A stretch of DNA of 64,000 nucleotides. It comes from Shinella zoogloeoides. Its GTDB lineage: Bacteria; Pseudomonadota; Alphaproteobacteria; Rhizobiales; Rhizobiaceae. Shown here one piece after another: positions 1-64,000 of this stretch; position 1 is the first letter of the stretch; each line of letters opens with the position of its first letter. The notes beneath the pieces are model-generated. The model did not search any database. It was given only the letters and a program-made list of their open reading frames with translations, and was not told the origin of the DNA. The stretch covers positions 3,845,501 through 3,909,500 of the forward strand of contig NZ_CP086610.1 of the NCBI RefSeq assembly GCF_020883495.1, in the 5' to 3' direction. Position numbers and translations under genes: made by a program.

Positions 1-170
<170 letters not shown>

Positions 171-242
171 TTCAATCCGCTGATTTTCCAGCGGGCCGGG
201 CTTCCCAGGGGAGGCCCGGCCCATTTATTTTATCGATCAGGG

Positions 243-259
243 ATATACTTTTTGTATAT
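243..259. promoter_or_regulatory. Inverted repeat ATATAC-N5-GTATAT upstream of the transporter operon
   Basis: Two perfect 6-bp arms flank five T residues inside an unusually AT-rich stretch (about 223-276). The repeat lies about 90 bp before the binding-protein start at 350 and has the size and symmetry of an operator. GntR-type regulators often bind GTATAC-like palindromes, but no regulator gene is visible nearby, so the cognate factor is unknown. The surrounding 171-349 interval holds no other gene. Confidence 0.4.
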
Positions 260-349
260 TTCTTGTATTTTGAAAATCGGGTTTACGCTCCGGCGCAGGA
301 CGGACCTCCGCCCGCGTGAACTGCCAGATCAATCCAGGGAGAGAGAGAA

Positions 350-1159
350 ATGAAGAAGACCTCGGTCCTCGCCTTCGGCCTCGTTGCCGCCACCGCCCTC
401 ACCAGCCCGGCCAAGGCCGACAAGCTGGACGACATCATCTCGTCCGGCACGCTGCGCTGCGCCGTCGTTCTCGACTTCCCGCCGATGGGCGCGCGCGACG
501 AGAACAACAACCCGATCGGCTTCGACGTCGACTATTGCAACGACCTCGCCAAGGCGCTCGGCGTCACGGCCGAAATCGTCGAAACGCCCTTCCCGGAACG
601 TATCCCGGCCCTGATGTCCGGCCGCGTCGACGTCGGCGTCGCCTCGACCTCCGACACGCTGGAACGCGCCAAGACGGTCGGCATGTCGATCCCCTACTTC
701 GCCTTCGAAATGGCCGTCACGGCCAATGACAAGTCGGGCATCAAGTCCTTCGAGGACATGAAGGGCAAGACGGTTGGCGCCACCGCCGGCACGTTCGAGG
801 CCATCGCGCTCGAAAAGACGATGAAGGAATTCGGCGCCGGTGAATTCCGTCCGTACCAGACCCAGGCCGACGTCTTCCTGGCGCTGAGCCAGGGCCAGAT
901 CGACGCCACGGTTTCCACCTCGACCGTCGCCCAGGCCACCGTCAAGAGCGGCAAGTTCCCCGGCATCTCCGTCGTCGGCAAGGCGCCCTACGACATCGAC
1001 TATGTCGCGCTCTTCACCAACCGCGAAGAATACGGCCTGATCAACTACCTGAACCTGTTCGTCAACCAGCAGGTCCGCACCGGCCGCTACAAGGAACTCT
1101 ACGAGAAGTGGGTCGGTGGCGAGCTTCCGTCGCTTTCGGTCGACGGCGTTTATCGCTAA
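350..1159 (+). CDS. Amino-acid ABC transporter periplasmic binding protein (family 3)
   Basis: The 269-residue protein starts with a classical signal peptide (about residues 1-23, cut after SPAKA) and continues as a type II periplasmic binding protein of the polar amino-acid family. The start follows a GGGAGAGAG ribosome site. It should capture an amino acid in the periplasm and deliver it to the two permeases encoded just downstream. The oxidase and dehydratase genes that follow suggest proline, hydroxyproline or a related cyclic amino acid as substrate; that is inference from context. A GC-rich hairpin separates it from the permease genes, a common way to keep the binding protein in excess over the membrane parts. 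Confidence 0.85.
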   Translation: MKKTSVLAFGLVAATALTSPAKADKLDDIISSGTLRCAVVLDFPPMGARDENNNPIGFDVDYCNDLAKALGVTAEIVETPFPERIPALMSGRVDVGVASTSDTLERAKTVGMSIPYFAFEMAVTANDKSGIKSFEDMKGKTVGATAGTFEAIALEKTMKEFGAGEFRPYQTQADVFLALSQGQIDATVSTSTVAQATVKSGKFPGISVVGKAPYDIDYVALFTNREEYGLINYLNLFVNQQVRTGRYKELYEKWVGGELPSLSVDGVYR

Positions 1160-1174
1160 TCTGCCGTCTTGAAG

Positions 1175-1201
1175 GCGGCGCGGGAGTCTCTTCCGCGCCG
1201 C
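1175..1201 (+). terminator. Intergenic GC-rich stem-loop after the binding-protein gene
   Basis: A 12-bp stem with one G-U pair (GCGGCGCGGGAG pairing with CTTCCGCGCCGC) follows the stop codon and has no T tract. It more likely acts as an mRNA-stabilising or partially attenuating element between the binding-protein and permease genes than as a full terminator. Confidence 0.5.
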
Positions 1202-1228
1202 TGATCGTTTCCGAGGGGTGAGACGGCA

Positions 1229-1894
1229 ATGTTCAGTTATTCCTTCCATTGGAACCAGGCCTTCAAGGCCCTGCCACAGATGCTCGAGGGCGCGCTCGTC
1301 ACGCTGCAGATCGCGATCCTCTCCATGGCCATCGGCCTGGTGGTCGCCCTGGCGCTGACGCTCTTCCGCATGTCCGGCAACCGCATTCTCAATGGCTTCG
1401 CCACCGCCTGGGTCGAGATCGCGCGCAACACGCCGGCCCTCTTCCAGATCTACATGGCCCATTTCGGCCTCGGCAATTTCGGCATCCACCTCAGCCCCTA
1501 CACGGCGCTTCTGGTCGGTATCGCCTTCAACAATGCCGGCTACCTTGCGGAGAACTTCCGCGGCGCGCTGAAAGCGATCCCGGAGACGCAGACCCGCGCC
1601 GGCCGCTCGCTCGGCATGACCTCGCTACAGGCCTTCCGCTATATCGTGCTACCGCAGATGCTGCGCGTCGCCTTCCTGCCGGCCACCAACCAGATGGTCT
1701 GGGCGATCCTGATGACCTCGCTCGGCGTCACCGTCGGCATGAACACGGACCTCGCCGGCATCACCCAGGAACTGAACGCCCGTTCGTTCCGCACCTTCGA
1801 ATTCTTCGCGCTCGCGGCGATCATCTACTACCTGATCGCCAAGGCCGTGACGCTGGCGGCGCGCCTCGCCGCCACGCGCATGTTCCGCTACTGA
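1229..1894 (+). CDS. Polar amino-acid ABC transporter permease 1
   Basis: This 221-residue integral membrane protein of the HisM/GlnP family has several hydrophobic segments. It carries the family motif around EIARNTPALFQIY and an EAA loop around residues 117-141 (ETQTRAGRSLGM...VLPQ), which docks on the ATPase. It forms the inner-membrane channel with the permease that starts 12 bp downstream. The start is preceded by GAGGGGTGAG. Length and topology are normal for the family. Confidence 0.88.
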   Translation: MFSYSFHWNQAFKALPQMLEGALVTLQIAILSMAIGLVVALALTLFRMSGNRILNGFATAWVEIARNTPALFQIYMAHFGLGNFGIHLSPYTALLVGIAFNNAGYLAENFRGALKAIPETQTRAGRSLGMTSLQAFRYIVLPQMLRVAFLPATNQMVWAILMTSLGVTVGMNTDLAGITQELNARSFRTFEFFALAAIIYYLIAKAVTLAARLAATRMFRY

Positions 1895-1906
1895 GAGGGG
1901 TAAGCC

Positions 1907-2557
1907 ATGTTCGATACCGCTCTCACCATGGCCGATCTCGGCTTCCTCGCGCAGGGCGCGGCCATGACGCTTGCCGTCACCGCCGTCTCCGTCATCGCGG
2001 GCACCGTGCTCGGCGTCATCTTCGGCGTCATCCGCAATCAGGCCGGCACCTACTGGTCGCTGCCGCTGACCTTCCTGCTCGATATCTTCCGCTCCGTGCC
2101 GCTGCTCATCCAGCTCGTGCTCGGCAATGCGCTGCAATCGATCCTCAAGCTCGGCTGGGCACCCTTCACCACCTCCTGCGTGGTGCTGTCGCTCTATACG
2201 GCGGCCTATTGCACGGAAATCGTACGCGGCGGCATCGCCTCCGTTCCGCCGACCACGCGCCGCGCGGCCCGCTCGCTCGGTATGACCTGGTGGCAGGACA
2301 TGCGCTACATCGTGGCCCCGCTCGCCACCCGTGTCTCGCTGCCCGCCTGGATCGGCCTGACGCTCGGCGTCATGAAGGACTCCGCCCTCGTGCTCTGGCT
2401 CGGCCTCATCGAGCTTCTGCGCGCCTCGCAGATTCTCGTCACGCGCCTTCAGGAACCGCTGTTCATCCTGCTGATCTGCGGCGCCATCTACTTCATCATC
2501 AGCTTCCCCATCGCCCGGCTCGGCGGTTACCTCGAAAGACGGTGGTCCAATGATTGA
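1907..2557 (+). CDS. Polar amino-acid ABC transporter permease 2
   Basis: The second HisM/GlnP-type permease has 216 residues, with the motif DIFRSVPLLIQLVLG near residue 60 and an EAA loop around TTRRAARSLGMTWW. It pairs with the preceding permease as a heterodimeric channel. Its last codons overlap the start of the ATPase gene by 8 bp, which points to translational coupling. Confidence 0.88.
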   Translation: MFDTALTMADLGFLAQGAAMTLAVTAVSVIAGTVLGVIFGVIRNQAGTYWSLPLTFLLDIFRSVPLLIQLVLGNALQSILKLGWAPFTTSCVVLSLYTAAYCTEIVRGGIASVPPTTRRAARSLGMTWWQDMRYIVAPLATRVSLPAWIGLTLGVMKDSALVLWLGLIELLRASQILVTRLQEPLFILLICGAIYFIISFPIARLGGYLERRWSND

Positions 2558-3272
2558 GATCGAAAACGTCCGCAAATCCTTCGGCTCGCTCGAAGTCCTC
2601 AAGGGGATCAACCTTACCGTCCAGAAGGGCGAGGTGTTGACCATCATCGGCGGCTCCGGCTCGGGCAAGTCGACGCTGCTGACCTGCATCAACGGTCTGG
2701 AGACCATCGACGCCGGTCGCATCGTCGTCGACGGCACCGATGTTCACGCCAAGGGCACCGACCTCAACAAGCTGCGCCGCAAGCTCGGCATCGTGTTCCA
2801 GCAGTTCAACGCCTTCCCGCACCTCACCGTGCTGGAAAACGTCATGCTGGCCCCGGTCAAGGTGCTCGGCCAGTCCAAGGCCGAAGCCGAGGCGATGGCC
2901 GTCAAGCAGCTCACCCATGTCGGCCTCGGCGACAAGCTCAAGGTCTATCCGAGCCGCATGTCCGGCGGCCAGCAGCAGCGCATGGCGATCGCCCGCGCGC
3001 TCGCCATGTCGCCGGCCTATATGCTGTTCGACGAAGTGACCTCGGCGCTCGATCCGCAGCTCGTCGGCGAAGTGCTCGACACGCTGCGCATGCTGGCTTC
3101 CGAGGGCATGACGATGATCTGCGTCACGCACGAAATGAAGTTCGCCCGCGAAGTCTCCGATCGCGTCGCCTTCTTCCACAAGGGCGTGATGGCCGAGATC
3201 GCTCCGCCGGAGGAACTCTTCGGCGCGCCCAAGAATCCGGAATTGCAGGCGTTCCTCGCCGCTACCCACTGA
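2550..3272 (+). CDS. Polar amino-acid ABC transporter ATP-binding protein
   Basis: The 240-residue ATPase is of the GlnQ/HisP class. It shows Walker A GGSGSGKSTLL, Q-loop FQQFNAFPHLT, signature MSGGQQQRMAIARAL, Walker B YMLFDEVTSALDP and the H-loop CVTHEM. It powers the two permeases encoded directly upstream. It overlaps the upstream permease gene and lies only 7 bp before the FAD oxidase, so transport and first catabolic step share one operon. Confidence 0.92.
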   Translation: MIEIENVRKSFGSLEVLKGINLTVQKGEVLTIIGGSGSGKSTLLTCINGLETIDAGRIVVDGTDVHAKGTDLNKLRRKLGIVFQQFNAFPHLTVLENVMLAPVKVLGQSKAEAEAMAVKQLTHVGLGDKLKVYPSRMSGGQQQRMAIARALAMSPAYMLFDEVTSALDPQLVGEVLDTLRMLASEGMTMICVTHEMKFAREVSDRVAFFHKGVMAEIAPPEELFGAPKNPELQAFLAATH

Positions 3273-3279
3273 GGCAAAA

Positions 3280-4530
3280 ATGCAGACTGAAATCGAGCCC
3301 GGCGTCGTCGTCATCGGCGCCGGCGTGGTCGGCCTTTCCGCCGCCATCGCCGCGCAGGCCCGGGGCCTTGCCGTCACCGTCCTCGAACGGGAGGAGCCGG
3401 CGGCCGGCGCTTCGGCCGGAAATGCCGGGGCGTTCGCCTTCACCGACATCCTGCCGCTCGCCTCGCCCGGCATTCTGAAGAAAGCGCCGAAATGGCTGCT
3501 CGACCCGCTCGGGCCGCTCTCCGTGCCGCCGTCCTATGCCTTGCAGATCGCGCCGTGGATGTTCCGTTTCTGGCGCGCCTGCTCGGCCGCCCGTGTCGCC
3601 CATTCCACCACCGCGCAGACCGCGCTGATGGACCTTTCCAAGGCCGAGCTGGAGCCGTTCCTGGCCGAGACCGGCACGCTCTCCATGCTGCGCAAGGAAG
3701 GCAATCTGCAGGTCTATGAAAGCCAGGCCGAGCTGAACGCCTCGCTGCCCGGCTGGAAGGCGCGCGCGGAGCACGGCATCGAATTCCGCCATATGGGCGC
3801 GGACGAGATGGCGGCGATCCAGCCCGGCCTTGCGCCGCGCTTCACCCATGGCACCTTCACGCCCGGCTGGTATTCCATCGCCGACCCCAAGCTCTATACG
3901 CTGGCGCTGGCCGATCATTTCCGCGCCAGGGGCGGCAGGATCGAGCGCGCCGAGGTTTCCAGCCTGCACCCCGTCGAAGGCGGCGTGGAAATCCGCATCA
4001 CGGACGGCAGGACGGTGAGGGCACGCAAGGTGGTGCTCGCCGCCGGCGCCTTCTCGCATCAGGTCGCCCGTTCGCTCGGCGAAACCATCCCGCTCGAAAC
4101 CGAGCGCGGCTACAACACGACGCTGCCGGCCGACGCCTTCGACCTGCGCACGCAGGTCACTTTCGGCGGCCACGGCTTCGTCGTCACCCGGCTTTCGACC
4201 GGCATCCGCGTTGGCGGCGCGGTGGAGCTTGGCGGACTGAAGCTACCGCCGAACTTCCGCCGGTCGGAAGCCATGCTGGAAAAGGCGAGGCGCTTCCTGC
4301 CGGGCCTGAAGCCCGAGGGCGGCGTGCAGTGGATGGGCTTCCGCCCCTCGCTGCCGGACAGCCTGCCGGCCATCGGGCCCGCCCGCGCAACGCCGAATGC
4401 CGTCTACGCCTTCGGCCACGGCCATCTCGGCCTCACCCAGTCGGCCGGCACGGCCCGCCTTGTCGCCGACCTCCTCACCGATGGCAGGACGGCGATCGAT
4501 ATCGCCTCCTTCTCGCCGCAACGCTTCTAG
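3280..4530 (+). CDS. FAD-dependent D-amino-acid dehydrogenase/oxidase (DadA-like), probable D-hydroxyproline dehydrogenase
   Basis: The 416-residue protein starts with a Rossmann dinucleotide-binding segment ([18 protein letters not shown], about residues 8-25) and ends with the DAO-type C-terminal part ([13 protein letters not shown]). The DadA/DAO family oxidises D-amino acids to imino acids. A semialdehyde dehydrogenase upstream and an aconitase-X gene 10 bp downstream suggest it acts on cis-4-hydroxy-D-proline or a similar cyclic imino acid. The family call is firm and the substrate is inferred. Confidence 0.8.
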
Positions 4531-4540
4531 GGATCGTTCC

Positions 4541-6223
4541 ATGGCCAGCCTTTCCGCCCGCAGCATTCTTGCCAGAACAGCCTCCGGCCCGATCATCGCG
4601 GCAGGGGAGGCGCTGAGCTTCTGGGGCGGCGTCGATCCGGCGACGGGCCGGGTCATCGACGTGCATCACCCGCTGCACGGCAAGACGATCACCGGCGGCA
4701 TCCTGATGATGCCGTCGAGCCGCGGTTCCTGCACCGGCTCCGGCGTGCTGCTCGACCTCGCGCTGACCGGTCGCGCGCCCGCCGCGCTGATCTTCAGCGA
4801 GGCCGAGGACGTGCTGACGCTCGGCGCGCTGATCGCCGCGGAAATGTTCGGCAAGTCCCTGCCGGTGCTGCGCCTGTCGCATGACGCCTTTGACGCGCTC
4901 TGTCGCGCCAAGACGGCCAGGATCGGCGAGACGAGCATCGAGGCGGACGGCCTCATCATCCCCGTCGCCCCGCCGGCCACCGCCGCGCTCGACCTTACCG
5001 AAGACGACCGCGCCATGCTGGATGGCCGCGACGGCGTCGCCGTGCAGCTTGCCTTGCGCATCACCGCCGCCATGGCCGCGCAGCAGGGCGCGACGAAGCT
5101 GGTCGACGTGGTGCAGGGCCATATCGACGGCTGCATCTATGCCAGCCCCGCCAATCTCACCTTCGCGGAGAAGATGGCCGACATGGGTGCGAAGGTGCGC
5201 GTGCCGACCACGATGAACGCCATTTCCGTCGACCGGGCGAACTGGGAAAAGCAGGGCGTACCGCACGATTTCGGCGATCCGGCCGCCCGCCTCGCCGATG
5301 CCTATGTGCGCATGGGCTGCCGCCCGACCTTCACCTGTTCGCCCTATCTCCTCGATAGCGCGCCAAAAACCGGCGAGGCCATCGCCTGGGCGGAATCCAA
5401 CGCCGTGATCTTCGCCAATACCGTGCTCGGCGCGCGCACGGCCAAGCACCCCGATTTCCTCGATCTCTGCATCGCGCTCACCGGCCGCGCGCCGCTCTCG
5501 GGCGTCTATCTGGAGGAGCACCGCAAGGCAAAGCGCGTCATCGACGTCGCCCTGCCGAAAAATGTGGACGACGCCTTCTGGCCGCTCGTCGGCTATCTCG
5601 CCGGCCGCGCCGCGCCCGACCGCATCCCGCTGCTCACCGGCCTTGCCGCCGCCAAGCCGACGCGCGACGACCTGAAGGCCCTCTGCGCCGCCTTCGGCAC
5701 CACCTCCGCCGCGCCGATGCTGCATATCGAGGGCGTGACGCCCGAGGCGGAGGGCGCGGCCGCCGCCGATGCCGACCGTGCCACCATCACCCGTGCCGAC
5801 ATGGTCGAGGTCTGGACGATGTTCAACGAGGGGCCGGAAGAGGTGGAGCTGGTCGCCATCGGCAGCCCGCACGCCTCGGCCTCCGAATGCCGGGCGCTCG
5901 CCGATGCCCTCGGCGAGCGCAAGCGGCATGCGGGCGTTTCCGTGATCGTCACGGCGGGCCGCGATGTCATGGCGGAGGCGGGCGACGTGCTCGCGCGCCT
6001 CAGGGCAAGCGGCGTCGAGGTCCTGCCGGATCTGTGCTGGTGCTCGATCTCCGAGCCGGTCTTCCCGCCGAAGACGCGCACGCTCATCACCAATTCCGGC
6101 AAATATGCCCATTACGGCCCGGGCCTTTCCGGCCGCACCGTGCGCTTCGGCAATCTTGCCGATTGCATCGAGGCCGCGCTGACCGGCCGCGTCCCGCCCC
6201 GCCTGCCGCCCTGGCTTGCCTGA
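4541..6223 (+). CDS. Fused aconitase X; probable cis-3-hydroxy-L-proline dehydratase
   Basis: The ATG at 4541 gives 560 residues. The first about 140 residues match the small AcnX domain (old DUF126, with a [18 protein letters not shown] segment) and the rest the large AcnX domain (old DUF521), including [27 protein letters not shown] and a C-terminal KYAHYGPGL. AcnX proteins of this fused bacterial type are known as cis-3-hydroxy-L-proline dehydratases, producing pyrroline-2-carboxylate. Cysteines in the conserved blocks could hold the cofactor. It is the last gene of the transporter-oxidase operon. I take the start at 4541 because it follows the oxidase stop closely. Confidence 0.8.
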
Positions 6224-6336
6224 TCGGTTCAGCGGGAATTGCACGCATAGGATCGCGCACCGCGCTATCGCCGAACGCTTCAAGGCGTCGGCGTTGCCGG
6301 GCGGGAAATGTCATGGCTGTCGCTTAAGGGGAGGGA

Positions 6337-6426
6337 TGGCGGACAGAGAGGGATTCGAACCCTCGATAGAGTTTCCCCTATACACGCGTTCCAGGCGTGC
6401 GCCTTCAACCACTCGGCCACCTGTCC
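6337..6426 (-). tRNA. tRNA-Ser (anticodon GGA)
   Basis: Read on the minus strand, the acceptor 5' strand GGACAGG pairs with the 3' strand next to a G discriminator and an encoded CCA. The anticodon loop is CTGGAAC, giving GGA, and there is a long variable arm typical of class II serine tRNAs plus a GGTTCGAATCC T-arm. Total length is 90 nt including CCA. No integration scar is visible next to it. Confidence 0.95.
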
Positions 6427-6656
6427 GTCCGCTCGCTGCCGGTGGTCAGTCCGGCGCGGGTCGCTTTCCTGTTTCCATTCCGGCGAGACGGCGCGATATA
6501 TACCGAGGTTTCGCGCAGGATCAACCGCTTTCTGACAGATTTTTGAAGGATATGCCGTATGGAGCGAAGGATTGCGCAAGGCCGGCCGTCTTCTTATCTA
6601 TAGGCGGCAAGGAAGCGGGGCCGAAATCGGCCTCCAGGCGGCACCGGGAGGGTGCG

Positions 6657-6974
6657 ATGATACGGTTCATCCTGAAGGCGATCAGTCTCTTCGCCCTCGT
6701 CGTGGCGGTCATGGCGGGCACGATCGATGCGATCCAGTCGGTCTCGGCCTCCGAGCCGGTGCTGACGCCGCTCGCTGTCGCCTGGAGCACGGCAAGTCCC
6801 GAGACGATCGCGCTCGTTGCCGACGGCATCATGCGCAAGTTCCCCTATGCCTGGGATCCGGCGGCGCTCTGGGTGCTGTCCCAGCCCGCCTTCGCGGTGC
6901 TGCTCGCCGTTTCGCTGTTCTTCTGGATGATCGCCTACAGGCGCCCGCCCGTCGCGGGCCGCTTCACCGCTTGA
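6657..6974 (+). CDS. Small conserved-looking membrane protein, unknown function
   Basis: Starting at ATG 6657 after a GGGAGGGTGCG ribosome site, the product has 105 residues. There is a hydrophobic N-terminal segment (about residues 3-22) and a second near the C-terminus (about 77-96, ending FFWMIAYRRPP), so two membrane spans with the middle probably periplasmic. No known domain is recognised. It lies 24 bp before msrA on the same strand and is probably cotranscribed with it. A longer frame that begins at 6216 runs through the tRNA region and is not credible. Confidence 0.65.
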   Translation: MIRFILKAISLFALVVAVMAGTIDAIQSVSASEPVLTPLAVAWSTASPETIALVADGIMRKFPYAWDPAALWVLSQPAFAVLLAVSLFFWMIAYRRPPVAGRFTA

Positions 6975-6998
6975 AACCAATCCCCGCGGGAGACCTGG

Positions 6999-7649
6999 AT
7001 GTTCCTCATCGACATGTTCAACAAGAAGACCGTCATGCCGGCGCCGGAGGCCGCTCTGCCCGGCCGCGCCGAACCCATTGCGACCTCCGGGACGCATTTC
7101 GTCAACGGCAACCCGCTGAAGGGGCCCTATCCCGCGGGCTTCAAGTCTGTGCTGCTCGGCATGGGCTGCTTCTGGGGCGCCGAGCGGCTGCTGTGGAACA
7201 TCCCGGGCGTATGGGTGACGGCATCCGGCTATTCCGGCGGCTTCACGCCGAACCCGACCTATCACGAGACGACGACGGGGCTGACGGGGCATACCGAAGT
7301 CGTGCTCGTCGTCTACGATCCCGCCACGGTCTCGCTGGAGACCCTGCTGAAGGCCTTCTTCGAGGCGCACGATCCGACGCAGGGCATGCGCCAGGGCAAC
7401 GATATCGGCACCACCTATCGTTCGGCGATCTATCTGGACGACGAGGCGGACCTTCAGGTCGCCCGGCAGGCGCGCGATATCTATCAGGCCGCGCTCAAGG
7501 CGGCGGGGCGGACGGACCGCATCACCACCGAGATCGGCAAGGCCGGTCCGTTCTATTTCGCCGAGGACGCGCACCAGCAGTATCTCGCCAAGAATCCGGG
7601 CGGCTATTGCGGTCTGCGCGGCACGGGCGTTTCCTGCGCCATCGGCTGA
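6999..7649 (+). CDS. msrA: Peptide-methionine (S)-S-oxide reductase
   Basis: The 216-residue protein carries the MsrA active-site motif GCFWGAE (catalytic Cys near residue 54), followed by the family blocks [14 protein letters not shown] and [11 protein letters not shown]-terminal resolving-Cys region sits near [10 protein letters not shown]. It reduces methionine-S-sulfoxide in oxidised proteins in the cytoplasm. Its length fits the rhizobial form with an N-terminal extension of about 45 residues. Confidence 0.95.
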
Positions 7650-7758
7650 ACGGCCTTTGTTTTCAACAGGCTGGATCCGCCGCGAACGTGCTTCGTTCTC
7701 TTCGTCGGCGGCGGTTCCTATTTTTTACCAGCCGAAAAATTTCTGGTGAATTTTTCCC

Positions 7759-7840
7759 GGCGGCATGCAAGGATGCCGCCAGCCTGACCCAAGGGAAAGG
7801 GTCGGTGGCTCCGTCGCGCGCCTCAGCAGGCGCCGCGCGG
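7759..7840 (+). promoter_or_regulatory. Structured 5' leader of the nucleoside transporter operon
   Basis: Three stem-loops lie in tandem in the 230-bp gap before the binding-protein gene: an 8-bp stem GGCGGCAT/ATGCCGCC (7759-7780), a 5-bp stem GACCC/GGGTC (7786-7803) and a GC-rich stem around GCGCGCCT/AGGCG (about 7816-7838). A TATAAG stretch near 7849 could be a -10 element, or simply leader sequence. No known riboswitch class is assigned. The leader may regulate nucleoside uptake. Confidence 0.4.
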
Positions 7841-7878
7841 AAGGTCCCTATAAGATCAATAGCGAACAGGGCTGCACA

Positions 7879-8871
7879 ATGAAAAAAACCCTTCTCACCC
7901 TTCTTGCAACCGCTGCCATGTCGGCCAGCGCGCTTGCCGCCGACATCAAGCCGGCGATCATCTATGACCTCGGCGGCAAGTTCGACAAGTCGTTCAACGA
8001 AGCGGCCTATAACGGCGCGGAGAGGTTCAAGAAAGAAACCGGCATCGAATACCGCGACTTCGAAATCGCCAACGACGCGCAGCGCGAGCAGGCGCTCCGC
8101 CGCTTCGCCGGCGACGGCAACAACCCCATCGTGATGGCCGGCTTCTCCTGGTCCGCAGCGCTTGAGAAGGTCGCAGCGGAATATCCGGACACCAAGTTCG
8201 CCATCATCGACATGGTTCTCGACAAGCCGAACGTCCGCTCGGTCGTCTTCAAGGAAGAAGAAGGCGGCTGGCTCGCCGGCATTCTCGCCGGCATGGCCTC
8301 CAAGTCGAAGACGGTTTCCTTCGTCGGCGGCATGGATATCCCGCTGATCCACAAGTTCGCCTGCGGCTATATCGGCGGCGCCAAGTCCCTCGGCGCGGAC
8401 TACAACGTGCTCGAAGCCTATACGGGCACGACGCCGGACGCCTGGAACGACCCGGTCAAGGGCGGCGAAATCGCCAAGTCGCAGTTCGACCAGGGTTCCG
8501 ACGTGGTCTACCACGCGGCCGGCGGCACAGGTGTCGGCGTTCTCCAGGCTGCGGCTGACGCCGGCAAGCTGGGCATCGGCGTCGATTCCAACCAGAACGG
8601 CCTGCAGCCGGGCAAGGTGCTGACCTCGATGGTCAAGCGCGTGGACGTCGCCGTCTACGACGCCTTCATGTCGGCCAAGGACGACAAGTTCCAGCCGGGC
8701 GTCAACGTGCTCGGCCTCAAGGAAAACGGCGTCGACGTCGCGATGGACGAGAACAACGCCCCGCTCATCACCCCGGAAATGAAGGCCGCCATCGACAAGG
8801 CGCGCGCCGACATCATCTCCGGCACGGTGAAGGTCCACGACTACATGTCGGACGAGACCTGCCCCTACTAA
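7879..8871 (+). CDS. BMP-family nucleoside ABC transporter substrate-binding protein
   Basis: The 330-residue protein has a short signal peptide (MKKTLLTLLATAAMSASALA) and the BMP/Med-type fold seen in DLGGKFDKSFNEAAYNG and the later GIGVDSNQNG segment. The family (BmpA, PnrA) binds purine and pyrimidine nucleosides. No lipobox Cys follows the signal peptide, so it is probably a soluble periplasmic protein rather than a lipoprotein. Its ATPase and two permease partners begin at 9319, separated by a terminator-like hairpin and the opposite-strand slyX gene. Confidence 0.88.
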   Translation: MKKTLLTLLATAAMSASALAADIKPAIIYDLGGKFDKSFNEAAYNGAERFKKETGIEYRDFEIANDAQREQALRRFAGDGNNPIVMAGFSWSAALEKVAAEYPDTKFAIIDMVLDKPNVRSVVFKEEEGGWLAGILAGMASKSKTVSFVGGMDIPLIHKFACGYIGGAKSLGADYNVLEAYTGTTPDAWNDPVKGGEIAKSQFDQGSDVVYHAAGGTGVGVLQAAADAGKLGIGVDSNQNGLQPGKVLTSMVKRVDVAVYDAFMSAKDDKFQPGVNVLGLKENGVDVAMDENNAPLITPEMKAAIDKARADIISGTVKVHDYMSDETCPY

Positions 8872-8881
8872 GGGTATCGAA

Positions 8882-8909
8882 CGGCCCGTCTGCGAAAGCA
8901 GGCGGGCCG
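8882..8909. terminator. Stem-loop between the BMP gene and slyX
   Basis: A 12-bp stem with one G-U pair and a GAAA loop lies in the convergent gap between the BMP gene and slyX. It has only a weak T tail (ATTCC). It probably ends or attenuates transcription from both sides. Confidence 0.6.
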
Positions 8910-8925
8910 ATTCCGTCCTTGACGC

Positions 8926-9159
8926 TCAATAATGCGGGGGACGGGTAACGGCCGGGGCTTCCAGAGAGCCGGCTTCCAGCGTTAGGAACCGTTCCGTCAG
9001 CACATCGAGCTTTGCGCGAAGCTGCTCGACCACACGCCACTGTTCGGCGAGCTGGTCGGAAAGCTCCTCGATCGAATTGGCCTGATGGGCGACATGCTCC
9101 TCAAGGCGGGCGATGCGTTCGGCCTTGATATTGTCGTCGGTGCGGTCGGGCGTGGTCAT
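8926..9159 (-). CDS. slyX: SlyX-family protein
   Basis: The 77-residue product is almost entirely a predicted coiled coil (IARLEEHVAHQANSIEELSD, then EQWRVVEQLRAKLDVLTERF) and ends in a PPHY tail. Both are characteristic of SlyX. The molecular function of SlyX is unknown. It is convergent to the BMP gene and divergent from the transporter ATPase gene, and interrupts the nucleoside operon on the opposite strand. Confidence 0.85.
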   Translation of the reverse strand: MTTPDRTDDNIKAERIARLEEHVAHQANSIEELSDQLAEQWRVVEQLRAKLDVLTERFLTLEAGSLEAPAVTRPPHY

Positions 9160-9318
9160 GGCTTTCCTCTTGGCTCCGGGCCGGGTGGAGCGAGCTATAC
9201 CGGCGTGGCGGCGCGCCCGCAATCGGACTGGACAAGTGCAGCGGAAGCAACAAGACTGCGGGCGGATAGGCCGGGAGAGCGGCCCTTCGACCCCAAATCC
9301 CCGTAAGAGTGGATCGTC

Positions 9319-10854
9319 ATGAGCGAATTGGCAATCGAACTGAAGGGCATCGACAAGAGCTTCGGCCTCGTCCACGCCAACCGGAACATCAACCTGAAGG
9401 TCCGCAAAGGCACCATTCACGGCATCATCGGCGAAAACGGCGCCGGCAAATCCACCCTCATGTCGATCCTCTACGGCTTCTACCAGGCCGACCACGGCGA
9501 CATCCTGATCAACGGCGAGAAGGTCAATATCCGCGACCCGAACGCCGCTATCGCCGCCGGCATCGGCATGGTCCACCAGCACTTCATGCTGGTCGAGAAC
9601 TTCACCGTGCTCGAAAACATCATGCTCGGCGCGGAAGAGAGCCAGATCCTCAATGCCGGCATCACCAAGGCGCGCGCCGAACTGAAGCGGCTGGAGAAGG
9701 AATATGCGCTGGAAGTCGATCCCGACGCGGTGATCGAGGAACTGCCGGTCGGCATCCAGCAGCGCGTGGAAATCCTCAAAGCCCTTTACCGCAAGGCCGA
9801 CATTCTCATCCTCGACGAGCCGACGGGCGTGCTGACGCCGGCCGAGGCCGACCATCTCTTCCGCATCCTCCAGCAGCTCAAGGAGCAGGGCAAGACGGTC
9901 CTTCTCATCACCCACAAGCTGCGCGAGATCATGGCGATCACCGACGAGGTTTCCGTCATGCGCCGCGGCGAGATGGTCGCGACGCGCACCACGAAGGAGA
10001 CCTCCGTCGAGGAGCTGGCCGAGCTGATGGTCGGCCGCCGCGTTCTGCTGCGCGTCGAGAAGGGCGAGGCCAAGCCCGGCGACGTGAAGCTCTCCGTCAA
10101 GAACCTCACCGTGCGCGACAGCCGCGGCGTGACCATGGTCGACGACGTTTCCTTCGATCTCAGGGCCGGCGAGATCGTCGGCATCGCGGGTGTCGCCGGC
10201 AACGGCCAGTCGGAACTGCTGGAGGCGATCTCCGGCATTCATCGCGCGACGTCCGGCACGGTGCTGCTCAACGGCCGCCCCGTCGACGTGACGGGCAATG
10301 CCGACCCGGCGGACCTGCGCAAATGCGGCCTCGCCCATGTGCCGGAGGACCGCCATCATGTCGGCCTCGTGCTGAAATTCGAGGAGAGCGAGAACGCCAT
10401 CCTCGGCTATCACGACGATCCGAAATACCGGAAGGGCCTGCTGCTCGATATCGACGCCATTCGCGCCGAGGCCGAGGAGAAGATCGCCGCCTACGACATC
10501 CGCCCGCCGAACCCGCGATTGAAGACCGCCAATTTCTCCGGCGGCAACCAGCAGAAGATCGTACTGGCGCGCGAGATGGAGCGCAGCCCCGACGTGCTGA
10601 TCATCGGCCAGCCGACGCGCGGCGTCGATGTCGGCGCTATCGAATTCATTCACAGGCGCATCATCGAGATGCGCGACCAGGGCAAGGCCGTGCTGCTCGT
10701 CTCGGTGGAACTCGACGAAATCCGTGCGCTGTCCGACCGTATTCTGGTGATGTTCGCCGGCCGCGTGGTCGGCGAGCGCGCCCCCGATGCCTCTGAAGGA
10801 GAACTCGGCCTGCTGATGGCCGGTGTGGAAGGCTCGAAGGAGGCCGCCGAATGA
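9319..10854 (+). CDS. Nucleoside ABC transporter ATP-binding protein (double-ABC type)
   Basis: The 511-residue protein has two ABC modules in tandem, as in RbsA/NupA-type ATPases. The N-terminal module has Walker A GENGAGKSTL, a degenerate signature VGIQQRVEILKAL and Walker B ILILDEPTGVLTP. The C-terminal module has a degenerate Walker A GVAGNGQSEL and an intact signature SGGNQQKIVLAREME. Such asymmetry is normal for this family. It drives nucleoside import with the two permeases that follow. Its stop overlaps the next start by 4 bp (ATGA). Confidence 0.92.
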   Translation: MSELAIELKGIDKSFGLVHANRNINLKVRKGTIHGIIGENGAGKSTLMSILYGFYQADHGDILINGEKVNIRDPNAAIAAGIGMVHQHFMLVENFTVLENIMLGAEESQILNAGITKARAELKRLEKEYALEVDPDAVIEELPVGIQQRVEILKALYRKADILILDEPTGVLTPAEADHLFRILQQLKEQGKTVLLITHKLREIMAITDEVSVMRRGEMVATRTTKETSVEELAELMVGRRVLLRVEKGEAKPGDVKLSVKNLTVRDSRGVTMVDDVSFDLRAGEIVGIAGVAGNGQSELLEAISGIHRATSGTVLLNGRPVDVTGNADPADLRKCGLAHVPEDRHHVGLVLKFEESENAILGYHDDPKYRKGLLLDIDAIRAEAEEKIAAYDIRPPNPRLKTANFSGGNQQKIVLAREMERSPDVLIIGQPTRGVDVGAIEFIHRRIIEMRDQGKAVLLVSVELDEIRALSDRILVMFAGRVVGERAPDASEGELGLLMAGVEGSKEAAE

Positions 10855-11984
10855 GTGTTCCCTATGCGAAACTGCCGGCCTGGGCCGAATACGGCCTGAT
10901 CCCGCTGGTCAACCTCGCCGTCGCCTTCCTGATTTCCGGTCTCGTCGTGCTGATCGTCGGCGAAAGCCCGCTGGAAGCCGCCTATCACATGATCAACGGC
11001 GCTTTCGGGCGCGGCGAATATATCGGCTTCACGCTCTACTATACGACGACCTTCATCTTCACCGGCCTTGCCGTGGCGGTCGCCTTCCATTGCGGCCTCT
11101 TCAATATCGGCGGCGAGGGGCAGGCTTATATCGGCGGCATCGGCGTGGCGCTCGCCTGCCTCGCCTTCGATCGCACCTTGCCCTGGTATCTCGTCTTCCC
11201 CATCGCCATCGTGGGCGCGGCCTTCTTCGGCGCGCTCTGGGCGATGATCCCCGGCTGGCTGCAGGCCAAGCGCGGCAGCCATATCGTCATCACGACGATC
11301 ATGTTCAACTTCATCGCCGCAAGCCTCATGAACTACCTGCTCAACAAGGTGTTCAAGCCGCTCGGCAACATGTCGCTGGAAACCCGCACCTTCGAGGCCG
11401 GCGGCCAGCTTCCCAAGCTCGACTGGCTGATGTCGATCTTCGGCCTTTCCGTCGGCTCCGCGCCGTTCAACATCTCCTTCCTGCTGGCGCTTGTCGCCGC
11501 CTTCGGCGTCTGGGTGCTGATCTGGCGCACGAAGCTCGGCTACGAGATGCGCACCATGGGCCACAGCCCGGCGGCCGCGCGCTATGCCGGCATCAAGGAG
11601 GCGAAGATCATCGTCATCGCCATGATGATTTCCGGCGGCCTTGCCGGTATGATGGCGCTGAACCCGATCATGGGCGAGCAGTTCCGCATGCAGCTCGATT
11701 TCGTGCAGGGCGCGGGCTTCGTCGGCATCGCCGTGGCGCTGATGGGTCGCTCGCATCCGGCGGGCATCATTCCCGCCGCGCTGCTCTTCGGCATGCTCTA
11801 TCAGGGTGGGGCGGAAATCTCCTTCGAGATGCCCTCCATCTCCCGCGACATGATCGTCATCATCCAGGGTCTCGTCATCCTCTTCGCCGGCGCGCTCGAA
11901 CACATGTTCCGCCCCGCCATCACGCGCATCATCCTCGGCCTTTCGCCGAAGACCGGCGATGTCGCCGCCACCAAGGGAGCCTGA
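10851..11984 (+). CDS. Nucleoside ABC transporter permease 1
   Basis: The 377-residue polytopic protein is of the BPD_transp_2 (RbsC-like) family, with segments such as FHCGLFNIGGEGQAYIGG and MRTMGHSPAAARYAGI, the latter typical of BMP-system permeases. It pairs with the second permease 4 bp downstream. The ATGA overlap with the ATPase gene indicates translational coupling. Confidence 0.9.
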   Translation: MSVPYAKLPAWAEYGLIPLVNLAVAFLISGLVVLIVGESPLEAAYHMINGAFGRGEYIGFTLYYTTTFIFTGLAVAVAFHCGLFNIGGEGQAYIGGIGVALACLAFDRTLPWYLVFPIAIVGAAFFGALWAMIPGWLQAKRGSHIVITTIMFNFIAASLMNYLLNKVFKPLGNMSLETRTFEAGGQLPKLDWLMSIFGLSVGSAPFNISFLLALVAAFGVWVLIWRTKLGYEMRTMGHSPAAARYAGIKEAKIIVIAMMISGGLAGMMALNPIMGEQFRMQLDFVQGAGFVGIAVALMGRSHPAGIIPAALLFGMLYQGGAEISFEMPSISRDMIVIIQGLVILFAGALEHMFRPAITRIILGLSPKTGDVAATKGA

Positions 11985-11987
11985 TCC

Positions 11988-12959
11988 ATGGATTTCTTTC
12001 AGGTCTTCATCGAGCTTGCGCAGTCGACCGTCCGTCTCTCGACGCCGCTGATCCTCGCCGCCCTTGCCGGTCTCTTCACCGAACGGGCCGGCGTCTTCGA
12101 CATCGGCCTCGAGGGCAAGATGCTGGGCGCGGCCTTCGCCGCCGGCTCCGTCGCCTATATCACCCAGTCGGTCTATATGGGCCTTGGCGCCGCCATCCTC
12201 GTCTCGGTGCTGCTGGCGCTGGTGCATGGCTATGCCTCGATCACCCAGCGCGGCAGCCAGATCGTCTCGGGCGTGGCCATCAACTTCGTCGTCGCCGGTT
12301 CCACGGTCATTCTCGGCGAGGCCTGGTTCCGCCAGGGCGGGCGCACGCCGGCGCTTTCGGCCGACGGCCGCTTCGGCACGATCAAGCTGCCGTTTGCGGA
12401 TGCCGTGCGGGAGGTGCCGATCCTCGGCCAGATCTATTCCGGCCTGCTCTCCGGCCATTCGCCGCTCACCTATCTCGCCTTCCTGATGGTGCCGGCGAGC
12501 TGGTGGATCCTCTACCGCACGCGCTTCGGCCTGCGCCTTCGCGCCGTCGGTGAAAATCCGGGTGCGGTCGACACGGCCGGCATCTCTGTCATCTGGCTGC
12601 GCTACCGCGCCGTCATCTGCTGCGGCATCCTGTGCGGCATTGCCGGCGCTTACCTGTCGCTTGCCGCCAATGCCGGCTTCACCAAGGGCATGACGGCGGG
12701 CAAGGGCTATATCGCGCTTGCCGCGCTGATCTTCGCCAAGTGGCGGCCGAAGAACATCCTCTTCGCCTGCCTGCTCTTCGGCTTCCTCGACGCCTTCGCC
12801 ATCCGCTACCAGGGTTATGCCTTCCCGCTGATCGGCAAGGTGCCGGTACAGCTCATGCAGGCGCTGCCCTATATCCTCACGGTGATCCTGCTTGCAGGCT
12901 TCATCGGCAAGGCCATTCCGCCCAAGGCCGGCGGCGTGCCCTATGTGAAGGAACGATAG
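11988..12959 (+). CDS. Nucleoside ABC transporter permease 2
   Basis: The 323-residue permease of the same family contains the ERAGVFDIGLEGKMLGAAF block and LRAVGENPGAVDTAGIS, which mark the second subunit of BMP-type transporters. It ends one base before the cdd start codon, so uptake and salvage genes form one operon. Confidence 0.9.
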   Translation: MDFFQVFIELAQSTVRLSTPLILAALAGLFTERAGVFDIGLEGKMLGAAFAAGSVAYITQSVYMGLGAAILVSVLLALVHGYASITQRGSQIVSGVAINFVVAGSTVILGEAWFRQGGRTPALSADGRFGTIKLPFADAVREVPILGQIYSGLLSGHSPLTYLAFLMVPASWWILYRTRFGLRLRAVGENPGAVDTAGISVIWLRYRAVICCGILCGIAGAYLSLAANAGFTKGMTAGKGYIALAALIFAKWRPKNILFACLLFGFLDAFAIRYQGYAFPLIGKVPVQLMQALPYILTVILLAGFIGKAIPPKAGGVPYVKER

Positions 12960-12960
12960 A

Positions 12961-13353
12961 ATGTCCCACGACCTCTTCGAGGCGGCGCGCGCGGCGATGA
13001 GCTTCGCGCACGCGCCCTATTCCAAGTTCCCCGTCGGTGCGGCGATCCGCGCCGAGGACGGGAAAATCTATGCCGGCGCGAATATCGAGAACCTCTCCTT
13101 CCCGCAGGGTTGGTGCGCCGAGCCGACCGCGATCAGCCACATGATCATGGCCGGCAACAAAAAGATCGTCGAGATGGCGGTCATCGCGGAAAAACTGCCG
13201 CTCTGCCCGCCCTGCGGTGGCTGCCGGCAGAAGATCGCGGAATTCGCCACGGCCAAGACGCCGATCTATCTGTGCGACGAGACCGGCGTGAAGAAGACCA
13301 TGACCATGGAAGAGCTGCTGCCGCACAGCTTCGCGACGGACATCCTCGGATGA
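12961..13353 (+). CDS. cdd: Cytidine deaminase
   Basis: The 130-residue protein is the short CDA form. It has the zinc site C-A-E (CAEPTAI, residues about 52-58) and PCGGCRQ (about 83-89). It converts cytidine and deoxycytidine to uridine forms in the cytoplasm. The residue after CAE is Pro where the well-known Bacillus-type enzymes have Arg. It starts one base after the permease stop and its stop overlaps punA by 4 bp. Confidence 0.93.
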   Translation: MSHDLFEAARAAMSFAHAPYSKFPVGAAIRAEDGKIYAGANIENLSFPQGWCAEPTAISHMIMAGNKKIVEMAVIAEKLPLCPPCGGCRQKIAEFATAKTPIYLCDETGVKKTMTMEELLPHSFATDILG

Positions 13354-14162
13354 GCGGCGCGACCACGGACCTGTTGCTCTCGCGCCTCGGCGGCGTTGCG
13401 CCGCGCTACGGCATCGTGCTTGGCTCCGGCCTCGGCACGCTGGTTGAGGCGGTCGAGAATCCCTTGCGCATTCCCTATTCGGACCTGCCGAGCTTCCCGG
13501 TCAGCTCCGTCTCCGGCCATGCCGGCGAGATGGTCATCGGCACGCTCGGCGGCGTGCCGGTCATCATGCTGTCCGGCCGTGTGCATTTTTATGAAAAGGG
13601 CGACGCCAATGCCATGCGCGCGCCCATCGAGGTGCTGAAGGGGCTCGGCGTCACCTCGCTGATCCTCACCAATTCGGCCGGCTCGCTGCGCGAAGACATG
13701 CCGCCCGGCTCGGTGATGCGCATATCCGACCACATCAATTTTTCCGGCACCAACCCGCTGATCGGCCTTGAGAGCGACGACCGCTTCGTCGGCATGACGA
13801 ATGCCTATGACGCGGACCTTGCTGCGCGCATGGACGCGGCGGCGGCAAAGCTCGATATCCCGCTTTCGAGCGGCGTCTATATGTGGTTCTCCGGCCCGAG
13901 CTTCGAGACGCCGGCGGAAATCCGCATGGCGCGCGTCTTCGGCGCGGACGCCGTGGGCATGTCGACGGTGCCGGAAGTGCTGATCGCCCGCCATCTCGGC
14001 CTCAAGGTCGCGGCGGCCTCCGTCATCACCAACTACGGCGCCGGCATGACGGGCGCCGAACTCAGCCATCACGAAACGAAGGATATGGCCCCGATCGGCG
14101 GAAAGCGGCTCGCCGCGATCCTCGCCGGGATGATCGCGGGCGGAGGCAATGACCATGCTTGA
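13350..14162 (+). CDS. punA: Purine-nucleoside phosphorylase (trimeric class)
   Basis: The 270-residue protein shows the class blocks GIVLGSGLG (phosphate site), GRVHFYEKG, LTNSAGSL, FSGPSFETPAEIRM and the GMSTVPEV segment of low-molecular-mass trimeric PNPs. It splits purine nucleosides, including deoxynucleosides, into base and (deoxy)ribose-1-phosphate. The start lies in an ATGA overlap with cdd, and the end overlaps deoC by 14 bp. Xanthosine-specific relatives (XapA) cannot be excluded. Confidence 0.9.
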   Translation: MSGATTDLLLSRLGGVAPRYGIVLGSGLGTLVEAVENPLRIPYSDLPSFPVSSVSGHAGEMVIGTLGGVPVIMLSGRVHFYEKGDANAMRAPIEVLKGLGVTSLILTNSAGSLREDMPPGSVMRISDHINFSGTNPLIGLESDDRFVGMTNAYDADLAARMDAAAAKLDIPLSSGVYMWFSGPSFETPAEIRMARVFGADAVGMSTVPEVLIARHLGLKVAAASVITNYGAGMTGAELSHHETKDMAPIGGKRLAAILAGMIAGGGNDHA

Positions 14163-14916
14163 GGAAACCGCAAAGAAGACGCTCTCGCTGCTGGACCTGA
14201 CGGACCTGACCGACACTTGCGACGCGGCCGCTATCGAAAAACTCTGCCAGCAGGCGCAGACGCCCTTCGGCACGACCGCCGCCATCTGCATCTGGCCGCG
14301 TTTCGTGGCGCAGGCGCGGGGCATTCTCGGCGCTGGCCATGCGGTGAAGATCGCCACGGTCGTCAACTTCCCCTCCGGCGACCTTGCCGTCGCGGATGTG
14401 GTTGCCGAAACGCAGAGGGCGATTGCCGATGGCGCGGACGAGATCGACCTTGTCATTCCCTACCGCGCCTTCCTCGCCGGCAATGAGGCGGCGGTGACGG
14501 AGATGGTGACGGCGGTGAAGGCCGCCTGCACGCCGCCCGTCATCCTGAAGACCATTCTGGAAACCGGCGAGATCGAGGATGTGGCGCTCATCCGCCGGGC
14601 ATCCGATCTTGCCATCGCCGCCGGCAGCGATTTCATCAAGACCTCGACGGGCAAGGTCGCCGTCAACGCCACGCTCGATGCCGCCGGGATCATGCTGACG
14701 GCGATCCGGGAAAGCGGCAAGCCGGTCGGCTTCAAGCCGGCGGGCGGCGTGCGCACCGTGGGCGATGCCCGCGACTACCTCGCGCTTGCCGCCTCGATCC
14801 TCGGCGAAGGCTGGGCAACGCCCAAAACCTTCCGCTTCGGCGCCTCGGGCCTGCTCGGCGACATTCTTTCCGTGCTCGGCGGCCAGCCCGCGCCCTCCGC
14901 GCCCGCGAGCTACTGA
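14149..14916 (+). CDS. deoC: Deoxyribose-phosphate aldolase
   Basis: The 255-residue class I aldolase has the Schiff-base lysine motif DFIKTSTGK and the KPAGGVRT phosphate-binding block. It cleaves deoxyribose-5-phosphate to acetaldehyde and glyceraldehyde-3-phosphate. Starts at 14149 and 14155 (MTML...) are both possible. Both overlap punA, and the stop TGA shares its A with the deoA ATG. Confidence 0.93.
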   Translation: MTMLEETAKKTLSLLDLTDLTDTCDAAAIEKLCQQAQTPFGTTAAICIWPRFVAQARGILGAGHAVKIATVVNFPSGDLAVADVVAETQRAIADGADEIDLVIPYRAFLAGNEAAVTEMVTAVKAACTPPVILKTILETGEIEDVALIRRASDLAIAAGSDFIKTSTGKVAVNATLDAAGIMLTAIRESGKPVGFKPAGGVRTVGDARDYLALAASILGEGWATPKTFRFGASGLLGDILSVLGGQPAPSAPASY

Positions 14917-16229
14917 TGCTGCCGCAGGAGACGATCCGCCGCAAGCGGAACGGTGAGCCGCTTTCCCGCGAGGAGATCGCCCGCTTCATCGCCGGCATCA
15001 CCGATGGCAGCGTCTCCGAAGGGCAGGTGGCGGCTTTCGCCATGGCGGTGTGGTTCAAGGGTATGGCGCGCGAGGAGACCGTCGCGCTGACGCTGGCCAT
15101 GCGCGATTCGGGCGACGTGCTCGACTGGTCGGATATCGACCGGCCGATCGCCGACAAGCATTCCACCGGCGGCGTCGGCGACAATGTCTCGCTGATGCTC
15201 GCGCCCATCGCGGCAGCCTGCGGCCTTGCCGTGCCGATGATCTCGGGCCGCGGCCTCGGCCATACCGGCGGCACGCTGGACAAGCTGGAATCGATCCCCG
15301 GCTATACGATCATGCCGTCCGCCGCTCTCTTCCGCCGCACCGTCAAGGATGTCGGCTGCGCGATCATCGGCCAGACGGCGGCGCTCGCGCCGGCCGACAA
15401 GCGCATTTATGCCATCCGCGACGTCACGGCGACGGTCGATTCCGTGCCGCTGATCACCGCCTCCATCCTTTCGAAAAAACTCGCCGCCGGCCTCCGGTCG
15501 CTGGTGCTGGACGTCAAGGTCGGCAACGGGGCCTTCATGGCGGATGCGGCCGAGGCCGAGGTGCTGGCCCGTTCGCTGGTCGAGGTGGCGAACGGGGCGG
15601 GTGTGAAGACCTCCGCCCTCATCACCGACATGAACCAGCCGCTCGCGGATGCGGCGGGCAATGCCGTCGAGATCGCAAATTGCCTCGCCTTCCTCAAGGG
15701 CGAGAAGGCCGGGACGCGGCTGGAGCGGATCGTGCTCGCCTTCGCGGCGGAAATGCTGGTCTCATCGGGACTGGAAGCCGATCTGGCTGCCGCCGAGGCA
15801 AAGGCGATGCGGGCGCTTTCGAGCGGCGCGGCGGCCGAGGTCTTCGGCCGCTTGGTGCATGCGCTCGGCGGGCCTGCCGATATCGTGGAACGGGCGGATA
15901 CTTATCTCGCGGCCGCCCCGGTCATTCGCCCGGTCTTTGCCGCCGAAAGCGGCTATCTTGCGTCATGCGACACGCGGGGCATCGGCCTTGCCGTCATCGA
16001 GCTTGGCGGCGGGCGCAGCCGGCCGGACGATGCCATCGACCATCGCGTCGGCTTCGACCGCCTTCTGCCACTCGGCACCAGGGTTGAAAGGGGCATGGAG
16101 ATCGGCCGCGTGCATGCGGCGAACGAGGCCGATGCCGCTCGCGGGGTGGAACGGCTCGGCGCGCTTTATCGCGTGAGCGCGGAAGCGCCGGCTTCTGCGG
16201 CGGAAATCCTGACGCGCATCAGCGCGTGA
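14916..16229 (+). CDS. deoA: Thymidine phosphorylase
   Basis: The 437-residue protein has the signature DKHSTGGVGDNVSL and the MISGRGLGHTGGTLDKLE block of thymidine/pyrimidine-nucleoside phosphorylases. It produces 2-deoxyribose-1-phosphate and thymine in the cytoplasm. It is the last gene of the import-and-salvage operon and its end overlaps the convergent aspartyl-protease-like gene by 11 bp. DeoB, needed to use its product, is encoded on the opposite strand about 2.4 kb away. Confidence 0.94.
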   Translation: MLPQETIRRKRNGEPLSREEIARFIAGITDGSVSEGQVAAFAMAVWFKGMAREETVALTLAMRDSGDVLDWSDIDRPIADKHSTGGVGDNVSLMLAPIAAACGLAVPMISGRGLGHTGGTLDKLESIPGYTIMPSAALFRRTVKDVGCAIIGQTAALAPADKRIYAIRDVTATVDSVPLITASILSKKLAAGLRSLVLDVKVGNGAFMADAAEAEVLARSLVEVANGAGVKTSALITDMNQPLADAAGNAVEIANCLAFLKGEKAGTRLERIVLAFAAEMLVSSGLEADLAAAEAKAMRALSSGAAAEVFGRLVHALGGPADIVERADTYLAAAPVIRPVFAAESGYLASCDTRGIGLAVIELGGGRSRPDDAIDHRVGFDRLLPLGTRVERGMEIGRVHAANEADAARGVERLGALYRVSAEAPASAAEILTRISA

Positions 16230-16758
16230 GGCGCAGCTTACCCTCTTCGACCTTGTAAGAGGAGAGGGCCTTCAGGAAGCTCATGCCGATCAGCGTGCCG
16301 GACAACGCCTTGTCCTCCAGCACCATGGCCCCGACATTCTCGATGCGCACCGGGCCGATCTCGATCCTGTCGAGGCGGATATAGGCGGCGCGGGCCTTGC
16401 CGTTGGCGGTGTCGACCGCATAGCGGAAATCGAGGTCTGCCCTGTCGATGCCGATGCGCTGGGCTGTCGAGAGATTGAGCGCCACCATGCTCGCGCCCGT
16501 ATCCACCATGCCCTCTTCCTTGCGGCCATTGATGGAGAAGAGGCCGGTGAAATGGCCGTTGGCGTCGCTGCCGATCACGGCGCTGCGATTGCCGGTGTAG
16601 CGCGCGGCGTCCTGGCTCGCCGGGGCGGAAACCGTCTCGATCCTGGCCTCTTCCGGCGCCTTGCCGGTCGCGGCGAGATAGCGGGTCGCAAGGTCCGGCA
16701 CGAAGGTGGCGGCCGCGATGACGGAACCGACGACAAGGACGAGGCTGCGAACGAACAT
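16219..16758 (-). CDS. Retropepsin-like aspartic protease of the TIGR02281 type, membrane anchored
   Basis: The 179-residue protein has an N-terminal hydrophobic anchor (LVLVVGSVIAAATFVP) and a single aspartyl protease domain with the catalytic motif VDTGASMVALN and a later GMSFL segment. Proteins of this clan AA family are common in alphaproteobacteria and are probably periplasmic and active as dimers. Substrates are unknown. The gene is convergent with deoA and overlaps it slightly. Confidence 0.85.
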   Translation of the reverse strand: MFVRSLVLVVGSVIAAATFVPDLATRYLAATGKAPEEARIETVSAPASQDAARYTGNRSAVIGSDANGHFTGLFSINGRKEEGMVDTGASMVALNLSTAQRIGIDRADLDFRYAVDTANGKARAAYIRLDRIEIGPVRIENVGAMVLEDKALSGTLIGMSFLKALSSYKVEEGKLRLTR

Positions 16759-16815
16759 GGGGTGGTCTCCGGGAGGATTTGTCCCGAAATAGCACGCCCC
16801 TCGCTAACGGACGGC

Positions 16816-16840
16816 AAAAGGGGCGCTTTCGGGCGCCCCT
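16816..16840 (-). terminator. Rho-independent terminator of upp
   Basis: On the minus strand, an 8-bp GC-rich stem (AGGGGCGC/GCGCCCCT) is followed by TTTT. It lies 44 bp after the upp stop codon and is a good intrinsic terminator. Confidence 0.8.
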
Positions 16841-16883
16841 CTCCACGATCTTCGTTCGGTTTGGTAAAGGCGGGGTTAACCCG

Positions 16884-17513
16884 TCACTTCGTGCCGTACA
16901 TGCGGTCGCCGGCATCGCCGAGGCCGGGCACGATATAGCCCTTCTCGTTGAGCTGGCGGTCGATGGAGGCGGTGTAGACCGGCACGTCCGGGTGATGGGC
17001 GCGGAAGCTCTTGATGCCTTCCGGCGCGGCCAGCAGGCAGAGGAAGCGGATATTGGTCGCGCCGCGGGCCTTCAGCGTGTCGATGGCGGCGATGGCGGAA
17101 TTGCCGGTCGCCAGCATCGGGTCGACGACGATGACGAGGCGCTCGTCGATGCTGTCGGGAGCCTTGAAGAAATATTCGACGGCTTCCAGCGTCTCGTGAT
17201 CGCGGTAGACGCCGATATGGGAGACGCGGGCCGAGGGCACCAGCTCCAGCATGCCTTCCAGCAGGCCGTTGCCGGCGCGCAGGATCGAGGCGAAGACCAG
17301 CTTCTTGCCTTCGAGGACCGGCGCGTCGATCACTTCCAGCGGCGTCTCGATGCGCGCGGTGGTGAGCTCCAGGTCGCGGGTGACTTCGTAGCAGAGCAGC
17401 GTCGAGATTTCACGCAGCAGGCGGCGGAAACTGCCCGTGGACGTCTCCTTCTTGCGCATGATGGTCAGCTTGTGCTGCACGAGCGGGTGATCGATGACTG
17501 TAACGCCGTCCAT
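16884..17513 (-). CDS. upp: Uracil phosphoribosyltransferase
   Basis: The 209-residue protein has the PRPP-binding block [12 protein letters not shown] and the blocks [12 protein letters not shown] and ILRAGNG of Upp. It converts uracil and PRPP to UMP. The ATG at 17513 gives the usual family length; the frame is open further upstream, but that extension is not family sequence. It is the last gene of the deoB-add-upp strand and recycles uracil released by the salvage enzymes. Confidence 0.95.
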
Positions 17514-17619
17514 GGCCAACCTTCCGAAAACAAGTGATGCCTTCTTTTTCCACGGAACGGCGGCCCGCCGCAAGAGAAGAGAGCCGGCGGGAAGCAACAT
17601 CCCCAGCCGGCTGCGTCCC

Positions 17620-18588
17620 CTAGAGGCGTGAAAGCAGCCGCTGGCGCGTCGGCTCGTCCACGAAGGCCGCCTCGATGGCGGTGCGCGTCATGCCGCGGAT
17701 GTCTTCGTCGCTGAAGCCCATGACGGTCGAGGCGACCTCGTATTCGCGGGCGAGCGAGGTGTGGAAGAAGGGCGGGTCGTCGGAATTGAGCGTGACGCGC
17801 ACGCCGGCCTCATGCAGCGCTCGCAGCGGGTGGCTCTCGAAATCCGGGAAAACGCTGAGGGAAATGTTGGAGCCGGGGCAGACTTCCAGCACCACGCCCT
17901 CGTCCGCCAGCCGTTTCACGAGGTCCGCATCCTCGATGGCGCGCACGCCGTGGCTGATGCGCGAGGGACGCACACGGTCGAGCGCGTCGCGCACGCTGAA
18001 GGCGCCCGAAAGCTCGCCGGCATGGATGGTGATGCCGAGGCCGGCATCGCGGGCGATGTCGAAGGCGCGGGTGAAATCGGCGACGCGGTGCATGCGCTCC
18101 TCGCCGGCAAGGTTGAAGCCGGTGATCAGGGGATGCGGCCGGCGTGCGGCATATTCCGCCGCCTTCACCACACGCTCTGGGCCGAAATGGCGGATGCCGA
18201 CGACGATAAGGCGTGTTTCGATGCCGGTCTTCACCTTGGCCCGCTCGGCCCCTTCGGCAAGACCGCGCATATAGGCGTCCGCGCCGATGCCGACCGCGTC
18301 GCCCTGGTCGGGCGAGGCGATCAGCTCGCTGTAGATGGCGCCTGCCTCTGCGATCTCGGTCAGGTAGGTTTCTGCGAGCAGCGCGTAATCCTCCTCCGTA
18401 CGGAAGAGGTTGGCGGTGGCGTCATAGCTCTGTACGAAGCTGGTGAAGTCCTGCCAGGAATATTCGCCGTCCTTGATGAAGCTGGATGTGTCGACGCCGT
18501 AGCGCTTCGCCTGGGTGGCGGCGAGGGCAGGGGGCGTCGCGCCTTCGATATGGCAATGAAGCTCCGCCTTGGGCATGGTTTTCGTCAC
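17620..18588 (-). CDS. add: Adenosine deaminase
   Basis: The start is the GTG at 18588: AAGGAG lies about 7 bp upstream, and the codon forms a GTGA overlap with the deoB stop. The nearest in-frame ATG at 18576 would be too far from that site. The 322-residue product has zinc ligands in AELHCHIEG, the ITIHAGE block and LNSDDPPFF. It deaminates adenosine and deoxyadenosine to inosine forms, which the purine-nucleoside phosphorylase can split. It is translationally coupled to deoB and followed by upp. Confidence 0.93.
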
Positions 18589-19814
18589 AAAAAGCTCCTT
18601 CCGTGCGGCCCCTGCGGGATGCCGAGATGGCGGGCGATGCTTTCGCCGATATCGGCGAAGGTGCTGCGGGTCTCGATGAGGCGCGAGCGCAGGCCTGGGC
18701 CGAAGCTGAGGATCGGCACGCGCTCGCGCGTATGGTCCGTGCCGCGCCAGGTGGGGTCGCAGCCATGGTCGGCCGTCAGGATGACGATGTCGCCGGGCTT
18801 CAGCTTGCGGTCCACCTCCGGCAGGCGGCGGTCGAAGGCCTCGAGCGCGGCGGCATAGCCCGCTACGTCGCGGCGGTGACCGTAGAGCATGTCGAAATCG
18901 ACGAAATTGGTGAAGACGAGATCGCCGTCCTTCGCCTCGTCCATCACGCGCAGCGTTGCGTCGAACAGCGCCATGTTGCCGTTCGCCTTGGTGAGCGTGC
19001 TTATCCCCTGATGGGCGAAGATATCGCCGATCTTGCCGACGGCATGCACGGTGCGTCCGGCTTCCGTCAGCCGGTCGAGCAGGGTCGGCTCGGGCGGCAG
19101 GACGGAATAGTCGCGGCGGTTGCCGGTGCGCTCGAAGGTCTCTGGCGTTTCGCCGAGGAAGGGTCGCGCGATGACCCGGCCGATGCGCCCGCCCGGCCGC
19201 TCGTCGAGGATCTTTCGTACGGTCTCGCAGAAGGCCAAGAGGCGGGCGAGGCCGAAATGCACCTCGTGCGCGGCGATCTGGAAGACCGAATCGGAGGAGG
19301 TGTAGCAGATGGGCTTGCCGGTGCGGGTATGCTCCAGGCCATGGCGGGCGATGATGTCGGTGCCGGAGGCGTGGCAATTGCCGAGGATGCCGGGCACGTT
19401 GCCGGCGCTGCAGATTGCCTCCACAAACTCCGGTTCGAAGGCGTTGCCCTCGACGGGGAAATAGCCCCAGTCGAAGGAAACGGGCGTGCCGGCAATCTCC
19501 CAGTGGCCGGACGGCGTGTCCTTGCCGTTCGACACTTCGCTTGCCGCGCCGTGATAGCCGAAGACGCGCTGCGGAACGTCCATGCCCTGTGGGAAGCGTC
19601 CCGTCGCGGCGCGGGCCGCATGCAGCAGCCCGAGCGCCGACATGTTGGGAAGCCTCAGCGGCCCCTGCCTCAGACCCGGCCTGTCGGCCGCGCCGGCCGC
19701 GCAGAATTCGGCGATATGGCCGAGCGTGTCCGCGCCGAGATCGCCGAATGCCCCGGCGTCAGGCCCGCCACCGATGCCGAAGGAATCGAGAACGAAGAGA
19801 AAGGCTCGCGCCAT
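18585..19814 (-). CDS. deoB: Phosphopentomutase
   Basis: The 409-residue protein is of the alkaline-phosphatase superfamily, with the N-terminal metal motif LDSFGIGG, the [11 protein letters not shown] block, [13 protein letters not shown] and TADHGCDPT. It interconverts (deoxy)ribose-1-phosphate and (deoxy)ribose-5-phosphate, linking DeoA and PunA to DeoC. It is the first gene of a deoB-add-upp series, and its stop overlaps the add GTG start. Confidence 0.95.
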
Positions 19815-19890
19815 GGATCACCTGCCGTCTGTCCGCATCCCAAAGGAAATGGCATGGCGGCGGCGAAGGGTTCAAGCGAAATCGCGCCTT

Positions 19891-20508
19891 TCAGCAATCG
19901 GTGCAGGAGATGCTATCGCCCTGGCGGGCGCGGAAAAAGCTCGTCTTGCGAAGCGTGATCTCGTTGATGCGCGAGGACAGGTTGGGCGCCATCAGCAGGA
20001 TTGCATGCTGCATCTCGAACTCCGTGCGCACGATGAAGCCCTGTTTCGCCACGGTGTTCGCAGGCAGCGTAACGGCGTCGCCCTTGGTGTAGGGCGTCCC
20101 CTCGGTTTCGTTGGCCGCTCCGCTTGCGCGCGACCATTGCCGCGACCACGCGACCGTCGCGTTGCCGCCGGCATCGATGGTGATGCCGGTCATCTTCAGG
20201 CTGTAGACATTCTGCGCGAAGGGCGCGACGACGCTCCGGGTGACTTCCTTCATGGCGGCGAGCATCGTCGTGTTTGTCTTGTCGACGCGCGTCAGCAGGT
20301 CGGAAACGTTGCTGGAGGCGCGGGCGACCTTGCGCGCGGCCGTGATGCCCACGGTGATCTCGAAGGCGCCGATATAGGTCATGATGAGGAGTGGCGCGAC
20401 GATCACGAACTCGATGGCGCCCACACCGCGGCGGTCGTCGATGAAGCGGCGCAGCATCCGGAGGAAGCCCTTGCCGGTCTTTGGGCTGGAGGTGGGCCGG
20501 GACATCAT
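19891..20508 (-). CDS. TadE-like pseudopilin (second copy)
   Basis: The 205-residue protein has a single N-terminal hydrophobic TadE-type segment, GVGAIEFVIVAPLLIMTYIG, with the Glu near the start of the helix. A mostly polar outer domain and two Cys near the C-terminus (end ISCTDC) follow. TadE-like proteins are minor pilins of Flp pili. The start overlaps the upstream TadE-like gene by 4 bp, so both are made together. Confidence 0.82.
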   Translation of the reverse strand: MMSRPTSSPKTGKGFLRMLRRFIDDRRGVGAIEFVIVAPLLIMTYIGAFEITVGITAARKVARASSNVSDLLTRVDKTNTTMLAAMKEVTRSVVAPFAQNVYSLKMTGITIDAGGNATVAWSRQWSRASGAANETEGTPYTKGDAVTLPANTVAKQGFIVRTEFEMQHAILLMAPNLSSRINEITLRKTSFFRARQGDSISCTDC

Positions 20509-21098
20509 TTGTAGTCCTCGGTCTGCACGATGGTCGTTGCGACCATCAGGTAGTTGCGGGTCGAGCCATCGGCGGCCGTGACGTTGGAGAGCAGGGGACG
20601 TACGACATCCGTGATGATGTCCCAGCGATAATAGGCGCGCACGATGTTGATGGATTTCTTGCCGCCCGGCGCGAATTTGAAGGCGGCCGTGTCGAGATTG
20701 TCCTCGACGATGGAAACCGCCGGGGTGATGTCGGCGTAGCTCGCGAAGCTTTCCACATGGATGAAGAGCCTGTCCTCGGTCTGCGCCTCGGTGTCTGAGC
20801 AGGGCATGAGGAGCTTGATTTCCTCGCAGAATGCCTCGCGATATGCCGCCCTGTCCGTATTGGTGGAGGTAATGATGCCGGTCCGTATCCTGCGCGCCAT
20901 AGTCTCGTTGGCGTTGGCGAAGAGCTGTTCGGCCGAGAAGGCCAGAAGGGTCTCGAGCGAGGCGAAGACGATGATGAAGAATGGCAGGGCAAGCAGGGCG
21001 AATTCGATCGCCGTCGCGCCGTCGCGGCGGGTGAGGAAACGCCTGAACAGTCCGTTCATCGACCGTCGGCGGCTTTCTGCATCATGATCGGGCGACAT
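20505..21098 (-). CDS. TadE-like pseudopilin (first copy)
   Basis: The 197-residue protein carries the TadE helix GATAIEFALLALPFFIIVFA after a basic N-terminus (FRRFLTRRD). It belongs with the Flp-pilus locus that begins on the other strand at 21954. The ATG at 21098 or the one at 21059 (MNGLFRRF) could be used; neither has a clear ribosome site. The extracytoplasmic domain has no recognised fold. Confidence 0.8.
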   Translation of the reverse strand: MSPDHDAESRRRSMNGLFRRFLTRRDGATAIEFALLALPFFIIVFASLETLLAFSAEQLFANANETMARRIRTGIITSTNTDRAAYREAFCEEIKLLMPCSDTEAQTEDRLFIHVESFASYADITPAVSIVEDNLDTAAFKFAPGGKKSINIVRAYYRWDIITDVVRPLLSNVTAADGSTRNYLMVATTIVQTEDYK

Positions 21099-21210
21099 CG
21101 CGATCCGTTCCGAGGCTGCTGGAAGCCCCGACAGTAGCGGACAGAGCGTTTATATTTCGTGTGCGCGGCCGCGAGAAACCGAAGGGTTTCCCGTTTATGG
21201 ACGTGCGGTA

Positions 21211-21621
21211 TCAGCCACCGTCCGTCTTGGAGGCGTGTACTTCGCAGTTCGGGGTGCAGGACAGCACGGAGCGGTCCGTCTGCCGGAAGACGCGCACGGT
21301 ATTGCCCTCGTCGATGGATACGAGGATGCGCTCATCGACGATCGCATTGCCGTCGGCATCGAGCAGGACGAGGTTCGTCGTTCCGAAATTGCGGCCGGTC
21401 AGCACGATGGTCTGGGCGTCGGCCACGGTCGCATCGGCCACCTTGGCGTTGCCGACGATCACCTTGCTGACGGGCCGGTCGAGCCGCAGCACGCGGGCAT
21501 GGTCCATGTAGACGCGCAGATAGGGTTCCTCCGCGCTCGCGGCGACGGTCGTCGCCAACAGGACGAGGGCGGTCGTCGCAAGCTTTGCTGCGTTCGCGGT
21601 AAGGGTCCAGTCGCGTCCCAT
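21211..21621 (-). CDS. Stand-alone pilus/secretin N-terminal domain protein
   Basis: The 136-residue protein has an N-terminal signal peptide (TTALVLLATTVAASA) and a domain like the N-terminal part of CpaC (RVLRLDRPVSKVIVGNAKVADATV, split here: RPVSKVIVGNAKVAD and NFGTTNLVLLDADGN). This domain normally precedes the secretin pore. Here it is a separate periplasmic protein with two Cys near its end. It may assist assembly or anchoring of the CpaC secretin encoded at 23777. Confidence 0.8.
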   Translation of the reverse strand: MGRDWTLTANAAKLATTALVLLATTVAASAEEPYLRVYMDHARVLRLDRPVSKVIVGNAKVADATVADAQTIVLTGRNFGTTNLVLLDADGNAIVDERILVSIDEGNTVRVFRQTDRSVLSCTPNCEVHASKTDGG

Positions 21622-21791
21622 AAACAGTCATCCCGGCAAGTAACTGGCTGCAGCATCGCCCGGAATGGTGAATGAAGCTTTAAGCCCGAAGGGCGGCGGT
21701 CTCGTTTCAACCCTGGCGCTTGTCGCCTGCGCCGCGCGGAATCAAAGGCGGAAAAATGGGAAAACGCGCGAGCGCGCGCTTTGAGAGGGCG

Positions 21792-21858
21792 TTAACCGAT
21801 GGGAAACCATAAATCGGGCAATGGCGTGGCAAGGTTGTGTTAACCGAACTCCTTAAGT
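21792..21858 (+). promoter_or_regulatory. Candidate CtrA half-sites upstream of pilA
   Basis: Two TTAACCGA octamers (21792-21799 and 21840-21847) match the CtrA half-site TTAACCAT at 7 of 8 and 6 of 8 key bases, and a further TTAA lies at 21853. They sit about 100 bp upstream of the pilin start, in the 330-bp gap between divergent genes (21622-21953), which otherwise holds no gene. The spacing is not the ideal TTAA-N7-TTAA. Confidence 0.45.
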
Positions 21859-21953
21859 GGATGGAAATGGCAGGCCTGTAGGTTGCACCCATCCGAACAA
21901 CGGCAACAGTTGGCGGACGTGCTGAACCAACATCGTGGAGCTAGGAGAATACC

Positions 21954-22151
21954 ATGACCAAGATTTTCGCTCGCCTTCTGAAGGATGAGTCTGGCGCTAC
22001 CGCCATCGAATACGGCCTGATCGCCGCCCTGATCTCCGTCGCGCTGATCACCGGCGCCACCGCCCTCGGCGGCTCGCTGAACAACATCTTCGATGGTCTT
22101 TCGAAGCAGATGGATGCTGCTGAAGAGGCCATGCCGGCAGACCCCACGTAA
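21954..22151 (+). CDS. pilA: Flp-type pilin
   Basis: The 65-residue protein has the Flp pilin core: a short leader ending in G, then ATAIEYGLIAALISVALIT, with the conserved Glu-Tyr pair five residues after the cut site. The prepilin peptidase CpaA should process it. The ribosome site is GGAGCTAGGAG. A strong terminator follows, which lets the pilin be made in excess over the assembly genes. Confidence 0.95.
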   Translation: MTKIFARLLKDESGATAIEYGLIAALISVALITGATALGGSLNNIFDGLSKQMDAAEEAMPADPT

Positions 22152-22171
22152 TTCGAGCCAAGCTCGACGCG

Positions 22172-22197
22172 AAAGCCGCCCTCACGGGCGGCTTTCT
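22172..22197 (+). terminator. Rho-independent terminator after pilA
   Basis: A perfect 10-bp stem AAAGCCGCCC/GGGCGGCTTT with a TCAC loop runs into TTTCTGC 20 bp after the pilA stop. It should end most pilA transcripts before cpaA. Confidence 0.85.
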
Positions 22198-22264
22198 GCT
22201 TTCCGGCATTAGCCTTTCCGAAACGGATCGGGCGCATCATCCGATCCGACAAAAGGAGATCATC

Positions 22265-22771
22265 GTGACCCAGGCCATCATCTTCGTCGTATTTCCGCTC
22301 TGCCTTGCGATTGCGGCCTGTTCCGATCTCTTCACGATGCACATTCCCAACCGGGTCCCGGCGATCCTGCTGGCTGCATTCTTCGTCGTCGCCCCGCTTG
22401 CCGGCCTCGGTTTGACCGATATCGCCATGCATGTGGCGGCCGGTCTCATCGTCTTCTCCGTCTGCTTTGCGCTCTTCGCCTTAAACATCATGGGCGGCGG
22501 CGATGCGAAGCTGCTGACGGCCAGCGCCGTCTGGTTCGGGATGACCTTCTCGCTTTTCGAGTTTCTTCTCCTCGTATCGGTCTTCGGCGGCGTGCTGAGC
22601 CTTGCGATCATCAGGCTGCGCGCGCACACCAACACGATCCTCGCCTCCGGCCTGCCCATTCCCAGCCATCTGGTGCTGGAGAAGAAGGTTCCCTATGGCA
22701 TCGCCATCGGCATCGCGGCCTTCATGACCTATCCGGCCTCACCGCTGATGCTCGCCGCCCTCGGCGGCTGA
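22265..22771 (+). CDS. cpaA: Prepilin peptidase CpaA/TadV
   Basis: The 168-residue polytopic protein has the aspartic prepilin peptidase motifs, an early Asp (CSDLFTMHIPN) and GGGDAKLLTA. It cleaves Flp prepilin leaders at the inner membrane. The GTG start at 22265 follows AAAAGGAG. It is the short form without a methylase domain, as usual in tad loci. Confidence 0.92.
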   Translation: MTQAIIFVVFPLCLAIAACSDLFTMHIPNRVPAILLAAFFVVAPLAGLGLTDIAMHVAAGLIVFSVCFALFALNIMGGGDAKLLTASAVWFGMTFSLFEFLLLVSVFGGVLSLAIIRLRAHTNTILASGLPIPSHLVLEKKVPYGIAIGIAAFMTYPASPLMLAALGG

Positions 22772-22858
22772 CAACGCTTTCCGAACGGCTGCATGTCCGG
22801 CGGGCGGCAGGAATGCCGCCCTGAACGCGTTTGTGCAAATTGTGCCGTCAACCGGCCG

Positions 22859-22890
22859 TTAACCATACCTGTAAGGCGACTATTAACCAT
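22859..22890 (+). promoter_or_regulatory. Two exact TTAACCAT boxes upstream of cpaB
   Basis: TTAACCAT occurs at 22859-22866 and again at 22883-22890, 24 bp apart, in the 180-bp gap before cpaB. This octamer is the known CtrA half-site in alphaproteobacteria. Two exact copies in one short gap suggest cell-cycle control of the pilus assembly operon. Confidence 0.6.
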
Positions 22891-22951
22891 AATTACACCA
22901 TTGCCGGTCAATGTGGGCGGATAGGCGACTCCGCAGCTCAGGAACAACCAC

Positions 22952-23755
22952 ATGAAACCGGCGCGAATCATCATTCTGGCAGTAGCCGTCGTTTCGGCGG
23001 GCGTTGCGGGCCTGCTTGCCCTGCAGGTCGCCCGCGGTGGGCGCGTGATGACGCGGACCGAAACCGTCGTCGAGCGCGAACCCACGATCAACGTGCTCGT
23101 CGCCAAGGAAAGCCTGCCGATCGGCGCGCGCCTCAACCCGGGCACGGTCGCCTGGGCGGCCTGGCCGAAGGGGTCGATCGTCGATGGCTTCATCACCGAC
23201 CAGAGCCGGCCGGACGCGGTGGAGGCGCTGGACGGCGCCATCACGCGCCTGCCGATCTTCAACGGCGAGCCGATCCGCCAGGAGAAGATTGCCGATTCGT
23301 CGAACCGGATCATGTCCTCGCTGCTGCCGTCCGGCAAACGCGCCGTGGCGACGGAGATTTCCGTGGCGACGGGCGCGGGCGGCTTCGTGCTGCCGAACGA
23401 CCGCGTCGACGTCATCATGGTGCGCAAGGGCGATACCGGCGGCTACGTGACCGAGACCGTGCTGTCCAATGTGCGGGTTCTCGCCATCGACCAGCAGATC
23501 CAGGAAAAGCCCGACGGCTCGAAATCGGTCGTCGGCAACACGGCCACGCTCGAACTCAACCCGGACCAGACCAGGGTGATCATGGTCGCCCAGGAAATGG
23601 CCGAGCGCCTGTCGCTGGCGCTGCGCTCCGTCGCGGATGCGCAGGAGCCGGACAATGGCGCGGCCGACTACCTGCTCAGCGGAAAAGACGGTGCGCCGCA
23701 GGTGCAGATCATCAAGACCGGTGAAATCGTCGGCTCCAAGCCGGCCGCAGAATAA
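22952..23755 (+). CDS. cpaB: Flp pilus assembly protein CpaB (RcpC)
   Basis: The 267-residue protein has an N-terminal anchor (IIILAVAVVSAGVAGLLALQ), a SAF domain (LVAKESLPIGARLNPG) and the RcpC/CpaB domain with FVLPNDRVDVI. It is a periplasmic partner of the secretin. It heads the assembly operon cpaBCDEF-tadBC. Confidence 0.92.
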   Translation: MKPARIIILAVAVVSAGVAGLLALQVARGGRVMTRTETVVEREPTINVLVAKESLPIGARLNPGTVAWAAWPKGSIVDGFITDQSRPDAVEALDGAITRLPIFNGEPIRQEKIADSSNRIMSSLLPSGKRAVATEISVATGAGGFVLPNDRVDVIMVRKGDTGGYVTETVLSNVRVLAIDQQIQEKPDGSKSVVGNTATLELNPDQTRVIMVAQEMAERLSLALRSVADAQEPDNGAADYLLSGKDGAPQVQIIKTGEIVGSKPAAE

Positions 23756-23776
23756 TAACGATCAGGAGCTGAACCC

Positions 23777-25228
23777 GTGTTTGGTATTGCCAGAACTTTT
23801 AGAGCTTCTGTCGCAGGCGGATTGAGTTTCTGCCTGGCGTTCTCCGGCCTGCCCGCCGCGCCGTCCCTGGCCGAGGCGGCGACGCCGTCGGTCATCCGCA
23901 TCCAGGACAGCGGCCCCGGCGCGCGCAAGTCGATCCGGCTCGGTCTCAACAAGGCCATCGTCATCGACCTGCCGAGCGATGCGCACGACATTCTCGTCGC
24001 CGACCCGGTGAAGGCGGACGCCGTGACGCGCACCTCGCGCCGTATCTATCTCTTCGGCAAGGAAGTCGGCCAGACCAACATCTTCGTCTTCGGCCCGAAC
24101 GGCGAGGAAATCGTCAGCATCGACCTCAATGTGGAGCGCGACGTCGACGGGCTTCAGGCGAATCTGCGCCGCTTCATCCCTGATTCCGATATCCAGGTCG
24201 AGATCATTTCCGACAACATCGTCCTCAGCGGCACCGTACGCACGCCGCAGGACTCCACGCAGGCGGTGAACCTCGCGCAAATCTTCCTCAAGGGCGGCGA
24301 AGCGGCGACCCGCAAGCTGAGCGACAACGACGAGACGGTTATTCTCGGCGGCGGCCGGGAATCGCAGGTCGTCAACATGCTGCGCGTCGAGGGCGAGGAT
24401 CAGGTCACGCTGAAGGTGACCGTCGCGGAAATCCGCCGCGAAGTGCTCAAGCAGCTCGGCTTCGACAACACGTTCCAGCGCCTTCCCGGCGCTTCCGGCT
24501 CCGGCCTCGAGACGCTGATCTTCGATACGACCAGCAGCGGCGTCGCCGGCAATGTCGTTGGCAATATCGGCAAGCTCGGCATCGACACCGCCCTCAGCGC
24601 ACTCGAACAGGCAAAAGCCATCCGCACGCTGGCCGAGCCGACCCTGACGGCGGTTTCCGGCCAGTCCGCGACCTTCAATTCCGGTGGCGAGCGTCTCTAC
24701 TCCGTGTCGGACGGCGACGGCGGCACCCGCATCGAGACCTACCAGTACGGTATCTCGCTCGGCTTCACGCCCACCGTGCTTTCCTCGGGCCGTATCGGCC
24801 TACGCATCAAGACGAAGGTCTCCGAACCTGTTCTCGACGCGAAGGGCGCGGTCGGTGAATACCGCCGCCGCGACGCGGAGACGGTCGTCGAGCTTCCGTC
24901 GGGCGGTTCCATCGCACTGGCGGGCCTCATCCGCGACGAGACGCAGCAATCCGTGTCCGGCACGCCGGTCGCCTCCAAGGTTCCGGTGCTCGGCGCGCTG
25001 TTCCGCCACAAGGCCATCGAGCGCAACGAGACCGAACTGGTGATCATCGCCACGCCCTATCTGGTCAAGCCCGTCGCCCGCAACGCCCTGGCGCGGCCGG
25101 ACGACAATTTCAACGCGGCCAACGACGCCGCCAGCGTCTTCCTCGGCCAGGTGAACCGGCTCTACGGCCAGAAGAACGGACTGCCGGCCCAGCGCTACGA
25201 AGGCAGCGTCGGGTTCATCTACAAATGA
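23777..25228 (+). CDS. cpaC: Flp pilus outer-membrane secretin CpaC (RcpA)
   Basis: The 483-residue protein has a signal peptide, an N-terminal pilus/secretin domain (SIRLGLNKAIVIDLP), a BON-like block and a C-terminal secretin domain ending in VPVLGALFRHKAIERNE. It forms the outer-membrane pore. The start is a GTG at 23777 after AGGAGCTG. Its stop overlaps the cpaD frame (ATGA). Confidence 0.93.
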   Translation: MFGIARTFRASVAGGLSFCLAFSGLPAAPSLAEAATPSVIRIQDSGPGARKSIRLGLNKAIVIDLPSDAHDILVADPVKADAVTRTSRRIYLFGKEVGQTNIFVFGPNGEEIVSIDLNVERDVDGLQANLRRFIPDSDIQVEIISDNIVLSGTVRTPQDSTQAVNLAQIFLKGGEAATRKLSDNDETVILGGGRESQVVNMLRVEGEDQVTLKVTVAEIRREVLKQLGFDNTFQRLPGASGSGLETLIFDTTSSGVAGNVVGNIGKLGIDTALSALEQAKAIRTLAEPTLTAVSGQSATFNSGGERLYSVSDGDGGTRIETYQYGISLGFTPTVLSSGRIGLRIKTKVSEPVLDAKGAVGEYRRRDAETVVELPSGGSIALAGLIRDETQQSVSGTPVASKVPVLGALFRHKAIERNETELVIIATPYLVKPVARNALARPDDNFNAANDAASVFLGQVNRLYGQKNGLPAQRYEGSVGFIYK

Positions 25229-25962
25229 TCGGGTGCGACGTGACGAAGGGACGGGCCCAGCCAATGGCAAACGAAATGCACAGCACCGGAAAGAACCGCC
25301 GCATGAACCGCAATCCGAAGCGCAACGCCGCGCTCCTGGCCATGGCCGCCATCATCGCGGTCGCTTCGGGCTGCGCCAATGCCGACCGCACGACGACCGG
25401 CTCCCTGCCGGACGACTACCGTACCCGCCATCCGATCGTCGTCGGCGAGCAGGAGCGGACGATCGATATCCCCATCGCCACGGGCGCGACGCGGCTGACC
25501 CGCGGCCAGAGCGAGGTGATCGCCGGCTTCGCGGACCGTTACTCCAACGAATCCTCCGGCATGTTCCGCATCGTCGTGCCGCAGGGATCGCGCAACGACG
25601 CGGCGACCACAGTGGCCGCGCGCCAGATCCGCAAGGTTCTTGCCAGCCAGGGCATACCGGCCAAGCGGGTGCTCATCGAAAGCTATTCCGCGCCCGATCC
25701 GGAGGAGGCCGCGCCGATCCGGCTCAGCTATTTCGCCATTGCCGCCTCGACGGCGCCCTGCGGCCAGTGGCCGGAGGATATCCTGTTCAACACCACCGAG
25801 AACAAGAACTACTACAATTTCGGCTGCGCCACGCAGAACAACCTTGCCGCCCAGATCGCCGATCCGAACGATCTTCTCGGCCCGCGCCGCATGACGCCGG
25901 CAGACGCCATGCAGCGCGGCAAGGCGCTGGAGCGTTACCGCGAAGCCTATACGAGCATGTGA
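25225..25962 (+). CDS. cpaD: CpaD-family pilus lipoprotein
   Basis: The frame gives 245 residues from an ATG overlapping the cpaC stop. Internal ATGs at 25264 and 25303 would give products that fit better with the lipoprotein signal AAIIAVASGC; the start is therefore uncertain. The mature part holds the CpaD domain (FADRYSN, APDPEEAAPIRLSYF, LLGPRRMTPADAMQRG). It is thought to be an outer-membrane lipoprotein supporting the secretin. Confidence 0.88.
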   Translation: MIGCDVTKGRAQPMANEMHSTGKNRRMNRNPKRNAALLAMAAIIAVASGCANADRTTTGSLPDDYRTRHPIVVGEQERTIDIPIATGATRLTRGQSEVIAGFADRYSNESSGMFRIVVPQGSRNDAATTVAARQIRKVLASQGIPAKRVLIESYSAPDPEEAAPIRLSYFAIAASTAPCGQWPEDILFNTTENKNYYNFGCATQNNLAAQIADPNDLLGPRRMTPADAMQRGKALERYREAYTSM

Positions 25963-26011
25963 GGATCGTGACGATGCCTTCCCACTCCCCGAGCAAAGCC
26001 AGGGTAACGCC

Positions 26012-27298
26012 ATGAGCACGGTTGACTACGACTTCGACAACGGGCGGATGCAGGACGCAGCGGATGAGACGGTCCGTGCCGCGGACCTGGAGGCCCTGCG
26101 TCCGCTGCCGCGCATCTCCGTGCATGCCTTCTGCGAGAGCGAGGCGATGCTGCGCATGATGGAGCGCTGCGGGCAGGACCGCCGCATGGCGAAGGTGAGC
26201 CTGAAGGTTTCCAGCGCCAGCGTCGCGGCGGCGGCCAGCATGTTCGCCTCCGCGCCGACGCCCAATCTCCTGATTCTCGAAACCTCGGCGCAGCCGGGCG
26301 ACATCATGGATGAGCTCGCGCCGCTTGCCGAGGTATGCGATCCCAGCACCAAGGTGATCATCGTCGGGCGCTACAACGACATCCCGCTCTACCGCGAGCT
26401 TATCCGCAACGGAATTTCCGAATATATGGTCGGGCCGGTCGGCATGGCCGATGTGCTGAACGCCATGGCGGCGATCTTCATCGACCCGGACGCCGAGCCG
26501 CTCGGCCGCTCCATCGCCTTCATCGGCGCCAAGGGCGGGGTCGGTTCCTCGACCATCGCGCATAACTGCGCCTTCGACATTTCCAGCCTGTTCCAGACCG
26601 AGGTGATCCTCGCCGACCTGGACCTGCCCTATGGCACGGCCAATATCGATTTCGACCAGGACCCGCCGCAGGGCCTTTCCGAGGCGATCTTCGCGCCGGA
26701 ACGTCTCGACGAGGTCTTCCTCGACCGCCTGCTGGCCAAATGCTCCGAGCATCTTTCGCTGCTTGCCGCCCCTTCCATGCTCGACCGCGCCTACGATCTC
26801 GAGCGCGGCGCGTTCCAACCGGTGCTCGAAGTGCTCCAGCGCAGCGCGCCGGTAACGGTGCTCGACGTGCCGCATGCCTGGTCGGAATGGACGCGCACGC
26901 TGCTGTCGGAGGTCGACGAGCTGGTCATCACGGCCGTGCCCGATCTTGCCAACCTGCGCAACGCCAAGAACATGATCGACGCGCTGAAGAAGCTCAGGCC
27001 GAACGACAAGCCGCCGCACCTGATCCTCAACCAGGTCGGCATGCCGAAGCGCCCGGAAATCGCCCCTGCCGATTTCTGCGAGCCGCTCGGCGTCGAGCCG
27101 GTCGCGATCATCCCCTTCGACGCCCAGCTCTTCGGCACGGCGGCCAATAGCGGCCGCATGATCGCGGAGATGGATCGCAAGTCGCCGACGGCGGAGACCT
27201 TCTCGCAGATCGCCCATCTGGTGACGGGACGCGCGACGGTGAAGAAACCCAAAAAGGCCGGCCTCGGCAAGATGCTCGGCCTGCTCGGACGGAAGTAG
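26012..27298 (+). CDS. cpaE: CpaE-family pilus assembly ATPase (TadZ)
   Basis: The 428-residue protein has a receiver-like N-terminal domain and a ParA/MinD-like ATPase with a deviant Walker A, KGGVGSSTIAHN (Ser-Ser where Lys-Thr is usual), and the DLDLPYG block. CpaE/TadZ localises the pilus machine at the pole. The degenerate Walker A is usual for this family. Confidence 0.92.
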   Translation: MSTVDYDFDNGRMQDAADETVRAADLEALRPLPRISVHAFCESEAMLRMMERCGQDRRMAKVSLKVSSASVAAAASMFASAPTPNLLILETSAQPGDIMDELAPLAEVCDPSTKVIIVGRYNDIPLYRELIRNGISEYMVGPVGMADVLNAMAAIFIDPDAEPLGRSIAFIGAKGGVGSSTIAHNCAFDISSLFQTEVILADLDLPYGTANIDFDQDPPQGLSEAIFAPERLDEVFLDRLLAKCSEHLSLLAAPSMLDRAYDLERGAFQPVLEVLQRSAPVTVLDVPHAWSEWTRTLLSEVDELVITAVPDLANLRNAKNMIDALKKLRPNDKPPHLILNQVGMPKRPEIAPADFCEPLGVEPVAIIPFDAQLFGTAANSGRMIAEMDRKSPTAETFSQIAHLVTGRATVKKPKKAGLGKMLGLLGRK

Positions 27299-27334
27299 CC
27301 CATAGGGGCGATGCAACAGACTGGATGAAGCGGC

Positions 27335-28810
27335 ATGTTCGGCAAGCGCGGCAATGAAGGTTCCGGCAAGAGCGGCACGATGGGTCAGACGGCCCATGCC
27401 GTGCCCGCGGCCGCCACGACGGTAACGGCCGAGCGGCCCGTCGCCGCCGCGCCCGCGCAGCCCGTCTTCGAGCCGGCTCCGCCCCCGGCGGCCGCGCCGG
27501 CCGCCGCCGCTACACGCCGCCGCGTGGCGCGCACGGAAGACTACTACGACACCAAAAGCCAGGTCTTCTCCGCGCTCATCGACACGATCGACCTGTCGCA
27601 GCTCGCCAAGCTGGACACGGAAAGCGCGCGCGAGGAAATCCGCGATATCGTCAACGACATCATCACGATCAAGAATTTCGCGATGTCGATCTCCGAGCAG
27701 GAGGAATTGCTCGACGACATCTGCAACGACGTTCTCGGCTACGGCCCGCTGGAGCCGCTCCTGGCGCGCGACGACATTGCCGACATCATGGTCAACGGCG
27801 CGGGCAAGACCTATATCGAAGTGGGTGGCAAGGTGCAGGAATCGGAAATCCGCTTCCGTGACAACGCCCAGCTTCTTTCCATCTGCCAGCGCATCGTCAG
27901 CCAGGTCGGCCGCCGCGTCGACGAATCCAGCCCGATCTGCGACGCGCGCCTTCCCGACGGCTCGCGCGTCAACGTCATCGCCCCGCCGCTCGCCATCGAC
28001 GGCACGGCGCTCACCATCCGCAAGTTCAAGAAGGACAAGCTGACGCTCGACCAGCTCGTGCGCTTCGGCTCGATCACGCCGGAAGGCGCCGCGCTCCTCC
28101 AGATCATCGGCCGCGTGCGCTGCAATCTCGTCATCTCCGGCGGCACTGGCTCGGGCAAGACGACGCTGCTCAACTGCCTCACCAACTATATCGACCGGGA
28201 CGAGCGGGTCATCACCTGCGAGGACTCGGCCGAACTCCAGCTTCAGCAGCCGCATGTCGTGCGTCTCGAAACCCGCCCGCCGAATATCGAGGGCGAGGGC
28301 GAGATCACCATGCGCGACCTCATCAAGAACTGCCTGCGCATGCGTCCCGAACGCATCATCGTCGGCGAAGTGCGCGGACCGGAGGTCTTCGACCTGTTGC
28401 AGGCGATGAACACCGGCCACGACGGCTCCATGGGCACGATCCACGCCAACACGCCGCGCGAATGCCTCTCCCGTATGGAATCGATGATCGCCATGGGCGG
28501 CTACACGCTGCCGGCCAAGACCGTGCGCGAGATCATCGCCGGCTCCATCGACGTCATCATCCAGGCCTCGCGCCTGCGCGACGGTTCGCGCCGCATCACC
28601 CACATCACCGAAGTGGTCGGCATGGAAGGCGACGTCATCGTCACGCAGGACCTGATGCGCTTCGAGTTGCAGGGCGAGGACGCCAACGGCCGGATCATCG
28701 GCCAGCACATGGGCACGGGCATCGGCAAGCCGCATTTCTGGGATCGCGCCCGCTATTTCAACGAGGACAAGCGCCTGGCGGCGACGCTCGACGCGATGGA
28801 AAAGCCGTAA
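27335..28810 (+). CDS. cpaF: Pilus assembly/secretion ATPase CpaF (TadA)
   Basis: The 491-residue GspE/VirB11-type ATPase has an Ala/Pro-rich N-terminus, Walker [15 protein letters not shown], the Asp box, Walker B region [11 protein letters not shown] and the His box ([13 protein letters not shown]). It powers pilus extension and possibly retraction at the cytoplasmic face, working with TadB and TadC directly downstream. Confidence 0.95.
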
Positions 28811-28819
28811 GGGGCAGGG

Positions 28820-29830
28820 ATGTTCGGACTGGATATCACCATCGTCGCGATTTTCGCGCTGGCCGCACTCTCCACCGCGGGCCTCGCCTACGGCCTGCTC
28901 TTCTCGCGTATCGAGGCGCAGAAGAAGACGGAAATCCGTGTCCGCCGCGTGCAGGCCAGCGAGACGGACCAGGCCCGGGCGAAGGTCGCGCGCGACCGCA
29001 TGCAGGAGCTTTCCAAGCGTCGCCGGTCGGTGCAGGAATCCCTGAAGGATCTCGAAAAGAAGCAGCAGGAACAGACCAAGCGTGTCGCGACGACGCTCAA
29101 GGCGAAGCTTGCGCAGGCGGGCCTGTCGCTCACGCCCGCGAAATTCTATGTGTTCAGCGTCGTCTTCGGCCTCTTCGCCCTCGTGGTGACGCTTCTGGCG
29201 GGCGCGGGCCTGCTGGTGTCGCTCGGTGTCGGCTTCATCGCCGCGGCGGGTTTTCCCCGCTGGTTCGTCGGCTTCCTCATCAAGCGCCGGCTGAACAAGT
29301 TCCTAGAGGAGTTTCCCAACTCGCTCGACGTCATGGTGCGCTCGATCAAGTCGGGCCTGCCGCTGACCGACGCGCTCCGGCTGATCGCGTCCGAGGGGCA
29401 GGAGCCGGTGCGCACGGAGTTCCGCAAGGTCGTCGAATCCCAGCAGGTCGGCCTCAGCGTGTCCGAGGCCTGCGCGCGCATGTTCACCAGCATCCCGCTG
29501 CAGGAAGTCAATTTCTTCTCGATCGTCATCGCCATCCAGAGCCAGGCGGGCGGTAACCTTTCCGAAGCGCTCGGCAACCTTTCGCGCGTGCTGCGCGAAC
29601 GCCGCAAGATGCGCGCCAAGGTCAGCGCGCTCTCGATGGAAGCCAAGGCCTCGGCGGTCATCATCGGCGCCCTGCCGTTCATCGTGACGCTGCTCGTCTA
29701 CCTCACCTCGCCGGGCTACATCATGATCCTGTTCACGGATCCGCGCGGCCATATCATCCTCGGCATTTCCGCGGTGTGGATGTCCATCGGCATCTTCGTG
29801 ATGCGCAACATGATCAATTTCGACATCTAG
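28820..29830 (+). CDS. tadB: Flp pilus inner-membrane platform protein TadB
   Basis: The 336-residue GspF-type (T2SSF) membrane protein starts with one membrane span, then a long charged cytoplasmic helix region (residues 35-95), then the F domain with FLEEFPNSLDVMVRSIKSG and two C-terminal spans. It forms the pilus platform with TadC. Confidence 0.92.
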   Translation: MFGLDITIVAIFALAALSTAGLAYGLLFSRIEAQKKTEIRVRRVQASETDQARAKVARDRMQELSKRRRSVQESLKDLEKKQQEQTKRVATTLKAKLAQAGLSLTPAKFYVFSVVFGLFALVVTLLAGAGLLVSLGVGFIAAAGFPRWFVGFLIKRRLNKFLEEFPNSLDVMVRSIKSGLPLTDALRLIASEGQEPVRTEFRKVVESQQVGLSVSEACARMFTSIPLQEVNFFSIVIAIQSQAGGNLSEALGNLSRVLRERRKMRAKVSALSMEAKASAVIIGALPFIVTLLVYLTSPGYIMILFTDPRGHIILGISAVWMSIGIFVMRNMINFDI

Positions 29831-29841
29831 GATATCCGGTC

Positions 29842-30816
29842 ATGGTCGCCCTGCTCACCGATCCAGCCTTCCTTCTCCCGGCCTTCGTGGTGATCGCCGT
29901 GCTGGCGACCTTCTATACGCTCGCCGCACCCTATTTCGACCGCGGCGACCTCGACAAACGCATGAAGGCGGTGGCGCTGGAACGCGAGCAGATGCGTGCG
30001 CGCGAACGCGCCCGCCTCAATGCGGAAGCCGTGCAGAGCAAGGCCTCGCTGCGCGCCCAGCACAACACCTCGGTCCGCCAGGTCGTGGAGCGGCTGAACC
30101 TGCGCGAGGCGCTGGTCGACGCCAACACGATGAACCGGCTGCGGCAGGCGGGCTACCGGTCCCAGAACGCCCTCAACGTCTTCCTCTTCGCGCGCTTCGT
30201 TCTGCCCTTCGTCTTCCTGGCGCTCGCCATCTTCTACATCTTCTATCTCGGCTTCCTCGGTGACAAGCCGTTCCCGATGCGCGTCCTTGCGACGGTCGTC
30301 ATCGCCTATATCGGCTTCTACGTGCCCAACATCTTCATCTCCAACAAGGTGTCGAAGCGCCAGACGTCGATCCGCCGGGCCTGGCCGGATGCGCTCGACC
30401 TCATGCTGATCTGCGTGGAATCGGGCATTTCCATCGAAGTGGCCTTCAAGCGCGTCGCCGACGAGATCGCCATGGCCTCGCCGGAACTGGCCGAGGAGCT
30501 GGTGCTCACCACGGCCGAGCTTTCCTTCCTGCAGGAGCGGAGGCAGGCCTATGAAAACCTCGGCACGCGCGTCGGTCTCGACACGGTGAAAGCGGTCACG
30601 CAGGCCCTCATCCAGGCCGAGCGCTACGGCACGCCGCTCGCCCAGGCGCTGCGCGTGCTGGCGCAGGAATGCCGCGACCAGCGCATGAACGAGGCGGAAA
30701 AGAAGGCCGCTGCCCTGCCGCCGAAGCTGACCGTGCCGATGATCCTGTTCTTCCTGCCCGTGCTGATCGCCGTCATTCTCGGCCCCGCCGGCATCCAGGT
30801 TTCCGACCGCTTCTAA
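29842..30816 (+). CDS. tadC: Flp pilus inner-membrane platform protein TadC
   Basis: Starting at ATG 29842, the 324-residue protein has a T2SSF domain (RRAWPDALDLMLICVESGIS) and spans at both ends. It is the partner of TadB. A longer reading from 29776 would overlap tadB and lacks family sequence. A terminator follows at 30840. Confidence 0.92.
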   Translation: MVALLTDPAFLLPAFVVIAVLATFYTLAAPYFDRGDLDKRMKAVALEREQMRARERARLNAEAVQSKASLRAQHNTSVRQVVERLNLREALVDANTMNRLRQAGYRSQNALNVFLFARFVLPFVFLALAIFYIFYLGFLGDKPFPMRVLATVVIAYIGFYVPNIFISNKVSKRQTSIRRAWPDALDLMLICVESGISIEVAFKRVADEIAMASPELAEELVLTTAELSFLQERRQAYENLGTRVGLDTVKAVTQALIQAERYGTPLAQALRVLAQECRDQRMNEAEKKAAALPPKLTVPMILFFLPVLIAVILGPAGIQVSDRF

Positions 30817-30839
30817 AATAAAAGCTCTACCGACATGAA

Positions 30840-30876
30840 AACGCCCAGGTCGACGCTCGTGTCGGCCGGGGCGTTT
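30840..30876. terminator. Bidirectional terminator between tadC and the tadD-like gene
   Basis: An outer stem AACGCCC/GGGCGTT with an inner GTCGAC-type stem lies between the two convergent genes. A-rich sequence flanks the left arm and T-rich the right, so it can end transcripts from both directions. Confidence 0.75.
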
Positions 30877-30902
30877 GCGTCTTGGGAGGGACGCTTTGGG
30901 TC

Positions 30903-31739
30903 TCAGTTGGTGCTCCGGCTGTCGTCGGCCGCCAGTTTCTTCCAGGCGTTCTGCTGGGTCAGCATGGCGCGCAGATACGCGACATTGGCCTCGGCCTGCG
31001 CGGCGGTCAGCTCCTGCCGGGCGATGGTCTCGGCTTCCTGGAAGCGGCCCTGCAGGCCGACGGCGAGCGCGAGGTTCTGGCGCACGCCGCTGTCGGCGCC
31101 GGGTTGCTGGGCGGCCGAGCGCAGATAGGTCTCGGCAGTCTTCAGGTCCCGGGCCAGCACATAGGACATGCCGAGATTGGAGAGGACCGAAGGCTCGTTC
31201 GGCTGGATGTCGAGCGCTTCGCGGTAACGCTGGCGCGCTTCGCCCGAGCGGCCGAGCTGGTCGAGGATCGCGCCCTCGGCCGATTTCAGCTTCCAGTCCG
31301 GCCGGTCCGGGGTCTGGGCGCGCAGGATCGTGTCCAGCGCCTGCTGGAGCTGGCCGGCGGCGGCCTGCGCCTTGCCGTAGGCGGCGAGCACTTCGCGGTT
31401 GTTGGGGTTGTTGATGGCGACCTGCTGCATGACGGCGAGCGCCTGGTCGTTGCGCCCGTTCATGCGCAGCACGCTGGCATAGTTCATGCCGACCTGCGGG
31501 TCCTTGGGGTTCTTCTCATAGGCCTGACCGATGCTGTCGGCGGCGCTGCGCAGCTCCGTCGCGTTCATCGTGCCGACCGGCTTGCCGCTGTTCGGGATGG
31601 AGCCGGTGGTCATGTTGCTCTTGCCGGCACAGCCTGTGACCGCGACGCCGATGGCAAGAAGGGCTGCGCCCGTAAGGAGCGTCGAGCGAATGGAAGGAGG
31701 GCAAGCGGCCATGATCAGTCCCCGAAGCGATTTCCGCAT
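30903..31739 (-). CDS. tadD: TadD-like tetratricopeptide lipoprotein
   Basis: The 278-residue protein has a lipoprotein signal (ALLAIGVAVTGC) and several tetratricopeptide repeats (for example EPSVLSNLGMSYVLARDLKT). TadD supports secretin assembly in Flp systems. A start at 31712 (MAACPPS) is an alternative. It is convergent with the pilus operon. Several TTAA-type motifs lie in its upstream gap, including an inverted repeat CTGTTA/TAACAG at 31789-31804. Confidence 0.85.
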   Translation of the reverse strand: MRKSLRGLIMAACPPSIRSTLLTGAALLAIGVAVTGCAGKSNMTTGSIPNSGKPVGTMNATELRSAADSIGQAYEKNPKDPQVGMNYASVLRMNGRNDQALAVMQQVAINNPNNREVLAAYGKAQAAAGQLQQALDTILRAQTPDRPDWKLKSAEGAILDQLGRSGEARQRYREALDIQPNEPSVLSNLGMSYVLARDLKTAETYLRSAAQQPGADSGVRQNLALAVGLQGRFQEAETIARQELTAAQAEANVAYLRAMLTQQNAWKKLAADDSRSTN

Positions 31740-31848
31740 CCCGCGGCGGTTAATGAATCACGCCGCAATCTCCGCTCCAGCAATAATCTGTTAACCCTAA
31801 CAGAGTGTTAATTGCCCTCGTTCAGAGATTCGCTCCAAAGGTTCCGCC

Positions 31849-33240
31849 ATGGCCCCCTTCCAGTTCATCGACCGGCCCTCTCCTTTCAACACGAAAGGCG
31901 GCAGGACCCTGCCGATCTTCGCCATCACGCCGGCCCATATCGAGACCGGGACGATCGATCCGATCGCGCTCGACTGGGCCAAGAAGGCCGGCTTCAAAGC
32001 GGAGGCGGGCGCGCTCCTGATGGTGCCGACCGAAGACGGGCATCTCGGTGGCGCGCTGTTCGGCCTCGGCAAGAACCCGTCGGACGCACCCTTCCTGACG
32101 GGCAAGCTCGCGCGCACCCTTCCGGCCGGCGACTGGCATATAGAGACCGCGCCGCTGACGGCGAACCGCCTTTCCCTCGGCTACGGCCTCGGCAGCTACC
32201 GTTTCGAGCGCTACAAGGCCTCCGCCTCCGAAGCGCCGACCCTGCTCATTCCGACCGATGCCGACGCCACGGACATCAAGCGCCAGCTCGCCGGCGTCTT
32301 CCTTGCCCGCGACCTCATCAACACGCCGACAAACGATATGGGGCCGGAGGCGATGGAGGATGTCTTCCGCGCCCTCGGCGAGCATTACAAGGCGAAGGTC
32401 TCGGTGATTACCGGCGAGGATCTGCTCAAGGAGAATTTCCCGCTCATCCACACGGTTGGCCGTGCCGCCGCGCAGGCCCCGCGCCTGCTCGAACTGCGCT
32501 GGGGCAAGAAGGGCGGCAAGCGCGTGACGCTGGTCGGCAAGGGCGTGTGCTTCGATACCGGCGGCCTCGACATCAAGCCGTCCTCCTCCATGCTCCTGAT
32601 GAAGAAGGACATGGGCGGCGCGGCGAATGTCATGGGCCTTGCGCTGATGATCATGGACGCCAAGCTGAAGGTGGATCTGCGCGTGCTGCTGCCGGTGGTG
32701 GAGAACTCCATTTCCGCCAACGCCTTCCGCCCCGGCGACATCTACAGGAGCCGCAAGGGCCTGACGGTGCAGATCGACAATACCGATGCCGAGGGCCGGC
32801 TGATCCTTGCCGACGCGCTCGCCTATGCGGACGAGGAGGATGCCGACCTCATCGTCGACATGGCGACGCTGACGGGCGCGGCCCGCGTTGCGCTCGGCCC
32901 CGACCTGCCGCCCTTCTTCACCGATGACGAGGATCTTGCCCACGACCTCACCGAGGCGAGCCTTGCGGTGGACGACCCGATGTGGCGCATGCCGCTCTAT
33001 ATGGGCTATGACAAGGACGTCTCCGCCCGCATCGCCGACCTTACCAACGCCCCTTCGGGCGGCATGGCGGGCTCGATCACGGCGGCGCTCTTCCTCAAGC
33101 GCTTCGTGACGCGCAACAAGCACTGGGCGCATTTCGACATCTACGGCTGGGCGCAGGCCGAGCGGCCGCATTCGCCCGTCGGCGGCGAGGCGCAGGCGAT
33201 CCGCGCGCTCTACCACCACCTGCGCAACGTCACCGCATAG
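31849..33240 (+). CDS. Leucyl aminopeptidase family protein (M17)
   Basis: The 463-residue protein has the M17 metal motif NTDAEGRLILADAL, the metal-ligand block KGVCFDTGGLDIKP and MKKDMGGAANVMG. It removes N-terminal residues from peptides in the cytoplasm. It is shorter at its N-terminus than PepA and fits the second aminopeptidase of rhizobia, so the pepA symbol is not used. Confidence 0.92.
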   Translation: MAPFQFIDRPSPFNTKGGRTLPIFAITPAHIETGTIDPIALDWAKKAGFKAEAGALLMVPTEDGHLGGALFGLGKNPSDAPFLTGKLARTLPAGDWHIETAPLTANRLSLGYGLGSYRFERYKASASEAPTLLIPTDADATDIKRQLAGVFLARDLINTPTNDMGPEAMEDVFRALGEHYKAKVSVITGEDLLKENFPLIHTVGRAAAQAPRLLELRWGKKGGKRVTLVGKGVCFDTGGLDIKPSSSMLLMKKDMGGAANVMGLALMIMDAKLKVDLRVLLPVVENSISANAFRPGDIYRSRKGLTVQIDNTDAEGRLILADALAYADEEDADLIVDMATLTGAARVALGPDLPPFFTDDEDLAHDLTEASLAVDDPMWRMPLYMGYDKDVSARIADLTNAPSGGMAGSITAALFLKRFVTRNKHWAHFDIYGWAQAERPHSPVGGEAQAIRALYHHLRNVTA

Positions 33241-33308
33241 GCGCAGAGCTTTCCTTCGGGCGAATGATACGGTAGCGTAACGAAATCATTCGCCCGGGAG
33301 AAACCGCC

Positions 33309-33659
33309 GTGCCGGTAGATCTGACCCCATCGCAGGCGCTCGGCCTCTGGCACGCGGTCACGGTGCAGCAGGTGCATCACGACGGGCGCGACTTGACGCT
33401 GCGCCAGCTCGCCATCCTGCTCGAAATCTACCTCGTGCCGCCGCCGCATACCGTGCGGGGGCTGGCCGCCAAGCTCGGCGTCACCAAGCCCGTCATCACA
33501 CGGGCGCTCGACACGATGGGCGAACAGGGCCTCGTCACCCGCCAGCGCGATGAGCGCGACAAGCGCAACGTCGTCATCAAGCGCACGGTGGACGGCGCCC
33601 TCTTCCTCGAACGCCTCGGCGATCTTATAATCGCCACAGGCCGCAGCCAGACTTCCTGA
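33309..33659 (+). CDS. MarR-like winged-helix DNA-binding protein
   Basis: The 116-residue protein has a winged-helix core with recognition region TVRGLAAKLGVTKPVITRAL and wing RQRDERDKRNVVI. The start is GTG 33309 after GGGAGAAACC. It lies 19 bp before the NlpC/P60 gene and probably shares its transcript. Target genes are unknown. Confidence 0.82.
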   Translation: MPVDLTPSQALGLWHAVTVQQVHHDGRDLTLRQLAILLEIYLVPPPHTVRGLAAKLGVTKPVITRALDTMGEQGLVTRQRDERDKRNVVIKRTVDGALFLERLGDLIIATGRSQTS

Positions 33660-33678
33660 AGGTTTCCGCGAGAAGATC

Positions 33679-34536
33679 ATGAACGCCCTGCCAGACCGCC
33701 GCCTCCACGCCTACCGCCCCGATCTTGCCGAGGAAGCCCTGCGCGGCTCTGTTCCCGCCGGGCACTATGTCGCCGGCACGCCGGCACGCCTTTCGGCCCC
33801 CGTCGCCTCCCTCCGGCCCCGGCCGGACGAGGCCGCCGGCATCGACACGCAGGTGCTGTTCGGCGAAGGCCTCCGCGTGCTCGACCGGGCGGACGGCTGG
33901 GCCTGGGTGAAATCGGATTTCGACGGTTATGTCGGCTATCTGCCGGAAACGGCGCTGGATGCGACCGTGACGCCTGCAACCCACATCGTCGCCGTGCCGC
34001 GCACCTTCGCCTATACCGGCCCGGACCTGCGCACGCCCATGGCCTTCGCGCTTTCCATCGGAAGCCGGCTAACGGTTGTCAGCGAGAGCGAAACACGAGG
34101 AACGCGCTATTTCACGCTGGAAGGCGGCCAGTCCGTCGTCGCGGGCCATTGCCTGCCGGTAGGCGGGACGGCGGGCGACGACTATGTCGCCATTGCCGGC
34201 CGTTTCCTTGAAACGCCCTATCTGTGGGGCGGCCGCTCGGGCTTCGGCCTCGACTGCTCGGCCCTCGTGCAGCTTTCGATGATGATGACGGGGCGTAGTG
34301 CGCCGCGCGATTCCGACATGCAGGCCGCCGGCCTCGGCACGCCCATCGAACGGGAAGAGCTGCGGCGCGGCGATCTCGTGTTCTGGAAGGGCCATGTCGC
34401 CATCATGGAAGACGAGGCGACCATCATCCACGCCAACGGCCATACGATGAGCGTGGCGCGCGAACCGCTTGCCGCCGCCATCGAGCGCACCGGCTACCTT
34501 TACCAGCAGCCGACGGGCTATCGCCGCCCCGTTTAA
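33679..34536 (+). CDS. NlpC/P60 family peptidase with SH3-type domain
   Basis: The 285-residue protein has an SH3-like region (about residues 50-145) and a C-terminal C40 domain with catalytic Cys in GFGLDCSALVQ, a His in WKGHVAIM and a further His in IIHANGH. Such proteins are gamma-D-glutamyl-diamino acid peptidases of the cell wall. No signal peptide is seen, so the location is unclear. The stop overlaps the convergent ArsC-like gene by 4 bp. Confidence 0.88.
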   Translation: MNALPDRRLHAYRPDLAEEALRGSVPAGHYVAGTPARLSAPVASLRPRPDEAAGIDTQVLFGEGLRVLDRADGWAWVKSDFDGYVGYLPETALDATVTPATHIVAVPRTFAYTGPDLRTPMAFALSIGSRLTVVSESETRGTRYFTLEGGQSVVAGHCLPVGGTAGDDYVAIAGRFLETPYLWGGRSGFGLDCSALVQLSMMMTGRSAPRDSDMQAAGLGTPIEREELRRGDLVFWKGHVAIMEDEATIIHANGHTMSVAREPLAAAIERTGYLYQQPTGYRRPV

Positions 34537-34877
34537 AACAGGGTCTCGTAGATATCCGGCTTGAATCCGGCGGTCAGCGCGCCGTCGCGGTCGAGCATCG
34601 GCCGCTTGATCATTGAGGGCTGGGCGAGCATCAGCGCGATGGCCTTCTTCGCATCGAGATCCTGCTTGTCGGCATCGGGGAGGGCGCGGAAGGTGGTGCC
34701 GGCGCGGTTGAGCACGGTTTCCCAGCCGAGCGCGTCGACCCAGCGTTTCAGGCTCGCTTCGTTGATACCTTCAGCCTTGTAGTCGTGGAAGCGATAGGCG
34801 ATGCCCTTGGCGTCGAGCCAGGTGCGGGCCTTCTTCATCGTGTCGCAGTTCTTGATGCCGTAGATCGTGACGGTCAC
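34533..34877 (-). CDS. ArsC/Spx-family reductase-like protein (YffB type)
   Basis: The 114-residue protein has a thioredoxin-like fold with a single N-terminal Cys (YGIKNCDTMKKA) and the block LNRAGTTFRAL of the YffB branch. Function is probably a glutathione-dependent thiol reduction, not proven arsenate reduction. Confidence 0.85.
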   Translation of the reverse strand: MTVTIYGIKNCDTMKKARTWLDAKGIAYRFHDYKAEGINEASLKRWVDALGWETVLNRAGTTFRALPDADKQDLDAKKAIALMLAQPSMIKRPMLDRDGALTAGFKPDIYETLF

Positions 34878-34926
34878 GTCTGTCTCCTCATGCCCTCGCG
34901 ATGGCCTTCATAGAGCGCCGATGCCC

Positions 34927-35547
34927 TCACGTCACCCCGAGATAGCGCCCGGGGCGATGATTGATGGCGAGCGTCATGTTGACGACGACGGCGCCAAGCA
35001 CCGACAGGGCGAGGCGGTCGAGCGGAATGACGAAGAAGGCGGCCGAGAGGATGCAAAGGTCGACGGCAAGCTGGAAATAGCCGATGCGCAGGCCGAAACG
35101 ATCCTGCAGGTAGATCGCCAGCACATTGATGCCGCCGAGGCCCGTGCGGTGGCGGAAGAGGATGAGAAGGCCGGTGCCGGAAAGCGCCCCGCCCATGATC
35201 GCCGCATAGAGCGGATCGAGATGGGAGAAGGAGATCAGCTCGGCGGTAAGCCGGGTAAAGATCGACACGAGCGTGACGGCGGCGAAGGTGCGCAGCGTGA
35301 AGGCCCAGCCGAGCTTTTTGACGGCGAGGATGTAGAAGGGCAGGTTGATGGCGAAGAACAGCCACCAGAAGCCGATGCCGGTCGCATATTGCAGCAGCAA
35401 AGCAAGGCCTGCCGTACTGCCGGCAAGCAGCACGGCCTTGGTGTAGATCACCACGCCGAGCGCCATGAACAAGGTGCCGATGACGATGGCGATGATATCC
35501 TCATAGGCGGAATGGCGCTCGGTCTGTGCGTCGGTCTCGATGGCCAT
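34927..35547 (-). CDS. YitT-family membrane protein
   Basis: The 206-residue protein has about five hydrophobic spans and the YitT block TGLGGINVLAIYLQDRFGLR. Function of the family is unknown; a transport role is often guessed. It lies 7 bp downstream of the aminotransferase on the same strand and may be cotranscribed. Confidence 0.85.
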   Translation of the reverse strand: MAIETDAQTERHSAYEDIIAIVIGTLFMALGVVIYTKAVLLAGSTAGLALLLQYATGIGFWWLFFAINLPFYILAVKKLGWAFTLRTFAAVTLVSIFTRLTAELISFSHLDPLYAAIMGGALSGTGLLILFRHRTGLGGINVLAIYLQDRFGLRIGYFQLAVDLCILSAAFFVIPLDRLALSVLGAVVVNMTLAINHRPGRYLGVT

Positions 35548-35554
35548 CTTTCCC

Positions 35555-36724
35555 TCAGAGACTCAGGAACTTGGTGATGACGGCATCGACTTCCGCCGTC
35601 TTGAGGCCGGCGATGTTGATGCGGCCGGAGGTCGGCATGTAGATGGCGTGCTCGGCGCGCAGCTTCAGCACATCGGCCTCTTCCAGCGGCAGCAGCGAGA
35701 ACATGCCTTCCTGTTCGCGGATGGCGGTCAGCACCTGCCAGCGGGCGGAAAGGCCGGCGGCGAGGCGCTCGCGGATCGTGGTGATGCGCAGACGCATGGT
35801 CTCGATCTCGGCCTTCCAGTCCGCCGTCAGCGCCGGGTCGCCGAGGATCGTGCTGACGATGGCCGCGCCATGGTCCGGCGGCATGGAATAGCTGGTGCGG
35901 GCGAGGGCGGCGAGGTTGGTGCGCACGGAAAGTGCGGTCTCGGAATTGCTGCAGGCCGCATAGATCGCGCCGGTGCGCTCGCGGTAGAGGCCGAAGGACT
36001 TCGAGCAGGAGACGGAAACCAGCGCTTCCGGCACGGTGGCAAGCAGCGTGCGCAGGCCGGCGGCGTCCTCGTCGAGGCCGCGGCCATAACCCTGATAGGC
36101 GATGTCGACGAGCGGCAGCAGGCCCTTTTCGGCGATGAGATCGGAAACCGCGCGCCACTGCTCGGCCGAAAGGTTCGCGCCTGTCGGGTTGTGGCAGCTC
36201 GCATGCAGCAGCACGGCATCGCCTGCGGCGGCGCCGGCAAGCGCTTCCATCATGCGGTCGAAGAGAACGGCCTGCGAGGGAATGTCGAAGAAGGGATAGG
36301 TGATGACCTCAAGGCCCGCGGCCTTGAAGATGCTGGCATGGTTCGGCCAGCTCGGCAGGCCGAGCCAGATGCCCTTGGTGCCCATGCGCGCCATCAGGTC
36401 GGCGGCAAGGCGCAGCGCGCCGGAGCCGCCCGGCGTCTGGAGCGCGGCGGTGGCGCGGCCCTTGCCGGCCTCGCCCGTCGTCAGCGCCCAGAGGCGGTCG
36501 AGGAAGACCGGGTCGCCTTCCGGGCCGACATAGGCCTTGGTCGGCTGCGTTTCGACGAGGCGGCGCTCGGCTTCCTTCACCGCGCGGAAGATCGGCGTCG
36601 CGCCCGTCTCGTCGCGATAGACGCCGACGCCGAGGTCCACCTTGCCGGCGCGCTCGTCCGCCCGGAAAAGGCCGATGAGGGCGAGCAACGGATCGTCGGG
36701 CTGGCGGGTGAGGGCGTCGAACAT
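35555..36724 (-). CDS. Aromatic amino-acid / aspartate aminotransferase (class I)
   Basis: The ATG at 36724 gives 389 residues with the PLP lysine motif SCSKSFGLYRERTGA and the HNPTG block (CHNPTGANLS). It is of the AspC/TyrB type, transferring amino groups between aromatic or dicarboxylic amino acids and 2-oxoglutarate. It is divergent from the Lrp-type gene at 36874, which may regulate it. The 36725-36873 gap is AT-rich. Confidence 0.92.
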   Translation of the reverse strand: MFDALTRQPDDPLLALIGLFRADERAGKVDLGVGVYRDETGATPIFRAVKEAERRLVETQPTKAYVGPEGDPVFLDRLWALTTGEAGKGRATAALQTPGGSGALRLAADLMARMGTKGIWLGLPSWPNHASIFKAAGLEVITYPFFDIPSQAVLFDRMMEALAGAAAGDAVLLHASCHNPTGANLSAEQWRAVSDLIAEKGLLPLVDIAYQGYGRGLDEDAAGLRTLLATVPEALVSVSCSKSFGLYRERTGAIYAACSNSETALSVRTNLAALARTSYSMPPDHGAAIVSTILGDPALTADWKAEIETMRLRITTIRERLAAGLSARWQVLTAIREQEGMFSLLPLEEADVLKLRAEHAIYMPTSGRINIAGLKTAEVDAVITKFLSL

Positions 36725-36873
36725 GGCCGGGTTCCTGTGTGGGTGGAGTGTGAGAGCGGTGTAGGGCAAATTTGCCGCAAAATCGACCATGATATTGCGG
36801 GGAAAGCGCAAGAAGCTTTTGTCTTATTGCTGCATATCGCTAGATTGATATGGTTTTTTGCGTGGAGGCCGAT

Positions 36874-37353
36874 ATGGAGAAAAGGGCGGGCGAGGAACTG
36901 GTGCTGGACCAGACGGATCGGCGCATCATCCGCCTGCTCGTCGAGGATGCCGGGCTCTCCAACAACCAGCTCGCGGAGAAGGTCGGCCTGTCGCCCGCAC
37001 CGCTCTCGCGCCGGCTGGCGCGGCTGGAGGCGAGCGGCGTGATCCGCCACACGGTCATCGTCGATCCGCGCGCGGCCGGCATCGGTTTCCAGGCCTTTCT
37101 GGAGGTGACGCTGGAGCGCACTGCGCCGAAGGTCGGCGAGCGCTTCATCGATCTCGTGCGGCGCATGCCGGAGGTCGTGGAGTGCCACACGGTCGCCGGC
37201 GATTTCGATTTCCTCCTCAAGATCGCGGTGAAGGACGTCGCGGATTACCGCCGGCTGCTGTGGAGCGAATTCGAGCGCATGGGCGAGATCAAGACGCTGC
37301 GCTCGACCATCCTTCTCGACAGCCCGAAGATGCAGGTCAGCCCTCTTCCCTGA
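36874..37353 (+). CDS. Lrp/AsnC-family transcriptional regulator
   Basis: The ATG at 36874 is chosen because GGAGG lies 5 bp upstream; the ATG at 36850 lacks a site. The 159-residue product has the AsnC helix-turn-helix (GLSNNQLAEKVGLSPAPLS) and a C-terminal RAM domain (VECHTVAGDFDFLLKIAV). It probably senses an amino acid and may control the divergent aminotransferase gene. Confidence 0.92.
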   Translation: MEKRAGEELVLDQTDRRIIRLLVEDAGLSNNQLAEKVGLSPAPLSRRLARLEASGVIRHTVIVDPRAAGIGFQAFLEVTLERTAPKVGERFIDLVRRMPEVVECHTVAGDFDFLLKIAVKDVADYRRLLWSEFERMGEIKTLRSTILLDSPKMQVSPLP

Positions 37354-37411
37354 TGCGTTTGCGGAACCTTTCTCGCCGCGCGGTGGTTGCCGATCGCGGC
37401 AAAGCGCCCAT

Positions 37412-38281
37412 ATGATGGGCGGTGCCACGAAGGAAGGGCCAGTGGACAGGAAGCTGAACGACAAGGTCATGTCGGCCGCGCTGCTGGCGGCCATCCGCAA
37501 CCGCCGCGGCCACCGGCCGCCGGAGAACAATCGCCCGGGCGACACCGTCATCGCGTCCTACAATGTGCACAAATGCGTGGGCGTCGACCGCCGTTTCGAT
37601 CCGGAGCGCACGGCGAGCGTGATCGCGGAGATCGACGCCGACATCATCGCCATCCAGGAGGCGGACAAGCGCTTCGGCGAACGTTCCGGCCTGCTCAATC
37701 TCGATGTGCTGGAACGCGACTGCGGCCTCGTGCCGGTGCCCATCACCGCGCTCTCCTCCACCGGCCACGGCTGGCACGGCAACATGATCCTGATCCGCAA
37801 GGGCGCCGTCGGCGGCGTGCGGCAGCTCAAGCTGCCGGGCGTGGAGCCGCGCGGCGCGCTGGTCGTGACGCTCGACCTGCCGCTCGGCAAGTTACGGCTC
37901 GTCGCCGCGCATTTCGGCCTGCTGAAGCGCTCGCGCGAGCAGCAGGCGATGGCGATCCTCGCCTCCGTCGCGGAGGAAGAGAACATGCCGACCCTGCTTG
38001 TCGGCGACCTCAACGAATGGCGCGTCGGCCGTCGCTCCTCGCTCTCACGCCTGCAGCCGACCTTCGACCCGGCCTCCGGCGCGGTGCCGAGCTTCCCGTC
38101 CCGTTTTCCGGTTCTGGCGCTCGACCGGGCGCTCGGCCATCCGCATGATCTCGTCACCTCCGTGGAGGTGCACGATTCGCCGCTCGCCCGCATCGCCTCC
38201 GATCACCTGCCGATCAAGGCGCATATCGACCTCAAGGTCGCTTCCGCGCGCGCTACAGATAGGGTGAGCCAAGCCATGTGA
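37412..38281 (+). CDS. Endonuclease/exonuclease/phosphatase family protein
   Basis: The 289-residue protein has the EEP fold motifs ASYNVHKC, IIAIQEAD, LVGDLNEW and the catalytic SDHLPI. A GTG start at 37442, next to an AGGAAGG site, is an alternative. Substrate may be nucleic acid or phospholipid. It overlaps the convergent cardiolipin-synthase-like gene by 29 bp; paired EEP and phospholipase-D genes are frequent. Confidence 0.88.
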   Translation: MMGGATKEGPVDRKLNDKVMSAALLAAIRNRRGHRPPENNRPGDTVIASYNVHKCVGVDRRFDPERTASVIAEIDADIIAIQEADKRFGERSGLLNLDVLERDCGLVPVPITALSSTGHGWHGNMILIRKGAVGGVRQLKLPGVEPRGALVVTLDLPLGKLRLVAAHFGLLKRSREQQAMAILASVAEEENMPTLLVGDLNEWRVGRRSSLSRLQPTFDPASGAVPSFPSRFPVLALDRALGHPHDLVTSVEVHDSPLARIASDHLPIKAHIDLKVASARATDRVSQAM

Positions 38282-39713
38282 CGCGCTCGACGAGCCGCTG
38301 GGCGAAGGGCCGCGCCTGGAGGTCTTCGAGCTTCACTTCCTCCGCCTGCGAAAGCGCGGCGTCGATGCGGTTGCCGATGAGATCGGCGAAATCCGGGTCC
38401 ACCACCTCGATATCCACCTCGAAATTCAGCCGCAGTGAGCGCGGGTCGATATTCGACGAGCCGACATAGGACCATGCGCCGTCGACGACCGTAAGCTTGG
38501 AGTGGTTGAACGCCCCCGAGGCGCGCCAGATGCGGCAGCCATATTTCAGGAGCTGGTCGAACTGCGCGGTCATGGCGAGGTCGACGAGCTTCAGGTTGTT
38601 GGCGGAGGGCACGACGATGTCGATCTCCACCCCGCGCCGCGCGGCGGTGACGATGGCGCTGATCAGCTCGCGGTCCGGCAGGAAATAGGGCGACATGATG
38701 CGGATATGCCGCTTGGCGACGGAGACCGCGCCCATCAGCATGCGGTGGTTGGTCTCAAGGCTCTTGTCCGGCCCGGAGGGCACGACGCGGGCGAGCATGC
38801 CGCTGTCGGGCGCATCCGGCGGCGGGGCGATCTGCCAGGCCTCGCCCGAGAGGTCGTCGCCGCCGGAAAAGCGCCAATCCTCGTAGGCGATGCGGAAGAG
38901 GTCGCTGACGACGGGGCCGGTGAGGCGGAAATGGGTGTCGAGCGCCGCCGCCTCGCCGGAGAATTCCGTGCAGAAGCCGGCGCGGATGTTGAGCCCGCCG
39001 GTAAAGGCGACGCTTCCGTCGACGATGAGGATCTTGCGGTGGGTGCGCAGGTTCGCATAGGGCAAGCGCAGGCCCATGACGATATTGCCGTTGAAGACAT
39101 CGACCGGCACGTTCGCTTTTTTCAGTTCCGAGACGATGGACGGAATGGAATAACGCGCGCCCACCGCATCGATCAGCACCCGCACCGCCACGCCGCGCGC
39201 GACGGCCGCCGAAAGCGCCGCCACGAAACGCTCGCCTGCGCCGTCGCGGTCGAAGATATAGGTTTCCATAAGGATGGAGCGCTCGGCGGCGTCGATGGCG
39301 GCGAGCATGGCGGCATAGGCCTCGTCGCCGGTCGAAAGCAGCGCGATGCGGTTGCCGGAAGTGAGCTTGCAGCGGCCGACGGCATCGCCAAGGCGCTGCA
39401 TGGCGGCGAGCGCCCCGCCATAGGCCACCTGCACATGCTCGTTGGAGACGTCGTATTCCGCCATATGGTGCCAGCCGGCGGCGAGCAAGCCTTCGCGGCT
39501 GAGGTTCAGCGTCTTGCGGCGGATGCGGTTCACGCCGCCGACGGCATAGATGAGCGGGCCGACGACCGGCGACAGCACGATGACGCCGACCCAGCCGATG
39601 GCGGCCCGCACCTCTTCCTTCGTCATGGTCGCGTGGATGGCGGCCGGCACGCCGAGGACAATCGACAGGGCGACGAGGATATGCGGCCAGTAGGCGGAGA
39701 GCGTCTCAAACAT
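38253..39713 (-). CDS. cls: Cardiolipin synthase-like phospholipase D protein
   Basis: Starting at 39713, 486 residues. Two N-terminal membrane spans are followed by two HKD motifs (HRKILIVDGSVAFTGGLN and HSKLTVVDGAWSYVGSSN). This is the usual layout of bacterial ClsA-type cardiolipin synthases, which join two phosphatidylglycerols at the inner membrane. Confidence 0.9.
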   Translation of the reverse strand: MFETLSAYWPHILVALSIVLGVPAAIHATMTKEEVRAAIGWVGVIVLSPVVGPLIYAVGGVNRIRRKTLNLSREGLLAAGWHHMAEYDVSNEHVQVAYGGALAAMQRLGDAVGRCKLTSGNRIALLSTGDEAYAAMLAAIDAAERSILMETYIFDRDGAGERFVAALSAAVARGVAVRVLIDAVGARYSIPSIVSELKKANVPVDVFNGNIVMGLRLPYANLRTHRKILIVDGSVAFTGGLNIRAGFCTEFSGEAAALDTHFRLTGPVVSDLFRIAYEDWRFSGGDDLSGEAWQIAPPPDAPDSGMLARVVPSGPDKSLETNHRMLMGAVSVAKRHIRIMSPYFLPDRELISAIVTAARRGVEIDIVVPSANNLKLVDLAMTAQFDQLLKYGCRIWRASGAFNHSKLTVVDGAWSYVGSSNIDPRSLRLNFEVDIEVVDPDFADLIGNRIDAALSQAEEVKLEDLQARPFAQRLVERVTWLGSPYL

Positions 39714-39818
39714 GATGCGTGCGGACCATCCCAAGGCGGCAAACGCTTTTGCTGCCTTTATATATTGCTCTGGATGATACGAATGCGAGGGGGAGGATAG
39801 TCCCCCTCGCGAAAGATT

Positions 39819-40877
39819 TTAATCTTCCAGCGTGCCGGGCTTGCGGTCCTTGCGCGTCGCCTCGTGGCAGGCGAGCTTCATCAGGTCCTCGCCGCGCCGC
39901 GCATAGCGGGCGGAGGCGCGGGTGGCGATCAGCCCGTCATGGCCGGCCTTGACCTCGATCGTGCCGTCCGGCTCGCCCGGGCGGGTGATGAGGGTCGCCA
40001 GAAGATCGCCGGTCTTCACGGTCGCGCCGATATCGCGGTGGAACAGCACGGTGCCCGGCGCGGGCGCCTTCACCATCTCGATATTGTCGAGCGGCACGGC
40101 GGGGCCGGCATAGGCCTTCGCCTTGTGCGCCGGGTCGGAAACGACGCCGCGGCCGGCGAGGAAGGCCCAGAGACCGTCCGCATCGCGCCTTGCCATCTCG
40201 GGATAGACGTCGCGCCGGCCGCGCAGCTCGACGGTGACGGCAAGGCGGCCCGGCACGCTTTTCAGCTTCGCGCCGCCCTGGTGCTTGAAGGCATGGCCGA
40301 CGGCCTCCTCGAAGGCGGTGCTTTCACCATCCGAGAGGAACACGGCCTCCATGTCGAGTTCGCCCGCAAGGTCCGCGGCCTCCGGCCAGAAGGCCTCGTC
40401 GATATAGGCATATTGCAGGGATTCGTCGTCGCAGTGCAGGTCCAGCATGAGATCCGCGCCGAGTGCCATATGCAGCAGCGTGCGCTTCAACTGGTCGGCG
40501 GCGCTGCGGCGGTCGAGATTTTCCAGCAGCGTTTCCCGCTCGGCAAGCGCGACCAGCGGGAAGTCGCGGTTGAAATTGGTGCGCGAGGCAAGGTCGAACC
40601 GGCCGCCCATCTCGCCGAAATGATATTGGGAAAGGCCGATGGAATTGGCCTGCGGCACGACGGTGATGTCGCCGCGGATCGCGCCCTCGGCATCCGCCTT
40701 GCGCAGCCGTTCGAGCAGGAAATGAAGGAGCGCCGTGCCGGGCAGCTCGTTGGCATGCAGCGCCGCCTGGATATAGACCGAGGGTGCCGCCGTATCGCTG
40801 CCCTTGAAGCGGAAGACCGGCACGCGCCATTCGCTGCCTGCCGTATCGCCGCTGATGATGATCTCGGAACGTTCCAC
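39819..40877 (-). CDS. Succinylglutamate desuccinylase/aspartoacylase-family protein
   Basis: The GTG at 40877 is preferred because GAGGAG lies 7 bp upstream and there is no good ATG in the family region. The 352-residue product has zinc-ligand motifs ALHANELPG (H..E) and LDLHCDDE, and a C-terminal barrel-like region rich in Gly. It probably hydrolyses an N-acyl amino acid; substrate unknown. The frame extends further upstream but is not family sequence. Confidence 0.85.
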   Translation of the reverse strand: MERSEIIISGDTAGSEWRVPVFRFKGSDTAAPSVYIQAALHANELPGTALLHFLLERLRKADAEGAIRGDITVVPQANSIGLSQYHFGEMGGRFDLASRTNFNRDFPLVALAERETLLENLDRRSAADQLKRTLLHMALGADLMLDLHCDDESLQYAYIDEAFWPEAADLAGELDMEAVFLSDGESTAFEEAVGHAFKHQGGAKLKSVPGRLAVTVELRGRRDVYPEMARRDADGLWAFLAGRGVVSDPAHKAKAYAGPAVPLDNIEMVKAPAPGTVLFHRDIGATVKTGDLLATLITRPGEPDGTIEVKAGHDGLIATRASARYARRGEDLMKLACHEATRKDRKPGTLED

Positions 40878-41008
40878 GTCGCTTCTCCTCAAATGGTTTG
40901 CCGCGTTTATGCGAATTGGCCGCCTGTGGCGCAAGCCCCGGCAAGAAACGGGTTGAAAGCGGACGGGCAAAGCCCGATCTTGTGACGAAACGGGAACAGG
41001 AGCCGACC

Positions 41009-41569
41009 ATGACCGGCAAGACCCACTATCTGATCTTCGACACCGCGGGCGGCCCCTGCGGCATCGCCTGGACGGCGGCCGGCGTCGTGCGCTTCCAGCT
41101 TCCCGGCGAGGACGCCGCCACCACGCGCCGCCTGCTGCTGCGCCACCTGCCGGAGGCGGAAGCGGCTGAGCCGCCGCCCGCCGTTGCAAGGGCCGTCGCC
41201 GCCGCGCAACGCTATTTCGCGGGCGAGGAGGCCGATTTCACCGACGTCCCGCTCGACCTTGCCGGCCAGAGCGACTTCTTCCTGTCGGTCTACGATGCGG
41301 CGCGCCGCCTGCACTGGGGCGAGACGACGACCTACGGCACGCTCGCCCGCGACCTCGGCGCCGGCCCGGAAATGGCGCGCGAAGTGGGGCAGGCCATGGC
41401 GAAGAACCCCGTCGCCCTCATCATCCCCTGCCACCGCGTTCTTGCCGCCGGCGGCAAGGTCGGCGGTTTTTCGGCTCCCGGCGGCTCGTCCTCCAAGCTG
41501 AAGATGCTGGCGCTGGAGGGCATTTCCTTCGCCCCGCCGGAGCCGGCGCAGCAATCGTTCGGGTTCTAG
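41009..41569 (+). CDS. ogt: Methylated-DNA--protein-cysteine methyltransferase
   Basis: The 186-residue protein has the acceptor motif PCHRVLAAGG preceded by the helix-turn-helix block TTYGTLARDLGAGPEMAREVGQ (listed here in parts: TTYGTLARDLG and AREVGQAMAKNP). It removes alkyl groups from O6-alkylguanine in DNA. It is the last chromosomal gene before the guaA scar. Confidence 0.93.
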   Translation: MTGKTHYLIFDTAGGPCGIAWTAAGVVRFQLPGEDAATTRRLLLRHLPEAEAAEPPPAVARAVAAAQRYFAGEEADFTDVPLDLAGQSDFFLSVYDAARRLHWGETTTYGTLARDLGAGPEMAREVGQAMAKNPVALIIPCHRVLAAGGKVGGFSAPGGSSSKLKMLALEGISFAPPEPAQQSFGF

Positions 41570-41586
41570 CCTTCGTTGGAAAAGCA

Positions 41587-41614
41587 AAAGCCCCGGTGCG
41601 AACACCGGGGCTTT
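41587..41614. terminator. Bidirectional terminator between ogt and the guaA 3' end
   Basis: A perfect 12-bp stem AAAGCCCCGGTG/CACCGGGGCTTT with a CGAA loop. It would serve both ogt (plus strand) and guaA (minus strand) in the uninterrupted chromosome. Confidence 0.88.
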
Positions 41615-41644
41615 CGGGATTGCCTCATGGGGAGCGTTACACGC

Positions 41645-41662
41645 TCACTCCCACTCGATTGT
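41645..41662 (-). other. Integration scar: 3' end of guaA (attachment site, left)
   Basis: On the minus strand the 18 bases encode Thr-Ile-Glu-Trp-Glu and a TGA stop, the conserved C-terminus of GMP synthase. Upstream of the Thr codon the reading frame meets a TAG within two codons, and no GuaA sequence follows. The guaA body must lie elsewhere, most simply at the far end of an inserted element. The guaA 3' end is a known integration site for genomic islands and rhizobial ICEs. Confidence 0.85.
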
Positions 41663-42081
41663 CTTCTAGCGATCTAACGCACTGATTTAACGGAACAAAA
41701 TATTTTTTCAAATGTTCTATGCCGTCCGCCGCGCCGTCAAAAAAAACGTGTTTTGAAATCATTGGATTTTTTCGGCCATTCGCCGAAATCGTGGTTTCGA
41801 GATCTATCGGGAACCGTCGCAAATGGCGCCGCCGATTTACAGCGCTTGATGGGAGCGTATCGCATTTAAAAACTACCGTCACGCTGGTCGCGTCAATCGT
41901 GATCGCGAGTCGCTTTTCTTTACGCAGCGACTGACGCCACCGCACCACAGCTCGTACCGTCGTCGCACGTTGCTAGCATCGCTTCGCCTTTTTAACACCG
42001 GGACAATGCGACCGTTGGGCGACCCGCCCCTATCAAGAACACCTCACGTTGCCTATGCTTGATGAATCTACGGGGGGTTAA

Positions 42082-44085
42082 ATGTATCTCAAGAATATAA
42101 AGCTCAGAAGCTTTCGCTCGTTCGATCAAGGTGACATCGAACTTCAGAGAGATTTGACCGTTTTCGTGGGCGAAAACAACGGGGGCAAAAGCAACGCGAT
42201 CGACGCAGTTCGCCTGCTTACAACGCCTCTTGGTGGACGGCGGGAAATTTATTGCGAGTCGACAGACGTTCGCTTTCAGAGCGCGACTACCTATTTTGAG
42301 TTGGAAGGGTGCTTCGCAGACCTTTCAACGGGGCAGCAAGGCCGCTTCATTTCGGCCGCCACGGACGCGTCGTTGGCTCAGGCACGTTTCGGGCTGCGTT
42401 TCGATGGGGCTCGATCGGGCATCAAGCCGGTGCTTTGGGCTGGCAAGGAAGGAAATTCGGCCGAACCAGGCTGCCACGAGATGGTTCGGCATGTTTACTT
42501 GCCGCCGCTGCGCGATGCGAAACGCTCTCTGGCGTCCGGCAATCCTACACGGATCATGGCACTCCTAAATCACTTCCTAGAAGGGACGACGCCGGCTCAG
42601 CTCGCGAAAGAACTCGCGCGCACCCACTCGCACGATGTCCTCGTCAAAGTAGACGGTGCAGTCGAGAAGGGTCTGTCAGCCCTTACGTCGGGGGTTCGCC
42701 GACAAACAGCTTCGCTCGGGTTCGCGACGGACGAAGCCTTGGTGGATATCGCCCGAGACCTGAGATTCAAGCTCGCCGACCACGGCGTTGATCCCGAAGA
42801 CCTTCGGTACTCTGGACACGGATACGCAAATCTCCTGTTCATGGCGATCATCGCTGTAGAGCTTGAGAAGGTCCGATCAGCCGACCTCACGCTGTTCCTC
42901 GTGGAGGAGCCAGAGGCGCATCTCCATCCCCAGCTTCAGGCGGCCGTCCTTGCCTTCTTGAGAGACCAGGCAGAGCAATCGCGCAAAGACGCGCCGGCCG
43001 ACCACGCTCCATCCGGAGAGCTCCAGGTGATCGTCGCGACGCATTCGCCAAACCTTTCGGCGTGGGTCAACAGCGACCGACTTGTCGTGTTTAAGTCCGT
43101 CGTGGCGAGCGCCGAGCCGACGCCGGTTGGCGAAGCAACCATCGAGCCGGCCGTTGCCGACGCGGCGGTCATCGGAAGTGGGCTGGGAGCGGACCATACT
43201 GAGACCGACGTGGCGGGCACCGATGGGCTCACCGCCGCTATGACGGCGGCGGCACTTCGCAGGTCCACCCGCTGCATTCCCCTATCGCTGATGCCGCTGG
43301 ATGCGCTGGAGCGCCGCAAGGTCGATCGCTACCTCGATGTCACCAAGGCGGCGCTGTTGTTTGGCGGACGTGTCTTGCTCGTGGAGGGGATTGCAGAAGC
43401 CCTTCTCCTCCCAGCCATCGCGAAGCATCATACGCTGAAGGACCATCCCGACCAACTTCGTCTGTTCAGATCAACGGTGTTTGTCCCAATCGACGGCGTC
43501 GATTTCAGCCCGTACGCGACGCTACTCCTGACGACAGTCAATGGAGCTCGCATAGCGGACCGCGTCGTCATCCTGACGGACGGTGACAAAGGAACGGGCG
43601 ACAGCGACGATGACGATGAAGAGGAGCTGCCGAGCGACACCGCGGAAAAGGTCCTCGATAGCCCCGCTTCGGAAGAAGACGCGCCCGTGGTTTCCGACGA
43701 AGATAATGTGGCCGACGCGCAAGAGCCACCTATTCCGGGTGAGATGCGTAAGGCTGCATTGATGAGTCTGGCCAGCTCGCTCGGCGCGAGCGAGCATCTT
43801 GCAGCCGTCACGAGCATCTACTCGCTGGAGACCGAACTGCTGGAGGCGGGCAATTCCGCCATCCTTCGCAAGGCGTACCTGACGCTTCACCCAAGATCGA
43901 AAAAGAAGTGGGACAACGCCGTTGCGTTCAGCGGAGATGAACGTGCGAAGAAAATCCACGAGATATTCAAGAAGACCCGCAAGGGCGATTTCGCTCAGAT
44001 TCTCGCTCGTTTGATCGAGGATGGCGACGCATTCGTGGTCCCCGCCTACATCGCGAAGGCCATTGAGGAGGTCGTCGTCCCGTGA
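42082..44085 (+). CDS. gajA: Gabija defence protein GajA (OLD-like ATPase-Toprim nuclease)
   Basis: The 667-residue protein begins with an ABC/SMC-type ATPase: Walker A GENNGGKS (residues 30-37), Walker B LTLFLVEEPEAHLHP (about 269-283) and H-loop VATHSP (His321). A Toprim nuclease domain follows, with VEG (Glu435) and TDGD (Asp500 and Asp502). GajA of Gabija is a nucleotide-gated endonuclease that attacks phage DNA. A very acidic, low-complexity stretch follows the Toprim aspartates (about 506-553). The next gene is a UvrD-like helicase overlapping by 4 bp, which completes the Gabija pair. Confidence 0.9.
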   Translation: MYLKNIKLRSFRSFDQGDIELQRDLTVFVGENNGGKSNAIDAVRLLTTPLGGRREIYCESTDVRFQSATTYFELEGCFADLSTGQQGRFISAATDASLAQARFGLRFDGARSGIKPVLWAGKEGNSAEPGCHEMVRHVYLPPLRDAKRSLASGNPTRIMALLNHFLEGTTPAQLAKELARTHSHDVLVKVDGAVEKGLSALTSGVRRQTASLGFATDEALVDIARDLRFKLADHGVDPEDLRYSGHGYANLLFMAIIAVELEKVRSADLTLFLVEEPEAHLHPQLQAAVLAFLRDQAEQSRKDAPADHAPSGELQVIVATHSPNLSAWVNSDRLVVFKSVVASAEPTPVGEATIEPAVADAAVIGSGLGADHTETDVAGTDGLTAAMTAAALRRSTRCIPLSLMPLDALERRKVDRYLDVTKAALLFGGRVLLVEGIAEALLLPAIAKHHTLKDHPDQLRLFRSTVFVPIDGVDFSPYATLLLTTVNGARIADRVVILTDGDKGTGDSDDDDEEELPSDTAEKVLDSPASEEDAPVVSDEDNVADAQEPPIPGEMRKAALMSLASSLGASEHLAAVTSIYSLETELLEAGNSAILRKAYLTLHPRSKKKWDNAVAFSGDERAKKIHEIFKKTRKGDFAQILARLIEDGDAFVVPAYIAKAIEEVVVP

Positions 44086-45815
44086 CCATCTCCTCGTATG
44101 CTCCGACCCAAGAGCAGCAGAACGTCATCGATCACGCTGGCACGGCGTTTGTAACCGCCTGCCCTGGCGCGGGTAAGACCAGGACGATGGTCGAGCGCGC
44201 CCGTCAGTTGCTAAATCATCCAGGCGACCGACGCGGTGTCGCGTTCCTGTCGTTCACAAACGCCGCGGTCGACGAACTGGAGGCACGCCTCCGCGCCTTC
44301 GGCGTGCTCCCGGCGCCGTTGTTTCCGAGTTTCATAGGAACGTTCGATCGATTTCTCTGGCAGTTTTTGATCGCACCATTCGGCATTCCCAATTGCGATC
44401 AATTGCCGAAGCTTGTCCCCGACAAGAGCAATTGGGAGGTGAAGCCTCCCTACGACGGCGCTCAGGCGCTCCGGTTGCGTTGCTTTGATCGCGCGACGGG
44501 CAAGGTAATTCCCATTCTCGCGAAGGACGAGGGTTTCGACGTCGACAAGCGCCAGATCGCAGCGCATGAGACCAGCGCACTCTCAACGATCAGACGTGCG
44601 CGAAGCCAGGGCCAAATTGACTTCGAAGATGTCCGTGTCTGCGTCCGTGAAAGACTGTCCGACGTGGCCTTCGCGAAGCGCGTCGGTGCCGCGCTCGCTG
44701 CCCGATTTCGGGAGATCATTGTCGACGAAGCGCAGGACTGTAACCCTGCCGATCTTGAGATTGTTGATTGGCTGCGGGCATCTGGGATCAGAGTGAAGGT
44801 CATCTGCGACCCCAACCAGTCTATCTACGAATTCCGGGGCGGCGTGACCGACGAACTTCAACGGTTCGCCGCGACGTTCGACGCAACGGATCGTTTGCCA
44901 ATGAGCGGCAATTTCAGATCCAGCCCGGCAATCTGTGCGGCGATCGTGACGCTGCGACCGCCGTCATCGCGCTCCGAGCCAGACAAACCGTTAGGCCCGC
45001 ATCGAGTCGATACAACGCCGGTACATATCCTGTCGTACAGCGGAAGCGCGGTCTCTCCGGCTATCGGCTCAGCCTTCCGGGACCTCGTTGAGGGGCTGAC
45101 CATCCCCCTACACCTCGCGCCAGTTCTAGCATCCACGCGGGCCAGTGCTTCAAAAGCCATCGGTCAGCCGACGATTGAGCCGACCGCCCACATGACGCTC
45201 CTTTTGGCGGAAGCGGCCATGAACTATCATTTCGCGTTCGCTGTAGGAAATCGTCGTGACGCACTCATCAACCTGCACCGCATCGTCCTGCTGGTTCAGG
45301 GCCGCATCGGTGCGTTGGGAGGCTATCACAGCTACCTTTTGAGCGAAGGGCTTGAGGACGGCCGCTGGCGTCCAGAGATCATCGCACTCGCCAATGGCCT
45401 TCGCTTCGACCAGGCCGATACAGTTGATCAATGGCTGGCCAGAGCGCGCAGCCTTCTCGTCCCTGGCCTCGTCGTAAACTCTACCATCAACCAGCGCCTC
45501 AGAGGGCACGCAGACCTGACGACGGCGCTTGCTCGCGCGCCGACAAATTCTTCGCCGGCCCGCACGATTCACTCCGTAAAGGGGCAGGAATTTCCCGGAG
45601 TGTGCGTAGTTATGACGACGAAGACCGCTGGCGCGATCATCGACCTCCTCGAAGGCCAAACCTCAACGGGCGCTGACGAAGAGGCCCGCAAGATCTACGT
45701 CGGAGCCTCGCGGGCGGAACGCCTGCTCGCTATCGCCGTCCCGAAGAGCCGGGCCGCGCGGCTCCAAACCCTTCTCGTCAATGGAGGTTGCGAGGTCAGC
45801 CTTCACCAAATCTGA
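44082..45815 (+). CDS. gajB: Gabija defence protein GajB (UvrD/PcrA-like helicase)
   Basis: The GTG start lies in a GTGA overlap with gajA. The 577-residue protein has superfamily 1 helicase motifs: Walker A ACPGAGKT (26-33), motif Ia LSFTNAAVDE, Walker B VDEAQD (214-219), motif V HSVKGQEF and motif VI YVGASRAERLLAIA. In Gabija, GajB senses nucleic-acid ends and cooperates with GajA. Length and adjacency fit the known system. Confidence 0.9.
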   Translation: MTISSYAPTQEQQNVIDHAGTAFVTACPGAGKTRTMVERARQLLNHPGDRRGVAFLSFTNAAVDELEARLRAFGVLPAPLFPSFIGTFDRFLWQFLIAPFGIPNCDQLPKLVPDKSNWEVKPPYDGAQALRLRCFDRATGKVIPILAKDEGFDVDKRQIAAHETSALSTIRRARSQGQIDFEDVRVCVRERLSDVAFAKRVGAALAARFREIIVDEAQDCNPADLEIVDWLRASGIRVKVICDPNQSIYEFRGGVTDELQRFAATFDATDRLPMSGNFRSSPAICAAIVTLRPPSSRSEPDKPLGPHRVDTTPVHILSYSGSAVSPAIGSAFRDLVEGLTIPLHLAPVLASTRASASKAIGQPTIEPTAHMTLLLAEAAMNYHFAFAVGNRRDALINLHRIVLLVQGRIGALGGYHSYLLSEGLEDGRWRPEIIALANGLRFDQADTVDQWLARARSLLVPGLVVNSTINQRLRGHADLTTALARAPTNSSPARTIHSVKGQEFPGVCVVMTTKTAGAIIDLLEGQTSTGADEEARKIYVGASRAERLLAIAVPKSRAARLQTLLVNGGCEVSLHQI

Positions 45816-45879
45816 CCGCCTGCCGTCAGCTTTAGTGGGTCTTTGAGCGAGGCAGCCAAATCTAGCGAGCCGATGCCCT

Positions 45880-46932
45880 CTACGCCTTGAGCTGCCATTG
45901 GCTGCGTTCTGACGCCATCCGCCGATAGCCGGACCGCTCGAATAGCGCTGCGACAGCTTCTCCCGCGTCAAGCAGCAGCGCCGCCGGGGGATTTTCATTG
46001 GGGATGTAGAGAACGTATCCGTCGTCAACGTCGTTGCGGGTCACCGGAGTGATCGCATGGAAGGTCGCGATGGCCTCTGCAAGCAGCGCTTCGTCCGTGC
46101 AGTTGATTTCAACGAACAGGTCGCGATCGTCATCATAAACGTACAGGCTTGCGTCGTAGATGAACGAACTGAGTGAGTCGCTGGACGGGTTCGAGAACTT
46201 CGCCGCGAACAGCGTATCGCTATAGCGGCCGGGGTAGGCGCCGTGAGTGCTGAATCCGAACTTCTCCGCGGCGAGATCCACCGCCGGCTCGATCGACAAC
46301 AGACTCATATAGCCGGTCTCCACCGGCATATCGCCCTGGCCCAGGCTCTCGGTCACCAGCCCCAGCGCCGTGCCGGACTGATCGAGCGCCGCTCCTCCGC
46401 TGAACCCACCGCGCGCCATGGCCGATGCGATGAAATGCAGCACCGGAGAATGCCGCACGCGCACAACGGCGTTGATCTGTCCAAGCGTGACAACCTGGCT
46501 CGGAATCGTCGTGAACGGGATCGGCGGATAGCCGATCACGAGAATATCGGACAGCACGAGGTCGTCCTCTCCCAGCGACGCGTCCGTGTGCTGGCCGACC
46601 GTGATCGCTGGCAGCGGCGCGTCGCCAAGATCGACGCGGAAAACCGCGACGTCGAGGCCATCAGGACCAAAATGGGGTCCGTCGATAATCTCCAGTCGGC
46701 GCGGCGGGGCAGTCTTGCCACCAGCTTCTTCACTGAGACGAGCCGACTTTGTCGTCGCGATCTCTTTGATCGAGGCCCCTTCGATCACATGCCGAGCCGT
46801 GACGAAAATTCCCTGGCCAATGTGAAACGCCGAGCCGATCCCCTCGTCCCCCTTTCCATCAATGATGGTGACGAACGCCACGGCTCCTGCTGCTCGCATA
46901 TAGGTCTCTTGGAACGCGCTTTTTTCGGTCAT
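45880..46932 (-). CDS. Trypsin-like serine protease coupled to a Toprim protein
   Basis: The 350-residue protein has no signal peptide, so it is probably cytoplasmic. The trypsin-fold triad is visible: His48 in VTARHVIEG, Asp94 in GLDVAVF and Ser178 in GGFSGGAAL. The last about 110 residues form a separate domain without recognised family. Its ATG shares a base with the stop of the upstream Toprim gene, so the two are coupled. Cytoplasmic trypsin-like proteases in defence islands often act as effectors activated by a sensor. That role here is inference. Confidence 0.8.
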   Translation of the reverse strand: MTEKSAFQETYMRAAGAVAFVTIIDGKGDEGIGSAFHIGQGIFVTARHVIEGASIKEIATTKSARLSEEAGGKTAPPRRLEIIDGPHFGPDGLDVAVFRVDLGDAPLPAITVGQHTDASLGEDDLVLSDILVIGYPPIPFTTIPSQVVTLGQINAVVRVRHSPVLHFIASAMARGGFSGGAALDQSGTALGLVTESLGQGDMPVETGYMSLLSIEPAVDLAAEKFGFSTHGAYPGRYSDTLFAAKFSNPSSDSLSSFIYDASLYVYDDDRDLFVEINCTDEALLAEAIATFHAITPVTRNDVDDGYVLYIPNENPPAALLLDAGEAVAALFERSGYRRMASERSQWQLKA

Positions 46933-48248
46933 CAGTAGATTTCTCTCAGTTCAACCTCGGCCGGATCCCACTGATCGACAGCCATAGCCGTACATTCGGC
47001 AATAAGCAGATCAAGGACCGCCTCAATCTTGCGAACGTCATATGAGCCATCGCGCAATGTCTGAGGGGTCTGTTTCAAAAATTCCTTGATATAGGACTCC
47101 TTGAATTCCAGCGCCCCTTGATAGATGCCGAGGCCCTTCTTGTAGTTGGTCCAAAGCACCTTGGCCGGCGGGTGACCGCCGACCTCAAGATCGAGATAGC
47201 ATTCGATCGCTGCAGCACGACGATTGATGTCCGAGCTGTGCAAGCCCTCGGGTCCTTCAGCCGGAAAGGCGCGAAACGCGTCGAGTTCGGGCAGCATTAT
47301 CCGGCGCATGTTGGCGGGAAGGGTAAGCGTCGAAAGCTTCTGATGGGCGTCGAGCCCCTCGGCGTCGTTATCGAAAACAAAGACGACCTGATTCTGGACG
47401 TCGATTTTCGCGAGGCCTTCGGCAAACTTCACCAGATTGCCAGTGCCGGAAAACGGATGGCTCTCGCTGACGTCGATAAACCGAAAGAAATCCGCGATTC
47501 CTGGGCGCATTAGCGCGAGCGCGTGCTTCAAGATATGCACGTCCGAGCTGCCTTCCGTCGCGATCAGGAACGTCTCGGTGCGACGCGCGTGCGGCACGAA
47601 CTCGCGCTCGGGCGCATAGCCGTTCTCGACTAGCGGCCCATATTGCCAGACGACCGGCGCATCACCGTTTGCATCCGCCAACATTCGCAGCACCGAATAC
47701 GGGTGCAGGATATCGATTAAGCCGCCAAAAAAGGTCCGCTCCGAATAAGCCTGGCTATCGTATGGTCGATAAAAGGGAAACCGCTCAAGCTGCATCCCAG
47801 CAAAGCGACCTCGAATTTTCGCTTCGCTTGCGTCGTCTGAGCCAGAGATGAATGTGTCGTCGAGACGATCGAGCGGATGCGCGTTCACAAACTCCATGAA
47901 CTCCAAAAAGCTCATCGCATCTGGAACAGGCCCGTCCTCCTCATCCTGAAGAGACTGCCTCTCTTCAAGCCAGTTTTGTACCACGGCGTCATATTCGCGC
48001 CGTACCCGCTCCAAATCAAAGCCCAGGAGTTCTAGCCGGGGAACGACATCTCTGAGCTGCCGTGTGAACGCCATTTCGGAAGGTGTGGGATCCTCGCCCT
48101 CCTTCTCGTACCAATCATAGTCGAGTTGATCACTCTTGACCGCCTTCCGATCTTGTTCCTGAAAAATCGGTCCGTGATCAATTCCCCGGTGGTTTTTACT
48201 GTACGTAATCGACACCCCGGCAACGTCGAGCGTAATCTCAGTACCCAA
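46932..48248 (-). CDS. HEPN/Toprim-associated N-terminal domain protein with a Toprim domain
   Basis: The 438-residue protein starts with a domain resembling the HEPN/Toprim-associated N-terminal domain (MGTEITLDVAGVSITYSKNH). The C-terminal half has a Toprim core: TEGSSDV (Glu232) and VFDNDAEG (Asp293, Asp295). Toprim domains bind metal and cut nucleic acid or nucleotides. It is the first gene of a two-gene operon with the trypsin-like protease and is divergent from the operon at 48603. I know of no characterised system with exactly this pair. Confidence 0.75.
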   Translation of the reverse strand: MGTEITLDVAGVSITYSKNHRGIDHGPIFQEQDRKAVKSDQLDYDWYEKEGEDPTPSEMAFTRQLRDVVPRLELLGFDLERVRREYDAVVQNWLEERQSLQDEEDGPVPDAMSFLEFMEFVNAHPLDRLDDTFISGSDDASEAKIRGRFAGMQLERFPFYRPYDSQAYSERTFFGGLIDILHPYSVLRMLADANGDAPVVWQYGPLVENGYAPEREFVPHARRTETFLIATEGSSDVHILKHALALMRPGIADFFRFIDVSESHPFSGTGNLVKFAEGLAKIDVQNQVVFVFDNDAEGLDAHQKLSTLTLPANMRRIMLPELDAFRAFPAEGPEGLHSSDINRRAAAIECYLDLEVGGHPPAKVLWTNYKKGLGIYQGALEFKESYIKEFLKQTPQTLRDGSYDVRKIEAVLDLLIAECTAMAVDQWDPAEVELREIY

Positions 48249-48551
48249 GCTCTATCCCCCCGAACCGTCCCGTCACGCCGTCACCCTATCTGCTCGACCT
48301 TGATCGATCCTGGCCGCAAGGGCTTGATCAGGTCGCGCCTCAAAACGGATGGAACGAGCCAGTCAGCCCAAGCCTCGCGTTCGAGAACGACAATCTGCCG
48401 TCATGGTAGGCAATCATCACGGCGCCCTCGTAGGCGTGATGTTCATGATCGCCGTCGGCTTTGCCGACGCGATTGGGCGGGGGAGCAAGCGCCGCTACCA
48501 GATCCTCAAAATCCAAAGGTCACCCCCCCTATCGTATCCGCCCGCCACCCA

Positions 48552-48579
48552 TTGACAGGCCGTTATAACCGGTCATATT
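48552..48579 (+). promoter_or_regulatory. Sigma-70-like promoter for the operon at 48603
   Basis: TTGACA (48552-48557), a 16-bp spacer and CATATT (48574-48579) precede an AAAGGAGG ribosome site (48588-48595) and the ATG at 48603. The rest of the 354-bp divergent gap (48249-48602) shows no credible gene. Confidence 0.65.
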
Positions 48580-48602
48580 TGCCCGGTAAAGGAGGCCCCG
48601 TC

Positions 48603-49157
48603 ATGTTTGCCTATAATCCCGAAAAATTCGCGTCGCTGTATGAGACCGAACTGGGTCAGCGCATCTGGGCGTTCCTGATACAAGCCGAAAATGTTGCCCG
48701 TCTGGAAACCGCCTCTCAGCTCAGCAAGCCGGCGGTCGAAGGGATTGAGGAGCAGCTCCTTGATGAGTTTCGGGAGGACATCCTTGCCGACCGCGTCAAG
48801 CAGATGGTCGGCCACATGGTTCGCCAGATTCTGGAGCAGCGCGACTGGGTTTTGGATCAGACAGACGTGAAGGTGCAATCTGTGCCGTTCAGCAAGGCCG
48901 CGCGCTATCGCCGGCCCGACTGGATCACCTTCCACGCGTTCCGCAACACCAGTGACCCGCGCGATGTCGTTATCACCGATCGCCGCCAGAACGCGGCCCT
49001 CCCGACCGACGCCCGATGGTCCTACTACGCGACCTTCGCCAGTCCGTTGAAGGCGGCCGTGGCGTTTGGCGTGCGCGACATCCGCCAGCTTCGCCAACAT
49101 GTGCATGCGCATGGCTACCAGCGGGTGCGCATCGAGCGGATGCTGCGGCGCGCGTAA
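48603..49157 (+). CDS. Hypothetical protein, first gene of the HEPN operon
   Basis: The 184-residue protein starts after a near-consensus AAAGGAGG. It is rich in charged helices in its first half and has no signal peptide, membrane span or known motif. Its TAA shares a base with the ATG of the next gene (TAATG). I do not recognise the family. Its place at the head of a coupled operon with two HEPN-motif proteins suggests a partner, sensor or antidote, but nothing proves it. Confidence 0.75.
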   Translation: MFAYNPEKFASLYETELGQRIWAFLIQAENVARLETASQLSKPAVEGIEEQLLDEFREDILADRVKQMVGHMVRQILEQRDWVLDQTDVKVQSVPFSKAARYRRPDWITFHAFRNTSDPRDVVITDRRQNAALPTDARWSYYATFASPLKAAVAFGVRDIRQLRQHVHAHGYQRVRIERMLRRA

Positions 49158-49762
49158 TGTTCATGGCGGACCGGTCTCACATTGCGCTAACCAACCGTGA
49201 CGAACCCGTGCTTCTGGCTTGGCCGATACCGGGCAATCCGGGAGGATTCGTCAGGTTCGACAGGGCCACTGATTGGCGCGACTTCGTCGAGGGCCTCGGC
49301 ATAGACGCGCGGATTCCCGACATCGTCCGCGCGAAGTTTGCCCGCGCCCAGACGCTCTACATGCTGGGCTGGGTCGATTTCAGCGTGGTGAAAGCCGGTG
49401 AGCTTGCGGCCTTGATCGCCCTGGAGCTCGCGTTGATGGATCGCTACGGCGGGCAGGTCTCCAAGAGTAAGCGCAGTTTCGCCGCGCTGTTGAAATATAT
49501 GGTGGATGCCGATGGGCTAACCGACGGGCAGATCCCAATGGTGACTCGCTGCGGCGGAACGGCCGTAGGTCAGTTGACGGGCGAGACGCATCCGACCCTC
49601 GCCGAGCGTCGAAACATGTTGGCGCACGGTGACCCGTTTGACGGGCTGCCCACGGGCGGCCTCCTCGAACTGGTACGAGACCTAATTAACTTCGCCTACC
49701 GCCACTACATCGCTGAAGCGGCGAGTCTCGGCGTGACGCCGGCGTCGGCTGGGCGTGTATAA
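49157..49762 (+). CDS. Protein with HEPN-type RNxxxH motif
   Basis: The 201-residue helical protein contains RRNMLAHGDP, with Arg152 and His157 in the R-x4-H spacing of HEPN ribonucleases (RN at the front, as usual). An upstream helix with Glu and Asp (GELAALIALELALMDRYG) fits the HEPN first helix. The gene is joined by TAATG overlaps to both neighbours. Function is inferred only from the motif; the rest is unrecognised. Confidence 0.7.
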   Translation: MFMADRSHIALTNRDEPVLLAWPIPGNPGGFVRFDRATDWRDFVEGLGIDARIPDIVRAKFARAQTLYMLGWVDFSVVKAGELAALIALELALMDRYGGQVSKSKRSFAALLKYMVDADGLTDGQIPMVTRCGGTAVGQLTGETHPTLAERRNMLAHGDPFDGLPTGGLLELVRDLINFAYRHYIAEAASLGVTPASAGRV

Positions 49763-51078
49763 TGCCGGCAAGCTCCTCGATGATCGCTGCTGTCGAAGCC
49801 CTGTGGCGCATACCACGACCGGGGCCTGATAATCTTTTGGCCGCCCCCAGCTTCGTCGCGCTGAGCGAGCTGTGCCAAGCGGAGTATGGCGGCGGCAAAC
49901 CGGTCTTTGCATTGAGCTCCGCGCTACGCTCGCTGGGGCTGCCGTGTCATCTCCCGGCGAACTGTGCTGACCTAAGCTTGGATCCGGTTAGTGCGGCGAA
50001 CGCGATTCACGAGGCCTACAACCGCAAAACCACGCTGCGACGACATCTGTGTCCACTGGATCTGGCGGACCAACTGCCAATGCTGAGCTTTGGCAACGCT
50101 CGCGTTGCAGAATTCAGAGCTGACGAGTTGGCGGATCTGTTCGACGTCCCGCGTCTTGCCCGCAACTTCCACAACCAGCCGTTCGAAGCCAAGCGTCTGG
50201 CCCAATTCCACTGGCTTGTCGTGGAAGAAGAAATCGTACTCGACCCTCGGCCCGAGGCGCGCAGCTCTCCGTTCATGTACATGACGTTCGACCGGGATTT
50301 CGGCGAGATCGACCCCCATGTTGGTCGTTTCCCACCAGCGGTCGAAGCGGCGCTCTTCTTCCTGCTGCTGGCGCCATGGGAACGGTGGTCGACGATGCAG
50401 GAAATCGACTGGAGAGGTTTTCGGGTGCCGTGGATTCACACGGTCGACGACGACCTGTTCATACGACCATCACCGCCGCCGAGTGCCGATAGCCTCAGCC
50501 TTGAGCCTTGGATCGTCCAGGACGATTGGGGTGACGACATTGAACTTGAACGTCCCACCGCCTTGCGCCTCGATGGGGATGCCACGTCAGGACTTTCTCT
50601 GTTTACCGATAGCGCGTGGAGAGAGCTGGAAACGGCAAGAGCGACCGGGCTTTTTGAGACTCCGGTCGCGCATTTCCTCGTTCGCGCCTTTCTCGCTGAC
50701 GGTATGGACGAGGTCATGGCGCATATGACCGCAATCGAGGCTGCGGTCGGTCTTGAGATGGATCATAAGAAGTGGCTCCGCCCGAAACCTGATCCGCACA
50801 AAAAGGTGTTGTCCGCGACGGACCGCGTCGCGGCGCGCATTGCCGCGGTCATGAACGATCGCGGATGCGTGCAGGCCTACAAGGATCTATTCGAACTTCG
50901 CAGCACCTTCGTACATGGACGGGCTGGGCTCCAGAAGGTTTCCACCGCACAGCGGGTCATGGCGCGCAGCCTGGCCCGCGGTGTTGCGCGAGGGCTCGTC
51001 GATATCGCCCTGCAGAACGCTCGCCCGCGCACGGACGTGATGGCCGATCTCCTCAGCCGCGGCGTGCAATTTCTCTAG
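49762..51078 (+). CDS. Large protein with a C-terminal HEPN-like (ApeA-type) domain
   Basis: The 438-residue protein has an uncharacterised N-terminal region of about 290 residues and a C-terminal helical domain with ELRSTFVHGR (Arg380-x4-His385), similar to Apea-like HEPN domains. ApeA HEPN proteins are phage-defence effectors that act on RNA. The start overlaps the upstream stop (TAATG). Two different HEPN-motif proteins side by side suggest a heteromer or a paired effector and regulator. Confidence 0.7.
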   Translation: MPASSSMIAAVEALWRIPRPGPDNLLAAPSFVALSELCQAEYGGGKPVFALSSALRSLGLPCHLPANCADLSLDPVSAANAIHEAYNRKTTLRRHLCPLDLADQLPMLSFGNARVAEFRADELADLFDVPRLARNFHNQPFEAKRLAQFHWLVVEEEIVLDPRPEARSSPFMYMTFDRDFGEIDPHVGRFPPAVEAALFFLLLAPWERWSTMQEIDWRGFRVPWIHTVDDDLFIRPSPPPSADSLSLEPWIVQDDWGDDIELERPTALRLDGDATSGLSLFTDSAWRELETARATGLFETPVAHFLVRAFLADGMDEVMAHMTAIEAAVGLEMDHKKWLRPKPDPHKKVLSATDRVAARIAAVMNDRGCVQAYKDLFELRSTFVHGRAGLQKVSTAQRVMARSLARGVARGLVDIALQNARPRTDVMADLLSRGVQFL

Positions 51079-51108
51079 CGCCGCTCGGGTAGAATGGACT
51101 GAGGGGTA

Positions 51109-52512
51109 ATGGCGGAAAACGGATCTCTCCTGATCAAATCTATTAGCCAGCGGCAGTTCGAACTGCACGCCCTCTCTCTCGAACAAGGTCCGAACTTCGA
51201 GCCTTCGACGATTTTCGCCGCCTACCAGGTTGGCCGCGGCAGTGCCTGCGGATGCATTCTCCTCGCTCAGGACAGCGGCGCGTTCAGCACGCTGGCATTG
51301 CGACGGCGCGTTGATCACCGCTGGGTCTGCGTCGATCAGCAGGGTCCATTTTCTACGCCTGAACAGGCCCTGGACGCGCTCAGCATCGCCATGCGCGGCA
51401 GCGATGCGCCGGAGCCACTTCCGCCAGGCGCGCGACGGCGCGCGTCCCTTATGAAGGTCGGTCCCAAGGGCATCTCTCGAGAATTCGAGCTTTTGGCCGG
51501 AACGATCAGCCATGTGCCCGCGCTTGTCGCGGTTGGCGAATGCTACCTGGCGCTCCCTAATCCGGACGCGAACTTCGTCAGCGACCTGCAAACCAGCAAC
51601 TTCGCCTCACGCCTGTTCGAGCTCTACCTGTTTGCCTGTTTTCGGGAACAGGGTCTGATCGTCAGGCAGGACCACGTCTCGCCGGATTTCGAGATAGAAA
51701 AAGACGGCGCGGTCTGTTGGATCGAAGCTGTCACAGCAAATTCCGATATCCCCCACGCTGGCGGGATCGGCGACTGGGTTCATGCGCCTGAAGACCGCAA
51801 CGAGCGCCTCACGGGCGCGCCAGCAGAGCGGTTCGCCAAGACGTTACGCGGCAAACTCCAACGCAATTATCAGGCATCCGACCACGTCCGCGGACACCCA
51901 TTTGCAATCGCGATCGCTGACTTCCACGAGTCCGGCTCCATGGTCTGGAGTCGCGAGGCGCTTCCCACCTATCTTTACGGTCTGCGGGCCGACGTCCTCG
52001 GCGGCGGGACATCTCGCCGCGCGATTGGAACGCCGATCACCCATTTGACCGGAAAGCACTCCATCCCCGCCGGCCTCTTCCGTGACCCCGAATTCGCTCA
52101 TCTCTCGGCCGTGGTCTTCAGCAACGCTGGAACGATGGCCAAGTTCAACCGCATGGGGTTCCTAGCGGGCTACCAGCCCGAAGGCCTTAAAATGATACGG
52201 AGTGGCAGCCTCTTCGATCGAACACCGGGCGCACTCGACGCAATCCCGTTCGAGCTGGACGTCAGCAGCCCGGAATATGCTGCATTGTGGCCTTGGGGCG
52301 AGGCCTGGTGTCAGGAGTTGGAGGTCTACCACAATCCGCTGGCGACCCACCCGATCCCGTTCGATTTGATTCCTGGCGCCACCCACTGGTTTGATCGCCA
52401 CGGCGATATCGAGTGCAATACGATCTGGGCGAACTCGGTGCTGTCCTCTGTCACAGAACTGCAAATACCAAAGGGGATGGGCGACTTCGTTCCAGGTGAC
52501 CCGTCCGCGTGA
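51109..52512 (+). CDS. Predicted PD-(D/E)XK-like nuclease protein
   Basis: The 467-residue protein starts after GAGGGG. Near the middle it shows RLFELYLFACFREQG, then SPDFEIEKDG and CWIEAVTA, giving Glu171, Asp193 and Glu206-x-Val208. This arrangement resembles the restriction-endonuclease core, with Val in place of the usual Lys of E-x-K; several divergent families tolerate such a change. The gene follows the HEPN operon at 30 bp and is probably in the same transcript. Confidence 0.6.
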   Translation: MAENGSLLIKSISQRQFELHALSLEQGPNFEPSTIFAAYQVGRGSACGCILLAQDSGAFSTLALRRRVDHRWVCVDQQGPFSTPEQALDALSIAMRGSDAPEPLPPGARRRASLMKVGPKGISREFELLAGTISHVPALVAVGECYLALPNPDANFVSDLQTSNFASRLFELYLFACFREQGLIVRQDHVSPDFEIEKDGAVCWIEAVTANSDIPHAGGIGDWVHAPEDRNERLTGAPAERFAKTLRGKLQRNYQASDHVRGHPFAIAIADFHESGSMVWSREALPTYLYGLRADVLGGGTSRRAIGTPITHLTGKHSIPAGLFRDPEFAHLSAVVFSNAGTMAKFNRMGFLAGYQPEGLKMIRSGSLFDRTPGALDAIPFELDVSSPEYAALWPWGEAWCQELEVYHNPLATHPIPFDLIPGATHWFDRHGDIECNTIWANSVLSSVTELQIPKGMGDFVPGDPSA

Positions 52513-52584
52513 GCGCTGAACCTCGCTGAATCACGGATCTTTAGTGTATAGGTACAGTGTAAACCTAAAGAGATCGAGCAACGG

Positions 52585-53700
52585 GTGACGCGACCGACCA
52601 CATATTTTGGCAGATGGGGCGAGGTTCCCATCGATGCGGACGTGAGACCGTTCAGCACCATCAACCCGGTGCGCGGTGACGCTGGGCGAACGAACCGAAA
52701 GCATCACTTCGTCTCGGTCACCTACATGGACGGCTTCACCAACGACCGCGGGCGTGTCCATGTCTATCGCGCGGAAGCCCCAGAGACACCACTGCCCATG
52801 CAGCCTTCCGCCATCGGGTACGAAAACTACTATTACTCACAGCCGCTTCCCGAAGGGGGGCAGGAGAATCATCGCTTCGAAGATCTGTGGAGCTCCATCG
52901 AAACCGTATGGCCCGAGACAGTTCGCGCGTTACAGGCACGGCGGCTGTCGCCAGCGATCTCCTTCAATGTCCAAGGCATGCAAGCGATCATGCGCGCGCG
53001 CGTGCCTGCCACGCGCGACCGGGTCGCCTTGATGCTCGAAGCGAAGCTCCGTAGCGAATGCAAAATTCTCGAAGAAATGGGCGCCTTGCCACCGGAATAT
53101 GAGCGCTACGCCGGCCAGTTCGACACCATACCCGTCGGCATCAACCCGCATGAAACTCTGTTGGCAATGGAAAGGGAGTTCAAGACATTCGGCGATCTCT
53201 GCTTCCGGCTTGGTTTCGAGGTTCTTCACAACGAGACCGACACAGCATTTCTGACGTCTGATAATCCGGTCTGTAGTTATAATCCGAAGCAAACACTGAT
53301 TACGCGCAGGCCGTATGATCACTCTGGCGAGGTCGAGCTTATTTTCCCGATCACGGCACGGATGTTGGTGCGCGGTACGAGCAAACGAGGCCCGGCCAAT
53401 GTCATCTCCCGTCATCGGACCATCAACGACAAGCAGTTGGTCCGCCGTCTCAATCGCACAATCGCTCAGTTTGCGTACCGGATGACCATTGCTCAGGATC
53501 GATCGAGCGACGATCTCGTGCGCGCGCATGCGGCCCGCGTTCCAACGATCCAGACGGACGTCCGGCGCAATGGCAAGGAGGTCCAGATCCATGTTCGGGA
53601 CGTCTTTGGCCCTCGGCCGACGCTGTCCCAATATATCGACACGCCTGAGAAGGCTGCGCGTCTTGAGGCCAAGTTGGCCGCTGGAAAGAGCGAACTGTAG
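52585..53700 (+). CDS. DUF4238 domain-containing protein
   Basis: The 371-residue protein has the DUF4238 start block RKHHFVSVTYMDGF and a later FLTSDNPVC segment. The start used is GTG 52585; no clear ribosome site is visible. DUF4238 has no proven function but is frequently found in mobile elements and defence islands. A 72-bp gap with a partial inverted repeat around CTTTAG/CTAAAG separates it from the upstream gene. Confidence 0.75.
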   Translation: MTRPTTYFGRWGEVPIDADVRPFSTINPVRGDAGRTNRKHHFVSVTYMDGFTNDRGRVHVYRAEAPETPLPMQPSAIGYENYYYSQPLPEGGQENHRFEDLWSSIETVWPETVRALQARRLSPAISFNVQGMQAIMRARVPATRDRVALMLEAKLRSECKILEEMGALPPEYERYAGQFDTIPVGINPHETLLAMEREFKTFGDLCFRLGFEVLHNETDTAFLTSDNPVCSYNPKQTLITRRPYDHSGEVELIFPITARMLVRGTSKRGPANVISRHRTINDKQLVRRLNRTIAQFAYRMTIAQDRSSDDLVRAHAARVPTIQTDVRRNGKEVQIHVRDVFGPRPTLSQYIDTPEKAARLEAKLAAGKSEL

Positions 53701-53771
53701 CTTAGGGCGCGTGCGCTAAAGCGCCGTGACCTTCCGAACTGGGCTGCCACGCGATCCCGCCGCGGAGAGCT

Positions 53772-54362
53772 TCACGAGCGAGCGAACGCGAGCAAGGGGC
53801 CGTAGTCGCCCGCATCGGCGGCCTTAAGCGCCGCGATATACTCCTTTCGCGTTGCAGACGGATCGACGAGATTGACCTGACCCCAGGTGAAGCGCGGCTG
53901 ACCGAGTTCGACCGCGAGCAGATCGCCGATCATGCGAGAGAAGCGGCCGTTCCCGTTGGGATAGGGGTGGATCGCAACAACCCGGTGGCTGAACCGGATG
54001 GCGATTTCATCCGGCGGAAACGTGGAGTGCTCGACCCAGTATTTCGCGTCGTCGATCGTCTGATAATATTCGACCGGGATGCGATAGGCATCGATGCCGA
54101 TGTTGCGCGCCGTCGTGCGATACGTGCCCGCCCACTTCCAGACATCGCCATACATCTGTTTGTGCAGCTCGTTCAAAAAGCCCTGGTCCAGCACCTTCCG
54201 CTTTCGCCGCCCGACCCAGCGCACGGCGTCGGCGATGTTGGCGAGCTCCGCTTCGTTCAGTTCATCGCGCGTCGTAATGTAGGATGGAATGAGCTGTTCG
54301 CGTTCCTCGGCTTCGAGCGGCGTGTTCCCGTCATCGTCACCCTCAAAAAGCGGATCGCTCAT
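53772..54362 (-). CDS. Mobile mystery protein B (Fic-domain protein)
   Basis: The ATG at 54362 forms an ATGA overlap with the gene for protein A. The 196-residue product has the full Fic motif HPYPNGNGRFSR (132-143) and the preceding RDEL block. Fic proteins usually transfer AMP to target proteins. The B protein of this pair has no settled function. No inhibitory (S/T)xxxE(G/N) helix is obvious; protein A may be the regulator. Confidence 0.88.
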   Translation of the reverse strand: MSDPLFEGDDDGNTPLEAEEREQLIPSYITTRDELNEAELANIADAVRWVGRRKRKVLDQGFLNELHKQMYGDVWKWAGTYRTTARNIGIDAYRIPVEYYQTIDDAKYWVEHSTFPPDEIAIRFSHRVVAIHPYPNGNGRFSRMIGDLLAVELGQPRFTWGQVNLVDPSATRKEYIAALKAADAGDYGPLLAFARS

Positions 54363-54823
54363 TCCTTGTCCCACAGCTTGCGCGAGAAATGCGCGAGATA
54401 GTCGGCGACGATGCGACGCTTTTGCCCCTCAAGGTCTTCCACGCTCACCGCCTGGTTTTCGAGGCGCATCGTATGATTGAGATGCGCGAGTTCGTTCCTC
54501 ACCTTGCGCTCGGCTTGATCGAAGAGAATGTCGTCGAGAGGCTTGGTCGGGACGAAGGCATAGACGAGCTGACAGTCGAGCGCTTCGGCTGTCTCGCGCA
54601 AGGTCTTGAGGGTGATCGCACCGGTGGCTTCCGCCTTCTCGATAGCAGGCACACGCGACGGAGCCACGCCCATGCGCTCGGCGAGCTGGCGCGTCGTCAT
54701 GCCCAGAGCCTCCCGAATGGCTTTCGTCCAGCCGCGCGAGGGCGTCAAAATGCGCTCGGCTCGCAGCGGAGAAAGTCGCTTGTCGAGGTTCTTTCTGGCG
54801 AGTTTGGCTTGCTTGTCGCTCAT
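54359..54823 (-). CDS. Mobile mystery protein A (HTH regulator)
   Basis: The ATG at 54823 gives 154 residues with a Cro/C1-type helix-turn-helix (GMTTRQLAERMGVAPSRVPA). It matches the family named mobile mystery protein A. The longer frame to 54946 runs through the repeated operator sites and is rejected. The start codon itself lies in the first operator, so the pair is probably autoregulated, like a toxin-antitoxin module. Confidence 0.88.
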   Translation of the reverse strand: MSDKQAKLARKNLDKRLSPLRAERILTPSRGWTKAIREALGMTTRQLAERMGVAPSRVPAIEKAEATGAITLKTLRETAEALDCQLVYAFVPTKPLDDILFDQAERKVRNELAHLNHTMRLENQAVSVEDLEGQKRRIVADYLAHFSRKLWDKE

Positions 54824-54934
54824 ATATATGTGTCCATTTCTGGCTTCTTCTAACATATATATGTGAGCAAAACAATTAATGCCGCTCACCTCTGTATGAT
54901 CAATTTTCCAATGATCGCTCATATATAGATGAGC
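54821..54934 (-). promoter_or_regulatory. Three palindromic operator sites of the mobile-mystery pair
   Basis: CATATATATG at 54821-54830, ACATATATATGT at 54853-54864 and GCTCAT-N6-ATGAGC at 54917-54934 share a CTCATATATATGAG-like core. Centres are 33 and 67 bp apart. The first covers the start codon of protein A. Autorepression by its HTH is the likely purpose. Confidence 0.7.
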
Positions 54935-55243
54935 ATGAGCGGCCAATTAGGAGGAGAAAGCCTTCCCCTGGCGGCCGAGCCAAGGTCTCGGCCGACCCCT
55001 TCAGCGGGGTGTCCCCCGCAACGCCCCCTCCAAGCAAATGGCGATCAGGAGGCCACGGTCCTCAAACCTTTCGGTCCGATATCCTGATCCGGTCCTTGCT
55101 CCCGGCCGCCGCTCCGCTCTGGCCGGGGCGGATTGCTTGGGGGCGCTGCCCCCCGGCGCGGCACAAGGGGGCACCGGGCCGGTCTCCCCGACCTTCCGCG
55201 CGGATGCGTGTTTCTCACTCTCGCCCATAGCTTCGATCCGCTT

Positions 55244-55350
55244 GTGCAGGCCGGGTGATCCCCCTCCGGCCCGGCCCCCTTGCACCTTGCACCCCCCGGT
55301 CTCGCCGACGGGCAGGGTTGCAGCGCAGCGCTGCGCTTCAACCCAAGCCC
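55244..55350 (+). repeat. Repeated leader copy 1 (upstream of the ParB-like gene)
   Basis: This block is nearly identical to 60367-60472. It contains a perfect 16-bp palindrome AGCGCAGCGCTGCGCT at 55322-55337 that ends 28 bases before the ATG. Weaker similarity extends left to about 55110 (around GGGGCGCTGCCCCCCGG). The interval 54947-55365 has no credible gene. Confidence 0.85.
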
Positions 55351-55365
55351 ATAGGAGCAAAGACC

Positions 55366-57459
55366 ATGACCACGACCGCCAACACCGCCCCGACCGTCGA
55401 ACACGGCACGACCGTTTTCATCCCACTCAACAAGCTCAAGAAGCATCCGAAGAATGCCCGCAAGACCCCGCACAGCGAGGCGTCTATCGAGGCGAAGGCG
55501 GCGAGCATCGCCGCCAAGGGCATCCTGCAAAATCTGGTGGTGGAGCCGGAAACGAACGCCGAGGGCGAGCCGACCGGCTTCTATCTCGTCAGCATCGGGG
55601 AAGGCCGCAGGCTGGCGCAGATGCTGCGCGTGAAGCGCAAGGAGATCAAGAAGATCGAACCCATCCGCTGCGTCATCGACACGGCGAACGATGCCGCCGA
55701 GATCAGCCTTGACGAGAACGTCACGCGCGAAGATCTCCACCCCGCCGACCAGTTCGAGCGCTTCCGCGAGCTTTCCGAGGATCGGGGATGGGGGTCAGAG
55801 GAAATCGCCGCCCGGTTCGGCGTGACCGCCCATGTCGTGAGGCAGCGGATGCGTCTCGGCGCTATCAGCCCCAAGCTGTTGCAGGTCTATCGCGACGGCG
55901 ACCTGACCTTGGACCAGTTGATGGCGTTCACCATCACCGACGATCACGCGCGGCAGGAGCACGTCTTTGAAAACCTGTCCTACAACCGCGACCCGTCCAT
56001 CATCCGGCGCGACCTGACCAAGATGAACGTGGCCGCGACGGATCGCTGCGCGGTCTTCGTCGGCGCGCAAACCTATACCGATGCAGGTGGTAACATCATC
56101 CGCGACCTGTTCACCGAGGATCGCGGCGGTTTCTTTGAAGACCCCGCGTTGATGGACCGGCTCGCCATCGAGAAGCTGGAAGGGATCGCCGCCGAGGTGC
56201 AACAGGCCGAGGGCTGGAAGTGGACCGCCGCCTATCTCGACTTCCCTCACGCCCACGGAATGCGCCGCGTCTATCCGCACCCGGTGGAACTCTCCGAGGA
56301 AGACGCCATTGCCTACGACGCGGCGCAGGACGAGCTTGAGCGCCTGACGGCGGAATGGGAGGACGCCGACATCGAACTCCCCGCCGAGGTAGATGTGCGC
56401 CTTGCGGAGCTTGAAACCGAGATTGAGCGGATCGACGCCAAGCGCCACGCCTATGAGCCCGACGACATTGCGCGCGGCGGCGTGTTCTTCGTCGTCGCCC
56501 ATGACGGAGACGTTCGGATCGAGCGCGGGTTCATCCGCGCCGAGGACGAGGCCCCGGAGCCGGAAGAAGCCGAAGGCGGCGAAACCGTCATCGACGGCGT
56601 GCGCGTCAACGGGGACGGCGAAATCCTCGACAGCGATGGAGAGGACGGCGAAGGCGACGACCTTCCCGAAACCGAGCGGGAGCCGGAAGAAGAGGCCGGG
56701 GCTGCGGGCAAGCCGCTGCCCGACTCGCTCATCCGCGACCTGACCGCGCATCGCACCCTTGGCCTGCGCCTCGCTCTTGGCGAGCAGCCGGACATGGCGT
56801 TGATCGCCGTGGTCCATACACTCGCCGCGCAGACCTATTATCGGGGCGGCAGCACGGCCCATTGCCTCGAAATCAGCCCGACCAGCAATTACCTCGCCGC
56901 CCACGCGGACGGCATCGAGGACACGGCGGCGGCGAAGATGCTGGCGGATCGCCATGCCGGATGGGCGGCGGATATGCCGCGCGACGTAGCGGACCTCTGG
57001 AGCTTCGTCGCGGGCCTCGACCACGCGAGCCTCATGGCCTTGCTCGCGCATTGCGCCTCGCTGACCGTCAACGCGGTGAAGCTGCCTTGGGAGAGCAGCA
57101 AGCGCCGCGCCCATGAGACGGCGGACAAACTGGCGACGGCAGTGACGCTCGACATGACGGCGCACTGGACCGCGACCGCCCGCAGCTATTTCGGGCGCGT
57201 CACCAAGGCCCATATCCTTGCCGCCGTGCGCGATGCCCTTGGCGACGAGGCAGCGGAGCGGATCGCGGACAAGAAGAAGACGGAGATGGCCGAAGCCGCC
57301 GAGCAGCTTCTGGCCGGGACCGGCTGGATTCCGCCCGTGCTGCGCACCGCGCCCCCCGCATGGCTCGACCAGCAGGCCGACACCTTCGCCCTCGATACCG
57401 TCGAGCCCGCATCCTCGCAGGAAGCCCATGATGACCATTTCGCCATCGCAGCGGAATGA
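55366..57459 (+). CDS. ParB/RepB/Spo0J-family protein of the ICE
   Basis: The ATG at 55366 gives 697 residues. Residues about 15-120 form a ParB-type N-terminal domain (PLNKLKKHPKNARK, GEGRRLAQM, LDENVTRED), followed by a KorB-like helix-turn-helix (WGSEEIAARFGVTAHVVRQR). The long C-terminal part includes an acidic linker around residues 420-480 and an unknown domain. Similar proteins are widespread on rhizobial plasmids and ICEs, where they may act in gene control rather than partition. Homologues appear next to DUF736 and DUF932 genes as here. Confidence 0.85.
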   Translation: MTTTANTAPTVEHGTTVFIPLNKLKKHPKNARKTPHSEASIEAKAASIAAKGILQNLVVEPETNAEGEPTGFYLVSIGEGRRLAQMLRVKRKEIKKIEPIRCVIDTANDAAEISLDENVTREDLHPADQFERFRELSEDRGWGSEEIAARFGVTAHVVRQRMRLGAISPKLLQVYRDGDLTLDQLMAFTITDDHARQEHVFENLSYNRDPSIIRRDLTKMNVAATDRCAVFVGAQTYTDAGGNIIRDLFTEDRGGFFEDPALMDRLAIEKLEGIAAEVQQAEGWKWTAAYLDFPHAHGMRRVYPHPVELSEEDAIAYDAAQDELERLTAEWEDADIELPAEVDVRLAELETEIERIDAKRHAYEPDDIARGGVFFVVAHDGDVRIERGFIRAEDEAPEPEEAEGGETVIDGVRVNGDGEILDSDGEDGEGDDLPETEREPEEEAGAAGKPLPDSLIRDLTAHRTLGLRLALGEQPDMALIAVVHTLAAQTYYRGGSTAHCLEISPTSNYLAAHADGIEDTAAAKMLADRHAGWAADMPRDVADLWSFVAGLDHASLMALLAHCASLTVNAVKLPWESSKRRAHETADKLATAVTLDMTAHWTATARSYFGRVTKAHILAAVRDALGDEAAERIADKKKTEMAEAAEQLLAGTGWIPPVLRTAPPAWLDQQADTFALDTVEPASSQEAHDDHFAIAAE

Positions 57460-57468
57460 GGAAGGTAG

Positions 57469-57494
57469 GCCGGGGGCGCGCAAGCGGCCCCGGC
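57469..57494 (+). terminator. Terminator after the ParB-like gene
   Basis: A GCCGGGG/CCCCGGC stem runs into TTTCTT 10 bp after the stop. A second 9-bp hairpin (GGGCCGCGC/GCGCGGCCC, 57519-57540) lies further on, in the leader of the next gene. Confidence 0.7.
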
Positions 57495-57590
57495 TTTCTT
57501 CCCGCCCAGAAAAATCGCGGGCCGCGCAGTCGCGCGGCCCGATCACCTCGACCGTCGCCACGGTCGGAATCACCATGAAGGAGGAGAACC

Positions 57591-57998
57591 ATGGTTGCCG
57601 TGATGCTGATGAGCGTCTTGGCGGTCGCCGGGCTTTGCGTCCTGGCCTATACGCTCGCCGTCTATGCCTTGCCCTTCATGCTCGGCGTCACCGCCGCGCA
57701 GTTCGCCTATCATACCGGCGCGGGCTTCATCGGGGCGGGCCTTGTCGGGTTCGCCGCCGCCGTCGCCGCCTTCGGCGTTCTGGCGCTGCTGTTCGACACG
57801 CTGCGCTCACCGATCCTGCGCCTGATCGTGGCGCTCGTCTTCGCAGCGCCCGCCGCCGTCGCCGGATATGCGCTCGTCCACGGCGTCACCAAGGAGACCG
57901 TGCCGACCGAAATCTGGCGGCAAATCTTCTGCATCTTCGGCGGGGCATTTGTCGGGACTTCGGCGCTGCTGCGATTAACCACGTCAGCCCGTGCCTGA
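57591..57998 (+). CDS. Small polytopic membrane protein of the ICE
   Basis: The 135-residue protein follows a strong GAAGGAGGAG site. It has three to four hydrophobic segments (VMLMSVLAVAGLCVLAYTLA, FIGAGLVGFAAAVAAFGVLA, ILRLIVALVFAAPAAVAGYA). Family not recognised. It lies between the ParB-like and DUF736 genes and is probably an ICE accessory gene. Confidence 0.75.
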   Translation: MVAVMLMSVLAVAGLCVLAYTLAVYALPFMLGVTAAQFAYHTGAGFIGAGLVGFAAAVAAFGVLALLFDTLRSPILRLIVALVFAAPAAVAGYALVHGVTKETVPTEIWRQIFCIFGGAFVGTSALLRLTTSARA

Positions 57999-58070
57999 TC
58001 CCCCGCCAATCGCGGAAATAGGGCGTGGTCGCGCGAGCGTTCTTTCGCCGCGCGGCCACGTTGGCGGCTA

Positions 58071-58877
58071 TCAGAATGTCGCTGACCCAAAGGGATAGTG
58101 CCGGTTCCGCTTCATGGCCTCGCGGTGCCGTCGATCCTGCGCCCGCGCACCGTCTGGACGCACTTCGCAGTCGAGCTCCTCAAGGCAAGGCTTCGACATG
58201 TTGAAGCTGACGTTCAGCTCATCGTAGCCAAGATTGTCGACATAGGTCTTCATCTTGAAGCCGGCCTGCAGCGCGGCCGCAATCAACACTCCATTCGCAA
58301 CATAGGTCGGGCCAAGCTTCTCACCCTCTGGATAGCTGCACGCGAAGTTCTCCGCGATGTGCTTCACCCAGTAGCTTCCCGTTCCTTTCCGAATGGTCTT
58401 TGTCGGCGTAACCCGACCGAGGAAGGCCAGCGAAGCAAGGAACGGCTTCACGGCGCCGTCACCGAGCAGTTCCGAGCGTGCTTCCTTGAACCTGGCGTTC
58501 ATGTCCCGGAAGTCCTCCCAGCGGCCGTCTTCCTTCCGCCGTGGACCGCCGGAACCAATGCCCCACATCGTTAGCTTCGGCGTGCGCTCCCAGACATCGC
58601 GAAGCGCGACCTTTGCAGCGGCGTGGTAGAAGGCTGCTGGCGAAACAGCGAAGGCGTGTTCCGCGAGATAAGCGACAAAGAGGTCGCCGCGAACCTGAGC
58701 CGTGCTTGTTGCGCCCGCCTGCACGGCCGCCAGAGCCGTCGCGTAGGTACGGAAACCCAGCCCGCGGGCGATAGCCTCGCAGCGATGCGAGGATTTTACG
58801 TCAGGCAATTTGCGCGTGAGGTCGGCCTTGATCGCGCTGAGGCCATCCGTCGAAACAGGAATCGTAAGAGTAAACAC
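58071..58877 (-). CDS. Hypothetical protein on the ICE, minus strand
   Basis: The GTG at 58877 follows GGAGA at about 8 bp and gives 268 residues starting with FTLTIPVSTDGLSAIK. The frame is open further upstream but without a good start. There is no membrane span and no family I recognise. The N-terminal part (AIARGLGFRTYATALAAVQ) resembles short DNA- or protein-binding segments of plasmid proteins. It is convergent to the small membrane protein. Confidence 0.7.
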   Translation of the reverse strand: MFTLTIPVSTDGLSAIKADLTRKLPDVKSSHRCEAIARGLGFRTYATALAAVQAGATSTAQVRGDLFVAYLAEHAFAVSPAAFYHAAAKVALRDVWERTPKLTMWGIGSGGPRRKEDGRWEDFRDMNARFKEARSELLGDGAVKPFLASLAFLGRVTPTKTIRKGTGSYWVKHIAENFACSYPEGEKLGPTYVANGVLIAAALQAGFKMKTYVDNLGYDELNVSFNMSKPCLEELDCEVRPDGARAQDRRHREAMKRNRHYPFGSATF

Positions 58878-58929
58878 GATGCATCTCCATATCGGGCCAT
58901 GCTGTTCGCCGATTACGCAGCAGCCCATT

Positions 58930-59813
58930 GGTCGGGATGCAGGTGTTGAGATGTGTTGAAACGTTGCCGTTCAGGACGTTTGACCCGGCGACAGGTCACA
59001 GGTGTCCAGCCCGATTCGTAGGATCATGTTCTTCGTGCCGAATTTCAAGAGCGTCGCATTAGGAGAAGCAGAATGTTGGCGTCGCCCTTCGGGCCGCGCT
59101 TTCGGCTGCGCCGGAACCACGCCTACGGCGCGTTTCCGCCATTCGGCTTCAATCGCTAACGCAAGCGGGCCGCATCGGTCATTTCGCGAACGCCCCGCAA
59201 CGGCAAGGCTTCCGAAGGGGAGTCTCAATCGCCGTCGCAGCGACGCCAGCGGAGATCGGGCCGCTGCGCTCACACACGGCGGGCTGACATAGACAGGCCG
59301 GGACACACCGAGCGTCCGCAGGAGCAGAGGACATCGGGGCAGCGGTGCGCGGCGGACACTCGGTAGCGTCGTGCGCGGTTCGTGCCGCAATGGTGGGGGA
59401 ACGGGATCGCATATGCGGCCGTCCCGCCCAAGACGAGGATTGGCCGTGGCGGCGAGGATCAGGGGTGGTCGTGCATCGGCCCGTGGAGGCCGCGCCGTTT
59501 CCGTTCTCGAGCCGTGAGGCGCGAGGGACGGCCGCCATTGCCGTATTCCCCGATTTCCCGAAACGCGCGCTCCATCCGCGATCTCGATTGGCATGGGTCT
59601 GACCGAAGACCGGCTACGCCTCGCTCGTTTCCCGCAACGTCCGCCGCCAACTTTTTTCCGCCGCCTTCGGCTTTGCATCGCGATCCAAAAAAGCCGTCGC
59701 CGGCCGCCTTCCACTTCGTTCCAGCCCTGACGGGTGCAGGGCCGAGCGTCCCCGGTCTCAAGACCCCCATCGAGGTCGCAATGGAGCGGCCCGACAGGAA
59801 AAGGAATACGACA
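58930..59813. other. Long interval without a credible gene
   Basis: No frame here has family features or a convincing start. The sequence is GC-rich with short inverted repeats, including one near 59665-59712 (TTTTTTCCGCCGCC and GATCCAAAAAAGCC). It may hold regulatory or origin sites of the ICE, or remnants of decayed genes. Confidence 0.5.
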
Positions 59814-60131
59814 ATGGCGACCATCGGCACCTTCACCAAGAACGAAAACGGCAACGGCTTCACTGGCGCGGTCAAGACCCTGACCCTCAACGTCAAGGCC
59901 AAATTCGTCCCCTCCGAGGGCGAAAGCGAGCGCGTCCCCGACTTCCGCATCTTCGCCGGCGCGACCGAGTTCGGCGCCGCCTGGAAGAAGACCGCCCGCG
60001 AAACCGGCCGCGAATACCTCTCGGTCAAGCTGGACGATCCGAGCTTCCCGGCCCCGATCTACGCCAGCCTGGTCGAAGCCGAGGACGGCAGCGGTCACAA
60101 CCTCATCTGGTCTCGCCGCAACGGCGACTGA
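59814..60131 (+). CDS. DUF736 family protein
   Basis: The 105-residue protein starts [20 protein letters not shown], typical of DUF736, and ends in [10 protein letters not shown]. These small proteins are nearly universal on rhizobial plasmids and ICEs. Function unknown. The ribosome site is AAAAGGAA at about 6 bp. A perfect terminator follows. Confidence 0.93.
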
Positions 60132-60145
60132 GACCGGCCCTTCAA

Positions 60146-60169
60146 GAAGCCCCGCCGCGGCGGGGCTTC
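60146..60169 (+). terminator. Hairpin terminator after the DUF736 gene
   Basis: A perfect 10-bp stem GAAGCCCCGC/GCGGGGCTTC with a CGCG loop starts 14 bp after the stop. The T tail is weak (CTCATG). Confidence 0.7.
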
Positions 60170-60366
60170 CTCATGCTCATGTCCGCCGTCTTCAAGGAAC
60201 AAGGAATCGGGAGAACGGGACTCCCGATCGGATCTCGTGCCCGACTTCCGCTCCGCTCTGGCCGGGCGGCTTGCTTGGGGGTCTCCCCCCGGCGCGGCGC
60301 AAGGGATCGCTGACGCTCGACCGGGACGGTTTCCCCGACCTTCCTCCACGTCGTTCCTCCGTTCCG

Positions 60367-60472
60367 TGCAGGCCGGGTGATCCCCCTCCGTCCCGGTCGC
60401 CCTTGCACCTTGCACCCCCCGGTCTCGCCGACGGGCAGGGTTGCAGCGCAGCGCTGCGCTCCAACCCAAGCC
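60367..60472 (+). repeat. Repeated leader copy 2 (upstream of the DUF932 gene)
   Basis: This is the second copy of the leader at 55244-55350, with the same palindrome AGCGCAGCGCTGCGCT at 60445-60460, again 28 bases before the start codon. Similarity extends left to about 60242. It suggests that the ParB-like and DUF932 genes share one regulator. Confidence 0.85.
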
Positions 60473-60488
60473 CACGAAAGGAAAGACC

Positions 60489-61331
60489 ATGTATCACCAG
60501 CTCGCCACCCGGTTCGGCCGCAACTCCCATCAGATCAGCGGGCGCGAGCCGCTGGATAACGAGGCGCTTTATCGGGATGTCCCGTCAATCTTCGCCAGCG
60601 AAGCCCATGACAGCCGTTCCGAGCGCTACGTCTACGTCCCCACCATCGACATCGTGGAGGGGCTGCGCCGGGAAGGATGGTTCCCGTTCTTCGCCGTGCA
60701 GTCGGTTCCGCGCGACGGTTCGCGCCACGGCCACGCCAAGCACATGCTGCGCCTGCGCCGGGATGGCGGTATCGGCAAGCCGGAGGCGGCGGAAGTCATC
60801 ATCGTCAACAGCCATGACGGGACCAGCGCCTATCAGATGTTCGCGGGGATGCTCCGTTTCGTTTGCACCAACAGCATGATTGCGGGCGAGCGGTTCGAGG
60901 AAATCCGCGTTCCCCACAAGGGCGGCATACAGGATCAGATCATTGAAGGCGTCTTCACCGTCGCCGAAGACTTCCCCCGTCTCATCGACGCCAGCGAGAC
61001 CATGAAGGAAATCACGCTCAACCCCGACGAGCGCCGCGTGCTGGCCGAGGCGAGCCTTGTCGCTCGCTATGGCGAGGAGGAAAGCCCCGTGCGCCCCGAT
61101 CAGATCATCGAGCCGCGCCGCCGCGAGGATGTCGGGCAAAGCCTCTGGACCACGTTCAACGTCATTCAGGAGAACGTCATTCGCGGCGGGCTCAATGGCC
61201 GCAAGCAGAACGCGGAAGGGCGTATCCGCCGCAGCCAGACCCGCGCCATCAACGGCATCGACCAGAATGTGACGCTCAACCGCGCGCTCTGGACGCTGGC
61301 GGAAGGAATGCAGAAACTGAAGGGCGCTTGA
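60489..61331 (+). CDS. DUF932 domain-containing protein
   Basis: The 280-residue protein starts MYHQLATRFGRNSHQISGRE and has the DUF932 blocks GWFPFFAVQS, HMLRLRR, FVCTNSMI and LNGRKQNAEGRIRR. The family is found on plasmids, ICEs and phages; related proteins include phage/plasmid-like proteins of unknown role. It is preceded by the repeated leader and followed by a terminator. Confidence 0.92.
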   Translation: MYHQLATRFGRNSHQISGREPLDNEALYRDVPSIFASEAHDSRSERYVYVPTIDIVEGLRREGWFPFFAVQSVPRDGSRHGHAKHMLRLRRDGGIGKPEAAEVIIVNSHDGTSAYQMFAGMLRFVCTNSMIAGERFEEIRVPHKGGIQDQIIEGVFTVAEDFPRLIDASETMKEITLNPDERRVLAEASLVARYGEEESPVRPDQIIEPRRREDVGQSLWTTFNVIQENVIRGGLNGRKQNAEGRIRRSQTRAINGIDQNVTLNRALWTLAEGMQKLKGA

Positions 61332-61344
61332 TCCCGAACGCGAC

Positions 61345-61368
61345 AGGGCCGCCACCCCCGGCGGCCCT
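61345..61368 (+). terminator. Terminator after the DUF932 gene
   Basis: A 9-bp stem AGGGCCGCC/GGCGGCCCT runs into TCCTTTC 13 bp after the stop. Confidence 0.75.
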
Positions 61369-61557
61369 TCCTTTCGCAACGATGCGGGGCGGGAAAAATT
61401 GCGCCGATCCGGCATTGCGGATCGGCGGCTCGCCGGACTACGCCCGGCTCGCAAAACGACAGCAGACGGTTAAGATAGCAGTAACCAGAATCGGTCGGTT
61501 CCGCCGCACGACGTTTCGTGCATCACCGGCTTCAACCATCTAAAATTGTTTCAGATT

Positions 61558-61597
61558 CTCTCTAGCCGGGGTGCCTGCACGGCCCCCGTGTAGAGAG
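61558..61597 (+). promoter_or_regulatory. Stem-loop covering the ribosome site of the fseA-like gene
   Basis: CTCTCTA (61558-61564) pairs with TAGAGAG (61591-61597), and inside it CGGGG pairs with CCCCG. The 3' arm contains the AGAGAGG ribosome binding site for the ATG at 61606. In this fold the site would be masked, so translation could be controlled by opening of the stem. Confidence 0.5.
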
Positions 61598-61605
61598 GTT
61601 ACGCT

Positions 61606-62386
61606 ATGCTGAACATCGATTGGCGTTCAGCGGCGGAATATCGACACACGAAGTCTATTCCGGCCGCCGGCTTTGCTTGGGAATATCTACGCCGCGATGG
61701 CGATTATCATCGCGAGTTTCACGCAATCACGCGCATCCGCGAACCCAGCGCCGAGCAATTGGCCACGTTCACGCGGAATTGGGGGTTGCAATTTCGCAGG
61801 CGATCCCGAGACACCCGCCGACCAGCAATCCCTCTTCTGGCAACCCGGCCTTCGCCCTCAAGCCATCGAGCTGTCACCCGTTGACCATCGCGACGGATCG
61901 ACCGAGCCCATAGTCCGGCTCGCGCATCTCGCCGGCCTCGATCTCCGCCGTGCGCCCGATGGCTGGCACGGCATCTGGCAGGTTGATGGCGTGACGCATC
62001 AATTCTGGCTGTCCAGGGCACCGCCGGATGCGGCGTGCTTCTACGCCACCAGCCAGATCATGGACGATTTCTACGAATTGCGAAGCCACGCGGCGCGGCG
62101 CTTCTGGCGATCCATCAAGGGGCGCTCGCCCGGCCCGGACTTCCGCGCCATGCCCGCCCAGCTCCGCGAGTTTCATATCCTCTCGCTGCGGGCGCTCGAT
62201 GCACGCCTGCGCGGCGAGAGCTACCGCACCGTCGCAGAAGTCCTGCTCGGCTTCCACGGCAGCAAGGAGGATTGGGAAGTCGATCCTCGCAAGAACAAGG
62301 CCCGCCGCCTCGTCGCCAACGGCATCAAGATGATGAAGGGCGGCTATCGGCTCCTACTGCACTATCCGATCAGACCCGGCTCCTGA
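61606..62386 (+). CDS. fseA: FseA-like excision activator encoded in two frames (DUF6499 then DUF2285), probable +1 frameshift
   Basis: The first frame (61606-61884) encodes a DUF6499-like N-terminus with AGFAWEYLRRDGDYHREF. The second frame, shifted by +1, encodes the DUF2285 part (WHGIWQVDGVTHQFWLS, LRALDARLRGESYRTVAEVL) and ends at 62386. The overlap has the codons CAA-TTT-C at 61789-61795; slipping of tRNA-Phe from TTT to TTC gives a 259-residue fusion WGLQF-AGDPETP. In Mesorhizobium ICEMlSymR7A, FseA is made in this way from msi172 and msi171 and activates excision. The same order with an RdfS-like gene follows here. A sequencing error or true pseudogene remains possible. Confidence 0.8.
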
Positions 62387-62534
62387 CCGACGCGCCGACG
62401 CGCGCCCGGCGGGGTGCCGCCCGCGCATAGGCGCAAATGCGGCACGCTACCGGCCGCCGATCCCTCGCCATGGTTCGCCATAGCCCGCCGCCACGACGGC
62501 AGCGCGCATCAACCCATGATCCAGAGGTGATCCC

Positions 62535-62807
62535 ATGGCCATCCGCCCGACAGCGGAGATGCCGCCGCGCCTGCTGCGCACACAGGAAGCCGCGCGCTTC
62601 CTCGGCATCTCCATCCGCACCCTTGAGAAGCATCGCACCTATGGCACCGGCCCGATCTATCGCAAGGTCGGCGGCCGCGTCCTCTACACCATCCACGATC
62701 TCGAAGCCTGGACCGAGATCGGCACCCGCAAATCCACGAGCGACAAGACGGCCGGCACGGTTTTTCCGGCCCGCCCGCTGACGCCGCAAGAGCGGGGCGA
62801 GTGCTGA
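62535..62807 (+). CDS. rdfS: RdfS-like excisionase / helix-turn-helix protein
   Basis: The 90-residue protein has a MerR/AlpA-type helix-turn-helix (LLRTQEAARFLGISIRTLEK, then YRKVGGRVLYTIHDLEAW). Such small proteins act as recombination directionality factors for ICE excision. It lies after the fseA-like gene and directly before the replication initiator, as in rhizobial ICEs. Its TGA abuts the next ATG. Confidence 0.8.
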   Translation: MAIRPTAEMPPRLLRTQEAARFLGISIRTLEKHRTYGTGPIYRKVGGRVLYTIHDLEAWTEIGTRKSTSDKTAGTVFPARPLTPQERGEC

Positions 62808-63950
62808 ATGCTACGCGACGACGATCATAGCCCCGCCGACGCGCACGGCCGCGATTCCAGCGAACGCAGCCGCCTCGACCCCTTCGTAGTCGCGACCGGC
62901 GACGCCGCGCCCCGCGACCAGCGCGACCTCATGGAACGCCCGTTCTTCTCGCTCGCCAAGGCGAAGCGCACCGCACCGATCCTCTACGAATCCGCCGGCG
63001 TCCGCGTCGAGGTGTTCGCCGGGGCCGATTGCGGCATGGCGACCATCTGGGACGCCGACGTGCTGATCTGGGCGGCCTCGCAGATCGTCTCGGCCGAGAA
63101 CAACGGCCTGCGCACATCGCGCTTCTTCCGCTTCACGCCCTATCAGCTCCTCATGGCGATCGACCGCGCCACCGGCGCGCGTGAATATCGCCTGCTGAAG
63201 AATGCGCTCATCCGCCTGCAATCGACGTCGATCCGCACGACGATCCGGCAGGGCGAGCAGTGGCGGCGGCATCAGTTCTCCTGGATCAACGAATGGGAGG
63301 AGCTGATCACCCGCGACGGCCGTGTCGAGGGCATGGAATTCGTCCTGCCGGACTGGTTCTATCGCGGCGTCACCGACCGCTCGCTGGTGCTGGCGATCGA
63401 CCCAGCCTACTTCCGGCTGACCGGCGGCATTGAGCGCTGGCTGTATCGCGTCGCCCGAAAACATGCGGGACATCAGCCGCACGGCTGGCTGTTCGAGGTC
63501 GCGCACCTTCACCAGAAATCCGGCTCCATGGCGCGGATCTCGGATTTCGCGCTCGACCTTCGCCGCATCGCCGCGAAGCAATCGCTGCTCGGATACCGCC
63601 TCGAAATCTACCGCGAAGGCCGCCGCGAGCTGTTGCAAATCCGGCCCGAAAACCTGTCCACAGTGCCTGTTGAAAAGGGTGTGGAAACACTCGTGACTTC
63701 GGGCGCAAAGGGTATCGGGACTTCGGGCGCAGCCCTATCGGGACTTCGGGCGCACGGACCGCAGTTAAGTCTTTGGCCCGACAAGCGGAATCCGACCGCT
63801 AACTTAGAGTCTAACAGAGAATCTAACTTTTCTTCTGAGGCGCACGCGCACGCGAGGCGTGGTGCCGGTGCCGCTCGTTCCGTCGCCGAGGTGCTGCGCG
63901 ACCTGCTCCCGCCCGACCCATCCGACAGCAACGGAGGGCGGCGCTCATGA
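62808..63950 (+). CDS. Replication initiator protein A (RPA family) of the ICE
   Basis: The 380-residue protein has the replication initiator A family blocks FFSLAKAKRTAPILYES, TIWDADVLIWAASQI, FTPYQLLMAIDRATG and WLYRVARKHAGHQPHGW. Its C-terminus (about 300-380) is a low-complexity tail with repeats (TSGA, GTSGA). It probably serves replication or stability of the excised ICE. It starts immediately after the rdfS-like stop and its stop overlaps the next start (ATGA). Confidence 0.85.
   Translation: MLRDDDHSPADAHGRDSSERSRLDPFVVATGDAAPRDQRDLMERPFFSLAKAKRTAPILYESAGVRVEVFAGADCGMATIWDADVLIWAASQIVSAENNGLRTSRFFRFTPYQLLMAIDRATGAREYRLLKNALIRLQSTSIRTTIRQGEQWRRHQFSWINEWEELITRDGRVEGMEFVLPDWFYRGVTDRSLVLAIDPAYFRLTGGIERWLYRVARKHAGHQPHGWLFEVAHLHQKSGSMARISDFALDLRRIAAKQSLLGYRLEIYREGRRELLQIRPENLSTVPVEKGVETLVTSGAKGIGTSGAALSGLRAHGPQLSLWPDKRNPTANLESNRESNFSSEAHAHARRGAGAARSVAEVLRDLLPPDPSDSNGGRRS
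63695..63754 (+). repeat. Three direct repeats GACTTCGGGCGCA inside the initiator gene
   Basis: Identical 13-mers at 63695-63707, 63719-63731 and 63742-63754, spaced 24 and 23 bp, lie in the coding part for the low-complexity tail. DnaA-box-like CTGTCCACA (about 63653-63661) precedes them, and an AT-richer stretch with TCTAAC repeats (63799-63838) follows. The layout is like an iteron origin. Confidence 0.5.
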
Positions 63951-64000
63951 GTGGCAACGCCTCCCATCGTGCGCCTGGCCGTCCGCAGCCGGACGGGCCT
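63947..64000 (+). CDS. Start of the next ICE gene, partial
   Basis: The ATG overlaps the initiator stop (ATGA) and 18 codons (MSGNASHRAPGRPQPDGP) are visible. In related ICEs a ParA-type gene often follows here, but the visible residues do not show a Walker motif, so the product is not assigned. Confidence 0.5.
   Translation, partial: MSGNASHRAPGRPQPDGP

Follow-up and report, generated by a model that had tools for sequence, protein, structure and literature searches.

The question raised by this locus is whether two overlapping open frames encode two proteins, are the remains of one broken gene, or are read as a single protein by a change of frame during translation. The window is the whole 64,000-nucleotide stretch that was analysed, and positions refer to it unless a contig or locus is named. 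The open frames of ORF1 and ORF2 share 269 nt (Table 1). PF20109 (DUF6499) matches residues 5-64 of ORF1 (Pfam, E = 2.6e-20) and PF10074 (DUF2285), which Pfam names RovC_DNA-bd, matches the +1 frame (E = 5.2e-28); no NCBIfam model matches either half. Thus, the original prediction that the two domains lie in neighbouring, overlapping frames is borne out. ORF1 carries AWEYLRRD, which corresponds to the AWEFLRRN-like motif of FseA-type activators. The sequence from 61780 is TGG GGG TTG CAA TTT C, and positions 61786-61800 in the frame of ORF1 read TTG CAA TTT CGC AGG, with TTT at 61792-61794. When TTTC is read as a single Phe, a 259-residue product with the join WGLQF-AGDP is obtained. Because a second in-frame TTTC is present at residue 38, the two halves were translated separately and not by a code in which TTTC means Phe. 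It is very probable that the pair is one fseA homologue, whose halves would be joined by a +1 slip at TTT into a 259-residue activator.

Table 1. Positions in the window of the features discussed in the text.
Feature	Position	Strand	Basis or remark
Possible ribosome-binding site of ORF1, AGAGAGG	61592..61598	+	Sequence; ATG 7 nt on
ORF1, DUF6499 (PF20109) half of the FseA-like gene	61606..61884	+	92 aa if unshifted
ORF2 frame, middle domain and DUF2285 (PF10074) putative DNA-binding half	61613..62386	+	Open already from 61613, listed as ORF2 from 61673 to 62386; post-shift reading from 61796
Shine-Dalgarno-like stretch, GGGGGT	61781..61786	+	Last G 6 nt before the slip codon; putative role
Putative +1 slip site, CAA TTT C	61789..61795	+	Predicted TTT to TTC re-pairing of tRNA-Phe
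RdfS-like HTH_17 gene, probable excisionase, presumed FseA target	62535..62807	+	PF12728, E = 9.6e-9; putative RdfS
repA, replication initiator protein A (PF10134)	62808..63950	+	Pfam
Left element end, an att-like match to the 3' end of guaA (TCACTCCCACTCGATTGT)	41645..41662	-	16/18 bases match

Within the window's family, 91 of 297 genomes contain PF20109; of the genomes drawn from its phylum, 43 of 398 do. In the family, 148 of 149 loci were read (a place in genome G181 was left out), and 135 of them had DUF2285 in the +1 frame, eight were fused, four had it in the remaining frame and one was without it. The main set, composed of family and phylum loci, has 164 DUF6499 hits: 148 +1, nine fused, five with DUF2285 in the remaining frame (L048, L058, L126, L129 and L138) and two without DUF2285. 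Same-place duplicates (L002, L145 and L152) reduce the +1 class to 145 distinct copies, window included, among which are all three fseA-like copies of the window's genome. With the motif TGG GGN as anchor, 142 of the 145 could be placed (L146, L131 and L132 could not). TTT played no part in this selection, since frames defined the +1 class and TGG GGN served as the anchor. The 142 anchored copies gave 95 representatives at <80% nucleotide identity, or 94 for codon statistics, from which L072 was left out. The joined frame of one representative, L135, is interrupted by a stop.

Since phylum sampling was limited to one locus per genome, the best match, with a ceiling of 30 loci, and an extra 40 loci were mostly picked for long open frames, no phylum-wide split fraction is given here. 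The extra loci comprised 30 fused, six of which repeat places of the phylum set, nine +1 and one without DUF2285; seven of the nine +1 loci were anchored, all seven with TTT-C. We also took the best 80 named loci among the matches listed. L172 and L191 were dropped by a position filter, and the 78 classed were 75 +1, two without DUF2285 in the available stretch and one same-frame split (L230). About 61% of 4709 proteobacterial FseA homologues are split according to a passage of PMC10359603.

At the putative slip site, 141 of the 142 anchored +1 copies have TTT, and the base after it is C (124 copies) or T (17 copies); the exception is L072, with TAT. The Phe codon there is TTT in 94/94 representatives compared with 191/689 at other positions of these genes (binomial p = 4e-53, which is only indicative as the sequences are related), and it is followed by C or T in 94/94 compared with 58.7% at third positions. 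Among the best 80 named loci, all 75 of the +1 class have CGA TTT, then C in 65 and T in 10. In the joined product, the only coding role of the base after TTT would be at the third position of a re-paired Phe codon. Its limit to pyrimidines is thus what tRNA-Phe would require to re-pair on UUC or UUU. Ramsay et al. 2015 (PNAS 112:4104) reportedly described FseA, with its +1 shift and how widely it occurs, and the abstract of that paper is said to give the shift as tRNA-Phe moving from UUU to UUC. As judged from the alignment, the slip site is under selection at the RNA level.

The conserved reading frame changes at TTT. In frame 0 of the 94 representatives, F is invariant and is preceded by R in 62 (the anchor itself fixes W and G), and in frame +1 past the site P is found in 88 and W in 85, without stops. 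Frame 0 stops within 10 codons past TTT in 43 of the 95 representatives; its unshifted tails extend from 2 to 236 codons and are therefore not conserved. In the first 84 nt past TTT, comparison of the window with its nearest paralogue, L001, gave dN 0.68 and dS 0.04 in frame 0, and dN 0.26 and dS 1.34 in frame +1, values that mirror each other in overlapping frames and count as one result; the direction was the same against L003, L004, L028 and L030. For both halves, dN/dS between the window and L001 was about 0.2.

Fused homologues serve as natural controls for the join. The WG motif was located in 24 of 30 (evidently at another WG in L276), and 19 of these 24 have DP in the exact register of the shifted product, as seen from WGLRFGADP and WGLRLLEDP against WGLQF-AGDP of the window. 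In the shifted products of the 95 representatives, DP is present there in 56, and another residue followed by P in most others. Neither TTT nor CGA occupies the two site positions in any of the 24 anchored fused homologues, four of which have GGG; in L285, WGLRFGADP is encoded with TTC. Conservation of the site and register with the fused homologues uphold, at the sequence level, the prediction of CAA-TTT-C as the +1 join, and the FseA-like design that had been proposed is found in the same two domains, the +1 split and membership in the FseA family. The best tree, built from 93 split and 30 fused rows, requires seven changes between the split and fused states. At least five of them are forced by well-supported branches, and a single gain of the shift was rejected.

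Synonymous codons before TTT are also restricted. The Gly codon is GGG in 66/94 representatives (background 12.8%), the Leu codon is TTG in 53/83 (background 10.5%), and the Arg codon next to TTT is CGA in 58/62 (background 8.8%; 58/95 representatives overall). The window has CAA in this last position, which it shares within a group of only 3/95 representatives, itself counted. The use of rare codons was considered as the sole cause of this bias and rejected: GGA, AGA, AGG and CTA, although equally rare or rarer in the genes, show no preference for the site, whereas TTA does (6/83 Leu codons vs 1.1%), so that rarity alone is unlikely to be the cause. CGA pairs weakly, owing to inosine decoding. 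Predicted pairing of the 18 nt before TTT with the 16S 3' end, for which we took the anti-SD letters as an assumption, had a mean of -8.8 kcal/mol compared with -6.4 (sd 0.17) in synonymous reshuffles, and -11.4 kcal/mol for the window. The G-rich stretch fits a Shine-Dalgarno-like aid, as in prfB, and it is possible that the constrained GGG, TTG and CGA resemble a Shine-Dalgarno-like stretch with a weak upstream codon. No downstream RNA structure that could act as a 3' stimulator was seen, the mean folding z being near 0 (-0.17 at the site; 60/93 representatives; window 0.19). A word search for the letters of the codon motif, in a body of literature outside Ramsay et al. 2015, where the site was reportedly described, returned nothing relevant, so no priority is claimed. 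The synonymous-codon pattern is the only part of this study that might add something new. If the codon preferences prove stimulatory, the strength of the shift would become predictable across many elements.

Several other explanations of the split frames should be weighed against the one-gene reading. The DUF2285 half might start by itself, for example at the ATG at 61697, which is in the window's ORF2 frame upstream of the slip site, and might associate post-translationally with the DUF6499 half, with no frameshift involved. Upstream starts in the ORF2 frame exist in 49/95 representatives, window included, and the Azorhizobium study interprets its pair in this way, with separate start codons taken as a sign of an absent shift in the relevant passage (PMC9601964). 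Set beside the criterion of that paper, the 49 with upstream starts retain the slip site. The other 46/95, counting L135 with its broken second frame, have no ATG, GTG or TTG in the ORF2 frame before the site; besides, conservation of TTT and of the next base would be needless for separate proteins, and the fused homologues keep register through the site. We regard separate proteins as very unlikely. Split frames are often due to sequencing error or decay, and L048, L058, L138 and L135 do look further broken. However, the same site recurs in 141/142 anchored places and in 75 named loci from the best 80, and both halves are under purifying selection; against transcriptional slippage, three Ts make no slippage run. 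An origin of the pair by error, decay or transcriptional slippage is barely conceivable, and comparison of the sequences confirms the split gene as real, neither an error nor a pseudogene.

It is also conceivable that the shift is real but that the tRNA on the preceding codon (CAA or CGA) slips instead; UUC would then be decoded in the A site, giving an identical peptide. The strong preference for CGA speaks for such a slip, as does the run of G ending 3 nt before that codon, the spacing given for prfB in a passage of PMC12421855. On the other hand, the codon is variable, and CAA is unable to re-pair one base on. Moreover, no A or G follows TTT in any of the 94 representatives, though fused homologues tolerate Leu at the residue concerned. 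A slip on the preceding codon is thus extremely improbable.

In the one-gene reading with a +1 slip at TTT, translation would start at 61606 and the DUF6499 half would be read first. The P-site tRNA-Phe at TTT (61792) would sometimes move +1 onto TTC, and reading in the ORF2 frame would give the two-domain activator of 259 residues; when no shift occurs, reading would end at 61884. The activator presumably turns on the RdfS-like gene directly downstream, so that the element beside guaA is excised and transferred. It is presumably restrained by a QseM homologue, encoded at another place on the element, that binds the DUF6499 half. A more doubtful idea is that the unshifted DUF6499 product acts as a QseM decoy; shift efficiency would then set activator against decoy, and CAA in place of CGA would make the window a natural weaker or differently tuned version.

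A gene similar to the HTH gene of the window is found downstream of fseA in many relatives. An FseA box was sought upstream of 62535 as inverted hexamers 15-16 bp apart, and a dyad scan and two promoter alignments gave no clear inverted pair; CGCCA(T/C)(G/C)GT is conserved upstream of the RdfS-like gene, in part as an effect of the chosen anchor. The candidate QseM is a 110-residue DUF2285 protein encoded before the coupling protein gene (L164:7095-7427), with E = 5.2e-16 to the solved QseM 7uqt, a comparison that covers only the lone DUF2285 gene of the guaA-side element. In the window's genome, each of the three FseA-like genes has one of the three short, QseM-like lone DUF2285 genes in its vicinity, at distances of about 0.2, 18 and 28 kb (range 0.2-29 kb). 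The lone genes are at C1:2456357 (L253), 523833 (L255) and 3936307 (L254), and at L003 the gene is directly upstream of fseA. TraR, an AHL-binding receptor of the LuxR type, is the quorum-sensing input in R7A; domains of this kind (PF03472) are encoded in five places in the genome, none of them on the element (C1:3887145 to 3950937). The one-gene reading with a +1 shift is weakened by CAA before TTT, the five remaining-frame hits, the stop in L135, the ATG at 61697, the want of a named FseA box and that of an AHL receptor. In pKvSKV1, a conjugative plasmid of Ketogulonicigenium vulgare (L316), the same order was observed: DUF6499, DUF2285, a lone DUF2285 gene on the opposite strand, a helix-turn-helix gene and repA.

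The original prediction had placed the gene in an element inserted in guaA, perhaps on the strength of the att-like end at 41645; the att-like end, the break in the flank and the spacing in relatives support an element adjoining guaA. The guaA gene is intact (a 523-residue frame) with its stop at C1:3950937, beyond the window, and a tyrosine integrase gene is beside its 3' end. The att-like match alone is weak, because the scan also gave 18-mers with two mismatches at other places. In seven relatives, however, homology to the chromosomal flank stops shortly before the att-like stretch, at 41565-41569, only L257 matching partly beyond, and the distance from the guaA domain to an aspartoacylase-like gene (39822-40877) is 64.6 kb here and 2.1-2.2 kb in 3/6 relatives, from which an element of about 64 kb is deduced. 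The distance in the other relatives is 55.1 kb (G696), 11.4 kb (G695) and 10.4 kb (G691), and these longer spacings are other inserts at the guaA 3' end, an integration hotspot. ICEs adjacent to guaA have already been reported in Mesorhizobium (a passage of PMC8627217).

Past fseA, the element has the HTH_17 RdfS-like gene, repA, and genes for DUF2840, a TraF-like signal peptidase, a lytic transglycosylase and a relaxase; further on are the coupling protein, TrbL, VirB8, CagX and TrbI (Trb/VirB transfer genes). The relaxase scores 668.8 bits against the RlxS model, whose cut-off is 850, and is called RlxS-like only. The tyrosine integrase, the RlxS-like relaxase and the Trb/VirB genes are features of R7A-type ICEs. 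A Gabija defence pair (GajA, 1056 bits, and GajB, 903 bits) is present at the left end (42082-45815), and a PD-T7-1-like defence protein (51109-52509, E = 3e-85) has as neighbours genes for DUF4238 (52585-53697) and a Fic protein (53775-54374, minus strand). At 45883-48215 (minus strand), a trypsin-like peptidase gene beside a HEPN/Toprim-N gene may form a two-gene defence unit; PADLOC gave a weak model match for the former and none for the latter. To the right of the window, between the relaxase and coupling-protein genes (L164:26-6181), are cargo genes for an autotransporter beta-domain protein, a globin, an IalB-domain protein and a LysR regulator.

FseA and its +1 shift were already known, as was how widely they occur, and the window gene is a well-supported new member. 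It would represent another element, by guaA, with the same translational brake on its transfer activator. As a single finding this is ordinary; the slip site is now defined quantitatively from the alignment, with the natural fused controls included.

Among known systems, RovC of Yersinia (6xz5), the sole match in a PDB search with the joined protein, has a DUF2285-type DNA-binding domain in common with it, the sequence match being only at E = 0.8. In influenza A PA-X, the P-site slip is likewise on UUU_C (UCC_UUU_CGU) and codons are restricted on both sides, including the E-site codon (a passage of PMC3498833), whereas gene and host are unrelated and there is no family link. The prfB gene (release factor 2) is a bacterial +1 shift with an upstream G-rich Shine-Dalgarno-like stretch, as here; according to PMC12421855, its CTTT is at a stop codon with the stretch 3 nt upstream, whereas the window has a Phe codon, 6 nt and an A site without a stop. 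The closest likeness is to FseA (msi172-msi171) of ICEMlSymR7A in Mesorhizobium japonicum R7A, described in parts of PMC10359603 as the same DUF6499 and DUF2285 domains in overlapping frames joined by a +1 shift that is reported to be widespread; the shift is also in print in PMC5009743, in a passage on FseA. Unlike R7A, the window's element has no AHL receptor, has the rdfS-like gene, together with repA, directly downstream of fseA and is located by guaA. Gene order past the window's fseA recalls the R7A rdfS-traF-msi107 operon and rlxS as given in sections of PMC5882170 and PMC11963761, and, going by these and PMC10359603, the two have in common a QseM homologue and RdfS-like, TraF-like, lytic transglycosylase, RlxS-like and Trb/VirB genes on one element.
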